Source: Pseudoalteromonas piscicida (lineage in GTDB: Bacteria > Pseudomonadota > Gammaproteobacteria > Enterobacterales > Alteromonadaceae). From it: DNA of 64,000 bases. Made by a program: the position numbers and the translations under genes. Shown one piece after another: positions 1 through 64,000 of this stretch (position 1 is its first letter; every line of letters starts with the position of its first letter). The notes beneath the pieces are model-generated. The model was not told the DNA's origin. It made no database searches and saw only the letters and a program-made list of their open reading frames with translations. Location: NCBI RefSeq assembly GCF_000238315.3, contig NZ_CP011925.1:310001-374000 (forward strand). The letters are read 5' to 3'.

Positions 1-338
1 GCGTTTCCCCAAAAGTTACCAATAGCCAAGTTGAGGTAGAGCTGAGCATTGAAGGCACTTTGCCAAGAGAAGCCAGAGATAAACTCAACATTGAAGGGGT
101 TATTGTAACGAGCCATAAGCCCGAGGCGATATTCGTCGCAATGCCAGCCAATGCTGTTGCAAATAATCAAGCGAGCGTGTTTGTTGTTGATGAACACCTC
201 GCCACGAAAAAAACGGTTAAGTTTGGTCAGCGTTCGGTAAACTACATCGAAGTGCTTGAAGGACTTAATAAAAATCAAACTATCATTATTTCCGATATGG
301 AAAAGTATACTCAAGATAGCCAAGTGCTAGTGCGTTAA
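1..338 (+). CDS. Periplasmic adaptor (HlyD/MacA-like), C-terminal part
   Basis: The open frame runs in from the left window edge (first full codon at base 3), so only about 111 C-terminal residues are seen. They look like the beta-barrel/membrane-proximal end of an efflux adaptor: a stretch of short beta strands, then a pattern like IEVLEGLNKNQTIIIS near the end, typical of HlyD/MacA adaptors. It lies 12 bases before a MacB-type ATPase and its permease, the usual order adaptor-ATPase-permease. The adaptor would link the inner-membrane ABC pump to an outer-membrane channel. Family assignment rests mainly on context plus this short tail. Confidence 0.75.
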   Translation, partial: VSPKVTNSQVEVELSIEGTLPREARDKLNIEGVIVTSHKPEAIFVAMPANAVANNQASVFVVDEHLATKKTVKFGQRSVNYIEVLEGLNKNQTIIISDMEKYTQDSQVLVR

Positions 339-350
339 CAGGACATCATT

Positions 351-1067
351 ATGAACTCAGTCATTCAACTTAATAATATCGAAAAGCGGTTTCAGACGGA
401 CGAAATTGCAACTCAAGCGCTAGACGGCATTAATCTCGTAGTAGAGCCCGGCGAGTTTGTGGCTATCACGGGACCGTCAGGGTGCGGCAAATCAACGTTA
501 TTGTCAATTTTGGGCTTGATTGATGAACCAAGTAACGGTGAGTACTTTATCAGTGGTAACCAAGCATTTAATTTAAGCTCGGACGAGCGTGCTCACATTC
601 GTGCTAATCATATTGGTTTTATTTTTCAGGCCTTTAACCTTATCAGTGATTTAAACGTGCTTGAAAATGTCATGTTACCGCTGACTTATATCGGCGGCAT
701 TAGCCAAAAAGAAATGGAGCAAAAAGCCAAAGACGCGCTGGCGATGGTGGGATTAGAAAATCGCATCAATCATTTTCCTTCTCAGCTTTCAGGCGGTCAG
801 CAGCAGCGCGCTGCAGTTGCAAGAGCCTTGATTAACTCCCCAGACCTCATCCTCGCCGATGAGCCGACCGGTAACTTGGACTCACATAATGCGCAGCAAG
901 TGCTTGGGCTGTTAAGCGAGCTTCATGCTGCTGGCAAAACGATTTGTATGGTAACGCATGATATCGAATCTACGACTTACGCTAGCCGTGTTATCTCTAT
1001 GCTAGATGGCACAATTTTAAGAGACAAAAAGCAGCTTGAGCACGCAAGTAAAGTCGTAGGAGCTTAG
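351..1067 (+). CDS. ABC transporter ATP-binding protein (MacB/LolD type)
   Basis: A 238-aa nucleotide-binding subunit. Walker A GPSGCGKST lies at residues 41-49, the Q-loop Gln near 93, the signature LSGGQQQR from about 146, Walker B LILADEPTGNLDS from about 166, and the H-loop VTHD follows. The length and the TGNLDS extension are typical of the MacB/LolD/FtsE class that energises FtsX-like permeases rather than of import ATPases. The permease start codon is 2 bases downstream, so the two are co-translated. Substrate unknown; with the upstream adaptor, tripartite-style export or envelope stress relief is the best inference. Confidence 0.9.
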   Translation: MNSVIQLNNIEKRFQTDEIATQALDGINLVVEPGEFVAITGPSGCGKSTLLSILGLIDEPSNGEYFISGNQAFNLSSDERAHIRANHIGFIFQAFNLISDLNVLENVMLPLTYIGGISQKEMEQKAKDALAMVGLENRINHFPSQLSGGQQQRAAVARALINSPDLILADEPTGNLDSHNAQQVLGLLSELHAAGKTICMVTHDIESTTYASRVISMLDGTILRDKKQLEHASKVVGA

Positions 1068-1068
1068 T

Positions 1069-3465
1069 ATGGGATTACTTCTAGACTTTCGTTACGCCCT
1101 GAGAAACATCGCCAAATCAATGCGGTTTACGTTATTGATGATGTTTATCATGGTTGGCAGTTTGACCATATCTTTGATTGGTTTTAACTATATTTATACG
1201 GTGGCATTTTCACATAGCCAAGTGGGTAGTGGCAGCCCAGAAATCAGGATCTTTAAGGTTCGTAACCCTATCAGCATGCAAAATCGGTTTGAATACAGCA
1301 TGTTGCCACAGCTACGAGAACTTGATGAAGTTAAACAACTTGAAGAGTGGCTTTATATTGCGCCAGCGAGTGTTTGGGTAAGTGACGCTGAACGAGGCAA
1401 TCATTATCGAGGCTCCTATGTTGATGAACGCTTTTTTCAGTTTCTGGACATTAAACCTGCACTTGGGCGATTTTATACTGCTGAGGACTTTGTGGGAGCA
1501 GCCCAAAATGTGGTCGTGATTTCAGACTATCTCTGGTTGCATCTATTCCAAGGTAGCAAAGACGTCATAGGGCGCACAATGGTCATTGATCAAAAGCCTT
1601 ACGAGATAATCGGTGTGATGCCCAAACACAATAACTTCCCGATATTTTCTAAACTTTGGCTGCCACTTAAAGGCAATAACACAGCACCTGCTGATACCAT
1701 AGATATTATTTATAAGATGCCAAATGAGATAGTAGAGGCAAGGCTTGAGCAGCGTTTAAGTTTATTTTTCACTGATTATGCACAGCAACGAGTTAGTCAG
1801 TCAGCACTTGAGGTAGATAAAACGGTTCATGTTGAATCTATGACCTTGGTGGAATATAACACCGACGGTGAAGCGGTATTTATATTTACCCTGTTTATGG
1901 CTGGTATCGTACTTATTTTGCTTATTTCTTCAATTAACATTGGTAACTTACTTTTTGCCAAAATCATCGAGAGACAAAAAGAGTCGGCTATTCGTGCCGC
2001 GATTGGCGCGAAAAAATTAAGGGTGGTTCAGCAGCATGCTTGTGAGGGCTTGGTTTACTGCGTTAGCAGTTGGGTCGTGGCGCTATTGCTAACGGATCTC
2101 GGTTTGCGAGCGCTGAACTTTTTTATGAATATGATGTTTGGTGGCAAAATGCCGTACTGGTGGTATTGGCAGCTAAATACAATCACCATTTTGGTGTCAC
2201 TATTGCTGATAAGCTTGGTATTTGCTATTGCTGTGCTGTTACCTGCGGTGAAAACCGCTAACTTTAACATCAATGATGTATTGCGAGACGGCACACGAGG
2301 CGCAACCGGAAAACAAGCGGGATTGATGTCAAAACGCCTACTGTCTTTGCAGGTGACCTTAGTGAGCTTTATGCTGATGGCGTCGAGCACCATAGGCTAT
2401 GTGATGTATTCTATGGCGGGAAATATTGACGGCGAGACCCTCAAAGGGGTGTACTCAACTGAGCTGCAATTTCAAACTGAAAGCGAGTTTTCGAGTGATA
2501 AAGCGGTCGAAATGGCAAGCGCATTGGTCGTGGGAATGACATTGGATCCTGCCTTTAAAGAAGGGCGCGTGTATCAACGGGAGATGGAGCTTGATGTGCT
2601 AACAAGCGAGGGCGAAGTTTATACCGATAAAATCATAAATATTGAAGCGGTGTCTCATCTTTTTGAGCGCGAACTGCAAAGCGGTCGGAACTTCACGGCA
2701 CAAGACAACACAGAAGCTGCGCCCGTAGTGATCATTAGCCAGTCTCTCGCACACGCGTTGTTTGGCAGTGAGGATGTATTAGGGCGCTCACTGATGTTAC
2801 GTGATGCAAAATGGCCTAGCGCTAAAATAGTTGGTATTGCAGTGGATGAGATGAGCGTTGTCGCCAGCGATCGTCGTCACGAAGTCTATTTTAGTTTTCG
2901 TCAATATGCGCCAAAGGAAAACGCAATGGCGGTTAAGTTCATTACTGAGTTGCCGCCAAGCCAAAGTTACGAAGCCTTCTATCGCGTGCTAGGTAGGCTC
3001 TCAAGCAAGCTCGAAACCAGCTATATTTTTGATCACTACGACAACCATCGCTCTATGATGGGGGCGTTCACCAGTATCATTTATGTGTTTTTGATTGTGG
3101 GTGGATTTGCCTTGACGCTTTCTTTAATTGGTATTTATGCCATGGGCCTGAGTAATATCAACAAATCTAGCTATGAAATAGGCATTCGCCGTGCGCTTGG
3201 CTCCAAAGATCGCCAGATCATGTTGTTATTTATCAAGAAAAATCTAACCCATACTGTTACAGGGCTGACTATTTCTGCATTAATTTTCTATATCTTGTGT
3301 TATCTTGCTGTAGACTTTTTCCGCGGTATTGTGCCATTTAGTGTTATGTTTGGTGCGGGTAGTATCACTTTACTACTGGTATTTGCTGCGGTATGCCTTG
3401 CGCTTTATATCCCGGTGAAACGCAGCATAAAAGTCCAACCTGCGGTTAGCTTAAGAATGGAATAA
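1069..3465 (+). CDS. FtsX/MacB-like ABC transporter permease, 798 aa
   Basis: A large permease of the duplicated FtsX type. There is an N-terminal TM helix (about residues 20-45), a long extracytoplasmic MacB-PCD-like domain, three TM helices around residues 270-400, a second TM-plus-periplasmic domain (about 420-660), and three final TM helices. The motifs following the TM segments (KESAIRAAIGAKK and YEIGIRRALGSKD) are the conserved coupling regions of FtsX permeases, present once per half. At about 800 aa it is roughly twice a MacB membrane part, as in ADOP-type permeases. Operon with the adaptor and ATPase upstream and the two-component genes downstream (4-base gap). Confidence 0.88.
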   Translation: MGLLLDFRYALRNIAKSMRFTLLMMFIMVGSLTISLIGFNYIYTVAFSHSQVGSGSPEIRIFKVRNPISMQNRFEYSMLPQLRELDEVKQLEEWLYIAPASVWVSDAERGNHYRGSYVDERFFQFLDIKPALGRFYTAEDFVGAAQNVVVISDYLWLHLFQGSKDVIGRTMVIDQKPYEIIGVMPKHNNFPIFSKLWLPLKGNNTAPADTIDIIYKMPNEIVEARLEQRLSLFFTDYAQQRVSQSALEVDKTVHVESMTLVEYNTDGEAVFIFTLFMAGIVLILLISSINIGNLLFAKIIERQKESAIRAAIGAKKLRVVQQHACEGLVYCVSSWVVALLLTDLGLRALNFFMNMMFGGKMPYWWYWQLNTITILVSLLLISLVFAIAVLLPAVKTANFNINDVLRDGTRGATGKQAGLMSKRLLSLQVTLVSFMLMASSTIGYVMYSMAGNIDGETLKGVYSTELQFQTESEFSSDKAVEMASALVVGMTLDPAFKEGRVYQREMELDVLTSEGEVYTDKIINIEAVSHLFERELQSGRNFTAQDNTEAAPVVIISQSLAHALFGSEDVLGRSLMLRDAKWPSAKIVGIAVDEMSVVASDRRHEVYFSFRQYAPKENAMAVKFITELPPSQSYEAFYRVLGRLSSKLETSYIFDHYDNHRSMMGAFTSIIYVFLIVGGFALTLSLIGIYAMGLSNINKSSYEIGIRRALGSKDRQIMLLFIKKNLTHTVTGLTISALIFYILCYLAVDFFRGIVPFSVMFGAGSITLLLVFAAVCLALYIPVKRSIKVQPAVSLRME

Positions 3466-3469
3466 TAAT

Positions 3470-4852
3470 TTGAAAAAGGTGCTAATAGTAGACGACTCGC
3501 TTGATATTCAAGCGAGTCTGAAGTTTTTACTTGAGGATGAAGGCTACGCTTGCCACGGTGTGGTGACACCTGAGGCGGCATTTGATTATGTCAGTACACA
3601 AGAAGTGGACTTGGTGTTATTGGATATGAACTTTACCCAAGACACTACCAGTGGTAAAGAAGGGCTGATGGCGATTGCTAAGCTTATTCAAATCGATCCA
3701 CTTTTACCCATTGTGGTGATGACTGGTTGGGCGACGTTAGACCTTGCCGTCGCTGCGCTAAAGCAAGGAGCGGCCGATTTCATTGAAAAGCCATGGGATG
3801 ATGAGCGCCTTGCTCATAGCATCAAAGTACAAATCGAGAAGCGAGCTGACAGACAACATTTAGCGCGGCTATCTGCTGAAAACGAACGCCTTAAAAAGCC
3901 CCAACAAACGGTCAATTTCGTTACGCAAAGTGAGAAAAAGCAGCGTGTACTGACACAGCTCACCCAGTTGGCACAAAGCGATATGAACATCTTGCTAACC
4001 GGTGAAAATGGCACAGGAAAGAGCTATTACGCGCAGTATATACACGAGCATTCAAGTCGTGCTGATGGCAGTTTTATCTCGATTAATATGGGGGCGGTGA
4101 GCGACGAGCTATTTAACTCTGAGTTATTTGGCCATAAAAAGGGGGCATTTACTGATGCGAAAGCAGATCGCGTGGGTGCATTTACACTCGCCAGTAATGG
4201 CTCGTTGTTTTTAGATGAAATTGCCAATTTATCTTTGCAGTCTCAAGCAAAATTGCTTCAAGTGCTAGAAGAGCGAAAGTACGCAGCGGTTGGCAGTCAC
4301 AAAGTCTTGGACAATACTGCGAGGATTATTTCTGCTACTAACTGTCAACTCAATGAAGCGATTGCCAATAATCAGTTTCGCCAAGACTTATATTATCGAT
4401 TAAATACTATAGAAGTAGAAATACCGCCATTAAGAGCGTGTCCAGAGGATATCTTACCATTAGCAGAGCGCTTTTTAATGCGCTTTAGTCATGATTATAA
4501 AAAACCACCACCGAGCATTATGCCCTGTGCTGCTAACGCACTGAGTGCTTATGACTTTCCTGGCAATGTAAGAGAGCTTAAACATATGATGGAGCGCGCG
4601 GTATTTACTTGTTCAAATGCTCAGGTATTTGCCAGTGATTTGGCGCTCAACGCTACACCGCACTCAGCGTTGCAATCGATGAATACTGCTACAGTGAGCG
4701 CGCCAGAAAATCATGATTTAACACTGGATGAAATTATTGAGCAAGCACTCTTTAAAAGATTGGAATTTCACGGTGGTAACGTATCAAAAGCGGCGAAGAG
4801 CTTGGGACTATCGCGCAGTGCGTGGTATCGCAAAATGGACAAATATGAGTAG
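3470..4852 (+). CDS. Sigma-54-dependent response regulator (NtrC family)
   Basis: Starts at TTG, which is the codon placing the receiver sequence KKVLIVDD at the N terminus, 4 bases after the permease stop. A receiver domain occupies residues 1-120, with acidic pocket D8-D9 and probable phospho-acceptor D52. The AAA+ domain has Walker A GENGTGKS and the sigma-54 contact loop as GAFTDA instead of the canonical GAFTGA. A Fis-type helix-turn-helix ends the protein (VSKAAKSLGLSRSAWYRKM). It should activate sigma-54 promoters after phosphorylation by the kinase encoded next. Placement inside the ABC operon suggests it controls that transporter. Confidence 0.93.
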   Translation: MKKVLIVDDSLDIQASLKFLLEDEGYACHGVVTPEAAFDYVSTQEVDLVLLDMNFTQDTTSGKEGLMAIAKLIQIDPLLPIVVMTGWATLDLAVAALKQGAADFIEKPWDDERLAHSIKVQIEKRADRQHLARLSAENERLKKPQQTVNFVTQSEKKQRVLTQLTQLAQSDMNILLTGENGTGKSYYAQYIHEHSSRADGSFISINMGAVSDELFNSELFGHKKGAFTDAKADRVGAFTLASNGSLFLDEIANLSLQSQAKLLQVLEERKYAAVGSHKVLDNTARIISATNCQLNEAIANNQFRQDLYYRLNTIEVEIPPLRACPEDILPLAERFLMRFSHDYKKPPPSIMPCAANALSAYDFPGNVRELKHMMERAVFTCSNAQVFASDLALNATPHSALQSMNTATVSAPENHDLTLDEIIEQALFKRLEFHGGNVSKAAKSLGLSRSAWYRKMDKYE

Positions 4853-4865
4853 GAGATAAGCAAAC

Positions 4866-6122
4866 ATGTTTTATCGATTTGGACACTGGTTGTTAAGTGC
4901 ATTACTACTTATATTTGTTAACGTTTTACTGCTTGCGCACGACTATCCTGCAACACTTATTATGTTGATAGACTTAGTATTCGCACTATGTTTTGCTTTG
5001 CTCACTTATCAATATGGTGCGACTAGACAAAACACCATTAACCTCATTGATACCTTGTTGATATCACTTCGCCAAGGCGATTATGCGGTACGAGCGGTAC
5101 ACGGCAAAGACACACAATTACGTTCAACGGTGGAACACTTAAATGCGCTTGCGCAAACCATGCAAGCAGATCAGCGTGCGCTGGCCGAGCAAAGCAACTT
5201 GCTAAAGCAAATCATTGAAAAGCTTGATTGTGCACTTATCGTGTTTGACAGCGAAAGCGTTGCATTTGCCAACAGCTACGCTGAGCGCACCTTTTTTGAT
5301 TGCTATAAAGACGATGCCTGGCGCTGGTTTCAATCACTACAAGCTCAGCAAAAGCAAGGAAAGGTTTCGGTGATGCTTGACGGTACCGAGCATGCTTTTT
5401 TGCTTGAACACGACAGCTGCTACATTGCCAATAAACCTCACACTTTACTGGTTTTAAAACAGCTTGATAGTATTTTATATCAACAAGAAAAAGACGCCTT
5501 ACAGCGTTTTGTTCGTATTTTAAGTCACGAGATCAATAACACTTTAGCGCCGATCGGCACGGTAGCGCGCAGCCTTACCAAGCGTTTAAATGGTGAGTTA
5601 GATATAGAAAGGTTTAACAGTGGCCTGTCACTTATCAACGAGCGCGCCAATTACCTTAAATCTTTTATGGGCAACTATGCCTCTCTTGCCAAACTGCCTC
5701 CTGCGCACAAGCAAATTGTCGTGCTCAGTGAGTTTTGCGCTCAGCTACAAAGTATCTACCCTCAACTAAAGGTAGAAAGCACAGCTGACCTGCTCGGTTT
5801 TTTTGATACGAGCCAAATCAAACAGGTGCTTTGTCATCTTATTAATAATGCCCAAGAAGCGTGCACGCCTTCGCCACAAGTCACACTCAACATCATCCCA
5901 GATGCTGACAAATTAGCGTTTTCGGTCACAGACACAGGCCCCGGTTTTTCCAACCTAAGCGAAGCCGCTGAAGCATTTTACACTACCAAAGCTGATGGCA
6001 ACGGCATAGGCCTAATGCTTTCTCGCATCATTATTGAAAACCACGGCGGACAACTCAAACTAGGCAATAACCCAAGCGGTGGTGCAAAAGTCAGTTTTAG
6101 CGTAGAGCGGGGGGGAGGTTGA
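4866..6122 (+). CDS. Sensor histidine kinase
   Basis: A 418-aa kinase paired with the sigma-54 regulator 13 bases upstream. Two hydrophobic N-terminal segments (about residues 8-48) anchor it, with almost no periplasmic loop, so it probably senses a membrane or cytoplasmic cue. A PAS-like region follows (about 110-200). The H-box SHEINNTLAPIG has phospho-acceptor H221; the N-box LINNAQEA and G-boxes DTGPGF and GNGIGL form the ATPase domain. The kinase ends just before a stretch carrying a MITE. Signal unknown. Confidence 0.92.
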   Translation: MFYRFGHWLLSALLLIFVNVLLLAHDYPATLIMLIDLVFALCFALLTYQYGATRQNTINLIDTLLISLRQGDYAVRAVHGKDTQLRSTVEHLNALAQTMQADQRALAEQSNLLKQIIEKLDCALIVFDSESVAFANSYAERTFFDCYKDDAWRWFQSLQAQQKQGKVSVMLDGTEHAFLLEHDSCYIANKPHTLLVLKQLDSILYQQEKDALQRFVRILSHEINNTLAPIGTVARSLTKRLNGELDIERFNSGLSLINERANYLKSFMGNYASLAKLPPAHKQIVVLSEFCAQLQSIYPQLKVESTADLLGFFDTSQIKQVLCHLINNAQEACTPSPQVTLNIIPDADKLAFSVTDTGPGFSNLSEAAEAFYTTKADGNGIGLMLSRIIIENHGGQLKLGNNPSGGAKVSFSVERGGG

Positions 6123-6270
6123 GTGCTGAAAGTAGCAAAAATATCAAAGAGACCCTGAGCAAAAATAACGAAAAAAGTAACGAAGGCACCCAGTGTAATA
6201 TATTCAAAATCATGAGTTAAAGAGCTTAAGTATGAAGTAGGTTACAGGGTGAGAAATTTGAAAGATTTTA

Positions 6271-6583
6271 GGGCCTGTTTATCTTTCAAGTTTATTTTTG
6301 CAGCAGTTTGATTGGTATTTATACAAGGCAGAGCCTGCGTAGCATAGTTGTTCTATGTGAGTCAGGCGATAAAGACTTTGTGCTCCTGCAAAGTCACCTT
6401 ACCCCACATCCTTGTGGGGCAACACAGAGAAAATGCCAGTCAAGCGCTGCCCTTTGGGTTCACCTGAGTGCGCTTTGTTCATTGTTGCTCAACTTTTGCC
6501 TAGATCACTAGGCGGCAAGTCGAGCGTCGCGACCAAAACACACTCAGGAGAACAAAAATCAAACAGCAAAGGTCAACAGGCCC
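6271..6583. mobile_element. MITE copy 1 (313 bp, TA target duplication)
   Basis: The element begins GGGCCTGTT and ends AACAGGCCC, near-perfect terminal inverted repeats, and is flanked on both sides by TA, the hallmark of IS630/Tc1-mariner-type insertion. It encodes no plausible transposase. A second copy lies inverted at 23349-23611 and aligns along almost its whole length. Copy 1 carries about 51 extra bases (6370-6420), which hold two perfect 7-bp hairpins. The element occupies most of the gap between the histidine kinase and the next gene; bases 6123-6270 show nothing else I can support. Confidence 0.85.
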
Positions 6584-6615
6584 TAATTAAAAAACAACAT
6601 TAATAAGGATTGTTT

Positions 6616-8130
6616 ATGATATCACGATGCATTTTATTGGCACTTACACTGGCTAGTACAATTGTGTTTGCAGCTCCACATAATGGCTTGCTCGATCCTG
6701 CTAAGGGAACTTGGCAAAACAAAGATGAAGATGGTGATGGTGTGTTAGATGAGCATGATGAGTTTCCATTTGATGGTCAACGCGCTCGTTATCCCGAAAT
6801 TGCCGAGATTGAACCTAATGATAACCCCAGCAATGCAGTAAAAGTTGCGCATCAACTTCCGTTTAAAGTAAAGGGGGTGATTTCGAATGCGGGTGATAAT
6901 GGTGATTTGTACCAGTTTAGTGCAAACAAGGGCGACTATATCTCAGCTCGCATTATCTATAGCTCAGATAATTTTAAGCCCAAAGTGTACTTTTCCGAGC
7001 AAGGAGGTGTTGTGATCAACTCATCGCAGATCCATACCCATAGCGCACTCAACATGGCGCATATCCTGACTAAAATACCCCATGACGGAAAATTCAATTT
7101 GAGCGTCATTGATGATTTGTCGGGTGGCGCGCCGGAGTATTCCTATGAAATTTACGTATTTAAAGATAATGACACCGATGGAATTGATGATCATGCCGAA
7201 TATGCAATTGGTGTTGAACCAACTCGTATAGATACCGATAGAGACTCTATTCATGACTTCTATGAGTATTATGTAAAGCAAGGTACTACACTCGATGAGG
7301 ACAACAATGGGGTAATTAATTTATTGGACTTAGACAGTGATGGCGACGGCATTAGTGATGAGCGCGAAGGCTCAGGAAATGCAGATCAAGATGATAAATT
7401 AAACTTTTTGGATCTTGATTCTGATAATGACGGCATAGCGGATGCCGACGAGAAACTCAGCGCGAAAGGATGGCCTGAAGACTCTGACAAAGACGGTGTT
7501 GAGGATTTTATCGACCTAGATAATGATGGCGACAAAGTTTTAGATATTTATGACGCCGAGCCGTATGAGCGAGTGCGAGGCTTTAGATTAAGTGATTCAC
7601 CGAGTGTACAAATATCCTCTCAAGCTGGTTATTACGATGGCTATTCATTACCTCGAATTTATCGTATCGGCGATAGTGTTGTATTTACTGGTGATGACTT
7701 TGCCGGGCTGGAGAACCCAAAAGTGGTTATCTATAACGGTGAAGAAATTTATAATATCGCGCCAACATCGCACACCAACTCAGCGCTAATCTTTGAACTC
7801 AATCTGCCACTTCGCAAATATAAGGCATTTATTTACACTCGAAATAAGCGTTCTAATGAAGTGCGGTTAAGCCCATACAAAGCGGGTTCACCGTTAATAT
7901 TTGGATATGCCTCAATCAAAGTTCAAGAAGGTGAGCAATATGAGCTTAAGGGAATGGGGTTCGATGGTAAAACCCGCATCGTAATGGGAAATAAAACACT
8001 TGTTCCTTCAACTCATACACCATCAAGCCTTACATTTACGATACCAACCGGTATAACAAAAGGCATATTACAATTAACGAATAATGTTGGAGCGAGCAAT
8101 AAGGTTCGATATCGGGTGCAAGCGCGCTAA
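6616..8130 (+). CDS. Secreted protein with PPC-like domain, thrombospondin type 3-like calcium repeats and IPT-like tail
   Basis: The ATG at 6616 is preferred over an upstream TTG (6610), because AAGGA lies 6 bases ahead and a clean signal peptide (MISRCILLALTLASTIVFA) follows. After it come a DxDGDG calcium-type motif and EIEPND, the start of a pre-peptidase C-terminal (PPC)-like beta domain (about residues 55-180). Residues of about 185-315 are a run of thrombospondin type 3-like acidic repeats (DLDSDGDGISD, DLDSDNDGIAD, DSDKDGVED, DLDNDGD), which bind calcium in known families. The last 180 residues look like IPT/TIG-type beta domains. Probably an extracellular or surface structural protein; no catalytic motif seen. 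Confidence 0.75.
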   Translation: MISRCILLALTLASTIVFAAPHNGLLDPAKGTWQNKDEDGDGVLDEHDEFPFDGQRARYPEIAEIEPNDNPSNAVKVAHQLPFKVKGVISNAGDNGDLYQFSANKGDYISARIIYSSDNFKPKVYFSEQGGVVINSSQIHTHSALNMAHILTKIPHDGKFNLSVIDDLSGGAPEYSYEIYVFKDNDTDGIDDHAEYAIGVEPTRIDTDRDSIHDFYEYYVKQGTTLDEDNNGVINLLDLDSDGDGISDEREGSGNADQDDKLNFLDLDSDNDGIADADEKLSAKGWPEDSDKDGVEDFIDLDNDGDKVLDIYDAEPYERVRGFRLSDSPSVQISSQAGYYDGYSLPRIYRIGDSVVFTGDDFAGLENPKVVIYNGEEIYNIAPTSHTNSALIFELNLPLRKYKAFIYTRNKRSNEVRLSPYKAGSPLIFGYASIKVQEGEQYELKGMGFDGKTRIVMGNKTLVPSTHTPSSLTFTIPTGITKGILQLTNNVGASNKVRYRVQAR

Positions 8131-8161
8131 AAAATAACAATAGTAGACCAAAGAAGATTCA

Positions 8162-8213
8162 GACACCTACCTCAAAGATAGAGAAAAGACGGTTAAAGTT
8201 TGTCGTGGGTGTC
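8162..8213. repeat. GACACC-type inverted repeat
   Basis: GACACCTAC (8162-8170) pairs with GTGGGTGTC (8205-8213), 9 bp with one G-T wobble. It lies between convergent genes. A longer stem with the same GACACC/GGTGTC ends occurs at 40457-40496, and a further GGGTGTC lies at about 40576, so this may be a dispersed REP-like palindrome. No T-run follows, so terminator function is not clear. Confidence 0.4.
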
Positions 8214-8242
8214 AGCCGTTACCATCACTGCCTACTCATTTG

Positions 8243-8851
8243 TTATTTCACTATCCAAGGCACTATGACATGGTCATAACCAATGCTTAAAGACACATAG
8301 ACTAATAGCGCAGCCATTACTAAGTTAAAAGCTTTAAAATACTTGGGATCGGAAATCTGTTTACCCATCATTGAACCCACTATCGAATAGCTAGTGGGAG
8401 CTCCGAATGCAAGTACAGCAAGGAGTATTGACCATATGACAACGGCGCTGCCGGTAATGCCAACGCTTGGAAACTGAATGGTAGAAACCGGCAACGTAGC
8501 GATTAGCGCTTTGGGGTTGAGTAGCTGCATGAAAAGTCCGTCTCGAAAGCTCAACGATTTGGCCGCACTTTGCTTATCAGATAGCTTGACATTAGCATGC
8601 GCCACTTTCCAAGCAATATATAGAATATAAAGGCACCCTGCCAAGCTGATAAAAGGCAGTAGCTGTGGATTAATAAACTTGAGCCCGACAATCCCTAAGA
8701 TAACGAATAAGATGAACATTGCCATTCCAACGCCGGCGAAAAAACCGAGATGAACACGCGTCTGTTTGTTTAGACCACTATGTAGACCTAGCAAGTTGAT
8801 AGGCCCAGGGGTATACATTACCCCGATAGCATAGGCGAAAATTTCTGACAT
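8243..8851 (-). CDS. LysE family amino-acid exporter
   Basis: A 202-aa, highly hydrophobic protein with about six TM helices. The N-terminal signature IGVMYTPGPINLLGLHSGL corresponds to the LysE/RhtB pattern (xxPGPxxxxxxxxxxxxGxxxG). Members export amino acids or related small metabolites through the inner membrane. Length is normal for the family. The AraC-type regulator gene lies 37 bases upstream on the same strand, so the two are probably co-transcribed or co-regulated. Substrate cannot be read from the sequence. Confidence 0.88.
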   Translation of the reverse strand: MSEIFAYAIGVMYTPGPINLLGLHSGLNKQTRVHLGFFAGVGMAMFILFVILGIVGLKFINPQLLPFISLAGCLYILYIAWKVAHANVKLSDKQSAAKSLSFRDGLFMQLLNPKALIATLPVSTIQFPSVGITGSAVVIWSILLAVLAFGAPTSYSIVGSMMGKQISDPKYFKAFNLVMAALLVYVSLSIGYDHVIVPWIVK

Positions 8852-8888
8852 GATTTACTACTCCGATATAAGCAGTTAATGAGCTAAC

Positions 8889-9716
8889 TTAACGGCCCAG
8901 CTGCAACTGAAATTGTTTTGGTGTCATGCCAAATACGCGTTTAAAGTTACGATTTAAGTGACTGGCATCAGCAAAGCCGGACTCTATCGCTGCGGTGGTG
9001 GCGCTAGAGCCTACAAGTAGCTGTTTGCGAGCATAGTTGATTCGACAATTCAAAACATACTGGTGTGGAGTAATGCAAAAGTGTTCTCGAAAAGCTCGAA
9101 TAAAGTGATATTTAGACATATTGGCGACATCAGCGATGTCATCAACCGAAATATCGTTGGCAAGATTAGCCAATATATAGTCTTTAGCCCTGAGTACTAA
9201 GGTTTCAGCCCTTGTTTTACGAAGTGGTAACTCTAAACAGCCATGCAAACGAACCAATGATTGAGCCAACTGAAACAAAGCGGCTTCGTGCTCAATTTTG
9301 GAGTAGGACCGTCCCAAAAGTTGCTGAGATATGGTAAGAACTTGATAGCGCAACAGTGGATCATTGAACAAGGTGTCGTTAAGTCTTAGCACTGTTTCTT
9401 GTTTATAACCAAGAGAGCGAAACAGTGGTTGCAATTCTCTTGGGTGTACGTAAAGCATCACATACTCTAAGCTGTGTTCGCCCCCAGAGTGGCCGTCATG
9501 AATATCTTCGGGATTGAAAAGCATTATGCAGCCAGGCTGGCTTTTATAAAAAGCACGGCGACAGAAAAAGTCTTGTCTGCCTTTTAAAGTGAGACCTATT
9601 GAGTATTCTTCATGAGCATGTTTGTTGTAGGAGAAATCACTCATGGTTGCGCACAGCATGGATACATCATCCTGCTGAGCACTATGGGTATATATAAAGT
9701 GATTATTTTTACTCAC
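8889..9716 (-). CDS. AraC family transcriptional regulator
   Basis: A 275-aa regulator. The N-terminal cupin-type AraC-binding domain begins around HAHEEYSIGLTLKG and includes PGCIMLFNPEDIHDGH. The C-terminal 100 residues hold two helix-turn-helix motifs; the first includes DIADVANMSKYHFIRAF and the second ends in the canonical FKRVFGMTPKQFQLQL. The layout matches AraC regulators next to LysE exporters, where the regulator usually senses the exported compound. It reads toward the exporter gene 37 bases away. Confidence 0.9.
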   Translation of the reverse strand: MSKNNHFIYTHSAQQDDVSMLCATMSDFSYNKHAHEEYSIGLTLKGRQDFFCRRAFYKSQPGCIMLFNPEDIHDGHSGGEHSLEYVMLYVHPRELQPLFRSLGYKQETVLRLNDTLFNDPLLRYQVLTISQQLLGRSYSKIEHEAALFQLAQSLVRLHGCLELPLRKTRAETLVLRAKDYILANLANDISVDDIADVANMSKYHFIRAFREHFCITPHQYVLNCRINYARKQLLVGSSATTAAIESGFADASHLNRNFKRVFGMTPKQFQLQLGR

Positions 9717-10024
9717 ACTCCCTCCTTCTGTTTGAGCACTTTAGCAAAACTACCAAGTCAATATATTCAAGCTATCAATAAAAAAATTGAACGAAATTGC
9801 TGATATCCACTACAGAGTTTGCTTAATACTCTTCACAAGGAAACTTAGTTAACCTGAGCTTTGGTCATTTAACCTATCAAATAAATCATAATCGATGCAA
9901 AGCCAAAGAACATAGGTGACTCAACTGCTTACCTATTACGGGAAAATATTTGATACCATAGCTGCCAACGAAGGTTAGCATGCCGTTAGCCGAATATATA
10001 TTGAAGGTCGGAAATTTACCCCTA
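9717..10024. other. Intergenic stretch, nothing recognised
   Basis: A 308-bp AT-rich gap between two divergently oriented genes (the AraC regulator on minus, the lipoprotein on plus). It must hold both promoters, but I could not identify a distinctive operator, terminator or RNA fold. Confidence 0.5.
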
Positions 10025-10570
10025 ATGAAACATTTTAAAATATTTGCCGTAATAATCTCAGTGCTCATTTTCAGTGGCTGCGCCGCCCACATTCAAGAGA
10101 CAAGTAAAACAGCGAATAGAGCTGCAGTGAACACGCCACAAAGTGTATTTTTGGATATTACTCCATCGCACTCAGTTTCTAAAAGTAAGTCACTTTCTAA
10201 CAGCATTAATGAGCTAAAAGCGCTAATAGCCAAAGACTTTAATGGCAGTATTGTTGAGTCTGGAAGTGCAGCTCAAGCACCTTTATCAGTCGAGATCACC
10301 ATCGAGCACTTTCGTTATGTGTCTGGATTTGGCCGCTTTATGGTAGGTGTAATGGCGGGTGATGCCGAGCTGAAGCTCAATGTAAAGCTAATAAACACTG
10401 ACACTAACGAGGTGGTTGGTGAGTCGATACTAGATACTCGATCTGAGTTTATCGAAGGCATTTTTGGTGCAACTACTTCTAGGCAGCTTGAAGCAGTATC
10501 TAAGAAAGTGGTGAGTATGATTGGCACGGTGGAGCGCGAAGGTAAAACTGATAATACCGCTAACTCTTAG
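10025..10570 (+). CDS. Small lipoprotein, DUF4410-like
   Basis: The start at 10025 gives a proper lipoprotein signal (MKHFKIFAVIISVLIFSGC, lipobox FSGC, Cys20); an in-frame upstream start would bury this signal. The mature part has the pattern LTVEI-type strand, 'RYVSGFGRFMVGVMAGDAEL', then strands 'LKLNVKLINTDTNEVVGE' and a helical tail. That resembles DUF4410 lipoproteins, in which a glycine-rich segment precedes a pair of strands. Function of that family is unknown. The serine hydrolase follows 113 bases downstream on the same strand. Confidence 0.6.
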   Translation: MKHFKIFAVIISVLIFSGCAAHIQETSKTANRAAVNTPQSVFLDITPSHSVSKSKSLSNSINELKALIAKDFNGSIVESGSAAQAPLSVEITIEHFRYVSGFGRFMVGVMAGDAELKLNVKLINTDTNEVVGESILDTRSEFIEGIFGATTSRQLEAVSKKVVSMIGTVEREGKTDNTANS

Positions 10571-10683
10571 TCGATATTGAAGTTCCAAATAGTCAAAGAA
10601 ACCTAGTTTTTGACGATGGGGCTCCTGTATACCTTTTTGAGCCCCACTGATGCGCATTACAAACAAAGGGACGTGAAGCCAAT

Positions 10684-12720
10684 ATGAAAACGAAGTTTGT
10701 TGATATTGCACTTGTTTTAAGAGCCTTGATGTTAACTGTCGCGATTGGCGTATTTTTTAACGCGAAAGCGTGGGGTGATAACAGCCCACAGCTGTTGCGT
10801 GATAGCGCAGTTAGCGATGTACAAGCGCCCTTGGAAAATCCAGATTTAAAAGGACTACGGACTTATGTTGATGACTGGGTCAAAAAGGCAAGGGGGCAAT
10901 ATAATCTGCCTGGAGTTGCGGTTACTATCGTCAAAGACGGTGAAATTGTATTACTCAAAGGCTATGGATTTGCTGATGTATACAGCCAAGCTATGGCTAA
11001 ACCGAATAAAACACTATTTCGCATCGGTTCTATCACCAAAACAATGACTGCACTTGCAGTGATGCAGCTGGTGGAGCAGGGTAAGCTATCTATAGATACT
11101 GATATAAATGAATATCTGAGCGAATTTAAAATACCTGACACCTTTAAAGCGCCTATTACAATCCGTGCCCTATTAAGTCATCGGGCGGGTTTTGAAGAAG
11201 CGGATGCCGGTAACTTGTTCGTTGAAAATGCCTCAGAAATGCTCAGTACAGAGCGATATCTCGCAACACATATGCCCAAGAGAATTTGGCCACCGGGTGT
11301 TAATGTATCCTATTCCAACTATGGTTTTGCTTTGCTTGGTTATCTGGTCGAGTTGCAGTCGGGTATGGATTTAGCGACTTATATGGAGCAACATATTTTT
11401 TCTGTACTGGGTATGCAAAACACGACATTACGAGAGCCAGTAAAAACCAGTGCAGCCTTAACTGCGATGAAACCTGAGCTACAACAACAGCTTGCAACGG
11501 GGTATTTTAGGGATAGACAAGGCAATAATATCGCCAAACCTTTTGAATTTATTGGGCATGTAGGTGGTGCGGGGGCCATTTCTGCAACTGCACATGATAT
11601 GGCGCTTTATATGTCAGCTCTGATGGGTGATAACAACCTGTTCGTGCAGCCAACTACCCAAAAAACAATGATACATCGACTTTACGACGATAGACCGCTG
11701 GCGACAGGGATTGCTCATGGCATGTTTAATGGCAAGCTTAAGGGTTATGAGCAGCGTTATCACTCTGGTGCCACACAGACGTTTGCCGCCAACATGGTGA
11801 TCTTTCCTGAAGTTCAATTAGGTATTTTTGTTTCAACTAACGTTATGGGAAGCGGGGCACACTTTGTTGAGGCTTTACCGACTGCGATATTGAATAAATT
11901 TTATCGAAACAAGCCGATAAATCTTGTAAAGCCGTCGCAGCTCAGCACATCTTCCCAAGCAAACATCTACACGCAGGTTTTAAAACAGCAAGTTAGCCAA
12001 CCAAACCTTGAAGATTATACGGGAACATTTCTGAGTACTCGTCGTTCGTATACTCAACTGGAAAAACTGGCCGCATTAGATGCGGCGGCTGAGATAGCCA
12101 TTGATGACCAAAATAGGTTAGTTATGATGGTTGCAGGGAATAAAATAAAACTGAAGCACCTTGAAGCGGACGTCTTTCAAGCCGGAGCTCGAGACGCGCC
12201 TATTTTTTACTTTTATCGCGATGGGACAGGGACGGTAAATCGTTTTTCGGCGAGTATGTGGTCTGGCGATTATGAACGAGTAAGCTTCTTACAAAGCCCA
12301 CTTTTCTTCAACTTGGCGTTGGCGATATCTTCGTTGTTATCGCTATCCACTTTGCTGTTCAGTTTTGTTCGAGCTCGCAAAAGCAAAAGGCTTGACCAAC
12401 TTGAAAAGTTGGCATGTTTTAGCTCAAGTATGATACTTGCAGCGGTGCTGGGCTTTATTTTAATGAATGCCGGTATTGTGTTTGATGAATATCAATTTCA
12501 CGCAAGCTTTCCCACCGTAGAGGTAAAGCTGCTACTGTCTTTGGTGATAGCAATCGTTCTCACGACCTTTTTGAAAGTGCTAAGTCTTCCAATCATGTTG
12601 CGCATGAGTGATTTGTATTGGTTTTATAAAATACACTATGTGATTTTTACACTGAGTTGCTTAAGTTTTATTTATGCATTTTGGATTTGGAATGCGGTTG
12701 GATTTAACTATTTTGGCTAG
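10684..12720 (+). CDS. Membrane-anchored serine hydrolase (beta-lactamase class C-like)
   Basis: A 678-aa protein with an N-terminal signal sequence. The hydrolase domain covers about residues 45-410. Catalytic S116-x-x-K119 (SITK), the Y210-S-N motif and a later H-S-G near residue 360 give the full class C beta-lactamase/esterase/DD-peptidase set. After a linker domain come about four TM helices (residues 540-675), which class C enzymes themselves lack but many bacterial serine hydrolases of this family have. Likely acts in the periplasm on peptidoglycan-derived or ester/amide substrates; resistance is not implied. Confidence 0.85.
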   Translation: MKTKFVDIALVLRALMLTVAIGVFFNAKAWGDNSPQLLRDSAVSDVQAPLENPDLKGLRTYVDDWVKKARGQYNLPGVAVTIVKDGEIVLLKGYGFADVYSQAMAKPNKTLFRIGSITKTMTALAVMQLVEQGKLSIDTDINEYLSEFKIPDTFKAPITIRALLSHRAGFEEADAGNLFVENASEMLSTERYLATHMPKRIWPPGVNVSYSNYGFALLGYLVELQSGMDLATYMEQHIFSVLGMQNTTLREPVKTSAALTAMKPELQQQLATGYFRDRQGNNIAKPFEFIGHVGGAGAISATAHDMALYMSALMGDNNLFVQPTTQKTMIHRLYDDRPLATGIAHGMFNGKLKGYEQRYHSGATQTFAANMVIFPEVQLGIFVSTNVMGSGAHFVEALPTAILNKFYRNKPINLVKPSQLSTSSQANIYTQVLKQQVSQPNLEDYTGTFLSTRRSYTQLEKLAALDAAAEIAIDDQNRLVMMVAGNKIKLKHLEADVFQAGARDAPIFYFYRDGTGTVNRFSASMWSGDYERVSFLQSPLFFNLALAISSLLSLSTLLFSFVRARKSKRLDQLEKLACFSSSMILAAVLGFILMNAGIVFDEYQFHASFPTVEVKLLLSLVIAIVLTTFLKVLSLPIMLRMSDLYWFYKIHYVIFTLSCLSFIYAFWIWNAVGFNYFG

Positions 12721-12835
12721 ATTTATAAAGTTATCAGTTAGTCGAAATTACAGACCCGCTCTCGCTAATTTTAAAAACATTGAGTTAGCTTTTTAAGCTA
12801 AACTTCAGCTTCAGATCGAAAATGAGTCGATTTAT

Positions 12836-12864
12836 GAAAAAAGCCGCTTTACGCGGCTTTTTTC
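12836..12864. terminator. Bidirectional rho-independent terminator
   Basis: AAGCCGC (12841-12847) and GCGGCTT (12853-12859) form a GC-rich stem with a 5-nt loop, with an A-run before and a T-run after. It sits between the convergent serine hydrolase and S9 peptidase genes and can serve both. Confidence 0.85.
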
Positions 12865-12865
12865 C

Positions 12866-14899
12866 TTACTTCTTGTACTTTTCAAACCAAGCGAGCGTGT
12901 GCTCGATTTTGCTGATCATCCGAGAAGGACGGCCTGCAATTCCATGTGGCGCACCTGGAATTTTGACCAGTACAGAGTCAATTTTACGTAGCTTAAGCGC
13001 TTGGTAGAACTGTTCAGTTTCGGCCATTGGCGTGCGCAAGTCTTCTTCACCCGTCATTAGCATGGTTGGTGTGGTTACGTTGCCAACGAGCGAAAGCGGT
13101 GAGCGCTGCCAATAGTGTTCCATATGCTCCCATGGCATACCTGGGAATTGCGTTGGAATTTGACCAAGGCCACTGTCAGCGGTAAGCACTTTACTCAGCC
13201 AGTTGATCACTGGCTTTACGACAACAGCAGCGTTAAAGCGGTTAGTTAAGCCAATCGCGTAGGCTGTTGCGATACCACCTGCAGAGCCGCCAGCAATAAA
13301 CAGATTATCTTTGTCGATAAAGCCTTTCTCAAGCATAGCGTCTACCCCTGAGTTATGATCGGCAAAGTCTTCTTTCGAGCTGTATTTGTACTTGAGTAAC
13401 ATCGCAAAGCGCTCGCCGTAAGAGCTGCTGCCTCTGTGATTGTCATAAAATACAACGTAACCTTCAGCGGCATAACGCTGTAATTCTGCTGAGAAATGGG
13501 GGCCGTAGGCTAAGTGTGGGCCACCGTGAATTTCTAGTAGTAATGGGTATTGTTTGTTCGGGTCAAAGTTCGGTGGCGTAATATACCAGCCCTGAATTTT
13601 CTCCCCGTCGAACGACGAGCTATACGTGATCTCATGCACTTTACCAAGGGTTTTATGTGCAAGTAGGTCTTCGTTAAGGTGGGTTAATTGCGTTACTTTG
13701 CCTTTTCTTGTTGTGATAGCGATGTCTGCAGGGCGCTCACTCGAACCTTGAGTAAAGGCAATTTCTCCATCAAAGTTAGCACTAAATTCACCGCTTAGAT
13801 AAGGGCGACCAAGGGTTGTGCCTGAGAGCGTATCTGTGATGTCGGTAATTTTGCCTTTTGTGGTGATGCTCGCGAGCTTTCGCTTTCCGTGGTCATCGTA
13901 AGTCATCGCCAGTCTATCACTACCAATCCAAGTTGGGTCTTGGATTGAGCGGTCGAAGTCTTTGGCAATCATGTGGGAGGTTTTGTCCTGCCAATCCATA
14001 ATATTCAGTTTGCTATTACGGTAAGGGTTTAGCGCGTTCGATGCACTAAGGTAAGCCAGTTTTTTACCATTTTCGGAAAAACTAGGCGCGTACTCACGAC
14101 CAGGAGCCGACGTAAGCTGGGTGATATTACGGTTAAAATCAACTTCGAATAAGTCGCCCTCTAGGCGCTTGTATTCCCAGTCTGCAATACGGTTTGCTGA
14201 AAACACAATCGCCTTTGCATCTGTTCGCCAAGCGAGCTTCCCACTATGGTGATAATTACCAGAGGTTAATTGGCGTGGCGTGCCGCCTTCACTCGGTAAC
14301 ACGAAGATCTGGCGATAGCCAGGTTTGATAAGGCCTCGGCCATCTGCTTGGTAGTAGGCTTTGTCGATAACAATGGCAGAATCGGACCACTTCGCGCCTT
14401 TTGGTTTTTCTGGCATTTTGGCAATGACCGCAGGCTTTTCAGCAACCTTTTGGCTAAAAGCCAGCCATTTGCCATCTGGTGACCAAGTTAAGCCACTGAT
14501 CCCAGATTGTAACTGTGTAAGTAGTGCCGTACGGTTTTGAGCAAGATAATATACATGAATTTGTGTGCTACCAGATACATTGCTCACAAAGGCGATTTTG
14601 CTACCATCTGGCGACCAACGAGGCTGACTGTAATTGTTTTCATCAGAAAAGAGTGGCGATTGTGCGCCTGACTTAGTATCGACCAGCCACAGGTTTTGTC
14701 GCTTAGCATCCTTCATTACATCATTGCTGTTACGCACATATACCACTTGAGTACCATCTGGTGATATTTGCGGGTCGTTTGCATATTCCAGCTCAAAAAT
14801 GTCTCTAGCCTGTAATCCCACCTCAGTCTGTGCGACTGTTGGCAATGCAGCGCAAGCCAGTAAAGTGCAAATGAGCGTCCGTTTCAATCCAAAAGGCAT
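12866..14899 (-). CDS. Secreted S9 family peptidase (prolyl oligopeptidase/DPP type)
   Basis: The start is placed at 14899, where AGGGTGG precedes ATG and a signal peptide (MPFGLKRTLICTLLACAALPTVAQ) follows; a longer frame upstream adds 35 residues without sense. About 677 aa. The N-terminal half has beta-propeller repeats of WSPDG type (RWSPDGSKIAFVS, LTWSPDGKWLAFS). The C-terminal alpha/beta hydrolase has nucleophile S539 in GGSAGG, an Asp in GEEDLRTPM and His in APHG. Such enzymes degrade proline-containing peptides in the periplasm or outside the cell. Two other large secreted peptidases are encoded in this window. Confidence 0.92.
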   Translation of the reverse strand: MPFGLKRTLICTLLACAALPTVAQTEVGLQARDIFELEYANDPQISPDGTQVVYVRNSNDVMKDAKRQNLWLVDTKSGAQSPLFSDENNYSQPRWSPDGSKIAFVSNVSGSTQIHVYYLAQNRTALLTQLQSGISGLTWSPDGKWLAFSQKVAEKPAVIAKMPEKPKGAKWSDSAIVIDKAYYQADGRGLIKPGYRQIFVLPSEGGTPRQLTSGNYHHSGKLAWRTDAKAIVFSANRIADWEYKRLEGDLFEVDFNRNITQLTSAPGREYAPSFSENGKKLAYLSASNALNPYRNSKLNIMDWQDKTSHMIAKDFDRSIQDPTWIGSDRLAMTYDDHGKRKLASITTKGKITDITDTLSGTTLGRPYLSGEFSANFDGEIAFTQGSSERPADIAITTRKGKVTQLTHLNEDLLAHKTLGKVHEITYSSSFDGEKIQGWYITPPNFDPNKQYPLLLEIHGGPHLAYGPHFSAELQRYAAEGYVVFYDNHRGSSSYGERFAMLLKYKYSSKEDFADHNSGVDAMLEKGFIDKDNLFIAGGSAGGIATAYAIGLTNRFNAAVVVKPVINWLSKVLTADSGLGQIPTQFPGMPWEHMEHYWQRSPLSLVGNVTTPTMLMTGEEDLRTPMAETEQFYQALKLRKIDSVLVKIPGAPHGIAGRPSRMISKIEHTLAWFEKYKK

Positions 14900-15222
14900 A
14901 ATGCCACCCTCTATATAATTTTTATTTAGGGCTACATAGTTATTCAGGTGCAATTCAATGTCACCTAATACGCGATGGAACGAAATAAAAACTCGATGTG
15001 TCAAATAAAATGGGAGTGACTGGCTGTTTGTTGTGTGAAATCAGGTGAAAGTTGCGGATGTTTGAAGTGAGTGTCCGTAAGTTATCTGCGCGCAAGTTAT
15101 CTGAAAAAATGAGTGTTCACCAATGATGGAAAGCCGCTCAAGCTGCGCCGCTATCATTCCTTGAAGGCGGCACATAATTTAAGTTTTATTTAGCTGCTAG
15201 CGTTATTATTAATCTAGCTTGA
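14900..15222. other. Intergenic stretch, no gene seen
   Basis: A 323-bp gap upstream of the S9 peptidase and downstream of mesD (both minus strand). It should hold the peptidase promoter. A GC-rich patch with GCCGC/GCGGC repeats around 15133-15172 could fold downstream of mesD, but it lacks a clear T-run, so I do not call a terminator. Confidence 0.4.
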
Positions 15223-16263
15223 TTAAGCTGATTTTTTGGCTAATAGCTCTTGGCGCACGAGTTCAGCCCCTGCGCTCAATGCAGCGAGCTTACCTCTTGC
15301 CACCTCACGAGAAAGTGGCGCCATACCGCAGTTAGTACACGGGTAGAGTTTGTCGGCGTCAACAAACTCAAGCGCTTTGCGTAGTGTGTTGGCAACTTCT
15401 TCTGGCGTTTCGATGGTGTTGGTTGCAACATCAATCGCACCAACCATCACTTTTTTACCACGGATCAACGCTAACAAGTCGATTGGCACGTGAGAGTTAT
15501 GGCACTCTAAAGAGATGATATCGATATTGGATTTTTGTAGCTTAGGAAACGCCTCTTCATATTGACGCCATTCTGATCCTAAGGTCTTTTTCCAATCGGT
15601 GTTGGCTTTAATGCCGTAGCCGTAACAGATATGCACTGCGGTTTCGCATTTGAGTCCTTCAATGGCACGTTCAAGCGCCGCAATGCCCCAGTCGTTGACC
15701 TCGTCAAAAAATACATTAAAAGCAGGTTCGTCGAACTGAATGATATCGACTCCAGCGGCTTCCAGCTCTTTGGCTTCTTGATTAAGGATCTTAGCAAATT
15801 CCCACGCTAGCTTTTCACGGCTTTTGTAGTGGTCATCATACAGCGTATCTATCATCGTCATAGGACCTGGCAATGCCCATTTGATAGGTTTGTCTGTTTG
15901 GCTGCGTAGAAACTTGGCATCTTCAACAAAAACCGGCTTTTGGCGAGATACTGGGCCAACCACGGTTGGAACACTGGCATCATAGCGGTCGCGAATTTTT
16001 ACCGTTTGACGCTTCTCAAAGTCCACACCGCTTAGGTGTTCAATAAAAGTGGTTACAAAGTGTTGACGGGTTTGCTCGCCGTCACTCACGATATCAATCC
16101 CTGCAAGTTGTTGTTCTTGCAAAGCAATACGTAGCGCATCGTTTTTGCCATCAATAAGCTCATCGCCCTCTAGTTTCCAAGGTGACCACAGGGTTTCTGG
16201 TTGAGCAAGCCAAGCGGGCTTAGGTAAACTGCCAGCAGTAGACGTTGGTAATAGTGTTTTCAT
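15223..16263 (-). CDS. mesD: Methionine synthase, core-MetE type (MesD)
   Basis: Start chosen at 16263 (MKTLLPTSTAGSLPKPAWL), the conserved N terminus of core MetE proteins; the longer frame overlaps the upstream gene. At 346 aa it has only the catalytic half of MetE. Zinc-ligand motifs are visible: HICYG, SLECHNSH and the C-terminal CTNCGMAP. The enzyme methylates homocysteine to methionine. The adjacent DUF1852 gene identifies the MesD type, reported to need MesX and oxygen and not to use methyl-folate (established for Acinetobacter-type systems). MesX lies 28 bases upstream in the same operon. Confidence 0.85.
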   Translation of the reverse strand: MKTLLPTSTAGSLPKPAWLAQPETLWSPWKLEGDELIDGKNDALRIALQEQQLAGIDIVSDGEQTRQHFVTTFIEHLSGVDFEKRQTVKIRDRYDASVPTVVGPVSRQKPVFVEDAKFLRSQTDKPIKWALPGPMTMIDTLYDDHYKSREKLAWEFAKILNQEAKELEAAGVDIIQFDEPAFNVFFDEVNDWGIAALERAIEGLKCETAVHICYGYGIKANTDWKKTLGSEWRQYEEAFPKLQKSNIDIISLECHNSHVPIDLLALIRGKKVMVGAIDVATNTIETPEEVANTLRKALEFVDADKLYPCTNCGMAPLSREVARGKLAALSAGAELVRQELLAKKSA

Positions 16264-16291
16264 AATAAATGCTGTTCCATATTCCCGTTGA

Positions 16292-17269
16292 TTATAAAGC
16301 GTAATTTGCAGACCACTGTTCAAGCACGTTTTGGTAAGGCTTGATAAAATGCTCTTCGGCAAATCGACCTTGTGCAATCGCCAACTGGCTGCGCTCTTCG
16401 CGGTCATAAACAATCTGTGTTAATGAGTGATCTAGGTTTTTCAAGTTTGGCTGATAGCACTTGCCTGCAACCGCATTGGCGTTGTAAATCTCAGGGCGGT
16501 AGATCTTTTGGAATGTTTCCATGGTGCTGATGGTGCTGATCAACTCCAGATTGGTGTAGTCATTCAGTAAGTCACCAAAGAAGTAAAAAGCCAAAGGTGC
16601 AACGCTATTTGGTGGCATAAAGTAGCGCACCTGTAAGCCCATCTTTTTAAAATATTGCTCAGTTAATGATGACTCATTTGGCTGATATTCAAAGCCAAGT
16701 ACCGGGTGCTGATTTTCAGTGCGGTGATAGGTTTTGTTATCCGATACACTTAGGCAAATCACCGGTGGCTTACTAAAGTGACTCTTGTAAGCTTCTGAAT
16801 CGACAAAGTATTTAAATAGCTTACCGTGTAAGTCGCCAAAGTTAGCTGGGATGCTGAATTTAGGTTGATCTTTATTATGATCAAGCAATAGCACACTAAA
16901 GTCGTAGTCACGTACGTAAGATGAGAAGTTGTTACCAACAATTCCCTCAATGCGTTCATTGGTTTTGTGGTCAACGATATTGGTTTTTAACACCTCAATT
17001 GACGGGAAAGTTTGTCCACTACCTGCAATATCCATATCAACTGAGACTATCTCAAGCTCAACAGAATAACGATCGCCTTTTGGGTTATCCCAGTTAGCTA
17101 ACGCGTTAAAGCGATTATCAATCATCTTTAGGGCATTGCGTAAGTTTTGCTGGCGGCTTTCGCCTCTTGCTAAGTTAGCAAAGTTAGTGGTGATCCGCGT
17201 GCTGTTTGACGGATGGTAATTTTCGTCAAGACGAATGCTCTTAATAGTGAAAGTAAACTCGTTATTCAT
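16292..17269 (-). CDS. mesX: DUF1852 protein, MesD partner (MesX)
   Basis: A 325-aa soluble protein beginning MNNEFTFTIKSIRLDENYHPS, the recognisable start of DUF1852. It contains no motif I can assign to catalysis. Gene order mesX-mesD with a short gap is the conserved arrangement in which DUF1852 is required for MesD activity; how it works is not settled, and methyl-group supply involving oxygen has been proposed. The two genes are likely translated from one mRNA starting in the 430-bp gap upstream, where MetJ-like boxes occur. Confidence 0.85.
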   Translation of the reverse strand: MNNEFTFTIKSIRLDENYHPSNSTRITTNFANLARGESRQQNLRNALKMIDNRFNALANWDNPKGDRYSVELEIVSVDMDIAGSGQTFPSIEVLKTNIVDHKTNERIEGIVGNNFSSYVRDYDFSVLLLDHNKDQPKFSIPANFGDLHGKLFKYFVDSEAYKSHFSKPPVICLSVSDNKTYHRTENQHPVLGFEYQPNESSLTEQYFKKMGLQVRYFMPPNSVAPLAFYFFGDLLNDYTNLELISTISTMETFQKIYRPEIYNANAVAGKCYQPNLKNLDHSLTQIVYDREERSQLAIAQGRFAEEHFIKPYQNVLEQWSANYAL

Positions 17270-17734
17270 GTTCTTCAGGTATCCAATTCTAATGCTAACG
17301 CGCTCGGTAATTACGTTTCACTGCGGTAAACAGGTATCCACGGGGACGCAGTGACAGTGCCGAACATTAAGTGATGTGAGATTTATACGTGGATCATAAG
17401 ATGAAGAAAAACGGTTTTATTTCACATAAAACATGAGTCTGATTCATGAGTTACAAAAATAGATGCCGCTTATTGAGTCGCATATGCAGAAAATATGAGC
17501 AATTGTAGAATGAAACTCACTGGAAATCTGAAAGTCTAGACTGCTAAATGTCTAAGTTGCATTTGTTTCAAGTAAAACGTGAGGAATATTCAAGGCTTAT
17601 CTAAGTCAAAAGCACCAATGGCAAAGCGTAATGTTGTTATACTCGCCAGCGCTTAGGTGGCACAAAGGCTAAAAGCAACGCCCATATTGCTCACTTAGGT
17701 GATTGCGCCTCAATTAAAAGAAGAGATAAGTGGA
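17270..17734. other. Divergent intergenic region of mesXD and TauE/SafE gene
   Basis: 465 bp between divergent genes. It contains three tandem MetJ-like boxes (17530-17553) and otherwise AT-rich sequence. From those boxes to the mesX start is about 260 bp, so a long leader is possible. I looked for a cobalamin or SAM riboswitch core and did not find a convincing one. Confidence 0.5.
17530..17553. promoter_or_regulatory. Tandem MetJ-like boxes
   Basis: Three consecutive 8-mers GAAAGTCT, AGACTGCT and AAATGTCT match the met-box consensus AGACGTCT at 5, 6 and 6 of 8 positions. MetJ binds two or more adjacent boxes at methionine genes in gammaproteobacteria. Position upstream of mesX-mesD fits. 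The metJ gene is not in the window. Confidence 0.5.
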
Positions 17735-18544
17735 ATGAGTGAGTTGATTTTGTTGTTTGTGTATTGTGCACTACTCGGTAGTGTTGTCGGCTTTTTAGCC
17801 GGGTTGTTAGGTATTGGTGGTGGGCTGGTTATTGTTCCGGTGCTGAGCAGTATTTTATTGTACTTTAACGTGTTACCGCCGGAGCAAGTGGTCATAGCCG
17901 CTGTAGCGACATCGCTGGCATCCATTTTATTTACTTCTACCTCATCGGCAATCGCGCATCATAAAAATGGCAATGTACCATGGGATTTAGCGCCGTGGAT
18001 AATGACAGGCGTTGCACTAGGCGCGCTTATCAGTGGTTTTTTGGCAGCGCTATTACCCGAAAACGCAGTGCGCATTGTATTTGCAGTAAGTGTGGTATTG
18101 ATAGCAATAAAAATGTTTTATAGCAGTAAAAATGAGAGCTCAACCCAAAGGCAGCTGCCAAATAAAGGCATACTTACGGTATTAACGACGATCACCGGTG
18201 GTTTGTCTGCCATGATAGGTATTGGTGGTGGAGCGCTTTTGGTACCGCTGTTGACGTTTTTCTCTGTTGATATGAAAAAGGCCATAGGATGCGCCTCTGC
18301 ATGTGGCATTGTTATCGCACTCTTTGGTTCTGTTGGCTACATTAGCTCGGGCAGTGCGCACTTTGCACTTTCGGATGGTTTCGCCGGATTTGTTTATTTA
18401 CCAGCCCTTTTTGGGATTGTGTGCACGTCTTGGTTTACGGCTCCAATGGGGGCTAAAGCCACGCATCACTTGCCTGTTGCCACGATTAAAAAGGTATTTG
18501 CGGTGCTGCTGTTAGTGATGGCTGTGAATATGGCGGTGAATTAA
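17735..18544 (+). CDS. TauE/SafE family sulfite/organosulfonate exporter-like protein
   Basis: The ATG at 17735 gives MSELILLFVYCALLGSVVGFLAG; a GTG 36 bases upstream is possible but adds a polar tail. About 269 aa with eight or so TM helices in two homologous halves, each starting with a glycine-rich motif (GFLAGLLGIGGGLVIVP and SAMIGIGGGALLVPLL), the TauE/SafE signature. Members move sulfite, sulfoacetate or related anions. Divergent from the methionine synthase operon, a sulfur-metabolism neighbour, but a functional link is only inference. Confidence 0.88.
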   Translation: MSELILLFVYCALLGSVVGFLAGLLGIGGGLVIVPVLSSILLYFNVLPPEQVVIAAVATSLASILFTSTSSAIAHHKNGNVPWDLAPWIMTGVALGALISGFLAALLPENAVRIVFAVSVVLIAIKMFYSSKNESSTQRQLPNKGILTVLTTITGGLSAMIGIGGGALLVPLLTFFSVDMKKAIGCASACGIVIALFGSVGYISSGSAHFALSDGFAGFVYLPALFGIVCTSWFTAPMGAKATHHLPVATIKKVFAVLLLVMAVNMAVN

Positions 18545-18592
18545 AAAGCTGGCGCTGTTAATGCGTTCTTTTTTGGTAAAGTTGTTCCTTTG

Positions 18593-18889
18593 ATGGCTGA
18601 GCATGAAAATTGCGCAACAAGCTTTCGCATGGAAGCATTTGCAAACCTGACTACTTATGCCTTTAACAACGGTGAGTTAGAGGCCGCAGCGGCACATCTA
18701 GACTATATAAACAACAAGCTAACTAACGCAAGTCCGCCACTGTGCAATTTTATTGATGCGTATTATGTGGAGCACATTTTTTGGTGTGCAACGCAGCAAG
18801 GTATTGATTTTGGTTGGCCTCTGATCCCAACTAATTTAAAAGCCTTATATCTCGACTTCCATGGCTCAGAACCGACGCCAACTCCTTAA
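18593..18889 (+). CDS. Hypothetical protein, about 98 aa
   Basis: Start at ATG 18593 (MAEHENCATSFRME). A small soluble, mostly helical protein: two amphipathic helices (residues 8-45), a Cys-containing middle (PPLCNF, IFWCATQQG), and a proline-rich tail. I do not recognise the family. It lies 48 bases after the TauE/SafE gene on the same strand and may share its transcript. Codon use looks ordinary for the region, so it is probably a real gene. Confidence 0.5.
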   Translation: MAEHENCATSFRMEAFANLTTYAFNNGELEAAAAHLDYINNKLTNASPPLCNFIDAYYVEHIFWCATQQGIDFGWPLIPTNLKALYLDFHGSEPTPTP

Positions 18890-19099
18890 CTTGCGAAGTG
18901 TCATTACCCTACAACATAGCAAATACGCAATTGGTGCATGGTTACCAATTTCTATCTTATGTACTTTAGGTATGTACCATTATTTGGTATAAACGGCTCG
19001 AATTTAAATTACTGGTCACAGTTGGGTAAAGGCCGTGGGCACGTTTTACACGGCTTGCTTTGTCTGCATACCTGTTTGTCAATTTAGGAAAAATCAAAA

Positions 19100-19780
19100 G
19101 TGTTTGAAGTACCACCCTTTTCAGAGTATTCGTACGAAGAACTACTAGAAGTAAAAAAACATATCGATAGGGATAAGTACCCTGAGCGTTACGAAACTGT
19201 GGTAACGTTACTTAACGACAAGTTCAATGGTCACAACAGACAAGGTGAGACGCGCACCGAAGCGTATATCAAACCTTGTAAATATGCGACATTTTGGCCA
19301 AGAGTTGGGGCTATATTTATTGATGGTCTCATTCTTTCTGTTGTCATCTATATTGAGTGTTTAATTTTTGGATTCAATTACCACGGCAGTAACTTGTTAC
19401 TCACGACGGTTGGTTGCATTCAAATGTCGCTTTATAACCTATTTATGCACGGTTGTTATGGTCAAACGCTTGGTAAGATGATTACAAGAATTAAGGTGGT
19501 TGATCACGATACAGAACAAAAAATCAATATTAAGCAGTCGCTTCGTCGCGAATCCGTTGAGCTGGTGCTTTATATGTTGTTTTTGGCACTCGTCATGGCT
19601 TTGAGTGTTGTATTATTAATGAACAATACTGTTCCACCTGCCATGTTGCATCTTTTGTCAGGTATTGAGGCGGTACTGTTATGTTGGTTCTTAGCGGAAC
19701 TTGGCAGCGTAATATTAAATGATAAGTCTAGAGCGCTTCATGATTACATAGGTAAGACAGTGGTGGTGCGAGTCGATTAA
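19100..19780 (+). CDS. RDD family membrane protein
   Basis: GTG start with an AGGA-like site upstream. 226 aa: a charged 70-residue N-terminal region, then an RDD domain (YATFWPRVGAIFIDGLIL, with the Arg and Asp of the family name) and about four TM helices. The conserved GQTLGKMITRIKVVD segment and C-terminal KSRALHDYIGKTVVV are typical. RDD proteins have mostly unknown roles; some are sodium/proton antiporters. The 210 bp upstream show no other gene. Confidence 0.85.
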   Translation: MFEVPPFSEYSYEELLEVKKHIDRDKYPERYETVVTLLNDKFNGHNRQGETRTEAYIKPCKYATFWPRVGAIFIDGLILSVVIYIECLIFGFNYHGSNLLLTTVGCIQMSLYNLFMHGCYGQTLGKMITRIKVVDHDTEQKINIKQSLRRESVELVLYMLFLALVMALSVVLLMNNTVPPAMLHLLSGIEAVLLCWFLAELGSVILNDKSRALHDYIGKTVVVRVD

Positions 19781-19920
19781 ATGTTCTAAAAATAATAACG
19801 AAAGCAGGCAAAACCAAACTTCGCCTCACCTTTGCAATATTCCGCGATGAGGTTTGATTCAATACTACTCTTTGTTTGGTTTACAGAACTTAACAAGACG
19901 AGCAAATTTGAGGGCACAAT

Positions 19921-20406
19921 ATGATAAGAGAGATAACTCGGGATGATTTTGAGTCATTTTGGCCAACATTTTCAGAAGTGATCCAAGCGCAAGAAACGTA
20001 TGCATTTGACTCAACCATGAGTATGGAGCAGGCATTTTTACTTTGGTGCGAAACGCCGCTCAAAGCCTATGTATTTGTTGAACACGGTGAGGTACTTGGC
20101 ACTTACTACTTAAAACAAAATGCACAGGGCCCGAGCAGTCATATATGTAACTGTGGTTACATGGTGTCGAGTTTGGCTCGTGGTAAAGGAATTGCACGGC
20201 TGATGTGTGAACATTCCCAGCAACAAGCGTTAGCGCTGGGGTTCGAAGCCATGCAATTTAATAGCGTGGTATCGACCAATGAACTGGCGATTAAACTTTG
20301 GCAAAAGCTTGGTTTTACCATTGTGGGCACTATTCCCAAGGCTTACAAGCATCCTAGGCTGGGTTTGGTCGATAGCTATGTTATGTACAAATGGTTGGCT
20401 GAATAA
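19921..20406 (+). CDS. GNAT family N-acetyltransferase
   Basis: 161 aa covering one GNAT fold. Motif A is visible as GYMVSSLARGKGIARLMCEHS, with the acetyl-CoA pyrophosphate loop RGKGIA, followed by the helix-strand NELAIKLWQKLGFTIVGTIP, the classic GNAT end. Transfers acetyl from acetyl-CoA to an amine; target unknown. Single gene between the RDD protein and the convergent LysR gene. Confidence 0.9.
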   Translation: MIREITRDDFESFWPTFSEVIQAQETYAFDSTMSMEQAFLLWCETPLKAYVFVEHGEVLGTYYLKQNAQGPSSHICNCGYMVSSLARGKGIARLMCEHSQQQALALGFEAMQFNSVVSTNELAIKLWQKLGFTIVGTIPKAYKHPRLGLVDSYVMYKWLAE

Positions 20407-20438
20407 AGTGGACAGGCTCTAAACTAACGTGGAAAATG

Positions 20439-21302
20439 TTATTTTGCGCAGTCGATCAGTATTTGTTTACTGCGCATAGCCTTAAGTAAAAAGCTGATAA
20501 GCCGCTTGACGTTGGGTAAGGATTTTTTTGTTGGATGGGTTAAGATCCATAAATCTGCATAGTGTTCACTCGCTGGTGCAAATTCGATTAAATTAGGAAA
20601 ATGCCTTGCAATATAATGCGCCCCTCTGATCATACCAAGCCCTTTGGATGCAGCCTGATGACGCAGCACTAAATCTTCGATTGATAGAGAAATTGGGGCG
20701 TTTGGATAGGGCGTATCAAGTAGCCAAGTCGGTCTTTCTGTTACGCTGGCGGTTATCCAAGAAACGTTTTCACTCGTGCGTTTATCGAGATAGTCTTTAT
20801 GCATGAAGTAGCCAAGTGAAATCGGAAATAGCCGGTGACCAACTAAGTGCTCATCCGGAACGTGAGAAGCTCGGATCACAACGTCGGCCTCTGATTTCTC
20901 TAGATCGGAAAGTGCATAAGTAGTATTTATCGACAGCGTGAGGTAAGGATTGTTTTGCTGAAATTCATGTAATTCGTCTAACAAGACAAACTGCAAAATC
21001 GCTGGGGGGATAGATAGGTTTATTTGTTGCTTTAACTGCTTAACCGAAGTGTTAATTTGGCTTAAGTGAGGGGCAAGGCAGGCTTCCATATTTTCAGCGG
21101 CACTGAGCAGCTGCAGTCCCAATTCAGAAAACGTGACTTTGCCTTGCGAAAGCATGCATATATCAAGACTAAAGCGTTGATTTAAAACATGTAGCCTGCG
21201 AGATACCGTCGTGTGGTTTACGCCGAGAACTTTGGCTGCACCTCTGAGTGTATTGGCGCGCTTTAAGGCAAGCAGTAATTGAAAGTCATCCCAGTTTTCC
21301 AT
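20439..21302 (-). CDS. LysR family transcriptional regulator
   Basis: Start set at 21302 (MENWDDFQLLLALKRANTLRGAAKVLGVNHTTVS), which opens directly with the LysR winged helix; a frame nine residues longer is less likely. The HTH lies at residues 5-60, then a linker helix and a substrate-binding domain (about 90-285). The WDDFQLLL...GVNHTTVSRRLHVL pattern places it in the LysR group that often controls adjacent enzymes. The small NTF2-like gene lies just upstream on the same strand (27 bases). Confidence 0.9.
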   Translation of the reverse strand: MENWDDFQLLLALKRANTLRGAAKVLGVNHTTVSRRLHVLNQRFSLDICMLSQGKVTFSELGLQLLSAAENMEACLAPHLSQINTSVKQLKQQINLSIPPAILQFVLLDELHEFQQNNPYLTLSINTTYALSDLEKSEADVVIRASHVPDEHLVGHRLFPISLGYFMHKDYLDKRTSENVSWITASVTERPTWLLDTPYPNAPISLSIEDLVLRHQAASKGLGMIRGAHYIARHFPNLIEFAPASEHYADLWILTHPTKKSLPNVKRLISFLLKAMRSKQILIDCAK

Positions 21303-21329
21303 GCCTACAACACCAAAGTTTAGATGCAA

Positions 21330-21794
21330 TTAAAGTAAAGTGTTTTTCGCATCATGTACAGCGAACGCAGATATTTTCCATTCACCATCAACTAAATAGA
21401 CGTAATAGCTTGCGCCTACTTTATTAAAAAGTGCGCCTGATTGGGTGTATCGCTCAGCGATGTTGCTCACCAACGCAATATTTTTATCAAGAAAATGAAT
21501 ACTGACCTTGCTCCATTTTACGTGACTGACACCTTGTTCTTTTAGGCGTGTTAAGAATACTTGCACCTGTTTATTCATTTGCGTTTGCGTGATCACGCTC
21601 GGCTTTGAACGTGATGACATTAACATAAGCGTATCTGTGTACAGTTGAGGGCTGGTTGGTAAATCACCAGTTTGCAGATAATGGTTGTATTTACTCATGT
21701 AGCTGTCGAACAGTTTATTGATTTTAGTTGTGTCCGTTTCTGCTAATAACTGGCTACTAAAAGTAAATAAAATAAACAGGATTGCGGTTCTCAT
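21330..21794 (-). CDS. Secreted NTF2/SnoaL-like small protein
   Basis: Start at 21794 gives a signal peptide (MRTAILFILFTFSSQLLA). The mature part of about 135 aa has the cone-shaped NTF2-like pattern: N-terminal helices (INKLFDSYMSKYNHYLQTGD), then strands ending in GASYYVYLVDGEWKISAFAVHD. No catalytic residue set is evident. In this fold function ranges from enzymes to scaffolds, so none is assigned. Confidence 0.65.
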   Translation of the reverse strand: MRTAILFILFTFSSQLLAETDTTKINKLFDSYMSKYNHYLQTGDLPTSPQLYTDTLMLMSSRSKPSVITQTQMNKQVQVFLTRLKEQGVSHVKWSKVSIHFLDKNIALVSNIAERYTQSGALFNKVGASYYVYLVDGEWKISAFAVHDAKNTLL

Positions 21795-22082
21795 AAGATG
21801 TTGCTCCAAGTCATTTTTTTATGAGTCTAGCAGGCAAAAGCTGGTTTTATGTGGATTATTATGTGCTTGCTATGTTGCGCTTACGCACCACGAAACTAAA
21901 GAATTTTACCTCAAATACAGGGTTAGCCTAATTGCCTAGTCATCAAATTACAGGTGAAGCAGGCTTCTTATCTGCAACATAGCGATAGTCGAAAATCAGC
22001 AACAATGTAGTGCGGGATTTCGGATTGAAATGGATGCTGCAACCCTTACTCTATGGTGTAACTCAAACCGTTAAGGATTGTT

Positions 22083-23075
22083 ATGACTTCACTTGCTAAC
22101 ATGCCATTTTCTTTGCTCGAATTAAGCCCGATGAAAGAGCGAGATACTGTTTCACAAACCCTCGCTAACAGTGTGGTTTATGCGCAAAAAGCGGATGAAC
22201 TTGGCTTTAAACGCTTTTGGATGGCTGAGCATCATAATATGCGTGGCATTGTCTGCGCAGCAACCTCCGTATTGATAGGGCATATTGCCGGACACACTCA
22301 CAATATTCGGGTGGGCGCGGGTGGCGTGATGTTGCCAAATCATCCACCGTTAGTTGTCGCTGAGCAGTTTGGCACCTTAGAAAGCCTCTATCCAGGGCGT
22401 ATTGATTTGGGATTAGGGCGCGCGCCTGGTAGCGATCCTATTACCAGCCGAGCATTGCGTCGCGATGACAGACGTGCGGAGCAATTTGACGATGAAGTCG
22501 CTGAATTACAAACCTTGCTCGGGCCTTATGATGGTAAATCCTCGGTGCGTGCCATTCCGGGCGAAAATACCAATGTACCGATTTGGTTGCTTGGTTCGAG
22601 CCTTTATAGTGCCCAGCTCGCCGCAAAGCGAGGTCTACCTTATGCATTTGCGGGTCATTTTGCGCCACGATTCGTGCATGATGCTATCGCGCTTTATCGC
22701 CGCGATTTCCAACCATCAAAGGTGTTAGATAAACCTTATGTAATGCTTGGTTTACCGGTAGTTGCAGCCGATACCGACGAGCAAGCGCAGTATTTAGCTA
22801 CCACGTCAAAGCAACGTATCCTAGCATTGATGCGAGGTCAGGCGTTATGGTTGAAACCCCCCGTTGACTCGATGGAGGGTCTATGGAATGCCCAGGAGCA
22901 AATGCAAGTCGAAAGCTTTTTAGGGCTATCTGTTGTTGGTAGTCCCGCGACGGTTCATCATAAACTCAGCATGATTAAACGTGAGTTAGCGGTCGATGAG
23001 TTTATTTTTACCAACGATTTATACGAGCTAAGTGATAGAAAACATGCGCTTGAAATCTTGGCGAGCTTAACGTAA
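22083..23075 (+). CDS. LLM-class flavin-dependent oxidoreductase (bacterial luciferase-like)
   Basis: 330 aa, beginning PFSLLELSPMKERDTVSQTLA, the start of the luciferase-like subgroup often annotated MsnO8. The TIM-barrel motifs FWMAEHHNMRGIVCAATSVLIG and VGAGGVMLPNHPPLVVAEQFGTL are diagnostic, followed by GRIDLGLGRAPGSDP. Uses reduced FMN and oxygen on an unknown small substrate. AAGGA sits in front of ATG 22083. Single-gene unit in the neighbourhood. Confidence 0.88.
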   Translation: MTSLANMPFSLLELSPMKERDTVSQTLANSVVYAQKADELGFKRFWMAEHHNMRGIVCAATSVLIGHIAGHTHNIRVGAGGVMLPNHPPLVVAEQFGTLESLYPGRIDLGLGRAPGSDPITSRALRRDDRRAEQFDDEVAELQTLLGPYDGKSSVRAIPGENTNVPIWLLGSSLYSAQLAAKRGLPYAFAGHFAPRFVHDAIALYRRDFQPSKVLDKPYVMLGLPVVAADTDEQAQYLATTSKQRILALMRGQALWLKPPVDSMEGLWNAQEQMQVESFLGLSVVGSPATVHHKLSMIKRELAVDEFIFTNDLYELSDRKHALEILASLT

Positions 23076-23163
23076 AAGTCGGAGTGTGAAGGTAGTACTT
23101 AAGAGAGTACTTAAGAGAAGGTTTGCGGTACACTGTGAGTTAAAAATTTACAAGGAACGAAAG

Positions 23164-23309
23164 TTGAAAACGATTTGGTTGCGTATCCTTTCTCTACTTA
23201 TTCTGCCTTTTATGTCGGGGCGAAAGAAATAACGCTCCGTCATGAAAATGAAAACACTAAGGTACTAGAAGCTAAACTTGCTGAGCTAGAGGTGTTTAAA
23301 TCACCCTGA
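23164..23309 (+). pseudogene. Possible broken small membrane-protein gene
   Basis: A TTG-started frame reads MKTIWLRILSLLILPFM and stops quickly, whereas a second frame through the same bases continues as FYVGAKEITLRHENENTKVLE...AELEVFKSP before a stop. Joined, they would give a short TM-anchored protein of about 45-50 aa. I infer a frameshift, but the family is not recognised and either part could be chance. An AAGGA-type site precedes the start. Confidence 0.3.
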
Positions 23310-23348
23310 ATAATAAGTTTAGCGAGACAATATTTGCAGTAACAACTA

Positions 23349-23611
23349 GGGCCTGTTGATCTTTGCTGTTTGATTTTTGTTCTTCTGAGTGTGTTTTGGT
23401 CGCGACGCTCGACTTGCCGCCTAGTAATCTAGGCAAAAGTTGAGCAACAATGAACAGAGCGCACTCAGGTGAACCCAAAGGGCAGCGCTTGATTAGCATT
23501 TCTACTGTGTTCTCGCCTGACTCACATAGAATAACTATGCTACGCAGGCTCTGCCTTGTACAAATACCAATCAAACTGCTGCAAAAACAAACTTGAAAGG
23601 TAAACAGGCCC
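23349..23611. mobile_element. MITE copy 2 (263 bp, TA target duplication)
   Basis: Inverted relative to copy 1 (6271-6583). It begins GGGCCTGTT and ends AACAGGCCC, flanked by TA on both sides. The reverse complement aligns with copy 1 throughout except for a short gap where copy 1 has about 51 extra bases. No transposase is present. The right end lies only 10 bases before the start codon of the NUDIX gene. Confidence 0.85.
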
Positions 23612-23621
23612 TAAAGGAAAA

Positions 23622-24035
23622 ATGATGGATCAAGTTGTACGCGTCGGGGTTGGCGTGGTCATAATGCACGATAATAAAATTTTGCTTGGTGAGCGCATCG
23701 GTGCTCATGGCGCACATACTTGGGCAACGCCGGGTGGCCATTTAGAGTATGGAGAGGACATTGAGGCATGCGCAATAAGAGAGGTGCATGAAGAAACGGG
23801 GCTAGATGTTGTAAACGTTGAAAAGCTGGGTTTTACTAATGATTATTTTTCCGATGAGCAGAAACATTATGTCACTCTGTTTGTCATGGCAAGGTGCGAT
23901 ACTCATAATGCAGAAGTTAAAGAGCCAAATAAATGCAAACAATGGCAGTGGTTTTCGCTTGATAAATTGCCGCAGCCTCTGTTTTTACCTTTGGTGAACT
24001 TTTTAGAAGAAAACAACACACTTTATCAGAACTAA
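23622..24035 (+). CDS. NUDIX hydrolase
   Basis: 137 aa; ATG 23622 (or the second ATG at 23625) preceded by AAGGAAAA. The complete Nudix box is present: G-x5-E-x7-REVHEETGL, i.e. GGHLEYGED followed by AIREVHEETGL. Such enzymes cleave nucleoside diphosphates linked to another group. Its Shine-Dalgarno lies just outside the end of MITE copy 2, so any native promoter upstream has been displaced or replaced. The downstream genes follow closely and may be co-transcribed. Confidence 0.9.
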   Translation: MMDQVVRVGVGVVIMHDNKILLGERIGAHGAHTWATPGGHLEYGEDIEACAIREVHEETGLDVVNVEKLGFTNDYFSDEQKHYVTLFVMARCDTHNAEVKEPNKCKQWQWFSLDKLPQPLFLPLVNFLEENNTLYQN

Positions 24036-24055
24036 AATAACAATTGGGGCATAGC

Positions 24056-24496
24056 ATGGAAGAGATAGTCGTTAGATATATTCACTTTATCGGTATTTTA
24101 TTTTTGGCATCAACGCTCGCGATTGAAAACATACTACTCTCCAAATCAATGAGTAGTCAGAGCATTAAGCGATTAGCAGTAATTGATGGTTTGTATGGTG
24201 TCAGTGCGCTTGTAACCCTTGGCGCAGGGTTAACGCTATGGTTTGCAGTTGGCAAGCCCAGTGAGTTCTACACTAAAAATCCGATTTTCCATGCCAAAGT
24301 CGGACTATTTTTGTTAATCGCTTTACTATCTATCATTCCGACTGTGTTTTTATTGAAGCACCGTAAGACAACAGCAGCTAATTTGTCTGTGCCCCAGCGC
24401 ATCATCGTCATTAAAAGGCTAGAAATGCTGTTACTTTTAGTTTTACCGTTACTTGCTGCGCTTATGGCAAGAGGCTATGGGTTGCCCTCATCATGA
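24056..24496 (+). CDS. DUF2214 family membrane protein
   Basis: Start at ATG 24056, with GGGG six bases upstream; a TTG at 24044 is less likely. About 146 aa with four TM helices: RYIHFIGILFLASTLAIE, then GLYGVSALVTLGAGLTLWF, KVGLFLLIALLSIIPTVFLL and a final helix. The His and acidic residues within the helices fit the DUF2214 pattern. Function unknown. It overlaps the next gene by 4 bases (ATGA), so translational coupling is likely. Confidence 0.8.
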   Translation: MEEIVVRYIHFIGILFLASTLAIENILLSKSMSSQSIKRLAVIDGLYGVSALVTLGAGLTLWFAVGKPSEFYTKNPIFHAKVGLFLLIALLSIIPTVFLLKHRKTTAANLSVPQRIIVIKRLEMLLLLVLPLLAALMARGYGLPSS

Positions 24497-24909
24497 AACA
24501 AAATATTGTCAATATTGCGCTCGTCGTCAAAGACTACGATGAGGCCATCGACTTCTACGTCAATAAACTAGGTTTTGAATTAATAGAAGACACCTATCAA
24601 CCTGAGCAAGATAAACGCTGGGTGGTGGTGGCACCGCCTAATTCTCATGGTACGGCGTTACTACTTGCAAGAGCTTCTACACCAGAGCAGCAGAAGTTTA
24701 TTGGCGATCAAGCTGGTGGGCGGGTATTTTTATTTTTAAATACAGATGATTTCTGGCGTGATTATGAGCGCATGAAGTCTATTGGTATTCAGTTTATTCG
24801 CGAGCCACAAGAGCAAGATTATGGCACGGTTGCTGTATTTGAAGATCTCTATGGCAACCGCTGGGACTTATTGCAATTAAACCCTGATCATCCCATGGCA
24901 AAGAGATGA
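24493..24909 (+). CDS. VOC (glyoxalase/bleomycin-resistance) family protein
   Basis: 138 aa with the two beta-alpha-beta-beta-beta modules of the vicinal-oxygen-chelate fold: IVNIALVVKDYDEAIDFYVNKLGFELIED in the first half and FEDLYGNRWDLLQL at the end. A glyoxalase-like metal site is not obvious, and the substrate is unknown. It overlaps the genes on both sides by 4 bases, the middle member of a three-gene operon. Confidence 0.85.
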   Translation: MKQNIVNIALVVKDYDEAIDFYVNKLGFELIEDTYQPEQDKRWVVVAPPNSHGTALLLARASTPEQQKFIGDQAGGRVFLFLNTDDFWRDYERMKSIGIQFIREPQEQDYGTVAVFEDLYGNRWDLLQLNPDHPMAKR

Positions 24910-25565
24910 TCTCTAAGTTACCAAAATGGGTTGAGATAGGCGCTTTTATATTGGCGCTCGTCGCAGGATTTGTGAATGCAATCGGCCTACTTAGCTTCGA
25001 GCACCAATCCGTTTCTCACTTATCCGGCACTGCGACTATGCTCGGAACCAGTTTTTTAGGTGACAATCTTAAAGAAACCCTGCACTTATTTGGTGTGTTA
25101 CTCGCGTTCTTGCTTGGTTCTGTACTTGCGGGGTTTTTGCTGCATGGCACTGCGTTAAGGCTTGGCAAACATTACGATACCGCGTTGGTGATCGAAGCTA
25201 TGTTGCTTACCGTGTCTCTCGTATTACTGATGCAAGGCTCATTTTATGGTCACTTTTTTGCCTCTGCAGCTTGTGGACTACAAAACGCATTAGCCACCAC
25301 GTACAGTGGAGCTGTGGTGAGGACAACCCATGTAACAGGAATATTCACCGACTTAGGACTAATGATTGGGGCGCTATGTAGAGGCGAGCCACTGGATACC
25401 AGAAAAGCAAAACTCTTTGTGTTGATAATCTCAGGGTTTGTGTCAGGTGGCCTGTTGGGCGCTTGGCTTTATAACAAGTTTTACTTTCAGGCGCTGTGGT
25501 TGCCCATAACCATTTGTTTGCTAATTGCTGGTGTTTACCGTTTTGCGCTTAGGGATAAGGGGTAG
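24906..25565 (+). CDS. YoaK/DUF1275 family membrane protein
   Basis: 219 aa with six or seven TM helices. The DUF1275 pattern is visible as LVAGFVNAIGLLSF at the N terminus, then HLSGTATMLG, and the conserved ACGLQNALATTYSGAVVRTTHVTGIFTDLG in the centre. Family function is unknown, though a transport role is often suggested. The last gene of the DUF2214-VOC-DUF1275 operon; overlap of 4 bases with the VOC gene. Confidence 0.85.
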   Translation: MISKLPKWVEIGAFILALVAGFVNAIGLLSFEHQSVSHLSGTATMLGTSFLGDNLKETLHLFGVLLAFLLGSVLAGFLLHGTALRLGKHYDTALVIEAMLLTVSLVLLMQGSFYGHFFASAACGLQNALATTYSGAVVRTTHVTGIFTDLGLMIGALCRGEPLDTRKAKLFVLIISGFVSGGLLGAWLYNKFYFQALWLPITICLLIAGVYRFALRDKG

Positions 25566-25823
25566 CACACCGCTGCGTTGATGTATCTTAGTTTGGATTA
25601 TTGACTACTTAATCGACATCGTATAAATTGGCGCGCGATTTTAATTTGGATCTTTCCACGATGTTTTACATCCTATTTAAGAATTTTGTTAGAAGGCTTT
25701 GCTCCGCGCATTAACACGATGAAGTGTTGCTCGGAGCTTACTTTCTAAATCTTCATCAGAGACATTGGCGACTACCTGAATAAAGGTGGGCGGCGGCAGT
25801 GTATCTGATGATTGGAAAGACGA

Positions 25824-25856
25824 AGCCGGCGATGATACTTCATCGCCGGCTTTTTT
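25824..25856 (+). terminator. Strong rho-independent terminator
   Basis: AGCCGGCGATGA (25824-25835) and TCATCGCCGGCT (25840-25851) form a perfect 12-bp stem with a 4-nt loop, followed by six T. It lies 260 bp after the DUF1275 gene, an unusual distance, so it may instead terminate a short unannotated RNA. Confidence 0.8.
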
Positions 25857-25898
25857 GTGCCCGAAATTCAGTGGCACACGTTTTCGAATTTTTTTGAA

Positions 25899-25935
25899 AC
25901 GGGAGGTCGGTATCACAGTCGATCTCCCGTTTTTA
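25899..25935 (+). terminator. Second terminator-like hairpin
   Basis: ACGGGAGGTCG (25899-25909) pairs with CGATCTCCCGT (25920-25930) over 11 bp with one G-T wobble; five T follow. Two terminator-like structures within 110 bp suggest a short transcript between or before them. Confidence 0.65.
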
Positions 25936-26084
25936 TGGATGTAATTTAATGAACTTGATTTTAAAAGGCCTGATAATGTCAGGCAGTAACCTAAACAAAG
26001 ACCAACTTAATATTGGCTTTACTTCTTTTGCTTTGCTGAACACTTGCAAGGTAAACGTTTGCTGCGCAAAAAAGGGGTAATGAG

Positions 26085-27215
26085 ATGTTATTGACTTTAT
26101 TACTCGCCTTTATTGCATTTTTAGTTGGCGCCGATGAGCTGATGCTTGGGCCTATTCTTGAACCTATTGGACTCGAATTAGGTGTAAAGCCTGAGCGAGT
26201 TACACTGTTTATTACCACTTACAGCGTTGCCCTAGCGATTGTGGCTCCGCTATTTGGGGCGCTCTCGGATAAAGTAGGACGTCGCGTTATTATCTTGCCT
26301 GCAATCGTGGTTTTTGGTGGTGCCTCTATCGCGACAGGGCTTGTCACTTCATTTGAGTGGGGGTCGGTTGCTCGTATGATCACAGGTATTGCCAGTGCTG
26401 GCATGCTACCGATCGCATTTGCCATCGCGGCAAGCTCTGGTGGAGATGCGCTAAAGCGGATCGGTTGGGTGCAAGCAGGCTTAACTCTTGGCATGATCTC
26501 AAGTCCTGCGTTTGGCGCATTTTTAACGCATTTAATGTCGTGGCGAGCGGCTTTTGTTGCACTCGGGATCGCCACTTGGGTTGTGGCGTTATTACTTACT
26601 GTAAACCGCCGTGCGATCCCAAATGACAAAGCTGTAGAAGGCACCAAAATGTCTGACAGGCTATGGCAAATCCCCGGGGTTGTTGGCGCGTTACTTACCA
26701 TGTGTATTGGTTTAGGTGGTGGTATTGGTTTATTCAATTTGGTTGGGCAGCATTTACGAGATACACAAGCACTGTCAGTGTGGTTTATTGGTGTACTGTA
26801 TGCCTTATTAGGCTTAGTGAGTGTTGCTGGAAACCTGATGATGCCAAAACTCGCAACCCACTTTGAAAGTGGGCGGCAGGTTATGCGTGCGTCATTGGTC
26901 GTTTGCCTCATCGCTAGTAGCGGTCTTTATTGGTATCAAGGTATCTCTCTTATACCGTTATACTTTTTGATGACACTTTGGGCATTGGCTGGCGGCATTG
27001 GTGCTCCGGCATTACAGGCATATATTTCAGAGCTCTCGCCTGCACATCGCGGTGTGCTCATCTCACTGGCTATGAGCATGATGCACATTGGTGTAGCGAT
27101 TTGGTCTGCCGTCGCAGGTTTTGCTTACAGCCTTGGTGTAGCTGCGATGGCGCTGCTTGCTATTATTTTGTTTAGTCTTGCCATTTTGTGTTTGCGCCCC
27201 GTAAAAGGCGCATGA
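26085..27215 (+). CDS. MFS transporter
   Basis: 376 aa with about twelve TM helices. The MFS loop 2-3 motif is visible as APLFGALSDKVGRRVIILPA, and the conserved Arg in helix 4 (ARMITGIASAGMLPIAFA). A proton-coupled drug or metabolite exporter of the DHA1 kind is likely from the N-terminal motifs, but the substrate cannot be told. Somewhat shorter than the usual 390-420 aa, without evident truncation. ATG 26085 has AAGGGG 7 bases upstream. Confidence 0.88.
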   Translation: MLLTLLLAFIAFLVGADELMLGPILEPIGLELGVKPERVTLFITTYSVALAIVAPLFGALSDKVGRRVIILPAIVVFGGASIATGLVTSFEWGSVARMITGIASAGMLPIAFAIAASSGGDALKRIGWVQAGLTLGMISSPAFGAFLTHLMSWRAAFVALGIATWVVALLLTVNRRAIPNDKAVEGTKMSDRLWQIPGVVGALLTMCIGLGGGIGLFNLVGQHLRDTQALSVWFIGVLYALLGLVSVAGNLMMPKLATHFESGRQVMRASLVVCLIASSGLYWYQGISLIPLYFLMTLWALAGGIGAPALQAYISELSPAHRGVLISLAMSMMHIGVAIWSAVAGFAYSLGVAAMALLAIILFSLAILCLRPVKGA

Positions 27216-27284
27216 ATTTAGGAGGTAACTAGCAACTTGCTTAATGTTAGCTTCAAAGTTGGGAGCTGAGTTAAGCGAGCTGAT

Positions 27285-27314
27285 TAAACAGGCTGGTGTA
27301 TGCTAGCCTGTTTA
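27285..27314. terminator. Bidirectional terminator-like palindrome
   Basis: TAAACAGGCT (27285-27294) and AGCCTGTTTA (27305-27314) form a perfect 10-bp stem with a 10-nt loop between the convergent MFS and hmuV genes. Confidence 0.7.
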
Positions 27315-27322
27315 AGTGCAGG

Positions 27323-28129
27323 TTATTTTTCTGCCGAAAGTCCAAATGCCTTTGCAACCCCCAGGGTTGGTAAAAACATATCTGAAAGCGTGATCTCTGC
27401 ATCAATCCCATAGGTACTCATTAATTGTGCGTTACTGAGTACTTCCTCTGGGGAACCGGTGGCAACCAACTCGCCCTGTTGTAGCAGATATACCTTATCG
27501 GCAAAGCTTGCAGCGAGGGCCAAGTCATGTACCACTGCGACCACGCCCGCTCCCTGTTTAGCTATTTGCTGAGCCAGCTTCATGACTTGATACTGATGAT
27601 ATAAATCTAGGCTTGCGGTAGGCTCGTCAATCATCAGGTAGCAGGGGTTGTTCGCATCTAAGGTGGGTAGCAGCTGGCAAAGTACTCGCGCAAACTGAAC
27701 CCTTTGCTTTTCTCCCCCTGATAGCTGAGTAAAGCAGCGCTTTGCTAAATGCTCGACTGATAAAGTTTGCATCGCTTGCTGTGAATACTCACGAAGCGAG
27801 TACGGTGTACAATTGTGCTGATGTACATAGTGCGACATATCCACTATCTCTTGCACGCTAAATGGGAACTCACAATCATATTGCTGCGTGAGTACGGCGC
27901 GGATATGAGAGAGTGCCAAGGCACTTAAGTCTTGCACTCGTTGTTGATGATAGGTGACATCGCCCTGTGTTAGTGAGGTATCGCCGCACAGAGCTTTGAG
28001 TAGGGTAGACTTGCCAGCACCGTTGGGGCCAAGAACAACGGCAAACTCCTCCGGGTTGATTGAAAAATCAATGTCTTTGAGCAACAATTTTTGCCCCACT
28101 TGGACACTGATGTTATGCGCTTCTAACAT
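27323..28129 (-). CDS. hmuV: Heme ABC transporter ATP-binding protein HmuV
   Basis: 268 aa. Walker A GPNGAGKST at residues 34-42, signature LSGGEKQRV, Walker B CYLMIDEPTASLD, and H-loop VVHDLALA. This is the import-type ATPase (FecE/HmuV group) and powers heme movement from periplasm to cytoplasm. One base separates it from the hmuU stop (TAG-T-ATG), the order hmuT-hmuU-hmuV being that of known heme uptake operons. Confidence 0.92.
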   Translation of the reverse strand: MLEAHNISVQVGQKLLLKDIDFSINPEEFAVVLGPNGAGKSTLLKALCGDTSLTQGDVTYHQQRVQDLSALALSHIRAVLTQQYDCEFPFSVQEIVDMSHYVHQHNCTPYSLREYSQQAMQTLSVEHLAKRCFTQLSGGEKQRVQFARVLCQLLPTLDANNPCYLMIDEPTASLDLYHQYQVMKLAQQIAKQGAGVVAVVHDLALAASFADKVYLLQQGELVATGSPEEVLSNAQLMSTYGIDAEITLSDMFLPTLGVAKAFGLSAEK

Positions 28130-28130
28130 A

Positions 28131-29186
28131 CTAAAGCTCCTCTATACGATACATTTTCACCAGCATGATCAGGAAAAAAGGGCCACCTAAAGCGCTGGTG
28201 ATAAGGCCTATCGGTAATTCTGATGGGAGAATGAGTGTGCGCGCGAGTAAGTCCGCCAAACACAGTAAAATTGCCCCACCCAACATCGAAGCTGGTAATA
28301 AATAGCGGTGATCTGGGCCGATTAATAAGCGCACTATGTGAGGAACAATAAAGCCAACGAAACCAATAATACCAGTTAGCGCAACCGCCGCACCGGTGCA
28401 CAATGCCGTATAAACAAATACCTTCTTTTTTAAACCTACGACATCGACCCCGAGGTGTCTAGCTTGTTGCTCGCCAAGTAAATAGAGGTTGAGCGGTTGA
28501 GCTAAGCGGCTAAAACCAAAGCAGCAAGCCAACATTAAACACAGCGATGGTATGATAGTTGTGAAACTATTGCCTGCAAGTGATCCCATGCTCCAAAAGG
28601 TTAGGTCGCGTAACTGTTGATCTGAGCTGATCAATGTCAGTATTCCGATGACTGCACCAACAATGGCGTTTACTGCTATGCCTGCTAACAACAAACTGAC
28701 AATTGTGAAACGATTACCTTGGCTGGATAAACGGTAGATTAAACTACACACACCAAGACAGCCCAGAAAAGCACCGATTGGCACGGCGTAAATTCCATAA
28801 TAATCAGCAAATCCACTGAGTAACGTAGAGCCTAGTACGATGGTACTAATTGCACCAAGTGCGGCACCACTAGAGATCCCAATTAACCCTGGATCTGCCA
28901 GCGGGTTTCTAAAGACTGCTTGCATTGCTGCGCCGCATGCACCAAGTCCGGCACCCACCACAATTGCGAGCACCAATCTTGGTAATCTAATTTGCCAGAT
29001 CACCGCATGCTCTAAGTTACTCGATTGACCTGTAAAGAGAATATCCATCAGACGACTGTAGCTAATGCTCACTCCGCCGCTGCTAAGGCCAATAAAACTC
29101 ACCACGATACAGCCAATAATCAGTCCCAACAACATCCATTTTCTGGCCACTTCAGCGGGAATTAAAGATTGCTCGAGTGCTAGCAT
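28131..29186 (-). CDS. hmuU: Heme ABC transporter permease HmuU
   Basis: 351 aa with about ten TM helices, FecCD/BtuC family. Characteristic segments are IRLPRLVLAIVVGAGLGACG, FRNPLADPGLIGISSGAALG and, late, ALTGIIGFVGFIVPHIVRLL. It forms the homodimeric inner-membrane channel for heme. The start codon shares one base with the hmuT stop (TAATG), so translation is coupled. Confidence 0.93.
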   Translation of the reverse strand: MLALEQSLIPAEVARKWMLLGLIIGCIVVSFIGLSSGGVSISYSRLMDILFTGQSSNLEHAVIWQIRLPRLVLAIVVGAGLGACGAAMQAVFRNPLADPGLIGISSGAALGAISTIVLGSTLLSGFADYYGIYAVPIGAFLGCLGVCSLIYRLSSQGNRFTIVSLLLAGIAVNAIVGAVIGILTLISSDQQLRDLTFWSMGSLAGNSFTTIIPSLCLMLACCFGFSRLAQPLNLYLLGEQQARHLGVDVVGLKKKVFVYTALCTGAAVALTGIIGFVGFIVPHIVRLLIGPDHRYLLPASMLGGAILLCLADLLARTLILPSELPIGLITSALGGPFFLIMLVKMYRIEEL

Positions 29187-30103
29187 TATAGAGACTCATT
29201 TTCTGATGCAGACTGGGCTGCTCTAAATCGATAACCCATAGGCAGTGTGGCGTCTGGGTGGAGTAAGGTAGCGAGCTCAACTACGGCTTGTGGCGTGCGT
29301 GGGCCCATACCAAGTAAGTACGTTCCATCGATAAGTATAACTCGGTTGTTTTTAACGGCGTTTGAGAACTTAAAGTGGGGGACTTGGCTTAAATCCATCG
29401 CTTTTTGCTCGCCATGGCGGCCCATACTAATGATGACATCAGGATCCATGGCGATGGCCGCTTCGGTTGCGAGCGGCTTCCAACCGTCAAAATGCTGTGC
29501 TGCAACATTAACGCCGCCAGCTGCGTTGATAACCTCATCTGCAGAATTTCCAGCACCCGCAACAATTGGTTGGCCACTACGCAGGCTCAAAACAAATAAT
29601 ACTTTAGGTTTGTTGTTCACTTGTTTCAGGACATGAGTTAAGGCTTTTCTGTCGGCTTGAATATATTCGACTAGCGCTTGGCCTTTATCTTTAACTGCCA
29701 GTAATTCGGCGATTGTTGTTATTTTTTCTTCGACACCAGCAAGATCATCGTTATCACTGAAAATATAGGTGGGGAGTCCGGTCTCCTGAAGTTGTTTTAA
29801 TACCTTGTCAGGGCCGGTGTCGGCCTCGCCGAGTAACAAGTCTGGATTCAAGGAAAGGATCCCTTCAACGTTGATTTTTCTTACGTAACCGATTTGTGGT
29901 TTATCGGTCGCAGCAACAGGGAAGACGCTAGTACTGTCTACGCCAACAATACGATTTTCCTCGCCAAGTGCATAAATAATCTCTGTGATAGAGCCACCAG
30001 AAACCACGATATTTTTGGCACCTTGATTAGCATAGGTAGGTTGAAGAACAGAAGTGAGTAGTAGCAAACTAGAAGTTAGCAGTGTCGTAATTTGAGCTTT
30101 CAT
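29186..30103 (-). CDS. hmuT: Periplasmic heme-binding protein HmuT
   Basis: 305 aa with a signal peptide (first 25 residues, cleavage near QPTYA). Two lobes joined by a long helix, as in class III binding proteins: the first begins NIVVSGGSITEIIYALGEENRIVGVDSTSVFP, the second includes VLFVLSLRSGQPIVAGAGNSADEVINAAGG. Delivers heme to HmuUV. First gene of the minus-strand operon, reading away from a shared promoter with a Fur box. Confidence 0.92.
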   Translation of the reverse strand: MKAQITTLLTSSLLLLTSVLQPTYANQGAKNIVVSGGSITEIIYALGEENRIVGVDSTSVFPVAATDKPQIGYVRKINVEGILSLNPDLLLGEADTGPDKVLKQLQETGLPTYIFSDNDDLAGVEEKITTIAELLAVKDKGQALVEYIQADRKALTHVLKQVNNKPKVLFVLSLRSGQPIVAGAGNSADEVINAAGGVNVAAQHFDGWKPLATEAAIAMDPDVIISMGRHGEQKAMDLSQVPHFKFSNAVKNNRVILIDGTYLLGMGPRTPQAVVELATLLHPDATLPMGYRFRAAQSASENESL

Positions 30104-30131
30104 TACAAATCCAAACTTGTTAGTATTTATT

Positions 30132-30156
30132 GCGAATAATAACAGTTATCATTTGC
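30132..30156. promoter_or_regulatory. Fur-box palindrome in the hmuT/tonB divergent promoter
   Basis: GCGAATAATAAC-A-GTTATCATTTGC is an inverted repeat with 10 of 12 matching positions per arm and close to the gammaproteobacterial Fur operator. It sits in the 63-bp gap between hmuT and tonB and could repress both when iron is plentiful. Confidence 0.7.
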
Positions 30157-30166
30157 TTTTATCAAT

Positions 30167-30907
30167 ATGAAATTAATTATCTGCATCACAGTCTCCGCTC
30201 TGCTGCATGGCTTGTGGTGGTTATTTCCTGCAAGCTCAGCACTGGTGTGGCACTCAGGCGTTGCTGCAAATGAAGTGAGTAAAGTCACCAAACCACTCAT
30301 GATTTCGTTTGCGGCGCAACCTTCCCAAGAGCCGCCTCAAAAAGTGGAAGCAGAGCAAGCGCCATCTGATTTTAATGGCACTACGCACCTACTTAAAAAA
30401 CCACAGAAGCAAGAGCAGAAAGCCAAGCCTGTACCCAAACCCAAGCAACAGGCCAATGAACAGCCACAACCTAAAAAGCTTAACAAAGCCATAGAGACTG
30501 AGAATAAAAAAACTATCGAAGCGGCAGCGCCTACCTCAACACGAGAAAATACGTCGCGGCAAGAGGTGGCGCAAATGGCCTCAGCTAGGCATCTCAGTGA
30601 AGCAAATAGTACCGATGACTCTCCTGTTAAATTAGATGCTTTACCTTTATTCAAAGCACCAAGACCTGCGCTTAGCTACCCACTGCGTGCCAAGCGAAGA
30701 GGACTTGAAGGCGTGACAATTTTTGAAATTGAGCTGGATCAAAAAGGTGAAATCGTGAATTTAACTTTGGTTAAAAGTAGCGGTCATCAATCTTTGGACG
30801 TGGCTGCTCGCAAGAACGTTGAGCAATGGCAGTTTCATCCAGTTATCCAAAACGGTAATGCTGTAAAAGCCTTATTTACCGTACCCATTAAATTTTCCCT
30901 TTCTTAG
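30167..30907 (+). CDS. tonB: TonB energy transducer
   Basis: 246 aa. An N-terminal TM helix (KLIICITVSALLHGLWWLF), a Pro/Lys/Gln-rich middle that spans the periplasm (runs of KPQKQEQKAKPVPKPKQQ), and a C-terminal TonB fold (about residues 165-246) with YPLRAKRRGLEGVTIFEIELDQKGEIVNL and the terminal VPIKFSLS. It transmits proton-motive force from ExbBD to outer-membrane receptors. Its location beside heme genes suggests a dedicated TonB. Confidence 0.92.
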   Translation: MKLIICITVSALLHGLWWLFPASSALVWHSGVAANEVSKVTKPLMISFAAQPSQEPPQKVEAEQAPSDFNGTTHLLKKPQKQEQKAKPVPKPKQQANEQPQPKKLNKAIETENKKTIEAAAPTSTRENTSRQEVAQMASARHLSEANSTDDSPVKLDALPLFKAPRPALSYPLRAKRRGLEGVTIFEIELDQKGEIVNLTLVKSSGHQSLDVAARKNVEQWQFHPVIQNGNAVKALFTVPIKFSLS

Positions 30908-30921
30908 AGAGTAATACTACG

Positions 30922-31425
30922 ATGCAGTCTTGGTTTTCCCAACTTGGCCCAATGCAATGGCCATTTTTATGTTTGTCGGTTATTGCGCTTGCGGTGATCA
31001 TTGAGCGGCTTTGGGTGCTTAGCCGCGCTTGGTTTACCGTTCATGAAATCAAGCGTAAACCCCATTTTTTTCGTAGCAAAGCAGTTGGCGCTTTGCGGTT
31101 ACAAGGGTATGTTTTTGAGTGGCGTAAGCGGTTAGTGATCTTAAGCATTATCGGCACGCTAAGCCCATTAATGGGACTCTTTGGCACCGTCTGGGGGTTG
31201 GTCTTGATGTTTAAAACCATTGCCGAAACTCAGCAAGCGGTGACGCCCGCGTTATTAGCGGATGGATTATGGGAAGCCATGTACTCAACCATGGCGGGAC
31301 TGGCGATAGCCATGCCATGTTTACTTATTTATGGTGTTTTGCAAGCGATGGTTGAGCGGTTTCAAAGCGAGCTTGTGCTTTATATGAATACCCAATTTAC
31401 CTTGGTGGAGGCGGATAATGCTTGA
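30922..31425 (+). CDS. exbB: ExbB-like proton channel subunit
   Basis: 167 aa with three TM helices. The MotA/TolQ/ExbB pattern is seen in LSIIGTLSPLMGLFGTVWGLVLMFKTI and EAMYSTMAGLAIAMPCLLIY. With ExbD it makes the proton-driven stator for TonB. Starts 14 bases after tonB and overlaps exbD by 8 bases. It is short compared with E. coli ExbB (244 aa), as common in heme-linked ExbB copies. Confidence 0.9.
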   Translation: MQSWFSQLGPMQWPFLCLSVIALAVIIERLWVLSRAWFTVHEIKRKPHFFRSKAVGALRLQGYVFEWRKRLVILSIIGTLSPLMGLFGTVWGLVLMFKTIAETQQAVTPALLADGLWEAMYSTMAGLAIAMPCLLIYGVLQAMVERFQSELVLYMNTQFTLVEADNA

Positions 31426-31825
31426 GCTGCCGGCACCCAAGCCACAGCACCTAGGCGCTGATTTAACCGCGTTACTTGATGTACTTTTTATCGTCCTTGT
31501 ATTTTTGCTGCTCAGTGTGGCCGTAAAACTCAACGTCTTGGAGGTCAACTTACCAACAGCGGGAAAAAATGGCGAGGTTGTGCTGGAAAAAACACCTAAG
31601 GTTGTAAGTGTCATGTTCAATCATGGTCAAATAGCCTATGCCTTAGACGAGCAGCCGTTTAGCGCGGAAAACACGCTGATACAAGCGCTTGGCCATTTAG
31701 ACAAGTCAGAGGTGATTTATATCGCCGTGGATAAACAAGTACCCAGTGAAGCACTGGTATCACTTTTTGCACAGCTTAGTACGCTCAATATTCAAGTAGC
31801 AAATTTAATTGTTAAAGGCGAATAA
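31418..31825 (+). CDS. exbD: ExbD/TolR family protein
   Basis: 135 aa with a single N-terminal TM helix. The motif DLTALLDVLFIVLVFLLLSVAVK includes the membrane Asp (LLDV) needed for proton movement. A periplasmic domain follows. Overlap of 8 bases with exbB; the receptor gene lies 164 bp downstream and completes the outer-membrane part. Confidence 0.9.
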   Translation: MLELPAPKPQHLGADLTALLDVLFIVLVFLLLSVAVKLNVLEVNLPTAGKNGEVVLEKTPKVVSVMFNHGQIAYALDEQPFSAENTLIQALGHLDKSEVIYIAVDKQVPSEALVSLFAQLSTLNIQVANLIVKGE

Positions 31826-31989
31826 AAACAATTACCATTTAGATTTATGTGTGTTATATTGCGCCACGACAATCGCATTTCATCTTGGGGAGCCTGTCTA
31901 CTAAAGGCCGGCTCTATGTTAGAACACTAGGGAAGATCAGGGGCAAAGTTGAAGTGCGTGTAAAAAATAACGACACTCGGAGTATTCTT

Positions 31990-34107
31990 ATGCGTTTATC
32001 TAAATTAACTCTTTTTATCGCGCTTGCCACTTCTGCCACCTGGGTACAAGCCGCATCTTCTTCAAATAACGATGGCTCTCAGTCGACAGTGGTAAAAACA
32101 GACTTAGATGCAGTGACTGTAACGGCAACGCGTACAGCAAAAACCGCATTGCAATCATCACAAGCGGTGAATGTTATTTCGTCGGAGCAAATAGAGCGCA
32201 AATTAGATAGCAGTGTATTTGAGACTTTAGATACCATTCCCAATGTTTCTGCCAGTGGTGGGCCAAGAGCGGCTGGGCATAAGTTCAATATTCGTGGCTT
32301 TAGCGACGCGGAAGACGTGATGGTGACGATTGATGGTATGCTGCAAACATTTGAAAAATATCGCATGGGTAGCCTGTTCACTGATCCTGAATTATATCGC
32401 TCAATAAGCATTAAACGAGGCACGAGCACTGTGCTTCATGGCGGTGGTGCGCTCGGCGGTGTTGTTCAGTTTGAGCTAAAAGACGCCGCTGATTTTTTAC
32501 AGGATGGTGAAGTCGCTGGTGCTAAAATTAAACTTGGTTATGACAGCAACAACGCTCAAAAGAATGCCTCAGTGATCGCGTTTGCAAGGCCGAATGATTC
32601 GCTTGACCTACTTGCTGGTGTTGTAAAGCGCGATAGCGATGATTGGGAGTTGTCTAACGATGAAACTTTGGATAACTCGGCAATTGAAAACAGCTCTGTT
32701 CTGTTAAAAGGGGAATACTTCTTAAGTGATGATGCCATTGTGGGGGCAAGTTACACCGAGACCACAGATAACCAGCGAACCGAGTTTAATACAACAGATC
32801 CGGGCGCATGGGGGACGGTGTACCGTGAGGTAGAGCAGTCCGTTACTAATCTGAGTTATGAACTAAACCCTGCAAATAATCCCTACCTGAACCTCAGCGC
32901 TAAGGCCGGTTATACCAGCAGTCAAGTGGCTGAATCTGATGGTGTCGGCATGCTTGAGGACTACATCGGTATTGAATCAAACTATGAATACAACATCACC
33001 ACTCTGGATGTAATGAATACCAGCGTATTGGACTCACATACTTTGACCTATGGTGTGCAATATACCGACAAAGAGCGTATTGGTGAAAAGACAGCATTAC
33101 CATGCTTAAAACTTAACTACGAGACCTATGCTTGTGAGCAATACGGTCCGACTCCAACCACCGCTGAGATGACATCCCAACCGGGTGGTACGCAAAAGCG
33201 CTCCGGTGTGTATATCCAAGATGAATTTACTTGGCAGCAACTTACTGTGATCGCAGGGCTTCGCTATGAACGTTATAGCACCTCACCAACAGCTAAATTT
33301 CAACAGGCGTTTGCAGCATTAGATAGTAAAGTGACACACAGTGATTGGGCGGGTGCTTTGAGTGTAAATTACCAACTGACACCACAGTGGGCTGTGTTTG
33401 CAAACCGCCAAGAAGGTTTCCGTGCGCCACTCATTGACGAGTTATACGATCAATACGGTGGCAGACAGCCAGGATTAGCGTTAGACGTAGAATATAGCAA
33501 CAACACCGAAGTTGGCGTGACCTATCAGGCAAATAACATACTCACTGACAATGACACATTAACTGCGCGTTTTATCTACTTTGATATCTCGGTAGACGAT
33601 GAAATCACGTCGGTCACCAGTAATGTGACCAACCCCGTACCTGCACCACGTTATGCGAATCGCGCTAGCAATGATAGAGATGGCATTGAGCTGGAAGTAA
33701 ACTTTGCAACACCACGCTTTTACAGCAACTTTTCTTACAGTGACATAGACGGCAAAGATCAAGACAACAAGCCTTTATGGTATTTGCCTGCAGACAAAAT
33801 GGCTTTAGATTTAGGTGCCTCGTTATTTGATCAAGCCGTTCAAGTTGGTACGCAAATAGTCAGGCGTGGCGATCGTGATGTGCAGGTGATGGACAGTGCA
33901 ACAAGGCAATACTCAACGCAAACACAAAAAAGCTACACCCTGACTGATTTATATGCGAGTTGGGATATTAATGCTGCCTTTAATCTAAGAGTTGCTGTCG
34001 ATAATGTTTTTAACAAAGAATACAAACTGATGGCTGGTACCGGTGGTGGAATAGGCGATTACGGTTTTGGCCGCAACATTAAAACCCAGATCAGCTGGCG
34101 TTTTTAA
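31990..34107 (+). CDS. TonB-dependent hemoglobin/heme receptor
   Basis: Start at 31990 gives a signal peptide (MRLSKLTLFIALATSATWVQA); the upstream in-frame extension is unlikely. About 705 aa. The probable TonB box DAVTVTATR leads into the plug (NIRGFSDAEDVMVTIDGMLQ), then a 22-strand barrel ending in QISWRF. The sequence resembles the hemoglobin/transferrin/lactoferrin receptor group (HmuR/HugA type). Position between tonB-exbBD and hmuS-like genes supports heme/hemoglobin as substrate. Confidence 0.9.
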   Translation: MRLSKLTLFIALATSATWVQAASSSNNDGSQSTVVKTDLDAVTVTATRTAKTALQSSQAVNVISSEQIERKLDSSVFETLDTIPNVSASGGPRAAGHKFNIRGFSDAEDVMVTIDGMLQTFEKYRMGSLFTDPELYRSISIKRGTSTVLHGGGALGGVVQFELKDAADFLQDGEVAGAKIKLGYDSNNAQKNASVIAFARPNDSLDLLAGVVKRDSDDWELSNDETLDNSAIENSSVLLKGEYFLSDDAIVGASYTETTDNQRTEFNTTDPGAWGTVYREVEQSVTNLSYELNPANNPYLNLSAKAGYTSSQVAESDGVGMLEDYIGIESNYEYNITTLDVMNTSVLDSHTLTYGVQYTDKERIGEKTALPCLKLNYETYACEQYGPTPTTAEMTSQPGGTQKRSGVYIQDEFTWQQLTVIAGLRYERYSTSPTAKFQQAFAALDSKVTHSDWAGALSVNYQLTPQWAVFANRQEGFRAPLIDELYDQYGGRQPGLALDVEYSNNTEVGVTYQANNILTDNDTLTARFIYFDISVDDEITSVTSNVTNPVPAPRYANRASNDRDGIELEVNFATPRFYSNFSYSDIDGKDQDNKPLWYLPADKMALDLGASLFDQAVQVGTQIVRRGDRDVQVMDSATRQYSTQTQKSYTLTDLYASWDINAAFNLRVAVDNVFNKEYKLMAGTGGGIGDYGFGRNIKTQISWRF

Positions 34108-34116
34108 GGAGAGATC

Positions 34117-35184
34117 ATGAAGCAATTAATTCAAGACTATAAAACCTTGTTAGCGGGTGAGCCAAGGACACGGCCCGTTGATGCTGCAATGCAACTGGGC
34201 GTGAGTGAGGCCGAATTATTGAATGCCCAACTTGAAGAAGCGGTGACTGCCACAGTAACGCGCTTAGATGAAACGCAGCTTGCCGATATCCTCAAGAGCC
34301 TGAAAAAGCTCGGTAAAGTGATGGCGTTGACGCGTAACGGCAGCGTGGTCAATGAAATTAAAGGATTATACGAAAAGCTCTATGTTTCAGACAATAATGG
34401 CAAACTAAGTGGTATAGCAATCAATCCCGGTGGTATCGACTTACGGCTATTTTTGTATCGTTGGCAAAGCGTATTTTTAGTTGAAACCGAAAGTCATACG
34501 AGCTTGCAGTTTTTTGATGAAAATGGCCGTGCGGTACATAAGGTTTACACCACGACTGAGTCGGACTTTAATGAACTGGTGAATATTAAAGCGCGCTATC
34601 AACTAACATCACAGCGCTCTTTTAGCGTTAAGCCATTTGAACTTGTGGAGCCTGTAATTACCTCGCCGAGCGCTGAGCAACTAGATAACTTTAGGAGTCA
34701 GTGGAGTGAGCTTGAAGATGTCCATCATTTTCCAAAGCTTTTAGAGACATACAACTTTGAACGCTTGCAGGCCCTTGAGCTCGTCGGCTCACCATGGAGC
34801 TTTGAGCTACAGAGCTTTGACCTTGCTGATATTTTTCAACAAGCAAAAACGTTTAAGCAAGAGATCATGGTATTCGTTGGCAACCCAGGTGCGGTACAGA
34901 TCTTCTCTGGAAAGGTTGAAAACCTCAAGCAAGTTGGCCCTTGGTTTAACGTCTTAGATCCTGAGTTTAACCTACATATAAAAGCAGACGATTTGACCCG
35001 CGCGTTCGTGGTCAGAAAACCCACGGATAACGGCAATACGGTGGTCACCTCTATTGAGTTTTTTGATGCCAATCGCGAAACGGTATTAACGCTATTTGGC
35101 CGCCGCATTGAAGGCAAAAAGCAAACTAGCGAGTGGCAAGCCCTCTGTGAGCGATTGATCCATAAAGGACAAGCTGCAGCGTAA
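34117..35184 (+). CDS. hmuS: Heme-handling/degrading factor HmuS-like
   Basis: 355 aa, two similar halves as in HemS/ChuS/HmuS. Each half starts with helices and ends with a beta-sheet: for example NPGGIDLRLFLYRWQSVFLVETESHTSLQFFDENGRAVHKVY in the first, and PGAVQIFSGKVENLKQVGPWFNVLDPEFNLHIKADDL in the second, the classic IFSG...NVLDPxFNLH motif. Handles or degrades incoming heme in the cytoplasm. AAGGAG precedes the start, 9 bases after the receptor stop. Confidence 0.9.
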   Translation: MKQLIQDYKTLLAGEPRTRPVDAAMQLGVSEAELLNAQLEEAVTATVTRLDETQLADILKSLKKLGKVMALTRNGSVVNEIKGLYEKLYVSDNNGKLSGIAINPGGIDLRLFLYRWQSVFLVETESHTSLQFFDENGRAVHKVYTTTESDFNELVNIKARYQLTSQRSFSVKPFELVEPVITSPSAEQLDNFRSQWSELEDVHHFPKLLETYNFERLQALELVGSPWSFELQSFDLADIFQQAKTFKQEIMVFVGNPGAVQIFSGKVENLKQVGPWFNVLDPEFNLHIKADDLTRAFVVRKPTDNGNTVVTSIEFFDANRETVLTLFGRRIEGKKQTSEWQALCERLIHKGQAAA

Positions 35185-35205
35185 TAAGTTTACCGTGTTA
35201 GTAGC

Positions 35206-35233
35206 AAAGCCCTGCTCACAGGGCTTTTTTATT
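35206..35233 (+). terminator. Rho-independent terminator of the heme operon
   Basis: AAAGCCCTG (35206-35214) and CAGGGCTTT (35219-35227) with a 4-nt loop, followed by more T. Just after hmuS, ending the tonB-to-hmuS unit. Confidence 0.85.
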
Positions 35234-35261
35234 TTTACTCGCTAGGTACTAGAAAGACATA

Positions 35262-35723
35262 ATGAAAGAAAGACAATGTGCAAGACTAATTATCGTCAAT
35301 GAAAAGCAAGAGTTATTGCTATTTCAGTATCAGGATGAACATCACCATGAAGCATTCTGGGCAACGCCTGGTGGCGAATTACAAGGCAATGAGACTTACC
35401 TAGATGCCGCTGCTAGAGAGCTCTATGAAGAAACAGGGTTGGAGCAAGAAATAGGCCCCGTAGTGAAAGAGCGTGAAGCTATTTATGCAGTTGCTCGCTC
35501 CATCCCTGCGGTTTGGCAAGAGAAGTACTATCTTATTCGATGCTCAAGTAACGACGAGGTCTTTGCGGCACGTTGGACTGAAGAAGAAAAAGATACAATT
35601 CAACAATGGCAGTGGTGGAGCCTTAACGCAATGACGCAGGTAAATCCAGCGCAATTTAAGCCTGAGTGGTTGCCACAATTGCTTCGAGAGCTAACCGATA
35701 AAAAACCTGAAAAACTATCTTAA
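35262..35723 (+). CDS. NUDIX hydrolase
   Basis: 153 aa. The Nudix box is GGELQGNETYLDAAARELYEETGLEQ, split here as GGELQGNET then AARELYEETGL, matching the consensus G-x5-E-x7-RELxEExGL. The flanking ATPGGEL and the final basic tail fit the MutT-like group. Unrelated in detail to the NUDIX gene at 23622. Substrate unknown. Lies directly after the heme operon terminator. Confidence 0.9.
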   Translation: MKERQCARLIIVNEKQELLLFQYQDEHHHEAFWATPGGELQGNETYLDAAARELYEETGLEQEIGPVVKEREAIYAVARSIPAVWQEKYYLIRCSSNDEVFAARWTEEEKDTIQQWQWWSLNAMTQVNPAQFKPEWLPQLLRELTDKKPEKLS

Positions 35724-35960
35724 CTTGCTTTTTTAAAATGTTTTAACCAAGAGGTGGGTTAAAGTATTTGTACTGTTTAAGTCATTACGTGAATAGGTTT
35801 TAACGCGAACAAATAACGGTGGAGGTCACTGTTAACTTATGTTAATGCTCTAGAGTTCAATCGCCTTTTTCTCAATAGTTGGCACATTGGGAAACATGCC
35901 TCACTACCTCTTTTTCTATATCCGAAGGATGTCAGTCTTGCTTTAATTTCTGCTATCATA

Positions 35961-36233
35961 ATGGCAAAAAAATCATCTTATGATATGCAGATGGAACTCA
36001 AAGAGTTTATCAAATCCGCTCGGAAAAAAGATAAACTCAGTGTTCAGAAGATGGCCGATCTCTCTGGTGTGCCTTATGCTACGATCCGAAAGTTTGAGTC
36101 ATCTGGTAACATCTCATTGCGGCAGTTTCTTATGCTTTATGAGACTGTCGGTGACTTGAAAAAAGTGAAAGAGCTGACAAAGTTATCTGAGCCTGAATAT
36201 AAAGCTATAGAGGATGTGCTTCGACATGCTTAA
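35961..36233 (+). CDS. HipB-like XRE antitoxin/regulator
   Basis: 90 aa with an XRE helix-turn-helix: KLSVQKMADLSGVPYATIRKFESSGNISLRQFLML. Such short regulators pair with HipA-type kinases, and a HipA remnant lies directly after. ATG 35961 has no strong ribosome site but the frame is typical. The stop TAA falls at 36231. Its partner kinase is broken, so it may act alone as a repressor. Confidence 0.75.
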   Translation: MAKKSSYDMQMELKEFIKSARKKDKLSVQKMADLSGVPYATIRKFESSGNISLRQFLMLYETVGDLKKVKELTKLSEPEYKAIEDVLRHA

Positions 36234-36659
36234 ATCAGCCTAGTTAAAGCTACGCGTATCATGTGCAGTGTTACTGAGTCTCAAAAGCTTATTAAGCGCT
36301 ACATTTGTAATTACCTAACGGTTAACCAAGATGATCACAGTAAGAACTTTAGCTTTCTTGCCAGTGACACCGATAACTGGACACTATCACCTTTCTACGA
36401 CATTGTTTATAGCCCCAGCCCTTACAAAGAGCATATGACGGCATTTGGCGGGAATGGCCGAACGCCAAAGCGCGCGCTAGACCAGTAAGCTGCTCAGTCT
36501 GGGTTATCTTCAAAGAAAGCGATTATGGTGATGGTTGAAGAAATCTTCGAAATAACTCGCTCGTTTCGCAATCAAGCCAAAAATTTAGGTTTGTCACATA
36601 CCCTGATCAAGGAGATTGATAAGGATATAGTCGAAAAGTTTACTATTTTGACAGGGTAA
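36234..36659 (+). pseudogene. Remnant of a HipA-type kinase gene
   Basis: Only the C-terminal end of a HipA kinase is present. Reading on in the antitoxin frame gives ATRIMCSVTES, then NQDDHSKNFSFLAS, SPFYDIVYSPSP and HMTAFGGNGRTP, matching the HipA catalytic region (NxxDHxKNFSFL; D of YDI). TAA at 36486 interrupts the frame, but translation resumes at once with AAQSGLSSKKAIMVMVEEIFEITRSF to a stop at 36657. HipA proteins here normally read LAAQAG, so TAA may be a one-base change of a Leu codon. About 300 N-terminal residues are missing. Confidence 0.8.
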
Positions 36660-36986
36660 TGTGGCCCGAGAAAACTGTAATTTTTTAACCTATCCGACTA
36701 AATTAACGTATAAAGTTCATGTGTACTGGAGAATAAATACTCAGAACGAGTATGAATGTGCAAAACTGCTAGGCACTTATAGCGTTAATATCCCTCGTTA
36801 ATCACACCGCTCAGAGCTAATTCAGATAAATACAGCTCAGCTTCAGAAGCAAACAATCTCAAACAAGAGAGAGCTTTCGACCAAATACACAAAAAAAGCG
36901 TCGATTGACAATTTATCAAATAACAATAATACGATGCAGTATGTTATATTGTATCAAATTTTGAATTCCAGAAAATAGAGATACCA
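36660..36986. other. Intergenic region upstream of the siderophore receptor
   Basis: 327 bp, AT-rich near the gene. It must hold the promoter of the receptor. I looked for a Fur box and saw only weak resemblances around 36918-36960, so none is called. No gene seen. Confidence 0.4.
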
Positions 36987-39098
36987 GTGAACAAAAAATT
37001 ACTACTCTCCCTCATTTTGGTGGCTAATGGCACTACTGCGCAAGAATCAGCTTCAAATCATAGCCCAAGCCGGGAAATCGAACGTATAGAGATTAAACAG
37101 TTTCGGCAGCCCTATCGTGGTAATGTACCTTTAGTTCAAACGCCTCAAGCAGTCGATACCATTAGCTCAGAACTGCTTGAAAGCGAAAGTATTACTCGCT
37201 TTATGGAAGCGTTAGAACTCACACCGAGTGTTGTTAGGCAAAATAACTCTGGAGGCATGTTTGATAGCTTTGCTATCCGTGGTTTCTCGGGTGATGAAAA
37301 TAATCCATCAGGTTATCTTGTCAATGGTTTTAATTCTCGAGGCTACAACGGCAATAGAAGTACAGCCAATATCGAAAGCATTGAAGTCATGAAAGGTCCA
37401 GGCTCTGCGTTATATGGGCAAGGGGAGCCCGGTGGCACTATCAATATCATTACCAAAAAGCCTCAGTTCGAAGAGCAAGGTTATATTCAAGCAACGTTTG
37501 GTAATTACAGTAAAAAACAGTTTGAATTTGATTACACAAACTCAGCTACCAAAGAAACTGCTTATCGACTAAATGGCGCATATGAAAACTCAGACACACA
37601 CAGGGATCATATTTCAATCAAAAGCTTGCACTTATCGCCGTCAATACTGTGGAATATTTCTGATGACACGAGTCTGAGCTATGAAATGGAAGTACTCAAT
37701 CAGAAAAAGCCGTTGGATAGAGGTGTGTATATTCTAAATAATAACTTTGATGACGTTAACACGGACGCTTTTTACGGTGATATTCGTGATGGTGCGCACC
37801 AAGTTGAAGCCCTAGGTCATCAGTTAGTGTTAAACCATAGGTTAAGCGATGATTGGCACATACTCACTGGATTTGCTTATCGAGACTCTTCATTTGAAGG
37901 TGTATCTTCAGATACCGAATTATCAGATGGTCGACAGTTGATATACACAGACGCGAGCCTACTTTCTCGTCAAAGACGTGCTCGAGACTACCAAGCTTTG
38001 GATGTTTCTGCGCGTATTGAGCTCAGTGGTGAAATTGAATTTGGCAGTGTAAAGCACAACATTCTAGTGGGCGTTGATCACTATAATTTTGACATTGATA
38101 CTGACTATAAAGTATGGCGTACGGCATGGGGGTCGGGCGATACCACCTATAGCATTAACCCAAATAACCCAGACTACACGCAAACACAACCAGAACCTGT
38201 ATTAAAAACGTTGACCGAAGAAAGCCAAAAAGGTCTAGGTATTTATGCTCAAAACTTGATCGAACTGACTGAAAAATCGAAAGTATTAGTGGGTGTCCGT
38301 GTTGATAAATTTGAGCAAGACATTCTAAACCTTCGTAGTGATGAAGCGCAAAGCCAAGAGCAAACCGAGTTTACGCCACGCTTGGGTTTTATTTATAACG
38401 CGAATGACAAAGTTAATCTGTACACAAGTTACGCAGAAGGGTTTAGGCCAAATCCAGGTTTAGATTCTAATCGTAATGCGTTTGAACCAGAGGAAACTAA
38501 ATCCTTTGAAATCGGCGCTAAATGGCAAGGTATTGCGGATCGTTTCTCGGGTAGCATTGCACTTTTTGATGCGCAAAAAACCAATATGCTTACCGCTGAA
38601 CCTGACACCGGCTTATCGGCAACCTTGGGCGAAGTAGAAAGCCAAGGTATTGAATTTCAATTAACGACTGAGTTAACAGACGAGACTGTACTCGCGCTTG
38701 CTTATACTTATACCGACGCAAAAACCGCAAATGATGTGATTAATGCGGACTGGGGCGTGCCTATCCCCAAAGGCTCACGTTTGATCAATATTGCAGATCA
38801 TATTGGTCATGTTTCACTAAAGCATTACACCACTTTTTTAGGAAAAGAATCTTATCTTGGAGCAACTGTGAATTATGTGGGTGAGCGTCTGGGCGAAACA
38901 ACAGACGCAAACTTCATTTTGCCATCCTATACGCTAGTTAATTTATCGGCATCGGTCGAATTAAATGACAAGGTAAGTGTGAAACTAGACATCAACAACC
39001 TGTTTGATAAGACCTATTTTGAAAACTCCTATCACAAACTATGGACCATGCCGGGATCACCTACAACATACAGCGCAAGTGTGAAGTATCAGTTTTGA
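36987..39098 (+). CDS. TonB-dependent siderophore receptor
   Basis: GTG start (36987) followed by a signal peptide (MNKKLLLSLILVANGTTAQES). About 703 aa. Plug domain about residues 45-165 with FAIRGFSGDENNPSGYLVNGF and GSALYGQGEPGGTINIITKKP, typical of FhuA/FoxA-like receptors. The barrel follows, with conserved VNLYTSYAEGFRPNPG and a C-terminal VKYQF aromatic end. Takes up a ferric siderophore, which one unknown. The membrane acyltransferase gene follows on the same strand. Confidence 0.9.
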   Translation: MNKKLLLSLILVANGTTAQESASNHSPSREIERIEIKQFRQPYRGNVPLVQTPQAVDTISSELLESESITRFMEALELTPSVVRQNNSGGMFDSFAIRGFSGDENNPSGYLVNGFNSRGYNGNRSTANIESIEVMKGPGSALYGQGEPGGTINIITKKPQFEEQGYIQATFGNYSKKQFEFDYTNSATKETAYRLNGAYENSDTHRDHISIKSLHLSPSILWNISDDTSLSYEMEVLNQKKPLDRGVYILNNNFDDVNTDAFYGDIRDGAHQVEALGHQLVLNHRLSDDWHILTGFAYRDSSFEGVSSDTELSDGRQLIYTDASLLSRQRRARDYQALDVSARIELSGEIEFGSVKHNILVGVDHYNFDIDTDYKVWRTAWGSGDTTYSINPNNPDYTQTQPEPVLKTLTEESQKGLGIYAQNLIELTEKSKVLVGVRVDKFEQDILNLRSDEAQSQEQTEFTPRLGFIYNANDKVNLYTSYAEGFRPNPGLDSNRNAFEPEETKSFEIGAKWQGIADRFSGSIALFDAQKTNMLTAEPDTGLSATLGEVESQGIEFQLTTELTDETVLALAYTYTDAKTANDVINADWGVPIPKGSRLINIADHIGHVSLKHYTTFLGKESYLGATVNYVGERLGETTDANFILPSYTLVNLSASVELNDKVSVKLDINNLFDKTYFENSYHKLWTMPGSPTTYSASVKYQF

Positions 39099-39213
39099 TC
39101 CCTAATGCGAGCGTAAAGTCTTAGCCTATTCTAAGACATCTGCTTGTCGAGAGTAACAGTCTGAGTCATTTTACTTGGACTGTTTTTTCGTTTTTAACAC
39201 GAGAAAGAGTGTA

Positions 39214-40380
39214 ATGAATAATCTGCAAAATAGTAAAACACGGTTGTCTTCTATCGATATACTGCGTGGCATCGTGATGTTATTTATGTTGGTTGACCAT
39301 GTGAGAGAGCGGTTTTTCTTGCATGTACCAGTTCTTGATCCAATGGACATTCATACCACGAGTCCAGATCTGTATTTTACCCGCTTAAGTGCCCATTTTT
39401 GTGCGCCTATTTTTGTCTTTTTGACAGGTTTATCGGCTTGGTTGTATGAAAACCCTGCAAACGGCTCGAAGCGGTCGGCCCTGCCATTTCTTTTAAAGCG
39501 TGGCCTATTTTTAATTTTACTTGAAATGACACTGGTTAATTTTTCTTGGTTTGGTGCGTATCAAACACTGTACTTACAAGTTATTTGGGCGATTGGCGTT
39601 AGTATGGTGATATTGGCACTGATGGTCGCTTTACCCCGCAGTGTGATAGCAATATTGGGTGTAAGTATTGTGGCTGGTCATAATTTATTGTCGCCCATCG
39701 AGTTTGCACCGAATGAAATAGGTTATACCGTTTGGACGATTCTGCATGATCGAGGTTATTTAGTCGCAGATGCTGTAGTTAACGTAAAAGCGTCTTATCC
39801 GGTTTTACCTTGGATTGGCGTTATCTTGTGCGGCTATGCGGTAGCGCCTTTATTTTCAGGCTCAGTGTCATCGCAAGCACGTAAAACCATTTTATTGCAA
39901 AGTGGGACAGCTCTGTTAGCGGGTTTAGTGATTTTAAGAGGATTAAATCTGTACGGAGAAACGCTTGATTGGTCTCAACAGGCAACAACACTTCTCACCA
40001 CAATGGACTTTTTTAACTTTACTAAATACCCGCCGTCTCTCGATTTTATTTTACTTACCTTGGGAGTTGGTGCATTCGTATTAGCGTTTTTAGAGACTAA
40101 TGCGCTCAGAGTATTAGATCCGGTTCGAGTATTAGGGTCAGCACCGATGTTTTTCTACATTACGCACCTATACGCGCTACTTGCGCTTAGTATATTGGCA
40201 CAATGGCTATTTGGTGCGAATCAGCACTATGGTAGCAGTCAAACTGCATATTTTGGCTTTTATCATGTTTGGCAGATATGGCTACTCGCAATGTTTTTAA
40301 GCGTGCTTTTATACCCATTATGTAAATGGTTTGCAGGTTATAAACGGAAAACATCAGCGCGATGGGTAAAGTATTTTTAA
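39214..40380 (+). CDS. Membrane acyltransferase-like protein (DUF1624/HGSNAT type)
   Basis: The ATG at 39214 has GAGAAAGAG upstream; an upstream in-frame start is less likely. About 388 aa with roughly ten TM helices. The N terminus RLSSIDILRGIVMLFMLVDHVRERFF carries the conserved Asp/Arg/His (SIDxLRG...DHxR) of the HGSNAT/DUF1624 family, which moves acetyl groups across the membrane in the eukaryotic member. Here the acceptor is unknown. Confidence 0.8.
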   Translation: MNNLQNSKTRLSSIDILRGIVMLFMLVDHVRERFFLHVPVLDPMDIHTTSPDLYFTRLSAHFCAPIFVFLTGLSAWLYENPANGSKRSALPFLLKRGLFLILLEMTLVNFSWFGAYQTLYLQVIWAIGVSMVILALMVALPRSVIAILGVSIVAGHNLLSPIEFAPNEIGYTVWTILHDRGYLVADAVVNVKASYPVLPWIGVILCGYAVAPLFSGSVSSQARKTILLQSGTALLAGLVILRGLNLYGETLDWSQQATTLLTTMDFFNFTKYPPSLDFILLTLGVGAFVLAFLETNALRVLDPVRVLGSAPMFFYITHLYALLALSILAQWLFGANQHYGSSQTAYFGFYHVWQIWLLAMFLSVLLYPLCKWFAGYKRKTSARWVKYF

Positions 40381-40456
40381 ATATCAAAAGCCATTTAAGT
40401 TGTTGTTTTTAAAATAAACGAAGCGGATAGTAGGCAGAGCTAATAAGCGAATAGCG

Positions 40457-40496
40457 GACACCCATCATAATATAGATGCGAATTGTGATGGGTGTC
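40457..40496. repeat. Perfect GACACCCATCA inverted repeat
   Basis: GACACCCATCA (40457-40467) and TGATGGGTGTC (40486-40496) form an 11-bp stem with an 18-nt loop. Shares GACACC/GGTGTC ends with the hairpin at 8162-8213. It lies after the DUF1624-like gene and before the convergent GNAT gene, but lacks a T-run, so a REP-like element is as likely as a terminator. Confidence 0.5.
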
Positions 40497-40601
40497 TTAG
40501 CCTCTTCTTACATTCCCAAACATTTTTAGAGTTTATGCCTTCACTTTTGGTTAAGGAGTAAGGACGCGTAAGGACGGGTGTCACGGTTAAACATGACGTT
40601 G

Positions 40602-41093
40602 TTATACAACTTTTAACTCATGAGTCCAATCTTTCCATGAAATCGACTTGCCCGGTAATGCTATTTTTGAGAAAGGCCACACTGATTGAAGCCAATTTAA
40701 GACAGTCTGATAAAGTATTTTTTCTAACACAATACTATCATCTCGAATCCACAAGTAGACTTCGCAGTCATAATTTAGTGATCGGCTTGGATCTATATAA
40801 ACAGAGCCTAGGCATTTTTCCTTTGAATTGTTAAATATGGAATATGCAAAAGCATCCCTTGATTCAAATTCTTGTTTATGAATTTTTAAGCTTTCTATAT
40901 TTTCCTCTAGGGTCATATTAACTTTAAGCCACTCAGTTTCAGGGCCAAATATTCCTTGTAGCCTTTTTTGACTGGACATTACTGCTTCAAAGTCTAACTC
41001 AGCAACTTCTTCTTCAAGAACTCTGAAGTGAAAATTTTCACTATCAAAAAACGTCGGAGGCTTGAACGATTTAGGAATAAATGGATTGGGCAT
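40602..41093 (-). CDS. GNAT-like acetyltransferase, 163 aa
   Basis: The N terminus MPNPFIPKSFKPPTFFDSENFHFRVLEEEVAELDFEAV matches acetyltransferases of the GNAT class with an extended N-terminal arm. The strand-helix CLGSVYIDPSR could be the fold's beta-4, but the usual R/Q-x-x-G-x-G/A loop is not evident, so activity is uncertain. The gene has short inverted repeats at both sides (40601-40610 and 41111-41120), like a small cassette. Confidence 0.6.
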   Translation of the reverse strand: MPNPFIPKSFKPPTFFDSENFHFRVLEEEVAELDFEAVMSSQKRLQGIFGPETEWLKVNMTLEENIESLKIHKQEFESRDAFAYSIFNNSKEKCLGSVYIDPSRSLNYDCEVYLWIRDDSIVLEKILYQTVLNWLQSVWPFSKIALPGKSISWKDWTHELKVV

Positions 41094-41433
41094 ACTCTGG
41101 GCTATCCGTAGTTGTATAACAGTTTAGTACTTATGCGACATGCAGTTTGTGTTGCATAATCGCTTGTTGGACTGAGCCATCACCTGCTTGGTGTGTCAGA
41201 GCTGGTGTCGTTTATACTATGGCTTACTTAGAAAAAATAGGCTTTTTGGAGGCTTTAGCGCTCCTAGCTAGTTTGAATAGCTAATCTATTATTAATTAAG
41301 CTTTCCCTGCATTGCTCAGCGCTTATTATTTATTCATTACACCTAAATTTGCCTTAATAAGCAATTATATTTTTTAGACGTACAGAGGCCGCTAGCCTGA
41401 GCAATTAGGCAGGTTAAATAATATGATTAACGC
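41094..41433. other. Intergenic region with a strong hairpin
   Basis: 340 bp with no gene I can support. TTATGCGACA (41131-41140) pairs with TGTTGCATAA (41150-41159), a 10-bp stem (one G-T) with a 9-nt loop. Just outside it lies GTTGTATAAC (41111-41120), the mirror of GTTATACAAC at the other end of the GNAT gene. The remaining 41160-41433 is AT-rich with no recognised signal. Confidence 0.5.
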
Positions 41434-42150
41434 TCAGGACTGTGATTTATAAAAGCTTTCTAACTTATCTAAAAAGTCGTGCAGTTTTTGGTTCATTTCG
41501 TCATAGTTAAGACTCAGTAAAACCTCTGGATCATCTACAAATCGATACTGTAAAGCGTCACTGAGGTCGTCATTTTCAATCAGTAATGCGACGATATCTT
41601 TGGTAAATTCCATATGGCACTGAAAACCGTATACTAGGTCTCTGTAGGCGACAATTTGCCTTGGGCACCCCGCGCTATATGCAATCACTTGTGAGCCATT
41701 GGTGAGCCCTGGCATATCATTATGCCAATGGCCGACATCCAACACTTTTCCAAAATGACTAAATAGTGGGTGTGTCATCCCAGCTTCCGTCAAGGTTATC
41801 GGGTATTTTCCTATTTCACGTTCAGGGCTAGGTTGAAATGCTGCACCTAACGCTTCACCGATTAGTTGCGACCCAAGGCATATACCAAGCACAACTTTTC
41901 CGGCGGTAATCGAGTTCAAGATGACTTCTTGCTCACCTGTTGCATCGAAGTGCGGGCATTGCTCAATAGTTGTTGACGGATCTTGAGGTCCTCCCATTAC
42001 AATCAAAAAATCTAAGCCTTCGATATTTTTTGGGAGAGATTCGCCTTGATAAACTCGCGAATAGGTAACGATATGACCGCGTTTATTTGCCCAAGATTCA
42101 TAGGCACCGGGCGCTTCAAAATGTTCATGAACGATAAAGTGAATATGCAT
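41434..42150 (-). CDS. Class I glutamine amidotransferase-like protein
   Basis: 238 aa. Catalytic nucleophile Cys in VLGICLGSQLIGEALG and His in FQCHMEF, with the trailing acidic residue (E of HMEF), form the class I GATase triad. It resembles stand-alone GMP-synthase-like amidotransferases that release ammonia from glutamine. No synthetase domain is fused and none is adjacent, so the ammonia acceptor is unknown. Divergent from the AraC gene. Confidence 0.88.
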   Translation of the reverse strand: MHIHFIVHEHFEAPGAYESWANKRGHIVTYSRVYQGESLPKNIEGLDFLIVMGGPQDPSTTIEQCPHFDATGEQEVILNSITAGKVVLGICLGSQLIGEALGAAFQPSPEREIGKYPITLTEAGMTHPLFSHFGKVLDVGHWHNDMPGLTNGSQVIAYSAGCPRQIVAYRDLVYGFQCHMEFTKDIVALLIENDDLSDALQYRFVDDPEVLLSLNYDEMNQKLHDFLDKLESFYKSQS

Positions 42151-42248
42151 CTTTGTGCCTTTTAATTAACGATAGGCTGTAGATGGTATATTAAATTTGG
42201 ATGGCGTAATTTATACTAACAGACGTTTAATGTTGATAAGTCGCCAAG

Positions 42249-43040
42249 ATGCAAGCTAATGACCTCATCAAAGGTTCTCCTAATAAACAAATCATAACTA
42301 AAACGACGAATATGGCTTCTGGCTATGTTGATGACTTTCACTCACATTTGTGGCATCAAATTGTGTTTCCTTTGCAGGGGCTGCTGCAATCGAGTATCGG
42401 CGATAAAAGCGGGATCGTACCTCACAATGGCATGCTCTTCATACCCGCAAATACAGTGCATAAATCCATAGCGATTACAGACACACAGTTTTTGGCGATT
42501 TACCTTAATCCCGACAAATATGTTCAGTATGGAGACCAACCAAAATCCTGTCTGGTAACGCCATTTATTAAAGCGTTAATACTGCTTCTATTTGAAAACG
42601 AGACGCTCACTCAAGCAGAGTCCAATATCACACATTTGCTAACTGTATTGCGAGATCAAATTGAGATCGCAAACCGTTATGAAATACCCTTGCTCATACC
42701 TACCGATAAACGCCTTTTATCCATTTTCTTACAGCTTAAAGAGCAACCGGATTTACCATTTACGTTAAAGGAATGGGCAACAAAAGTGGGCGCTTCTGAG
42801 CGTACTTTGTCGCGATTGTGCTCGAGGGAGTTTTCTCAATCATTTTCACGGTGGAGACAAAATGTGAGGTTAGTTTTATCTTTGCAATTGTTAGAGTCGC
42901 AAAAGAGCATACAGGAAATTGCTATCGAGTTGGGGTACGCTTCTGACTCTGCGTTTGTTCAAGCGTTTAAGAAATTGTTCAATCAAACACCGAGAAAATA
43001 CCGAATTGCCAACTTACAGCACGACGTAAATTTATTTTGA
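42249..43040 (+). CDS. AraC family transcriptional regulator
   Basis: 263 aa: an N-terminal cupin sensor with HSHLWHQIVFPLQG and GIVPHNGMLFIPANTVHKS, and a C-terminal AraC DNA-binding domain with two HTHs (FTLKEWATKVGASERTLSRLCSREF and IQEIAIELGYASDSAFVQAFKKLFNQTPRKYR). It diverges from the amidotransferase gene over a 98-bp gap and probably controls that gene. Confidence 0.9.
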   Translation: MQANDLIKGSPNKQIITKTTNMASGYVDDFHSHLWHQIVFPLQGLLQSSIGDKSGIVPHNGMLFIPANTVHKSIAITDTQFLAIYLNPDKYVQYGDQPKSCLVTPFIKALILLLFENETLTQAESNITHLLTVLRDQIEIANRYEIPLLIPTDKRLLSIFLQLKEQPDLPFTLKEWATKVGASERTLSRLCSREFSQSFSRWRQNVRLVLSLQLLESQKSIQEIAIELGYASDSAFVQAFKKLFNQTPRKYRIANLQHDVNLF

Positions 43041-43158
43041 GCAACTTCTGCTTGCTCGTGACTTGCACTAGAGACGAAAGTATCTTATCGCGAATGCTTT
43101 TAAGTTCTTCTCGCTTTATGTAGTCTATTCTAGTTTTGATTATTGGAGGCATTTCGCG

Positions 43159-45063
43159 ATGTTGCGAATTCTTTTATGTGCTAGCTTAGGATTAGCACCA
43201 AGTTTTGGGTTAGTTGCCAAAGAGGTAATGACCCCAGACAAGCTTTGGCAAGTAAAGCGCGTGAGTGCGCTTGGGTTATCTAAAGACAAAACCCATGTAA
43301 TTTATCGAGTTACAACGCCTAGTGTTGAGAACAATGACTTTGATAGCAAAGTTTATCAAGTGCCGTTAAAGGGGGGGGCATCTCAGCTTTTAAGCGCGTA
43401 TCAAGGGATATTGTCAGACGACAATATTTCGCCAGATGGTAGCAAAAAGCTATTTCATGACACCGTCAATGTTGAAGCTGTGCTGGCCACGGATAGACAC
43501 AAAGCGCTTACGCAAGCAGATGCCTACGTGTTTGATGACTTAAACTACCGCCATTGGGATACTTGGAAAGACGGCAGTGTTAAACACGTGTTTTATCAGG
43601 ACCTAATCACAGAAGAAAAAGTCGACATAATGAAAGGCATGCCTTTTGATAGTCCGACGTCACCATTTGGTGGTTCAAGCGACTATGTTTGGGGTCCAAA
43701 AGGTGAAAATATCTACTACGTCAGTAAAAAGCTGACTGGTGCAGAATATGCGAGCAGCACCAACACAGATATTTATCGTTATAACTTAGCGAGCAAGAAA
43801 ACCACCAATCTAACCGAGCAAAACTTGGGTTATGATAAAAGCCCAGAGTTCTCATCCACAGGGCAACTGGCTTTCTTACGTATGGATGAGCCCGGTAACG
43901 AGGCGGATAAAAATGACATCATCGTTAAGCAGGGTGACAGAGAAATCAATCTAACTGCGCATTGGGACGGCACGGTAAGCAGTTTTGAGTGGAGTCACGA
44001 TGGTAAGCATATTTATTTTATTGCACCAGTTGACGGAACAATCCAGCTATTTCAAGTAGCGGTGAACACCAAAACCAAAGCTAATCCAAAAATTCAGCAG
44101 CTAACTAAGGGCATGTTTGATGTTAATAGCATTGTCGCTGCCTTAGATGATCAGTTAGTTGTTACTCGTAATAGCATGAATCAAGCAAAAGAGATTTTCC
44201 GCTTTGATCTGAATAGTAAAAAGCTTGTTGCGCTGACAAATGTGAACGAGGCGTTTTATGCTGGTTTGGATTTACCGAACGTTGAAAAACGAATGGTGAA
44301 GACAAAAGACGGCGAAGACATGCTAACTTGGGTTATCTATCCACCTAATTTTGATAAGCGTAAGCAATACCCCACGCTGCTATACCTTCAAGGAGGCCCA
44401 CAGTCGCCATTATCACAGTTCTATTCCTTCCGCTGGAACTTCCAAGTGATGGCATCACAAGGCTACATTGTGGTTGCGCCAAACCGTCGCGGTATGCCTG
44501 GACACGGCGTGAAATGGAACAAAGATATCAGCCAAGATTGGGGTGGTAAGGTAATGCAAGATTACCTAGACGCAATCGACGATGTTGCGAAAGAGTCATA
44601 CGTTGACAACAAACGTATCGCGGCAGTTGGGGCGAGCTTTGGTGGTTACTCTGCGTTCTACTTAGCTGGCAATCACGATGGCCGCTTCAAAACCTTTATC
44701 GCGCACTGTGGCATTTTTGATTTGCGCAGTATGTACGGCACAACCGAAGAAATGTTCTTTGTGAACAACGAATTGGGTGGCGCGTACTGGGAGCAAAACA
44801 ATGCGGCCATCAGCAAGGCATACAATCAGTTCAACCCAATCAGCTATGTGGATAAGTGGGATGCCCCGATGTTCGTGATCCATGGTGGTAAAGACTACCG
44901 TGTACCACTGAGCCAAGGGATGCAAGCTTTTCAAGCCGCTAAATTACGTGGCTTAAAGAGCCGTTTCCTTTATTTCCCTGAAGAAAACCACTGGGTACTG
45001 ACACCGCAAAACGGGATAGTATGGCAGCGTGAATTCTTCAAGTGGTTAGAAGAAACTCTATAA
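43159..45063 (+). CDS. Secreted S9 family peptidase
   Basis: 634 aa with a signal peptide (MLRILLCASLGLAPSFGLVAKE). The propeller has WSHDG-type repeats (FEWSHDGKHIYFI). The hydrolase domain has nucleophile S493 in GASFGGYS, an acidic residue in GGKDYRVPLSQG and His in EENHWVL, the complete DPP-type triad. ATG follows GGAGG. An extracytoplasmic dipeptidyl or acylaminoacyl peptidase. Confidence 0.92.
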   Translation: MLRILLCASLGLAPSFGLVAKEVMTPDKLWQVKRVSALGLSKDKTHVIYRVTTPSVENNDFDSKVYQVPLKGGASQLLSAYQGILSDDNISPDGSKKLFHDTVNVEAVLATDRHKALTQADAYVFDDLNYRHWDTWKDGSVKHVFYQDLITEEKVDIMKGMPFDSPTSPFGGSSDYVWGPKGENIYYVSKKLTGAEYASSTNTDIYRYNLASKKTTNLTEQNLGYDKSPEFSSTGQLAFLRMDEPGNEADKNDIIVKQGDREINLTAHWDGTVSSFEWSHDGKHIYFIAPVDGTIQLFQVAVNTKTKANPKIQQLTKGMFDVNSIVAALDDQLVVTRNSMNQAKEIFRFDLNSKKLVALTNVNEAFYAGLDLPNVEKRMVKTKDGEDMLTWVIYPPNFDKRKQYPTLLYLQGGPQSPLSQFYSFRWNFQVMASQGYIVVAPNRRGMPGHGVKWNKDISQDWGGKVMQDYLDAIDDVAKESYVDNKRIAAVGASFGGYSAFYLAGNHDGRFKTFIAHCGIFDLRSMYGTTEEMFFVNNELGGAYWEQNNAAISKAYNQFNPISYVDKWDAPMFVIHGGKDYRVPLSQGMQAFQAAKLRGLKSRFLYFPEENHWVLTPQNGIVWQREFFKWLEETL

Positions 45064-45115
45064 TTGATGTCACTACTATCAGCAATGAGTAGTTGACTAG
45101 TTGAGTAGTTAAGAA

Positions 45116-45152
45116 AATGCCAGATCACACAGTGTGTTGTCTGGCATTTTTG
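45116..45152 (+). terminator. Rho-independent terminator
   Basis: AATGCCAGA (45116-45124) and TCTGGCATT (45140-45148), with an inner ACAC/GTGT, followed by T-run. After the S9 peptidase gene. Confidence 0.85.
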
Positions 45153-45245
45153 TTTTGTAGTTTACGCTGGTGCTTCGCAAGTATTGTTGTACCCGAAAAT
45201 TGGCGCCATACTGAATTAGTCAAAGGAAAATAGAAGGAAAATTAA

Positions 45246-45647
45246 ATGATTAAAAGGATAATAAGCGGTTTTTGGTTACTTATGTTGGCTGTGAATGCAC
45301 AGGCCGCTGAAGAAGCATTAACGATTGATAGCGTAGTGTCTAACAATATGGAACTGGCTTTTCCGAATGATGCCAATATTTACCCAGATATCAGTGACTT
45401 CAAGGTACTTAACGCGGTACTGATGAGTAACGAAAACGGTGAGCGTTGGGCAATGATCACGATTAAAAACGAATCGAGTGGCCGCCGCACATTAACACAA
45501 AAACATCTGCTAGCACTAACAGCGAACGGTCAAAGGATCGCGCCGATGAAGCTTTCTGAAAGTTTTGACGGCGGTGAAACGCTTTCACTCACATTGGCTT
45601 TCGGTGAGAATAAGTTTCCGTTGCTTAATGTGTATACGCGTAATTAG
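45246..45647 (+). CDS. Small secreted hypothetical protein
   Basis: 133 aa with a signal peptide (MIKRIISGFWLLMLAVNAQAAEE). The mature part looks all-beta: strands EALTIDSVVSNNMELAFP, AVLMSNENGERWAMITIKNES, and a final GGETLSLTLAFGENKFPLLNVYT. I do not recognise the family; a small immunoglobulin-like or beta-sandwich periplasmic fold is possible. Single gene with no close partner. Confidence 0.55.
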   Translation: MIKRIISGFWLLMLAVNAQAAEEALTIDSVVSNNMELAFPNDANIYPDISDFKVLNAVLMSNENGERWAMITIKNESSGRRTLTQKHLLALTANGQRIAPMKLSESFDGGETLSLTLAFGENKFPLLNVYTRN

Positions 45648-45844
45648 TAAGCCTTACCATCACTTTTTACAACCATAGTCACTGTGCTAAACGTTGCGAC
45701 TTAGGCAACCATGTTAGCACTTGATATTTAGCCTCTGACAAACTCAGATGTGATCCACATCAGCAATTCATCAATAAAAAATAAGCAATGCATCAAGTTT
45801 TAAAAGTTTTTATTTCATAAGCTTACCCAAAAATGGAGAAAAGC

Positions 45845-46954
45845 ATGAAAATACTTTTAAAAAGTTTGATGTGGCTAAATTGCGCGTTGTTTGCGTTAGT
45901 TGGTCACGCTCAGATAGCCTCAAAGTTACAGCATATCACTGTGAGTTCAAAGTTAGTGGGAGGGCCTGTTGATGTACAAATATATCTGCCTTTTGATTTT
46001 GATGTTAACCGAAAGGAGCCATACTCAACGCTTTATACAACTGCGGGAGAGAGCCGTTTTGATGTACTGAAAGCTGAAGTGGACTGGTTGAGTCACACTA
46101 GTTTTTCACCTATCCCGCAACTTGTGATTGTGCGAGTGCCCAAATTGAATTTTGCTGGGGCTGACAAGTTATCTGACCAAGCGTATTTTGCCTTGCTAGC
46201 TCGCGTGTTAGCAAGTGAAGTTGAACCAACATTGATACGGCAATTTAATCTTTCGCCGTTTAAAGTCATTGAAGGGTACTCAAGCAGGGCGGAGATTGCT
46301 TTGAATTTATTAGGAAAGATGCCCGGTTATTTCCAAGGCGCGATATTGTCTGCGCCAGTTTGGAGTCAACTTCCCAAGCAACTAATAGAAGATATTAGTG
46401 ACAACATCGCCAAGGGCAAACTCACCAATAACCTATATATCAGTCTTGGCAGCTTTGACGAAAATAGGCCGTTTTTTGCTGCACTCGCCGTTTCAAAACG
46501 ACACCAACACTTGATGTTGGAGGACTTAAGTCAACATCATTATCATATAGGCGCACAGCTAGCGCTAAGACATGGATTACAACATATTCTTGGCGCAATA
46601 AAGCTTCAAGATTATGCTCAATTTGACAAGTCAGGTCTAAATGGGTTGCGAGAATATCACCAAAAACTAGAACAGCGCTATGGGTACTCGATTGATATTA
46701 AGGCCAATCAGCTTGCTCTAGGGCAATATTTATTCGCGCAAGGCAATAGAACACTTGGAAAAAACGTGTTTGATGAACTACTTGCGATTATGCCTAACTC
46801 TGTTATTTACAATTTACGTTATGGGCAGATTCTTTTGAATGCGGGCGATACAACACAAGCAACACTTCAGCTAGAGCGTGCCTTGCTGCTAGCAACAGAG
46901 CAAAAAAATGAAGAAGCCAAGCAGTATATTGAACAAGTATTGTCTCGGCTTTAG
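45845..46954 (+). CDS. Secreted alpha/beta-hydrolase (esterase-like) with TPR-like tail
   Basis: Start at 45845, with GGAG seven bases upstream, gives a signal peptide (MKILLKSLMWLNCALFALVGHAQ). The hydrolase part (about residues 25-260) resembles the IroE/Fes esterase fold: VDVQIYLPFDFDVNRKEPYSTLY, then GYSSRAEIALNLLG in the nucleophile elbow position (S-R instead of S-x-G), and LEDLSQHHYHIGAQL near the catalytic His. The C-terminal 100 residues show a TPR-like pattern (VIYNLRYGQILLNAGDTTQATLQLERALLLA). Substrate unknown. Confidence 0.7.
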   Translation: MKILLKSLMWLNCALFALVGHAQIASKLQHITVSSKLVGGPVDVQIYLPFDFDVNRKEPYSTLYTTAGESRFDVLKAEVDWLSHTSFSPIPQLVIVRVPKLNFAGADKLSDQAYFALLARVLASEVEPTLIRQFNLSPFKVIEGYSSRAEIALNLLGKMPGYFQGAILSAPVWSQLPKQLIEDISDNIAKGKLTNNLYISLGSFDENRPFFAALAVSKRHQHLMLEDLSQHHYHIGAQLALRHGLQHILGAIKLQDYAQFDKSGLNGLREYHQKLEQRYGYSIDIKANQLALGQYLFAQGNRTLGKNVFDELLAIMPNSVIYNLRYGQILLNAGDTTQATLQLERALLLATEQKNEEAKQYIEQVLSRL

Positions 46955-46968
46955 CGTTATTAAGAGTG

Positions 46969-47006
46969 ATATAAAGGTGGCCCACATGCGTGAGCCACCT
47001 TTATAT
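46969..47006. terminator. Bidirectional terminator
   Basis: ATATAAAGGTGGC (46969-46981) and GCCACCTTTATAT (46994-47006) form a perfect 13-bp stem with a 12-nt loop. It lies between the convergent esterase-like gene and the CadC-like regulator gene. Confidence 0.8.
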
Positions 47007-48952
47007 TAGTGGTTTTCTGGCTCTGCTATTTTTACTTTAACTTGGTTTGCGCTAAGTGTTTTTGGTGAGTCAGCTAAAACCTTAAAAGGATGTAGTTGAA
47101 CATCTGTGATCAAGCGAGTCTGCTCGTCGGATTTGCCCAATATGTCCAAAACTTGCGTGTTGATGTTATAGCGCCAGATAGTCGCCTGTTTGTCGGGAAT
47201 AATCAGCTCATTCCCACGTAGGTAAAAACGCCAATGCAATGTGATTTTGTTTGTTATTGGCTGTGGTTTGAGCGAATTGTTGATGAGTACTTTTAAGTTT
47301 GGTTCATCTGGTGTGGCTATATAGACAGTACCGTTTTGCTGTATTTGTGCCCAGTGAACCTGCCCCTGATAAAGTGGCTGTTTATGGTTGGTTACAGGGT
47401 CGAAAAGTACTAGCTGTTTATTGCCAAGATCATTGATGAGAAGGTAGTTACTTCCTTTTATTTCAATTGATTGCATTATAATTTGCTTTTCAAATAAAGC
47501 AGGAAAAACTTCAACGCCAGTGACTAAATTAATTTTCAATAAGCTTTGTTTTGATGCTGCCCACAATTGTTTACCATCGGCTGTCCAAACAAAAGACGAA
47601 ATATGTTTGTTATGGGTGAGCGGGATCTCTTGCTGTTCTTGCTTTAACCAAACTTCACTGGTACCTGTACGATTAGAGAGAAATGCAATGGCATTTCCAC
47701 TTGGTTGAAATTGCCCTGAAAGCTCGTCGTAGTGGCTGATTGTAAGTCGGCTTGTAGAGTGGTTGTCTTGAATATTAATCTGCTTTTGTTCTCGAACTAG
47801 TGTCGCTAAATAGCTATTACCTTTAATGTATTCAGTGATGTAAAACGATTCTGAGCCGATTGCCGGAATGGTTTGTACAAGCTTGAGGTTTTGAAAAATA
47901 TAGAGCGCAGATGCGGTTGAAAGTATGTGTGTTGTATCTGGCCCTTCTACTAACATCAACGAACGGTCTAATTCTACATCAGACAATTTTTCTTGTTGAA
48001 GAAGAAAAAGCTCGTTTTCTTTGCTAATCATATAACTAGAGAGATAAGCCTCTTCATCTGGATCTTGGGTGAGTAAAGTAAGTTGACCCTCATTAAATGA
48101 GGACGCTAAAATTGTTGCAGTTATAGGTAAAGAAGTAAATGTGACTGAATCTGAGTGCGGAGTAAAAAGGGCATACTCGTTATTGGCGATAAGTAACACT
48201 TGATGACCAACCCAGTAGGCTTGCTGTACTTCGCTATTCAAGCAAGGAGAGATCACTTTTCTAGCAGCAAACCTTGGTAACACGACGATAGCTTGATGAC
48301 ACTTAGCTTGTGATTTTGTTTTGCGTGTTTCAATGAGTACTGCTTTTTTACCATCTTTGTTTAGCTGAGGTTTGCCAACAAAATCCAATGCACTGGTAAC
48401 TAACTTAGTTGTTTGGAAATCCAAATCCTTTACTTTTAGTTCCGCTGCTTGCGGCGTTCTGGCCACATATAACAACCTTCTACCTGAGGTGAGTGTCGCA
48501 GTGCTTTCCAACTCCAATCCGTAACTTACGGGTGTAACCTCTGAAAGTTGGAAATTAGCTTTTGGCATCGTTGAATAGATAAACAACATACCGAAGAGGG
48601 TGATGAAAGCTGCGAAATAGAGAATATAGGCTCTCAGCTTTTGGCTTAAATCAGTATGCTGATCCCCAACTTGTAAACGATAGCCCTTTTTATGAAAAGT
48701 CTGGATAATACGTTTATCACTATCCCCAAGTAGTTTTCTAAGCTGAGCAATACATCGTTGAAGGGCATTTGGGGCGACGACGGTATTTTGCCATACAGAA
48801 TTAAGTAAATGCTCTTGCGTAACAAGCGTTCCGCGATGCTGATACAGTATTTCAAATACTGCCAGCACCTTTGCCTCTAATTTGATTGTCTCATCAAGGT
48901 AGATAAGTTCACCCGTGGCTAAGTCTAGCTTACGGTTATTGATTGTTATCAT
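47006..48952 (-). CDS. CadC-like membrane-bound regulator with beta-propeller-like periplasmic domain
   Basis: 648 aa. N-terminal OmpR/CadC-type winged helix (residues 1-100: LDLATGELIYLDETIKLEAKVLAVFEILY...LNSVWQNTVVAPNALQRCIAQLRKLLGD...TFHKKGYRLQ). One TM helix follows (about 108-128, LRAYILYFAAFITLFGMLFIYS), and then a ~500-aa periplasmic beta-rich region with WTADGKQLWAASKQ-type propeller repeats. Such proteins activate genes from the membrane in response to an outside signal. The gene lies 111 bp downstream of the DUF2063 gene on the same strand. Confidence 0.85.
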   Translation of the reverse strand: MITINNRKLDLATGELIYLDETIKLEAKVLAVFEILYQHRGTLVTQEHLLNSVWQNTVVAPNALQRCIAQLRKLLGDSDKRIIQTFHKKGYRLQVGDQHTDLSQKLRAYILYFAAFITLFGMLFIYSTMPKANFQLSEVTPVSYGLELESTATLTSGRRLLYVARTPQAAELKVKDLDFQTTKLVTSALDFVGKPQLNKDGKKAVLIETRKTKSQAKCHQAIVVLPRFAARKVISPCLNSEVQQAYWVGHQVLLIANNEYALFTPHSDSVTFTSLPITATILASSFNEGQLTLLTQDPDEEAYLSSYMISKENELFLLQQEKLSDVELDRSLMLVEGPDTTHILSTASALYIFQNLKLVQTIPAIGSESFYITEYIKGNSYLATLVREQKQINIQDNHSTSRLTISHYDELSGQFQPSGNAIAFLSNRTGTSEVWLKQEQQEIPLTHNKHISSFVWTADGKQLWAASKQSLLKINLVTGVEVFPALFEKQIIMQSIEIKGSNYLLINDLGNKQLVLFDPVTNHKQPLYQGQVHWAQIQQNGTVYIATPDEPNLKVLINNSLKPQPITNKITLHWRFYLRGNELIIPDKQATIWRYNINTQVLDILGKSDEQTRLITDVQLHPFKVLADSPKTLSANQVKVKIAEPENH

Positions 48953-49063
48953 TATTATTTGGGAACAGCAGTCGATACAGCTAGTCTATCTTGTATTGCC
49001 TATAAAAATAACCCATCAAGAGTTATTTAACTTTAGCAACCGAACCTTTATTAGAAAATTGGA

Positions 49064-49939
49064 TCAGCAGGGTGCTGGTTCATTTTGAATTATAAACAGC
49101 CCCCTATTAATCGCGCTTGGCAGCCAAACTGCTAACTGCGCTCTCAATACTTGAGTCTCCATATTCATGCACTTAACACAGTAGGTTATTGCTTCTTGAT
49201 AGCGCAGCGGTTTTTCTCTCAAGTGCAGTAATAAATTCGCTTGCCAGTCATTTAATACATTCATTTTGATGCGATATTGTTGGCGCGATATTGCAATATG
49301 CGTTTGCTCAGGCGTTGGCAAGGTGCACGGTTTTGCTTGCTCAAGCTGGGTTATAAGAGAAAGCAAAGGGTAATCGGTTTGAATAAGTTGTACGGATTCT
49401 GGCACCGATATGACAAAGTCTTCGGCAATGCCGCAAAGGAGTTCAATCTCGTTTATTAGCGCTGTTGATTGCTCGGTTTCCGGTCCTGGTTTTAACAGTG
49501 CAAGGGCTTTGGCTCTTTCAAACTTAGCCAGCTCTGAAGGCAAGCTAAACATAGCTTGCTGGTGGGCATTAAAATCACCGGTAGGTTTAGTATGTGCTAA
49601 AAAATCAGCGAAGCGTGAGCCTAGTTGATGTAGTGTCCAAGACTCTGAGGGTAAGGTGACAATAAAGGCTTTGGCGAAGGTGTCGAATACTTCGTCGCCC
49701 ATAAACTGGCAAAGTAGAGCAAACTCCCCCCGAAGACATTCTACTAAACGCATCACATAGCCCGCAGCATAGATGTCTACTCTTCTCATGGCTCCCAGTG
49801 TTTTGTTACTTTTTACACAGTCATGCAGCGTTAAACCATGCGGATTTGCAGCGGTATTGAGCTTTTGTGGTAGGTCGCCTCGTACCATTAAAACGGTGCT
49901 AAACCACTGCTGAGTTTGCGTTAAGTCTGGCGTTTTCAT
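49064..49939 (-). CDS. DUF2063 protein, partner of the DUF692 enzyme (BufC-like)
   Basis: 291 aa. The N-terminal DUF2063 region holds the family pattern RVDIYAAGYVMRLVECLRGEFALLCQFMGDEVFDTFAKAFIVTLPSESWTLHQLGSRFADFL (broken here as RVDIYAAGYVMRL, then LPSESWTLHQLGSRFADFL). In characterised RiPP systems this protein binds precursor peptide and helps the MNIO. The start ATG overlaps the DUF692 stop by one base (TAATG), so the two are coupled. The C-terminal part, about 150 aa, is less conserved. Confidence 0.9.
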   Translation of the reverse strand: MKTPDLTQTQQWFSTVLMVRGDLPQKLNTAANPHGLTLHDCVKSNKTLGAMRRVDIYAAGYVMRLVECLRGEFALLCQFMGDEVFDTFAKAFIVTLPSESWTLHQLGSRFADFLAHTKPTGDFNAHQQAMFSLPSELAKFERAKALALLKPGPETEQSTALINEIELLCGIAEDFVISVPESVQLIQTDYPLLSLITQLEQAKPCTLPTPEQTHIAISRQQYRIKMNVLNDWQANLLLHLREKPLRYQEAITYCVKCMNMETQVLRAQLAVWLPSAINRGLFIIQNEPAPC

Positions 49940-50889
49940 TATGTTAATTCTGCTCGCTCTTTGACGATTGGAGTTGACAGTGCGTTGGTGTTAGTAACTG
50001 TATCTTGCTTTGGAATATGCCCTGTCAGGACCAGTTTTGCTTTGCTTAACTCATCAACGAGCTCTGGAAAGTTGGGGATATTGGCATCCCATTCTAGTAG
50101 GGTAGACACGCCACCCGTTAAGTGCTGCGCCAGTTGGTAAAGCTGCCAAACCTTGGCGGGCACCGGCTGGTCATGAGTGTCTATCAAACAATCACCGCAG
50201 TCACTAGGACCGGCAAGATGGATTTGAACGATGTGCTCATGGGGGAGTTGACGAATAAACGCTTCTGCGTCAAAACCATGATTAAAGCTACTAACAAAAA
50301 CATTGTTTACATCCAACAGCATACCGCAGCCTGTTGCGGTGACTAACTCACTAAAGAACTCGCTTTCGGTGAGAGTTGAATGTTGAAATTCAAGATATGT
50401 TGATGGGTTCTCAAGCACTAAAGGCCGTTCTAAAAAATCCTGAACTTGGTCAACACGGTTGATAACGTGTTGTAGGCTTTCGTCAGTCAATGGCATAGGT
50501 AGGAGATCGTGACTATTCAAACCAGCAATGCCTGTCCAACACAAATGATCGGAAATAAGCTGTGGCTTAACGAATTCACTTAACTCCTTAAGCTTGCTTA
50601 AGTATTCAAAGTTAAGCGGGTCGCTGCTACCAATATTCATTGACACACCATGCATCACTAGCGGGTATTGTTCCTTTAACTGAGCGAGGACATGCCGGCC
50701 ATAGCCGTGATTATCTATATAGTTTTCACTGATGATTTCAAACCAGTCGACGCTAAGAGATGTACCGCGCTCTAAATGGGACATAATAAAGGGATAGTGC
50801 TGGCTTCTCAGGCCAACACCAAACCCCAAGTCGGTTAGTTTTTCGATAGCGGACGCAGCAAGCTGCTGCGTCCGAATTGGATTTGTCAT
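49939..50889 (-). CDS. DUF692 multinuclear non-heme iron oxidase (MNIO)
   Basis: 316 aa, complete for the family. Conserved metal-site motifs, all intact: WFEIISEN (49-56), H80 in VMHGVSMNIGS, SDHLCW (113-118), LENPSTY (159-165), D193 in LLDVNNVFVS, H224 in QIHLAG, D237-T-H239, and E266 in LLEWDANIP. Members (MbnB, TglH, BufB, ChrH) use two or three irons and oxygen to convert cysteine residues of RiPP precursors. It is 13 bases after the ferritin-like gene. Cytoplasmic. Confidence 0.95.
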   Translation of the reverse strand: MTNPIRTQQLAASAIEKLTDLGFGVGLRSQHYPFIMSHLERGTSLSVDWFEIISENYIDNHGYGRHVLAQLKEQYPLVMHGVSMNIGSSDPLNFEYLSKLKELSEFVKPQLISDHLCWTGIAGLNSHDLLPMPLTDESLQHVINRVDQVQDFLERPLVLENPSTYLEFQHSTLTESEFFSELVTATGCGMLLDVNNVFVSSFNHGFDAEAFIRQLPHEHIVQIHLAGPSDCGDCLIDTHDQPVPAKVWQLYQLAQHLTGGVSTLLEWDANIPNFPELVDELSKAKLVLTGHIPKQDTVTNTNALSTPIVKERAELT

Positions 50890-50902
50890 GCTATCTTTCC
50901 TA

Positions 50903-53221
50903 TCAAGTTGATGGAGGAAGAGCTAGACGAATATCTGAAGGTTTTGGCTTCTCTTTAGGTTTGCCTTCTTCGTTCAATAAACCATTGGCATTGCAGTATG
51001 CTTGCCAAGCAATATCGTATACGGCATCCCCTTGTTTATATGGCATTAGCACATGATCTGTAGATTGATCGGTTGGAGCTTGTTGGCCTTTCGGATAAGT
51101 GTAATCAATAGCAGAGAAGCTGTTATCTTTTAGGTTAAACTTAAATAGCTGCATATCGTATTCTTGGTCTTCACCGGAAAGTTTTGGGAAGAGTTGAGAG
51201 GCTGAGATAGGCACAGCACACCCACCCAAGTTATTACACTTATTATCAGCAGGGGCACTTTTTGGCCCTGTTGATACGCTACCACCACAGCTACCGCCGG
51301 GCGTTGTACTATGAACAAAACCACAGCCGCCCTGTGCTTTACAGTCGTTACTACCCTTACAACTGTGATAGACCTCAGGAGGTGGTAAGTCATCCGCCCC
51401 AATGTTGGTGTAACTCATCCCTTGGCAGGCGTGGTAAAGGGTGTTCGGATTTTGTGGGGCGATACCCGTTACTAAATCTGGCGCAATTCCCGTGGTTGCC
51501 CAGCAAATCGAGATCCTATCGCCAGAGCCACCCATTGCGGGGCCCGGAAATTCACTGGTTTTACCCGACCAATAACGATCAAGTGCTGAAGTTAGACCTT
51601 TAATTGTGCCTACCGCAGATTGACTAAATAGCTTGTTTGTTTCCTGCGTTTTTTTATCTGTTTCCCTAAGATTATTGAGTGCGCGCACTACGCTATCCAC
51701 TGGTGGAAGTTGTGGGTGACGTCCGTGTGCTTCATCACCGCCGTTGGGATCCAATAATGCCTCAGTCCAACTATTACCCTCAGCAAACCAAGTTGGCCAA
51801 GTCAGGTAGCGTTCTTTATGAGCCATTGTTGGTTTTTCATAACTAACAATGAGCTTCATCGTATCGGTGAAAATTTGAAAGTGGTCTTTATATTTGTTGG
51901 CTATTCGGGCACAGGCGGAACCGGATAACGGTTTGCCATCTGTGCTTGGATAGTCATGCTCTAAGGCAGGTTCATCTGGTTGAAAACGTGCATCTACAGT
52001 GCTCGGGTGAGCAGGCTTAGCCGTACTTTGTAATTTACCCAAGACACTTTGGGCCCAAGGCTCTTCTGCCCAGCGTAAACATATCATCTTTGCAACGCCG
52101 TCGCCTTCACCTTGATCTGTGATTGCATTGACATTATTCATGAGTGCTTCTTTTAACAAATTATGTTCATTATTTGTATCAAGAGAGCCCTTTATTTCAG
52201 GGAATTGGGCTTGATATGAAGCATCACCAGGACGTTCATTAAAGTAGTTTCTCTGTGCTCTAGCGTCGTTTGCTTCAGCCTTTGAGAGCGCATAGTCTAG
52301 TAGACTCGTGTTATCATCGTATTCAATTTGAATATAGTCCCAATAACTCAAGTACATATGCCCAATTGAGCCGAATAGTGGCAAATCACTTTCTGTGTAA
52401 TCCGGTTTCCACCAGTCGTATGGGGCTTGTTCAAAATATTTTGGCTGTTTTGTTTTTGCGTCTGGCTCTAAAAACTGCGGCTGAATAATTTTTTTGGCGT
52501 TTTCTTCAGTCTCTTCTATTAGCATAAAGAGTAAAGTCTGTTCTTTATTTAGCTCTGTCGCATTAACGCGCAGGTCTTGTAATGTTTTACCAGGAAAAAT
52601 TTGTTCGAAATAAGCCTGAACTTCTGGGCTTAGCTTAGATAAGTCTGTAGTACAGTCTGCAAAGTCCAAAATATGTGGAATACCGCTTTGGTTGTTGTAG
52701 CACTTCCAACCAAATTTATCGTCAATTAACGCCTGACTGGTAAAGCTCGGTGTGAGCCCTATTTTACTCGCCATGTTAGAAGCGAGTTGTAGATGCAGCA
52801 TCTCTTCAATAAATACACTATAAACGCCGTTAAAAACCTGTTCATTGACATTAAGTTCAGAGTCACTAAAACCAATAAACCTGTCTTTTAAGTCGTAGTC
52901 GTAAGGAGACAATCGTTCTGAAGGAATGTATCCTGCAGTCGGACCAAGCCCTGGCCAGTAACGGCCGGGATAGAGGTTTGATGAGTCTGCAATCTGGTGT
53001 GTGCCCTGAATCGAGTAGAGGCCGGTCATATAAAGTGGGATTGTGAATAACTCCACGTTAATTGCAGCTTGTGCAATTGCTTTCAGGCAAGATAAATCAG
53101 CAGCCTTATACTCGCTACTGCGTGCTTTAATTTGTTGTTTTTGTGTACTGCTTAAGAGGATGTTGGCATCAATTTCTTTATCTACTTCTACCGATGGGCC
53201 TGTCTTGTTCTGTACATTCAT
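50903..53221 (-). CDS. Ferritin-like (VioB/RebD-type) protein with bufferin-like Cys-rich block
   Basis: Start at 53221 (AAGGAG seven bases upstream), 772 aa; no signal peptide is seen. Residues about 40-310 resemble the ferritin-like iminophenyl-pyruvate dimer synthase domain: ELFTIPLYMTGLYS (E57), FIEEMLHLQLASNM (E140, H143) and LLFMLIEETEENAKKI. A middle region of unknown fold follows, then seven Cys in residues 599-668: HAC599, HSC621-KGSNDC627-KAQGGC633, SC645, NKC662-NNLGGC668. CKGxNxCKxxGGC blocks recur in DUF692 substrates, as I recall. DUF692 and DUF2063 genes follow at once, so it is a likely substrate. Confidence 0.8.
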   Translation of the reverse strand: MNVQNKTGPSVEVDKEIDANILLSSTQKQQIKARSSEYKAADLSCLKAIAQAAINVELFTIPLYMTGLYSIQGTHQIADSSNLYPGRYWPGLGPTAGYIPSERLSPYDYDLKDRFIGFSDSELNVNEQVFNGVYSVFIEEMLHLQLASNMASKIGLTPSFTSQALIDDKFGWKCYNNQSGIPHILDFADCTTDLSKLSPEVQAYFEQIFPGKTLQDLRVNATELNKEQTLLFMLIEETEENAKKIIQPQFLEPDAKTKQPKYFEQAPYDWWKPDYTESDLPLFGSIGHMYLSYWDYIQIEYDDNTSLLDYALSKAEANDARAQRNYFNERPGDASYQAQFPEIKGSLDTNNEHNLLKEALMNNVNAITDQGEGDGVAKMICLRWAEEPWAQSVLGKLQSTAKPAHPSTVDARFQPDEPALEHDYPSTDGKPLSGSACARIANKYKDHFQIFTDTMKLIVSYEKPTMAHKERYLTWPTWFAEGNSWTEALLDPNGGDEAHGRHPQLPPVDSVVRALNNLRETDKKTQETNKLFSQSAVGTIKGLTSALDRYWSGKTSEFPGPAMGGSGDRISICWATTGIAPDLVTGIAPQNPNTLYHACQGMSYTNIGADDLPPPEVYHSCKGSNDCKAQGGCGFVHSTTPGGSCGGSVSTGPKSAPADNKCNNLGGCAVPISASQLFPKLSGEDQEYDMQLFKFNLKDNSFSAIDYTYPKGQQAPTDQSTDHVLMPYKQGDAVYDIAWQAYCNANGLLNEEGKPKEKPKPSDIRLALPPST

Positions 53222-53411
53222 GGTTTGCTCCTTTGTGACGGTATATGGTGTAAGATGTAAGATATAGTTTGCTGACGACAAAAGGTACATAGACCCAAGG
53301 CCGTAAAATAAAAAGTAGCTGTAAATTGTTGATAAGGCGATTACATCAAATTACAGAGAAGGGGAAGCCAAATATGAGCGACAAATGAAGAGTTTGCCGC
53401 TCAACTTGCAC

Positions 53412-53999
53412 TTATCTTTCGCAATAGTCACCTGGGTTGGGTACAGGAAACTCTGGTGATCCTTCACATCCTTCAAAAGCGATATGAGCAGATTCAAACA
53501 AAGAGATGCTCTGATACTTACCAGATACTGAAAAACGGCTTGGTGACGTAATTGTTCTTGGTGAGGGATTAAAGTTTATGTTAAAGCCATCTGCTTGGGA
53601 TTCATATGGCTTAGCCCAATTTGAAAATGCTGATGGTGATCGCAGCTTGTAACTGCCACCTAATTTATACACATCGAACCACCTATGAGCTAATGCATAA
53701 TCACCTGACTTTAAAGTGATTTTTATGCGATTATCTTCTACTTCATTATAATTGTAAGCATTATTTATCTCGAGCTCTAATTTCGCAGGATCCATATTAG
53801 TTATCGTGAAATTACCTCGTGAGTCGAAAAGTTCAGGTGCGAATGACCGCAATAGAGAATATCGATGAGAGTCCATATTTGTTTGGACTTTACAAACTAA
53901 TTCAACGTTTTCCGATCTGTGCTCGATAGTTGTTTCACAACCTGATAATGAAATAATTAAAGCCGTAGCAATTAATGAACATCTAATTTTACAATTCAT
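53412..53999 (-). CDS. AT-rich hypothetical lipoprotein
   Basis: 195 aa; lipoprotein signal MNCKIRCSLIATALIISLSGC (lipobox LSGC). The mature part is beta-rich with no motif I recognise; it has a few Cys (FEGCEGSPEF, NPGDYCER at the end). Base composition looks more AT-rich than neighbours. Divergent from an equally AT-rich hydrolase gene 51 bases away, suggesting they arrived together. Confidence 0.55.
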   Translation of the reverse strand: MNCKIRCSLIATALIISLSGCETTIEHRSENVELVCKVQTNMDSHRYSLLRSFAPELFDSRGNFTITNMDPAKLELEINNAYNYNEVEDNRIKITLKSGDYALAHRWFDVYKLGGSYKLRSPSAFSNWAKPYESQADGFNINFNPSPRTITSPSRFSVSGKYQSISLFESAHIAFEGCEGSPEFPVPNPGDYCER

Positions 54000-54050
54000 A
54001 AAATATCCTTTTTAATATGAAAGTTAGTACTTCAAGGAGGATGTTAGTTT

Positions 54051-55061
54051 ATGGATTTTATTAGATCAATTTTTATCTGTATTTTTCTTGTTTCAATGGT
54101 TTCTAGTTGCACTTCAATAGGTAGAAGTATAATGCACAGCTCTTTGAATAATAGAGCTAAGTTTGTAATTAACTATGATTTTGATTATTTGGAGGTAGTA
54201 CGGTTAGAGAAGATAATTAAGAGCGAGTCAAGCTCTTTGATATATGATTTTTATCCAGCTGATCGTTCTGTGAAAGGAGATTTTAGCCTATCTTTTAAGG
54301 CTGGAGATTTAGATCATGAGTTCAGTGTTATCCGAAATAGTGAGGATCGTCCATTGGATTTGAGTCAACAACTCACAATATTGATCCCAGGCTTTGCTAT
54401 AGATAAATCTTTTTTAATATCTTATGCAGTTTGGTTCTCGTCAATGGGTTCTGATGTTGTTGTGATGGATCTTGATGGGGTAAAGGAAGATAGTTTTACG
54501 TTTGGAAGTAAACTGACTGACTATTACTCAGAAATAGCGAATGGTTATGATAAAGTCAATATTGTTGGATTTTCAATGGGTTTTTTACCTGTTTTAGATA
54601 TTGCTAATAAGTATAGAGTAAATTCATTAATTGGTGTGGTTCCATTACTGAGTCGAGAAGATTTGAATCTTGCTGCAAGTGAAGCCTCCTCTTATGTTGA
54701 GCTTCTCCCAAATAGCATCATTGAAAATGTTATTGATGAGTATATGAGTGAAAATAAAATTAATGATTACTTTTATGGTGCACTAAATGGTATAGATTCG
54801 CACAATAAAATGCTAATTATTCAAGCTGAAAACGACAAAGTTTTACCCGCGTCAAGCCTTGTATTTTTTGAAGGTGATAAAGTGAATAACTTAGTTTTAT
54901 CAGGTTATAATCATTACATTCTTGCATCAATGCCAACTCCAGAAACTACAGGTGCTGTTATTGAATTTTTCAATAACTCTATAGGTACAGATTCAGTCTC
55001 TAATTCAGATAAAAAGTACACCACTCATCGTGAAGCTGAGGTGAAAAAAGAGCTTAACTGA
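54051..55061 (+). CDS. AT-rich alpha/beta-hydrolase lipoprotein
   Basis: 336 aa; lipoprotein signal ending in VSMVSSC. The hydrolase core has LTILIPGFAIDKSFL (oxyanion-loop region), nucleophile Ser in NIVGFSMGFLPVLD, Asp in IQAENDKVLP and His in GYNHYILA, a complete triad. AAGGAGG-like site precedes ATG. Possibly an esterase or lipase at the outer membrane. Clearly AT-rich compared with the rest of the window. Confidence 0.7.
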   Translation: MDFIRSIFICIFLVSMVSSCTSIGRSIMHSSLNNRAKFVINYDFDYLEVVRLEKIIKSESSSLIYDFYPADRSVKGDFSLSFKAGDLDHEFSVIRNSEDRPLDLSQQLTILIPGFAIDKSFLISYAVWFSSMGSDVVVMDLDGVKEDSFTFGSKLTDYYSEIANGYDKVNIVGFSMGFLPVLDIANKYRVNSLIGVVPLLSREDLNLAASEASSYVELLPNSIIENVIDEYMSENKINDYFYGALNGIDSHNKMLIIQAENDKVLPASSLVFFEGDKVNNLVLSGYNHYILASMPTPETTGAVIEFFNNSIGTDSVSNSDKKYTTHREAEVKKELN

Positions 55062-55254
55062 TGGGATCTGCTACAGAAAAATGTAAGTCTAGGTCTTACA
55101 AAAGACTGTCAGAGGCGCTGGTTGGGGCAAGTGTGTTCGGACCAGCTTTGACGATGAATTCAGGGCAGAACTTATCTTTGGTTAATGGTCGTTAACGAAG
55201 TAAGCTCTTACCCTGACAATCGCATAAAGACAGATATTGAGATTGTTCGAAAAT

Positions 55255-55282
55255 ATAAAGGGCTGAGAGTCCAGCCTTTTAT
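55255..55282. terminator. Bidirectional terminator-like hairpin
   Basis: ATAAAGGGCTG (55255-55265) pairs with CAGCCTTTTAT (55272-55282), 11 bp with one G-T. It lies between the convergent lipoprotein hydrolase and tricorn protease genes. Confidence 0.65.
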
Positions 55283-55295
55283 ATTTCTACAATAA

Positions 55296-58200
55296 TTAGA
55301 ACTTAGATGGTGCAGGAGGCACTGTCAGTGTTTTCTTCGGGCTATCTTTTAACTCTTGTAGTAGCTCTTTCACCGCACGTTCGACAGAAGGATCTTTACC
55401 TGCATGAACAAGTTCAGGTCTATCGATCACTTCGATATCAGGGCTTACGCCCTCATTTTCGATGATCCAATTACCATCGTTATCTAGTATTCGGAAGGTT
55501 GCAGCGATAACCTGACCTCCGTCAACAAGACTTGGATTGCCTGAGATCCCGATAAGACCACCCCAAGTGCGAGTACCAATCAGTTTGCCAAGGCCCGCCT
55601 GACGGAAGTAGTAAGGTAGAGCATCACCGCCCGAACTTGAATAACCATTGATAAGCATGGCTTTTGGACCATCGTGTGCAAACGAAGGTGTTTTTGTTGG
55701 TTCAACACCACGGCGTTTCCAATAGTTAAGTGGCTTACGAGCAAGCCAAGTGATCATGTGCTCAGGGATAAAGCCGCCGCCGTTATAACGGTCGTCGATG
55801 ATCAGCGCATCTTTGCTCGTTTGTGGCATAAAGTTTTTAAATAACGAGCGATTACCATCATAGTGAGTATTTGGCAGGTGAACGTAGCCAATCTTACCGT
55901 TTGATAGTTTATCCACGTAGTCAGCACGTGATTGAACCCATGCCATGTAACGTAAGCCTTGCTCGCTGGCGACAGGTTTTACCGTGGTTTTCCAGCTATC
56001 ATCAGCGTTTGGTGATTTACTCAATACCAGCTCAACTTGCTCGCCTTGGGTGTTTTCAAGTAGCTCGTAAAAGTTAACCACGTCTTTTACCGAGCGGCCA
56101 TTTACCGAGATGATGTAATCACCTACATTGGCATTCACGCCAGTTTCATCGAGTGGTGAACGGTAGTCTTCATGCCAGTTCTCACCTTTGTAGATACGCT
56201 CAATTTTTACGTAGCCAGACTGATGAGCGCTTATTTCTGCGCCAAGTAAACCATGCTTTTTGCGCTCGGCTGTTGGGGCATCACCAGATTGTACGTAAAT
56301 GTGACCTGCGTTGATTTCACCCGCAATTTCGCTAAGTACATAGTCTAAGTCGCTACGGTGTGCGACAGCGCTGGCAAGTGGTTGATACTTCTCCAAGATA
56401 GTATCCCAATCTTGACCGTGGTGATGCTCGTCGTAGAACCAGTCGCGTAAGGTACGCCAGCCTTCTACATACATTTGTTGCCACTCAACTTGCGGGTCGA
56501 TTTTCAGTGCCATCTTAGATAAATCAAGCTGACTGGCTTTTAAATCTTGTTTTGGCTTTGGTGCAATTACACTGAAGTTGTTACCAGCGCGAGCGATCAG
56601 GTGTTTACCACCAGCGGCAACTTTATAGCTGCTTACGCCTTCGGCGACGGTTTCTAGTTTGCTATCCGGCTCGGTGCCGAGTAACTTTAACGCACCGCCT
56701 GTTAAGGTCAGTACGCCCCCTTCCACACCTGTGAGTGCACTGTAGTTACCAGCTGGGGCTGAGAGTGATATAACCCGTGACATAAAGCCGTTGGCCTCAA
56801 TGTGATTTTCTTGTTTGTCGCTGTCCTTTTTCGTTTCTTCGTCTGATTGAATGCTTAACTCATCACTTTCAAAGGCATTAAGCGGCTTGATCTGACTATT
56901 CACCGCAACGCTATAAATGCGCGTGGCATTATTAAACATATAATCAAATTCATAGCTGCTAAAGGTAAGGTTATAGTCACGCTCAGAAGTGAAATAAATG
57001 TAGTTTCCGTCAGGTGAAAAAGTCGGGTTACGCTCACTGGTCATGTTGTCAGTCAGTCGAGTGACCTTTTTATCCTTGATATTATAGTGCCAAAGTGAAG
57101 CGTAGCGGTTCTCGTTGTTTTTAACAAAAACAATATCTTCACTGTTTGGTGACCAAGTATATTCGGTTAGACCATCTTCGTCGTATTTGGCGGTGTCAAT
57201 TTTATGCATATCGCCAGATTTCGCATCGACCCACCATAGCGTGTGGTTTTTATCTGCAAAGAGCAGTTTGCTATTATCAGCCGACCAAATTGGCGTAAAG
57301 CGCCAGATGGTACCATTGTCGGTTAACTGAATGGTTTTGTTGTTATTTGCTCTATCTTTTAGATAGATTTCATATTCACCTGTTTTATCGCTCATGTAGG
57401 CAATATAACGGCCATTCGGTGACCAGCTTGCTTCAATTTCACGGCCCTCTGGCGTGTAAGAGAGGTTACGAGTCGGCCCCTGCTTTACTGGGACTGAGAA
57501 TAGCTCACCACGGGCAGTAAACAATGCGCGCTTACCATCGTGTGATATATCCATAGAATCAATAAAGTCGCTAACGTTTTTACTATATGGCATGGCATAT
57601 TGACGCACACCAGCAACATCGATTTTTAGCTTTTTAGTTGTCTTTGTCGCTTCGTCAAAGCGATATAAGTAACCGCCATTTTCGTAGACAATGGCATCTG
57701 GTCCGGCTGATGGCCACAGCACGTCAAAGTCTTTGTGGTCAGTCATTTTAACCGGTGACTTGCCATCTCGATATTTATAAAGGTTGAGCGTGTAGTCACG
57801 ATCAGACACAAAGTAGATACTGTCATTCACCCAAGTTGGTTGCTGATCGGTTGATTTGTCGGTTGTGAGTTGTTTAGATGTATTGTTTTCAAGGTCATAA
57901 ATCCAAACATCCTGTGCTCGACCACCACGAGAGCGCTTCCAGGTTCTAAACTCTCTGTCGATTGGTGTGTAAACATACTTGCTACCATCTGGAGAAAGCA
58001 TGCCACCGCCGGTTTCCGGAATAGCCAGCGGCTGCTCGAGTCCACCCTCTACCGGTACCATATAAGGGCGACCCATACGTTTGCCCCATGGAGTACGGTT
58101 TGCTCTAAAGACGATATGTTTGCCGTCGGGCGTCCAATCCATTACACGGTAATCGAACCCACCACGAGGTGGCATTTGCCCAACATCGTTGTAATAAGTC

Positions 58201-58514
58201 AGTTGCTTTAATCCTGAACCGTCAGCATTGATCACGTAGATTTGACGGCTGCCATTATACTCAGCGGCAAAAGCGATTTTACTGCCATCAGGAGAAAACT
58301 TAGGGAAAGTCTCAAAACCAATATGGTCAGTCAGACGTTGGCTTTTACCTGTGTTGGTATTGGCAATATAAATGTCGCCAGCGTACACAAAAGTGACTTT
58401 ATCTTTGTGAATATCTGGAAAGCGGAGTAGGCGGGTATCTTCGGTCTGATACGCTGAAACAAAAGGCGCGGCTGCCGCAGCAATGGCGAGCACGAGTGTT
58501 TTTATCTTCATCAT
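55296..58514 (-). CDS. Tricorn-type S41 peptidase, secreted
   Basis: Start set at 58514, where a signal peptide begins (MMKIKTLVLAIAAAAAPFVSAYQ); a longer frame upstream is implausible. About 1072 aa, as usual for tricorn homologues. Two beta-propellers fill residues 30-660 (FSPDGSKIAFAAEYNG, WSPNGRYIAYMSDKTG). The C-terminal core holds GHIYVQ, a PDZ domain (VNANVGDYIISVNGRSV), and the S41 nucleophile near residue 961 in NGYSSSGGDALPYYF. Degrades peptides in the periplasm. Upstream lies a porin gene on the same strand. Confidence 0.93.
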   Translation of the reverse strand: MMKIKTLVLAIAAAAAPFVSAYQTEDTRLLRFPDIHKDKVTFVYAGDIYIANTNTGKSQRLTDHIGFETFPKFSPDGSKIAFAAEYNGSRQIYVINADGSGLKQLTYYNDVGQMPPRGGFDYRVMDWTPDGKHIVFRANRTPWGKRMGRPYMVPVEGGLEQPLAIPETGGGMLSPDGSKYVYTPIDREFRTWKRSRGGRAQDVWIYDLENNTSKQLTTDKSTDQQPTWVNDSIYFVSDRDYTLNLYKYRDGKSPVKMTDHKDFDVLWPSAGPDAIVYENGGYLYRFDEATKTTKKLKIDVAGVRQYAMPYSKNVSDFIDSMDISHDGKRALFTARGELFSVPVKQGPTRNLSYTPEGREIEASWSPNGRYIAYMSDKTGEYEIYLKDRANNNKTIQLTDNGTIWRFTPIWSADNSKLLFADKNHTLWWVDAKSGDMHKIDTAKYDEDGLTEYTWSPNSEDIVFVKNNENRYASLWHYNIKDKKVTRLTDNMTSERNPTFSPDGNYIYFTSERDYNLTFSSYEFDYMFNNATRIYSVAVNSQIKPLNAFESDELSIQSDEETKKDSDKQENHIEANGFMSRVISLSAPAGNYSALTGVEGGVLTLTGGALKLLGTEPDSKLETVAEGVSSYKVAAGGKHLIARAGNNFSVIAPKPKQDLKASQLDLSKMALKIDPQVEWQQMYVEGWRTLRDWFYDEHHHGQDWDTILEKYQPLASAVAHRSDLDYVLSEIAGEINAGHIYVQSGDAPTAERKKHGLLGAEISAHQSGYVKIERIYKGENWHEDYRSPLDETGVNANVGDYIISVNGRSVKDVVNFYELLENTQGEQVELVLSKSPNADDSWKTTVKPVASEQGLRYMAWVQSRADYVDKLSNGKIGYVHLPNTHYDGNRSLFKNFMPQTSKDALIIDDRYNGGGFIPEHMITWLARKPLNYWKRRGVEPTKTPSFAHDGPKAMLINGYSSSGGDALPYYFRQAGLGKLIGTRTWGGLIGISGNPSLVDGGQVIAATFRILDNDGNWIIENEGVSPDIEVIDRPELVHAGKDPSVERAVKELLQELKDSPKKTLTVPPAPSKF

Positions 58515-58691
58515 AATATAGGCATTTCCGTTATTATTTTGATACATAATAACGATTGATAAGCGAAATGCACCCAATTTAGATGAGTAGCTTGTTTCAA
58601 AATGTGAAAAAACACCCCAACGCGGAGTGTGGTCGCGAAGAGGTGTTGAGTAGTTGGGGGAGGTACAGATGTACCTCAATCATGTGTTGAT

Positions 58692-59495
58692 TTAGAACTG
58701 AGCAACAAAAGTTAGGTTGCTTGTTTCACCGCCGTCTGTGTCAACTACACTGCCTTTAAGGTAGTAAGTGTCGTTGAAGAAGTATTTAGCTTCTACCGCT
58801 AAGTCTGAATCATATGAACCTAGACCAAGCGCAAAGTTGCGAGTGAAGTAGTAGTTTGCGAGCACGTTTGTTACGTTGTCGTCAAAACCATCAGTATCAA
58901 TACGGTTGTGCTCTACATCGATTGTGAAGTAGCTGTCACCACCAACGTGCATGAAGTAACGTGCACTTAGGTTTAGGTAATCAAATTCGTCTTCAGTTTC
59001 AACTGTGAAACCGATGTAATCTGTAGAATTTAGTTCGTGGTTGTACTCAGCTTTGAACCAAGTAGTATCACCGTTTTCAAACTCTTCTTGGCGAATGCTT
59101 AGCTTTAGGTTGTCGTTGTAAAGGTAACCAAAACCGAAAAAGTAATGGTCGTCAGCTTCGCCAAGATCTGCGATGCCAGCAGTTACAAACCATTCTTTAG
59201 TGATAAAGCCTTCACCACCAGCTGAGAAAGCATTTGAATAATCATCGTTAAAGTAACTTACGCCTACATTGCTGTCCGTATCAAGGTAGCCAAAGTCATC
59301 CCATACGCCTACTGATTCTTGAGGTGCGAAGAAATAGCGAGAAGAAAGCATCAGTGCGCGGTTGTCAGAGCCATCATAGTCATAATCTGTGTAACTAGCG
59401 GTGTTGAACCACTCTTTTTGTACGTTACCAGTGTTAGCCTGAGCTGCTGCTGAAACAAGTAGTGAAACAGCTGCGATAGATAGTAGTTTTTTCAT
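58692..59495 (-). CDS. Small outer-membrane porin-like protein
   Basis: Start at 59495, with AAAGGG six bases ahead and a signal peptide (MKKLLSIAAVSLLVSAAAQA). 267 aa of alternating short strands rich in Asp and aromatic residues (SNVGVSYFNDDYSNAF, YFTIDVEHNRIDTDGFDD), ending in FVAQF, a C-terminal aromatic typical of outer-membrane barrels. It resembles the putative porin family. Cargo unknown. Confidence 0.75.
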   Translation of the reverse strand: MKKLLSIAAVSLLVSAAAQANTGNVQKEWFNTASYTDYDYDGSDNRALMLSSRYFFAPQESVGVWDDFGYLDTDSNVGVSYFNDDYSNAFSAGGEGFITKEWFVTAGIADLGEADDHYFFGFGYLYNDNLKLSIRQEEFENGDTTWFKAEYNHELNSTDYIGFTVETEDEFDYLNLSARYFMHVGGDSYFTIDVEHNRIDTDGFDDNVTNVLANYYFTRNFALGLGSYDSDLAVEAKYFFNDTYYLKGSVVDTDGGETSNLTFVAQF

Positions 59496-59665
59496 AGTCA
59501 TCCCTTTAATTTCCATATATTGAGCTACATCGACTCAACGGCGCGCATGGTAGTATTAGAAATCTGAACGGAAGCTGACAATAATGAAAAAAGTTTGGAT
59601 ATTGGCAAAAAAACTGAGACTTAATTATGCTTTTTATCTATGAGATAAACATAAAGGAAGAGAAC

Positions 59666-60052
59666 ATGACGAATTCATTCCATGGTATATCAATAGGCAC
59701 TGAGCGCTTTGGAGATGATATTTATCTCACACTTAAGCCTACAGGTAAACTCACTCATGAAGATTATGTTATTATTACACCAATAATCGAGAGTGCACTT
59801 AAAGCAGTAACAACGCCTAAGATCTATGCATTTCTTGATGCGACTGATTTTGAGGGCTGGGAGCCAAGGGCCATGTGGGATGACTTCCGACTCGCCTTTG
59901 GGCATAGCACTGAATTTGCCAAAGTAGCAATATATGGCGGCAAAAACTGGCATCGACTTGCTGCAACAATAGGTAACTGGTTTGTTACTGGTAAAGTGAA
60001 GTATTTTGATGATAAAGGAGATGCATTGAATTGGCTTAATGAACGAGAATGA
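59666..60052 (+). CDS. STAS/SpoIIAA-like protein
   Basis: Start at 59666 (MTNSFHGISIGTERFGDD), with GGAAGAG upstream. About 128 aa. The SpoIIAA-like pattern is IYLTLKPTGKLTHEDYVIITPIIESAL, then KIYAFLDATDFEGWEPRAMWDDFRLAFGHS, FAKVAIYGGKNWHR and GKVKYFDDKGDALNWL, which matches the family of STAS/SEC14-like proteins. Role unclear. Confidence 0.85.
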   Translation: MTNSFHGISIGTERFGDDIYLTLKPTGKLTHEDYVIITPIIESALKAVTTPKIYAFLDATDFEGWEPRAMWDDFRLAFGHSTEFAKVAIYGGKNWHRLAATIGNWFVTGKVKYFDDKGDALNWLNERE

Positions 60053-60194
60053 TTGAAGTTGAATTAAATTCATGATTTATATGTTGTGACTCGAGACGCT
60101 AGTCACGTGTGCAAAAAGTGGATTATTCAACCTATCATCAGTATAGTGAATTTACACCATTGGCTTTTGTCATAACGGCTTAGGAGCTTCAACT

Positions 60195-60887
60195 GTGAAA
60201 AAAATACTGATCACTGGTGCAAACCGCGGTATTGGACTTGCGTTAACTAAAACCTATCTGCAGGCTGGTTGGCACGTGTTAGCAACGTGTCGAGACCCGC
60301 TTATTGCTTCAGAACTCAATTCTCTCGCGCCTACTTTTCCTGAGCTCCAAGTATTTGCTTTAGATGTGACCAATTTCGACCAGATGGAAGAATTAAGCGA
60401 GAAGCTAGCCCCTGTTGCCATCGATATTGTTATTAACAATGCGGGTATTTATGGGCCGAAAGACTATGCATTTGGTGAAACAGATATAGAAGCGTGGCGA
60501 GAAGTGATGGAGGTTAATGTATTTTCCACCATGCGACTCGCAGAGCTATTTTACACCCATCTTTGCAACGGCAATGAAAAGGTTTTTGCAGCCATTTCCT
60601 CTAAGGTTGGTAGTCACACCATGAATACCAAAGGCGGCGGCTATATCTATCGCAGTTCGAAGGCTGCATTAAATTCAGTGGTAAAAAGCCTATCAAATGA
60701 TTTACTGGGTGAAGGGATCCGCACCGTCGCTATTCATCCTGGCTGGGTCCAAACAGAAATGGGTGGCCCTAATGCGTTAATTACCCCTGACGAGTCTGCA
60801 AATGGGATCTATTCGGTGTTATCTCATTTTGTGGATGCACAAAGCGGCGGTTTTTACGACTATAGCGGTGATGCTATTCCTTGGTAG
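60195..60887 (+). CDS. Short-chain dehydrogenase/reductase
   Basis: GTG start with TAGGAG 8 bases ahead. 230 aa. Rossmann motif TGANRGIGLAL at the N terminus, NNAG at about residue 80, and catalytic Y-x-x-x-K in YIYRSSKAALNSV. An NAD(P)-dependent oxidoreductase of unknown substrate. The sequence is nearest to the carbonyl-reductase-like SDRs. Confidence 0.92.
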   Translation: MKKILITGANRGIGLALTKTYLQAGWHVLATCRDPLIASELNSLAPTFPELQVFALDVTNFDQMEELSEKLAPVAIDIVINNAGIYGPKDYAFGETDIEAWREVMEVNVFSTMRLAELFYTHLCNGNEKVFAAISSKVGSHTMNTKGGGYIYRSSKAALNSVVKSLSNDLLGEGIRTVAIHPGWVQTEMGGPNALITPDESANGIYSVLSHFVDAQSGGFYDYSGDAIPW

Positions 60888-60986
60888 TTAAACGATAGCT
60901 AATCTGTGCTTACACGAGAAATAAAAGATTCTGGCTACTTGACGAGACAGATGCATTGAGTAGTGCCCACATAGTAGTAAAGGAAT

Positions 60987-61652
60987 GTGCATACAGTGGT
61001 AGAAGTGCAAAATTTAGTCTTCACGCGTCGTGATGGTGACGTGAATCGAGCTGTATTAGATAAGCTTAGTCTCAGTATTGCCGCTAAAGAACAGGTCGCT
61101 ATTGTTGGTGATAGCGGGTCGGGTAAAACTACCCTGATCCATCTGATTGGTGGTTTATTAAGGCCTGATAGCGGCAGCATTGTTATTGATGGGCAAAATA
61201 TTACTCAATTTAATGATACCGAGCTGGCGCTCTACCGTCGTGGTTTGGGGATGATATTTCAGCGCTATCAATTGCTTGCCCCTTTATCTGTTTACGACAA
61301 TATCGTTTTTCAAGCACAGCTTAATCAATTGAACCCAAAGCAAAGCGATGTTAATGCGCTGGCTGAGCGCTTGGGGATTTTGCATAAATTAACAGCCTTG
61401 CCGCAGCAATTGTCAGGTGGTGAGCAGCAGCGAGTTGGTATCGCACGTGCCATGATCAACGAGCCTAAGTTATTGCTGGCCGATGAACCGACGGGCAACT
61501 TAGATGCTGCGAAAAGCGAAGAAGTGGTATCACTTCTGCGTGAGCTGTGCGAAGAGCAAGGCGTTAACTTGCTTATGGTTACACACAGCCAACACCTTGC
61601 CGACAGCCTCGATAGAAAAGTCACCATTCAAAATAACCGTGCCTATGGCTAA
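60987..61652 (+). CDS. ABC transporter ATP-binding protein (LolD/YbbA type)
   Basis: 221 aa. Walker A GDSGSGKTT (41-49), signature LSGGEQQRVGIARA, Walker B LLLADEPTGNLD, H-loop VTHSQ. GTG at 60987 or three codons later (60996, with AAGGA about 11 bases ahead). It belongs to the FtsE/LolD/YbbA group. The permease start lies inside its 3' end (8-base overlap), so they are one transcript and translation unit. Confidence 0.9.
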   Translation: MHTVVEVQNLVFTRRDGDVNRAVLDKLSLSIAAKEQVAIVGDSGSGKTTLIHLIGGLLRPDSGSIVIDGQNITQFNDTELALYRRGLGMIFQRYQLLAPLSVYDNIVFQAQLNQLNPKQSDVNALAERLGILHKLTALPQQLSGGEQQRVGIARAMINEPKLLLADEPTGNLDAAKSEEVVSLLRELCEEQGVNLLMVTHSQHLADSLDRKVTIQNNRAYG

Positions 61653-64000
61653 AGTGATGGAACGGCTGAGCGCGTTATCAGAAATTAGGCTGATACTTAC
61701 TGTTTTTATCCAGTTCTACAAAAGGCATCTTTGGTTGTTTTTGCTATTCGTTTTTGGCTTGTCCTTGGGTAGTGCTTTGCTTGGCTCAATTCGAGGACTA
61801 AATCAAGAAGCAACAGATCGCTATCAGCAAACCAGCGCACTTATTAACAATCAAATTAGTCATTTTGTCCGTCCAAGCGTAGGCCGCGAGATGTTGACTG
61901 CTGATGTGTGGACGGCGCTTCGAAACGCAGGAGTCGTATCTGCTGAGCCAGTTTTGGAAGGCGTGCTTACCCTGCCGAGCGGGAATAGGCTTCGCATCAA
62001 AGGGGGTAATACTTTGCAATGGCTTGCTCTTCCAAAAGCGCAATCACAGGGAGGTAAGTCAGGCAATCAAATAGCACCATTACGATTCGGATTTAGCACT
62101 ATTTACGTATCCGACACGATGGCTCAACAGTTGTCGCTCAGTAGGCATGAAGTGATCAAGCTTCTTGATACGGATGTACACTTCGTTGTTTTATCGGAAC
62201 TGACTGGTGATGCCGCATTAGCCGATATTGCATTAGTTGACCATTTACTGAATTCAGCGGGTCGAATAAGTTATATAGAGATCTCAAATGCAGTATTGGA
62301 TGAGACAAAGGTTAGGCAGATTATTGGTGACAAAGCTCAGTTGCAAAGTGCACAAGCACAGTCATTCGACTCGTTGTCGAAGGCATTTTTCTTCAACCTG
62401 CAAGCACTTGCATTCCTAGGCTACGTAGTTGGCGCTTTTTTAAGTTTTAACGCCATAAAGCTTTGTCTGCACGCAAGAAAAACACTACATCAGCAACTCA
62501 CACTACTCGGATGTATTCAAGCAAATGTAGTCGCAGCAGTAGTCATTGAGGTGCTCGCCTTAAGTTTGATTGCTGCACTGGTGGGCGCAGGTGTGGCTTT
62601 CTTGGGGGCGAACTTATTGGTGAGTGAGATCTCAATGGCGTTAGAGAGCTTATTCGCGTTAGATAGACGTTTACCGGTTAATTTCAGTTGGTTAGTCGTG
62701 CTGCAAGCATTTGTGTTAAACCTTTTGGTACTTGCCAGTGTGGCCTATTGCCAAGTAAAGCCTCTTACTTTTTATAAATCTTGGCAGAGTAAAATAGTGA
62801 GTGGAAGTCTACTGGCTGTGGCCGCTGGGTATTTTTATCTTGGTAGCGAAGCGCCATTTCATGCGCTTGGGTTGTGCGTTTGCTTACTGTTGCTCTTTTT
62901 TATGATAACACCGCTGGTACTACGAGCCGCGTTTAAAGGTATTCCAACTCAGCATCCATTAGTCAAATGGATGAAAGCAGACAGTGGCGAGCAGATCAGA
63001 GTGCTTGCAATCAGTGTTTATGCCGTATTGCTTGCGGTTGGCACTTCCGTAGGGTTGCAAATTATGGTGAGCAGTTTTAGTTCAGCTTTGCAGATCCATT
63101 TAGATGGCCGCCTTAGCGCAGATCTATATGTGAGGCCTAGCGAAGTCTCTGATGTGCAATATCAATGGCTTTTAAGTCAACAGGATATCGACAAGGTCGG
63201 TGTATTTTGGCGTGCAGAGATAAGTTATGGTCTGAGCACACATCAACGAGATCCCCAACCTGCGAGTTTGATAAGCTTTGGTCGCTCTGGTGAACATCAC
63301 TACAATCTTACGCTACTATCGGGATCGCCTCCTAATAACGAGGTGCTTTACTATGATGCGAATAATAACGTGAGTGGGTGTCTTGCTAATGAGCCAAGTA
63401 AATTATTGTATGGCGTTAAGTTGGGCCAGCGTATTCGGTTGCAGCAAGGCAAAAAGCATATTAACTGTGAGATAACGGGTTTTTATTACGATTATGGCGA
63501 GCAGCGTGCGGTGTTCGTCGCCGTTAGTGACGCAATTGAAAACGCTGGGCTTAACTATGAAGCATATGGTTTTTCAATTGTTTTGAAGCCAGATATTGAT
63601 ACCGTTTTATTTAAGCAAAAGGTCATGCAGCGATTTCATTTAAACGACTCTCAAGTGGTTCAAAATCAGCGTTTTAAACAATACGCTACGCGTTTGTTTG
63701 AACATACGTTTTATGCAACACACGCGTTAAATTTAATGATAGTTGCTATCGCGTTATTTGGGCTATGGGTATCATTACTGACACTCGGCGCCAAGCAAAT
63801 TCAACCATTGGCCATCTTAAAAACATTAGGCGTTACAACTTGGCAAGCATTTGCCATTAAATTAGGGCAAAGCGCCGTTATTCTGCTTGTGAGTTTAGTG
63901 CTGGCGACAATACTTGGGGGAATGCTCGGGTGGATCTTGCTTAAATTTGTGATGCCAATTGGCTTCGGTTGGACGATCCCTTTTCTATTACCTTATCTTG
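61645..64000 (+). CDS. FtsX-like ABC transporter permease, partial (YbbP-like)
   Basis: An ATG at 61645 overlaps the ATPase gene by 8 bases. The frame stays open for 785 codons to the right edge, so the C terminus is missing. An N-terminal TM helix (HLWLFLLFVFGLSLGSALLG) is followed by a large periplasmic domain, further TM groups around residues 255-420 and 700-785, and a second domain between. This double-FtsX arrangement with a LolD-like ATPase matches YbbAP-type exporters. Substrate unknown. Confidence 0.8.
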   Translation, partial: MAKVMERLSALSEIRLILTVFIQFYKRHLWLFLLFVFGLSLGSALLGSIRGLNQEATDRYQQTSALINNQISHFVRPSVGREMLTADVWTALRNAGVVSAEPVLEGVLTLPSGNRLRIKGGNTLQWLALPKAQSQGGKSGNQIAPLRFGFSTIYVSDTMAQQLSLSRHEVIKLLDTDVHFVVLSELTGDAALADIALVDHLLNSAGRISYIEISNAVLDETKVRQIIGDKAQLQSAQAQSFDSLSKAFFFNLQALAFLGYVVGAFLSFNAIKLCLHARKTLHQQLTLLGCIQANVVAAVVIEVLALSLIAALVGAGVAFLGANLLVSEISMALESLFALDRRLPVNFSWLVVLQAFVLNLLVLASVAYCQVKPLTFYKSWQSKIVSGSLLAVAAGYFYLGSEAPFHALGLCVCLLLLFFMITPLVLRAAFKGIPTQHPLVKWMKADSGEQIRVLAISVYAVLLAVGTSVGLQIMVSSFSSALQIHLDGRLSADLYVRPSEVSDVQYQWLLSQQDIDKVGVFWRAEISYGLSTHQRDPQPASLISFGRSGEHHYNLTLLSGSPPNNEVLYYDANNNVSGCLANEPSKLLYGVKLGQRIRLQQGKKHINCEITGFYYDYGEQRAVFVAVSDAIENAGLNYEAYGFSIVLKPDIDTVLFKQKVMQRFHLNDSQVVQNQRFKQYATRLFEHTFYATHALNLMIVAIALFGLWVSLLTLGAKQIQPLAILKTLGVTTWQAFAIKLGQSAVILLVSLVLATILGGMLGWILLKFVMPIGFGWTIPFLLPYL

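Follow-up and report, generated by a model that had tools for sequence, protein, structure and literature searches.

Results

The window, by which we mean the whole 64,000-nucleotide stretch analysed here, carries on its minus strand three tightly spaced genes. They encode a large ferritin-like protein (hereafter FER), an MNIO and a DUF2063 protein, with the following features:

49064..49939, minus strand: DUF2063 partner protein (PME-type 1), 291 aa
49939..50889, minus strand: MNIO (DUF692/PF05114), BufB type, motif LLEWDA, 316 aa
50903..53221, minus strand: FER, 772 aa, ferritin-like with a Cys domain at the C-terminus, putative substrate of the MNIO
50906..50917, minus strand: C-terminal PPST of FER
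51182..51259, minus strand: motif 2 of FER, residues 655-680, SAPADNKCNNLGGCAVPISASQLFPK
51218..51427, minus strand: Cys block of FER, spanning C599 to C668; its relatives are stand-alone small Cys-rich proteins and, via them, BufA2
51314..51367, minus strand: motif 1 of FER, residues 619-636, HSCKGSNDCKAQGGCGFV
52097..53071, minus strand: PF12902 ferritin-like domain of FER, residues ~51-375 (Pfam match)

The reading frames bear out the compact arrangement described in the first-pass annotation: 13 bases separate FER from the MNIO gene, and the MNIO stop overlaps the DUF2063 start as TAATG. Counted from its first start codon, the FER frame (50903-53290, minus strand) spans 795 aa; the 772-aa product begins at an ATG at 53221 with AGGAG immediately upstream. 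The three domains named in that annotation also hold, each scoring above its Pfam gathering cut-off: the PF12902 ferritin-like domain of FER at 62.4 bits (cut-off 22.3), PF05114 in the MNIO at 346 bits (cut-off 25) and PF09836 (DUF2063) in the partner at 57 bits (cut-off 27.2), the last being the signature of PME-type 1 partners. The MNIO passes the curated cut-off of the bufferin maturase BufB model NF050167 (344.9 against 310), and the partner scores below that of the HvfC equivalog NF050145 (37.8 against 142 bits). Together, the three genes make up a self-contained cassette that follows the bufferin order A-B-C.

A homologue search with FER returned 575 proteins, including some that by name belong to Bacteroidota and Acidobacteria. 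Of 121 homologues, 120-121 retain E57, E140, H143, E236 and E372 of the ferritin-like domain. The sole match in a PDB sequence search was 3hl1. UniRef names of some relatives begin 'Iminophenyl-pyruva...', and PF12902 also occurs in the imine-dimer synthases VioB and RebD; the label 'VioB/RebD-like' for FER derives only from the Pfam domain and the names of those relatives. No signal peptide is evident, since by a crude measure (12-residue hydropathy above 1.9 within the first 40 residues) only 2 of 121 proteins stand out, and FER is predicted to reside in the cytoplasm.

The Cys block noted at first pass is a strongly conserved element. Eight tail cysteines (C599, C621, C627, C633, C645, C662 and C668, with C573 upstream of the block) are unchanged in 121/121 aligned proteins. 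Across the same proteins, 12 of 18 positions in motif 1 and 16 of 26 in motif 2 are at least 98% identical, so that near-invariant positions make up 67% and 62% of the two motifs, against 23% and 13% of the two halves of the ferritin-like region. PPST is the exact C-terminus in all 121 best homologues, but in 25 of the 30 FER loci described below; the others end in IPPN, LIPN, GGCS and PPAT (twice). The C-x5-C-x5-C core is present in 29/30 loci, the exception being L067, where His replaces C627, and C573 is missing from the FER of L067, L068, L044 and L045, the last two of which also lack C645. The tail site is thus not wholly fixed, and a strictly invariant tail, which we considered, fails beyond the best 121 matches.

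We compared the tail with known precursor families by profile. It aligns with A4, a large family of stand-alone small Cys-rich proteins, at 99% and E 2.6e-18 (hhalign), and what the two have in common is the Cys domain including the VW..AR stretch after it. Searching the present genome with the A4 profile retrieves FER at 7e-7. A4 in turn matches Buf2 (BufA2 bufferins) at 96% and 3.9e-9, and the direct match of FER to Buf2 is weak (57% over 17 columns). The earlier description of the block as bufferin-like is therefore borne out through this intermediate family. The BufA2 model NF050166 gave no match to FER at E up to 10, nor to its Cys segment alone; the other precursor of the genome (L001) scores 126 against 60 bits on that model. 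An EGKCG control profile matched nothing. This empty control, the invariance of the block and its match to the stand-alone family together rule out ordinary low complexity. By the chain FER-A4-Buf2, the tail has a predicted Cys-rich core homologous to known bufferin precursors, and the sequence shows FER to be a PF12902 ferritin-like domain fused to a Cys domain at the C-terminus that has bufferin-type RiPP precursors as relatives. Like a bufferin or captophorin precursor it is encoded ahead of an MNIO and a DUF2063 protein; it lacks a Sec signal peptide.

Among the genome samples, the A4 profile found FER proteins, a fusion in G450 and five Buf2-like small precursors. An MNIO lies just downstream of four of the five (G921, G197, G133 and G198), with a second, Buf1-like frame in between in G133, and none was found in the stretch fetched around the precursor of G999. 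Among plasmids, P0317, P0320, P0297 and P0251 retrieved nothing, and P0247 hit two Pseudoalteromonas replicons only, within a FER gene that had already been found. The viral contig search returned only the two phage-like FER loci already known.

An MNIO gene follows FER on the same strand in 30/30 distinct loci with a full-length FER. The outcome that the first-pass annotation named as refuting, block-bearing homologues away from DUF692, was thus not seen among them. The loci come from 22 Pseudoalteromonas genomes (including the present one), five further Pseudomonadota genomes, two phage-like contigs and the G450 variant, so the linkage applies to Pseudomonadota and those two contigs. Chance or a selection artefact is ruled out, because loci were found by the FER profile or protein alone and the MNIO was sought afterwards. 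Around PF12902 proteins that lack the block, 0/12 fetched flanks contain an MNIO. A full DUF2063 gene (256-307 aa) is present in 28/30 FER loci, and the phage-like loci keep merely ~50 aa of one. In one locus, L045, FER and the MNIO gene are separated by a 143-aa frame. Apart from the trio, no gene family of at least 80 aa is shared by more than 8 of the 30 loci. No small Cys-rich frame near the trio (at least 25 aa, within 1.5 kb) is common to different lineages; six closely related loci carry, upstream of FER, a 128-aa frame containing 5-6 Cys. Compared with G780, the present genome is 93-99% identical in DNA over the tail, MNIO and DUF2063 regions and 66-81% over the ferritin-like part; tail and MNIO therefore travel together.

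The FER-linked MNIOs all fall on one side of a single branch (support 100/98), and in the sequences sampled FER is found only together with this one MNIO lineage. All 30 bear the motif EWD[ASG], compared with one of 34 others (L104, with EWDS), and for that reason we dropped the motif as an exclusive signature. The L114 and L136 MNIOs have ERDG and ERDA, respectively, and in 19/20 Buf2-linked MNIOs an Asp follows the motif's Asp.

Discussion

Comparative genomics gives good support to the proposal that the MNIO acts on a large protein: FER stands in the place of bufA and has a tail related to bufferin-type precursors, an MNIO follows it in all 30 loci, and the 12 block-less relatives have none in the fetched flanks. 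We consider it highly probable that FER is modified by its MNIO. As a whole, we favor, at a probability of about 0.6, a reading in which FER serves inside the cell as a BufA-type substrate: its cysteines would be converted to 5-thiooxazoles and so give rise to a metal site or a cofactor next to the ferritin-like domain. In this scheme the DUF2063 protein would dock FER and the MNIO would oxidise some of the core cysteines (599, 621, 627, 633, 662, 668). MNIOs with DUF2063 partners make copper-binding 5-thiooxazoles, according to the main text of PMC12668002, and the product on FER is probably also a thiooxazole, most likely the 5-thiooxazole, with 4 Da lost per Cys. The finished metalloprotein would remain in the cytoplasm. 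Once matured, its tail could serve either as a protein-derived cofactor or as a metal site with a fixed geometry, copper(I) being the most likely metal, and could work with the ferritin-like domain, probably a di-iron one, in metal or oxidant handling. That the tail functions as a metal site or cofactor in cis with this domain, close to what the first-pass annotation inferred, is plausible but tentative, with somewhat less than even odds, lowered because one FER (L067) is without one core Cys.

Other readings assign the two halves of FER differently. FER could be a VioB/RebD-like tailoring enzyme that acts together with the MNIO on another precursor, its Cys block being an ordinary Zn or Fe-S site. 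The occurrence of PF12902 in VioB/RebD, the UniRef names and the 128-aa Cys-containing frame of six related loci fit this idea. We nevertheless judge it improbable: FER itself sits where the precursor would be encoded, its tail groups with MNIO precursors, no further family of at least 80 aa is found in more than 8 of the 30 loci, no small Cys-rich frame is common to different lineages, and all 12 block-less PF12902 proteins are without an MNIO nearby. Alternatively, the ferritin-like domain could be an oversized leader from which a modified tail is cut and exported as a metallophore peptide, in keeping with the relation of the tail to RiPP precursors and with known MNIO products, which are mostly peptides. 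This is very unlikely in our view. About 100 residues follow the block and in most loci end in PPST, the carboxylates and His of the ferritin-like domain are kept as in a working domain, and no additional family of at least 80 aa is shared by more than 8 of the 30 loci, so that, by recurrence, the trio has no constant neighbor that could be a dedicated peptidase or exporter.

FER could also be just an intracellular buffer for copper or another soft metal, with the ferritin-like domain a mere scaffold or oligomeriser. The tail is related to BufA2-type precursors, bufferins and their relatives bind copper (main texts of PMC12452194 and PMC12668002), and it is the ferritin-like part, not the tail, that varies or is swapped among close strains. 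Against this, a nearly constant Cys set with near-invariant flanks resembles a site of fixed geometry rather than a sponge, and the ferritin-like domain keeps its carboxylates and His; we regard a simple buffer as doubtful. A bolder version of the metal-site or cofactor reading, which we hold to be unlikely, is that the MNIO makes a thiooxazole-type catalytic cofactor on a cytoplasmic ferritin-like enzyme, spread as a cassette that some phages carry. If so, RiPP chemistry would mature an enzyme and not a peptide metallophore.

Several observations count against the metal-site or cofactor reading. These are the weak direct Buf2 match, the silent BufA2 model and the missing signal peptide despite the DUF2063-Sec pairing described in the main text of PMC12452194, as well as the variable cysteines of L067, L068, L044 and L045, the ~50-aa phage DUF2063 remnants, the intervening frame of L045 and the EWDS of L104.

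If FER is modified, MNIO chemistry would act on a large intracellular protein rather than an exported peptide, and it could equip enzymes with metal sites or cofactors. FER would then depart from the pairing of DUF2063-type partners with Sec-exported precursors reported in the main text of PMC12452194. With a nearly constant Cys core, its own MNIO lineage, natural variants that lack individual cysteines and block-less relatives of the ferritin-like domain as controls, the FER family is a test case.

The closest known systems are bufferins and captophorins of the BufA2 (Cys-Lys) type with BufB and BufC. The trio has in common with them the gene order, an MNIO above the BufB cut-off, a PF09836 partner and a tail related through A4. 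FER differs in its 772-aa length, its fused ferritin-like domain, the lack of an evident signal peptide and of a BufA2-model match, and the separate branch and EWD[ASG] motif of its MNIOs. The first-pass statement that such precursors are normally short peptides holds only in part: the main text of PMC12452194 describes precursors as long as 835 residues, as well as Buf1-cytochrome c-FGE sulfatase, MerC-Buf1, MerC-Buf2 and Buf_EGKCG-EF-hand fusions. In these fusions, as in FER, a bufferin-type domain is joined to a larger functional domain. The partner domain of FER is different, and FER is predicted to be cytoplasmic, whereas MerC fusions are membrane proteins with a periplasmic bufferin domain (same text). 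Large bufferin fusions are termed 'a few instances' there, in contrast to the 575 proteins of the FER search. No ferritin-like bufferin fusion appears in the main texts searched; bufferin fusions as such are already known, and by those main texts it is the ferritin-like partner that is new.

Short PF12902 proteins such as 3hl1 have the ferritin-like region, including the DQGEG motif, in common with FER. They are 317 aa (3hl1) or 333-431 aa long, contain 3-5 Cys and have no neighboring MNIO in the 12 loci checked. A4 proteins, conversely, have the same Cys domain and likewise no signal peptide, and lack the fused ferritin-like domain. The A4 family may overlap the adjamnio families of PMC12452194.

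Organisation and linkage of the three genes

The first-pass annotation had described three closely packed minus-strand genes, and all three open-reading frames were confirmed in the window, part of contig 2 of a two-contig genome:

50903-53221, minus strand: FER, a large ferritin-like protein with a Cys-rich tail, 772 aa; PF12902, 62.4 bits, over cut-off
49939-50889, minus strand: MNIO, a DUF692-type enzyme, starting 13 bases past FER; PF05114, 346 bits, over cut-off
49064-49939, minus strand: DUF2063 gene, overlapping the MNIO stop; PF09836, 57 bits, over cut-off

A longer FER frame (795 aa) begins at 53290; AGGAG stands directly 5' of the ATG at 53221. The MNIO also exceeds the NCBIfam BufB cut-off. 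Two further MNIO loci are present in the same genome. The MNIO gene of the second (L002, G000:C1:576702-577484) has an internal TAA and bears the LRRE/ERDF residues typical of enzymes linked to EGKCG, a bufferin-type precursor class; a long repetitive frame lies upstream.

Loci were sought by FER profile only, in overlapping samples of 369 class, 398 phylum and 108 genus genomes and of two families (60 and 11 genomes, overlapping with the other samples). Matches were present in 32 of the 108 genomes of the genus, Pseudoalteromonas judging by the names of the nearest relatives: 22 with full-length FER (the window's included), two with remnants and eight with only short PF12902 proteins and no full-length FER. 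Two of the 22 also encode a short PF12902 protein, which brings the short ones in the genus to 10. Beyond the genus, full-length FER was found in G128, G141, G606, G860 and G882; FER with MNIO also occurs in two IMG/VR contigs, L044 and L045, and a variant in genome G450.

At 30/30 distinct loci, FER has a co-oriented MNIO downstream (L004-L006, copies of loci within the 30, were left out of the count). Homologues bearing the Cys block (C599 to C668) away from DUF692, which the first-pass annotation took as evidence against its reading, were sought, and none was found in the Pseudomonadota genomes and two phage-like contigs covered. With mechanically assigned gene starts, the two genes overlap or are separated by at most 72 bases in 28/30 loci; the gap is wider in L046 (268 bases) and in L045 (377 bases, with a 143-aa frame between the genes). 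A DUF2063 gene (256-307 aa) comes next in 28/30; L044 and L045 retain just a fragment of some 50 aa. None of 12 block-less PF12902 proteins of 333-431 aa with 3-5 Cys (10 from the genus, plus G240 and G388) has an MNIO in the retrieved flanks, which extend about 4-8 kb to either side, except for 0.8 kb to one side of L088. Beyond the trio, no family of at least 80 aa is found at more than 8 of the 30 loci, and neighbouring genes are common only to groups of related strains. Remnants survive in G786 (L070:8129-8506), in which the FER start continues in frame as the MNIO end and a DUF2063 gene follows, and in G816 (L085), in which all three genes are fragmentary; from these, the trio genes seem to be lost together.

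Relationship of the tail to bufferin-type precursors

A search with the block alone retrieved chiefly FER fragments, together with small proteins, P0235 and P0238 among them; about half of the hits were inspected singly. Queries with these small proteins led to a very extensive family of small Cys-rich proteins, with at least 5449 at E ≤ 0.01 among 8000 scored candidates. Among P0235-P0358 are proteins of the stand-alone A4 family, with the pattern ELHACMGLNACKG...RGQGGCG...GSCAVPIN; four A4 members and relatives matched no Pfam model at cut-off. An A4 profile of 30 proteins, with FER left out, retrieves the window genome's FER at E 7e-7, and other FER proteins too. In hhalign comparisons, the FER tail aligned with A4 over 106 columns, post-block stretch included (99%, E 2.6e-18), and A4 aligned with Buf2 precursors (96%, E 3.9e-9); an EGKCG control gave no match. 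With the NCBIfam BufA2 model, matches to A4 members are weak (P0291, 24.7 bits, E 2e-5), P0238 reaches 55.6 bits, slightly below the cut-off of 60, and FER gives no match. The earlier description of the block as bufferin-like thus holds by way of A4, although the direct FER-Buf2 match is weak (57% over only 17 columns).

The A4 profile also found five Buf2-like small precursors in the genome samples. An MNIO lies just downstream of four of these (G921, G197, G198 and, with a Buf1-like frame between, G133); for the fifth, in G999, none was present within the fetched stretch. At L097:9499-11205, a single protein of 568 aa combines MNIO and DUF2063; its gene follows that of a Buf2-like precursor of 87 aa. 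In G450, a 742-aa protein (L087:6806-9034, minus strand) joins PF12902 (142.8 bits) to a Cys tail of the stand-alone type, ending in CGSSGMSGAGGCS; MNIO and then DUF2063 follow.

A distinct MNIO lineage

In a maximum-likelihood tree of 64 MNIOs, mostly from Pseudoalteromonas, the 30 FER-linked enzymes, those of G450 and the phage-like pair included, fall on one side of a single branch (support 100/98) from 34 others. The nearest outsider is the Buf2-type MNIO-DUF2063 fusion of G921, on a long branch. The presumed catalytic Asp is followed by Ala, Ser or Gly in FER-linked MNIOs (EWD[ASG], 30/30), by Phe in EGKCG-linked MNIOs (ERDF, 13/13) and by Asp in 19/20 Buf2-linked MNIOs. The motif EWD[ASG] is characteristic of FER-linked enzymes, yet not exclusive, because the remaining Buf2-linked enzyme, L104, has EWDS. 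For FonB, Asp249 has been proposed as the base, and Phe250 is reported to shape selectivity (PMC12668002); going by the motif, these residues would correspond to the Asp and its successor here. Among the MNIOs examined, none of the FER class was seen without FER, and three more from FER-less genomes of the genus (L135-L137) are of other types. Within 3.5 kb of these three, no small Cys-rich frame (at least 40 aa and 5 Cys) was seen on their strand.

Position, homology and lineage together argue that FER is the substrate of its own MNIO, to which we assign a probability of roughly 0.85. MNIO-DUF2063 pairs are described as turning Cys into 5-thiooxazole, a change that removes 4 Da, and as giving products that bind copper (PMC12668002, PMC12452194).

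Conservation and a possible role of the tail

The FER search gave 575 relatives at E ≤ 0.001. The matches listed include Pseudoalteromonas, Shewanella, Photobacterium, Marinomonas and Pseudovibrio and, outside Pseudomonadota, Aureivirga, Mucilaginibacter, Chitinophagaceae, Acanthopleuribacter and one Acidobacteria MAG. In an alignment of FER with the best 120 of the 575, nine Cys (C174, C573, C599, C621, C627, C633, C645, C662 and C668) and an exact C-terminal PPST are invariant (121/121); these are the best matches, and remoter members are less strictly conserved. In the two tail motifs, 67% of the positions in residues 619-636 and 62% of those in 655-680 reach an identity of 98% or more; the corresponding shares are 6% for the spacer separating the motifs, 5% for residues 681-758, and 23% and 13% for the two halves of the ferritin-like region. 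In the same set, E57, E140, H143, E236 and E372 are conserved in 120-121/121, and E140xxH143 with the conserved carboxylates is compatible with a di-iron site. Across the 30 loci, C-x5-C-x5-C with a preceding His-x occurs in 29; L067 (G128) has His in place of C627. C573 is absent from L067, L068 (G141), L044 and L045, and C645 from the latter two, which retain C599, C621, C627, C633, C662 and C668. PPST ends 25/30; the others end in IPPN (L067), LIPN (L068), GGCS (L087) or PPAT (L044, L045).

We tentatively suggest that the matured tail could be a metal site or cofactor acting jointly with the ferritin-like domain, although we put this at slightly below even odds. We prefer this to the release of a peptide or to a mere sponge, since an export signal is not evident and the residues flanking the motifs hardly vary. 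FER shows no evident signal peptide, and only 2/121 N-termini pass a crude hydropathy threshold; FER thereby departs from the correlation of DUF2063-type partners with Sec signal peptides (PMC12452194). The apparent swapping of the ferritin-like part among close strains could speak for a looser role of that domain. Over the FER tail, MNIO and DUF2063, the window genome and G780 (L051) are 93-99% identical in DNA; across the linker and ferritin-like domain (about 51600-53000) the value drops to 66-81%, and at the FER gene start it is back at 94%. L057 has a similar dip plus a diverged upstream flank; L060 and L062 have none over this part. For L051 and L057 jointly, the values are 66-83% over 51600-53000 and 90-99% over the tail, MNIO and most of the DUF2063 gene. 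In protein comparisons with L051, L057 and L052, residues 558-680 are 97-99% identical and 381-557 are 64-66%. This pattern suggests an exchange of the ferritin-like part in which the tail was kept with its own MNIO.

Long precursors and bufferin fusions have been described (PMC12452194); the main text of that survey does not mention ferritin. Literature on MNIO/DUF692 with ferritin-like proteins, PF12902 or VioB, viewed mostly at the level of titles and abstract openings, yielded no such system.

FER on phage-like contigs

The window's FER matched none of 50,697 phage records. In the phage-like contigs L044 (FER at 7827-9824) and L045 (7935-9779), FER and MNIO occur together. In L044, one flank carries terminase, portal, head protease and major head protein genes, and the opposite flank a DNA helicase gene; in L045, a DNA methyltransferase gene precedes them and a helicase similar to that of L044 follows.
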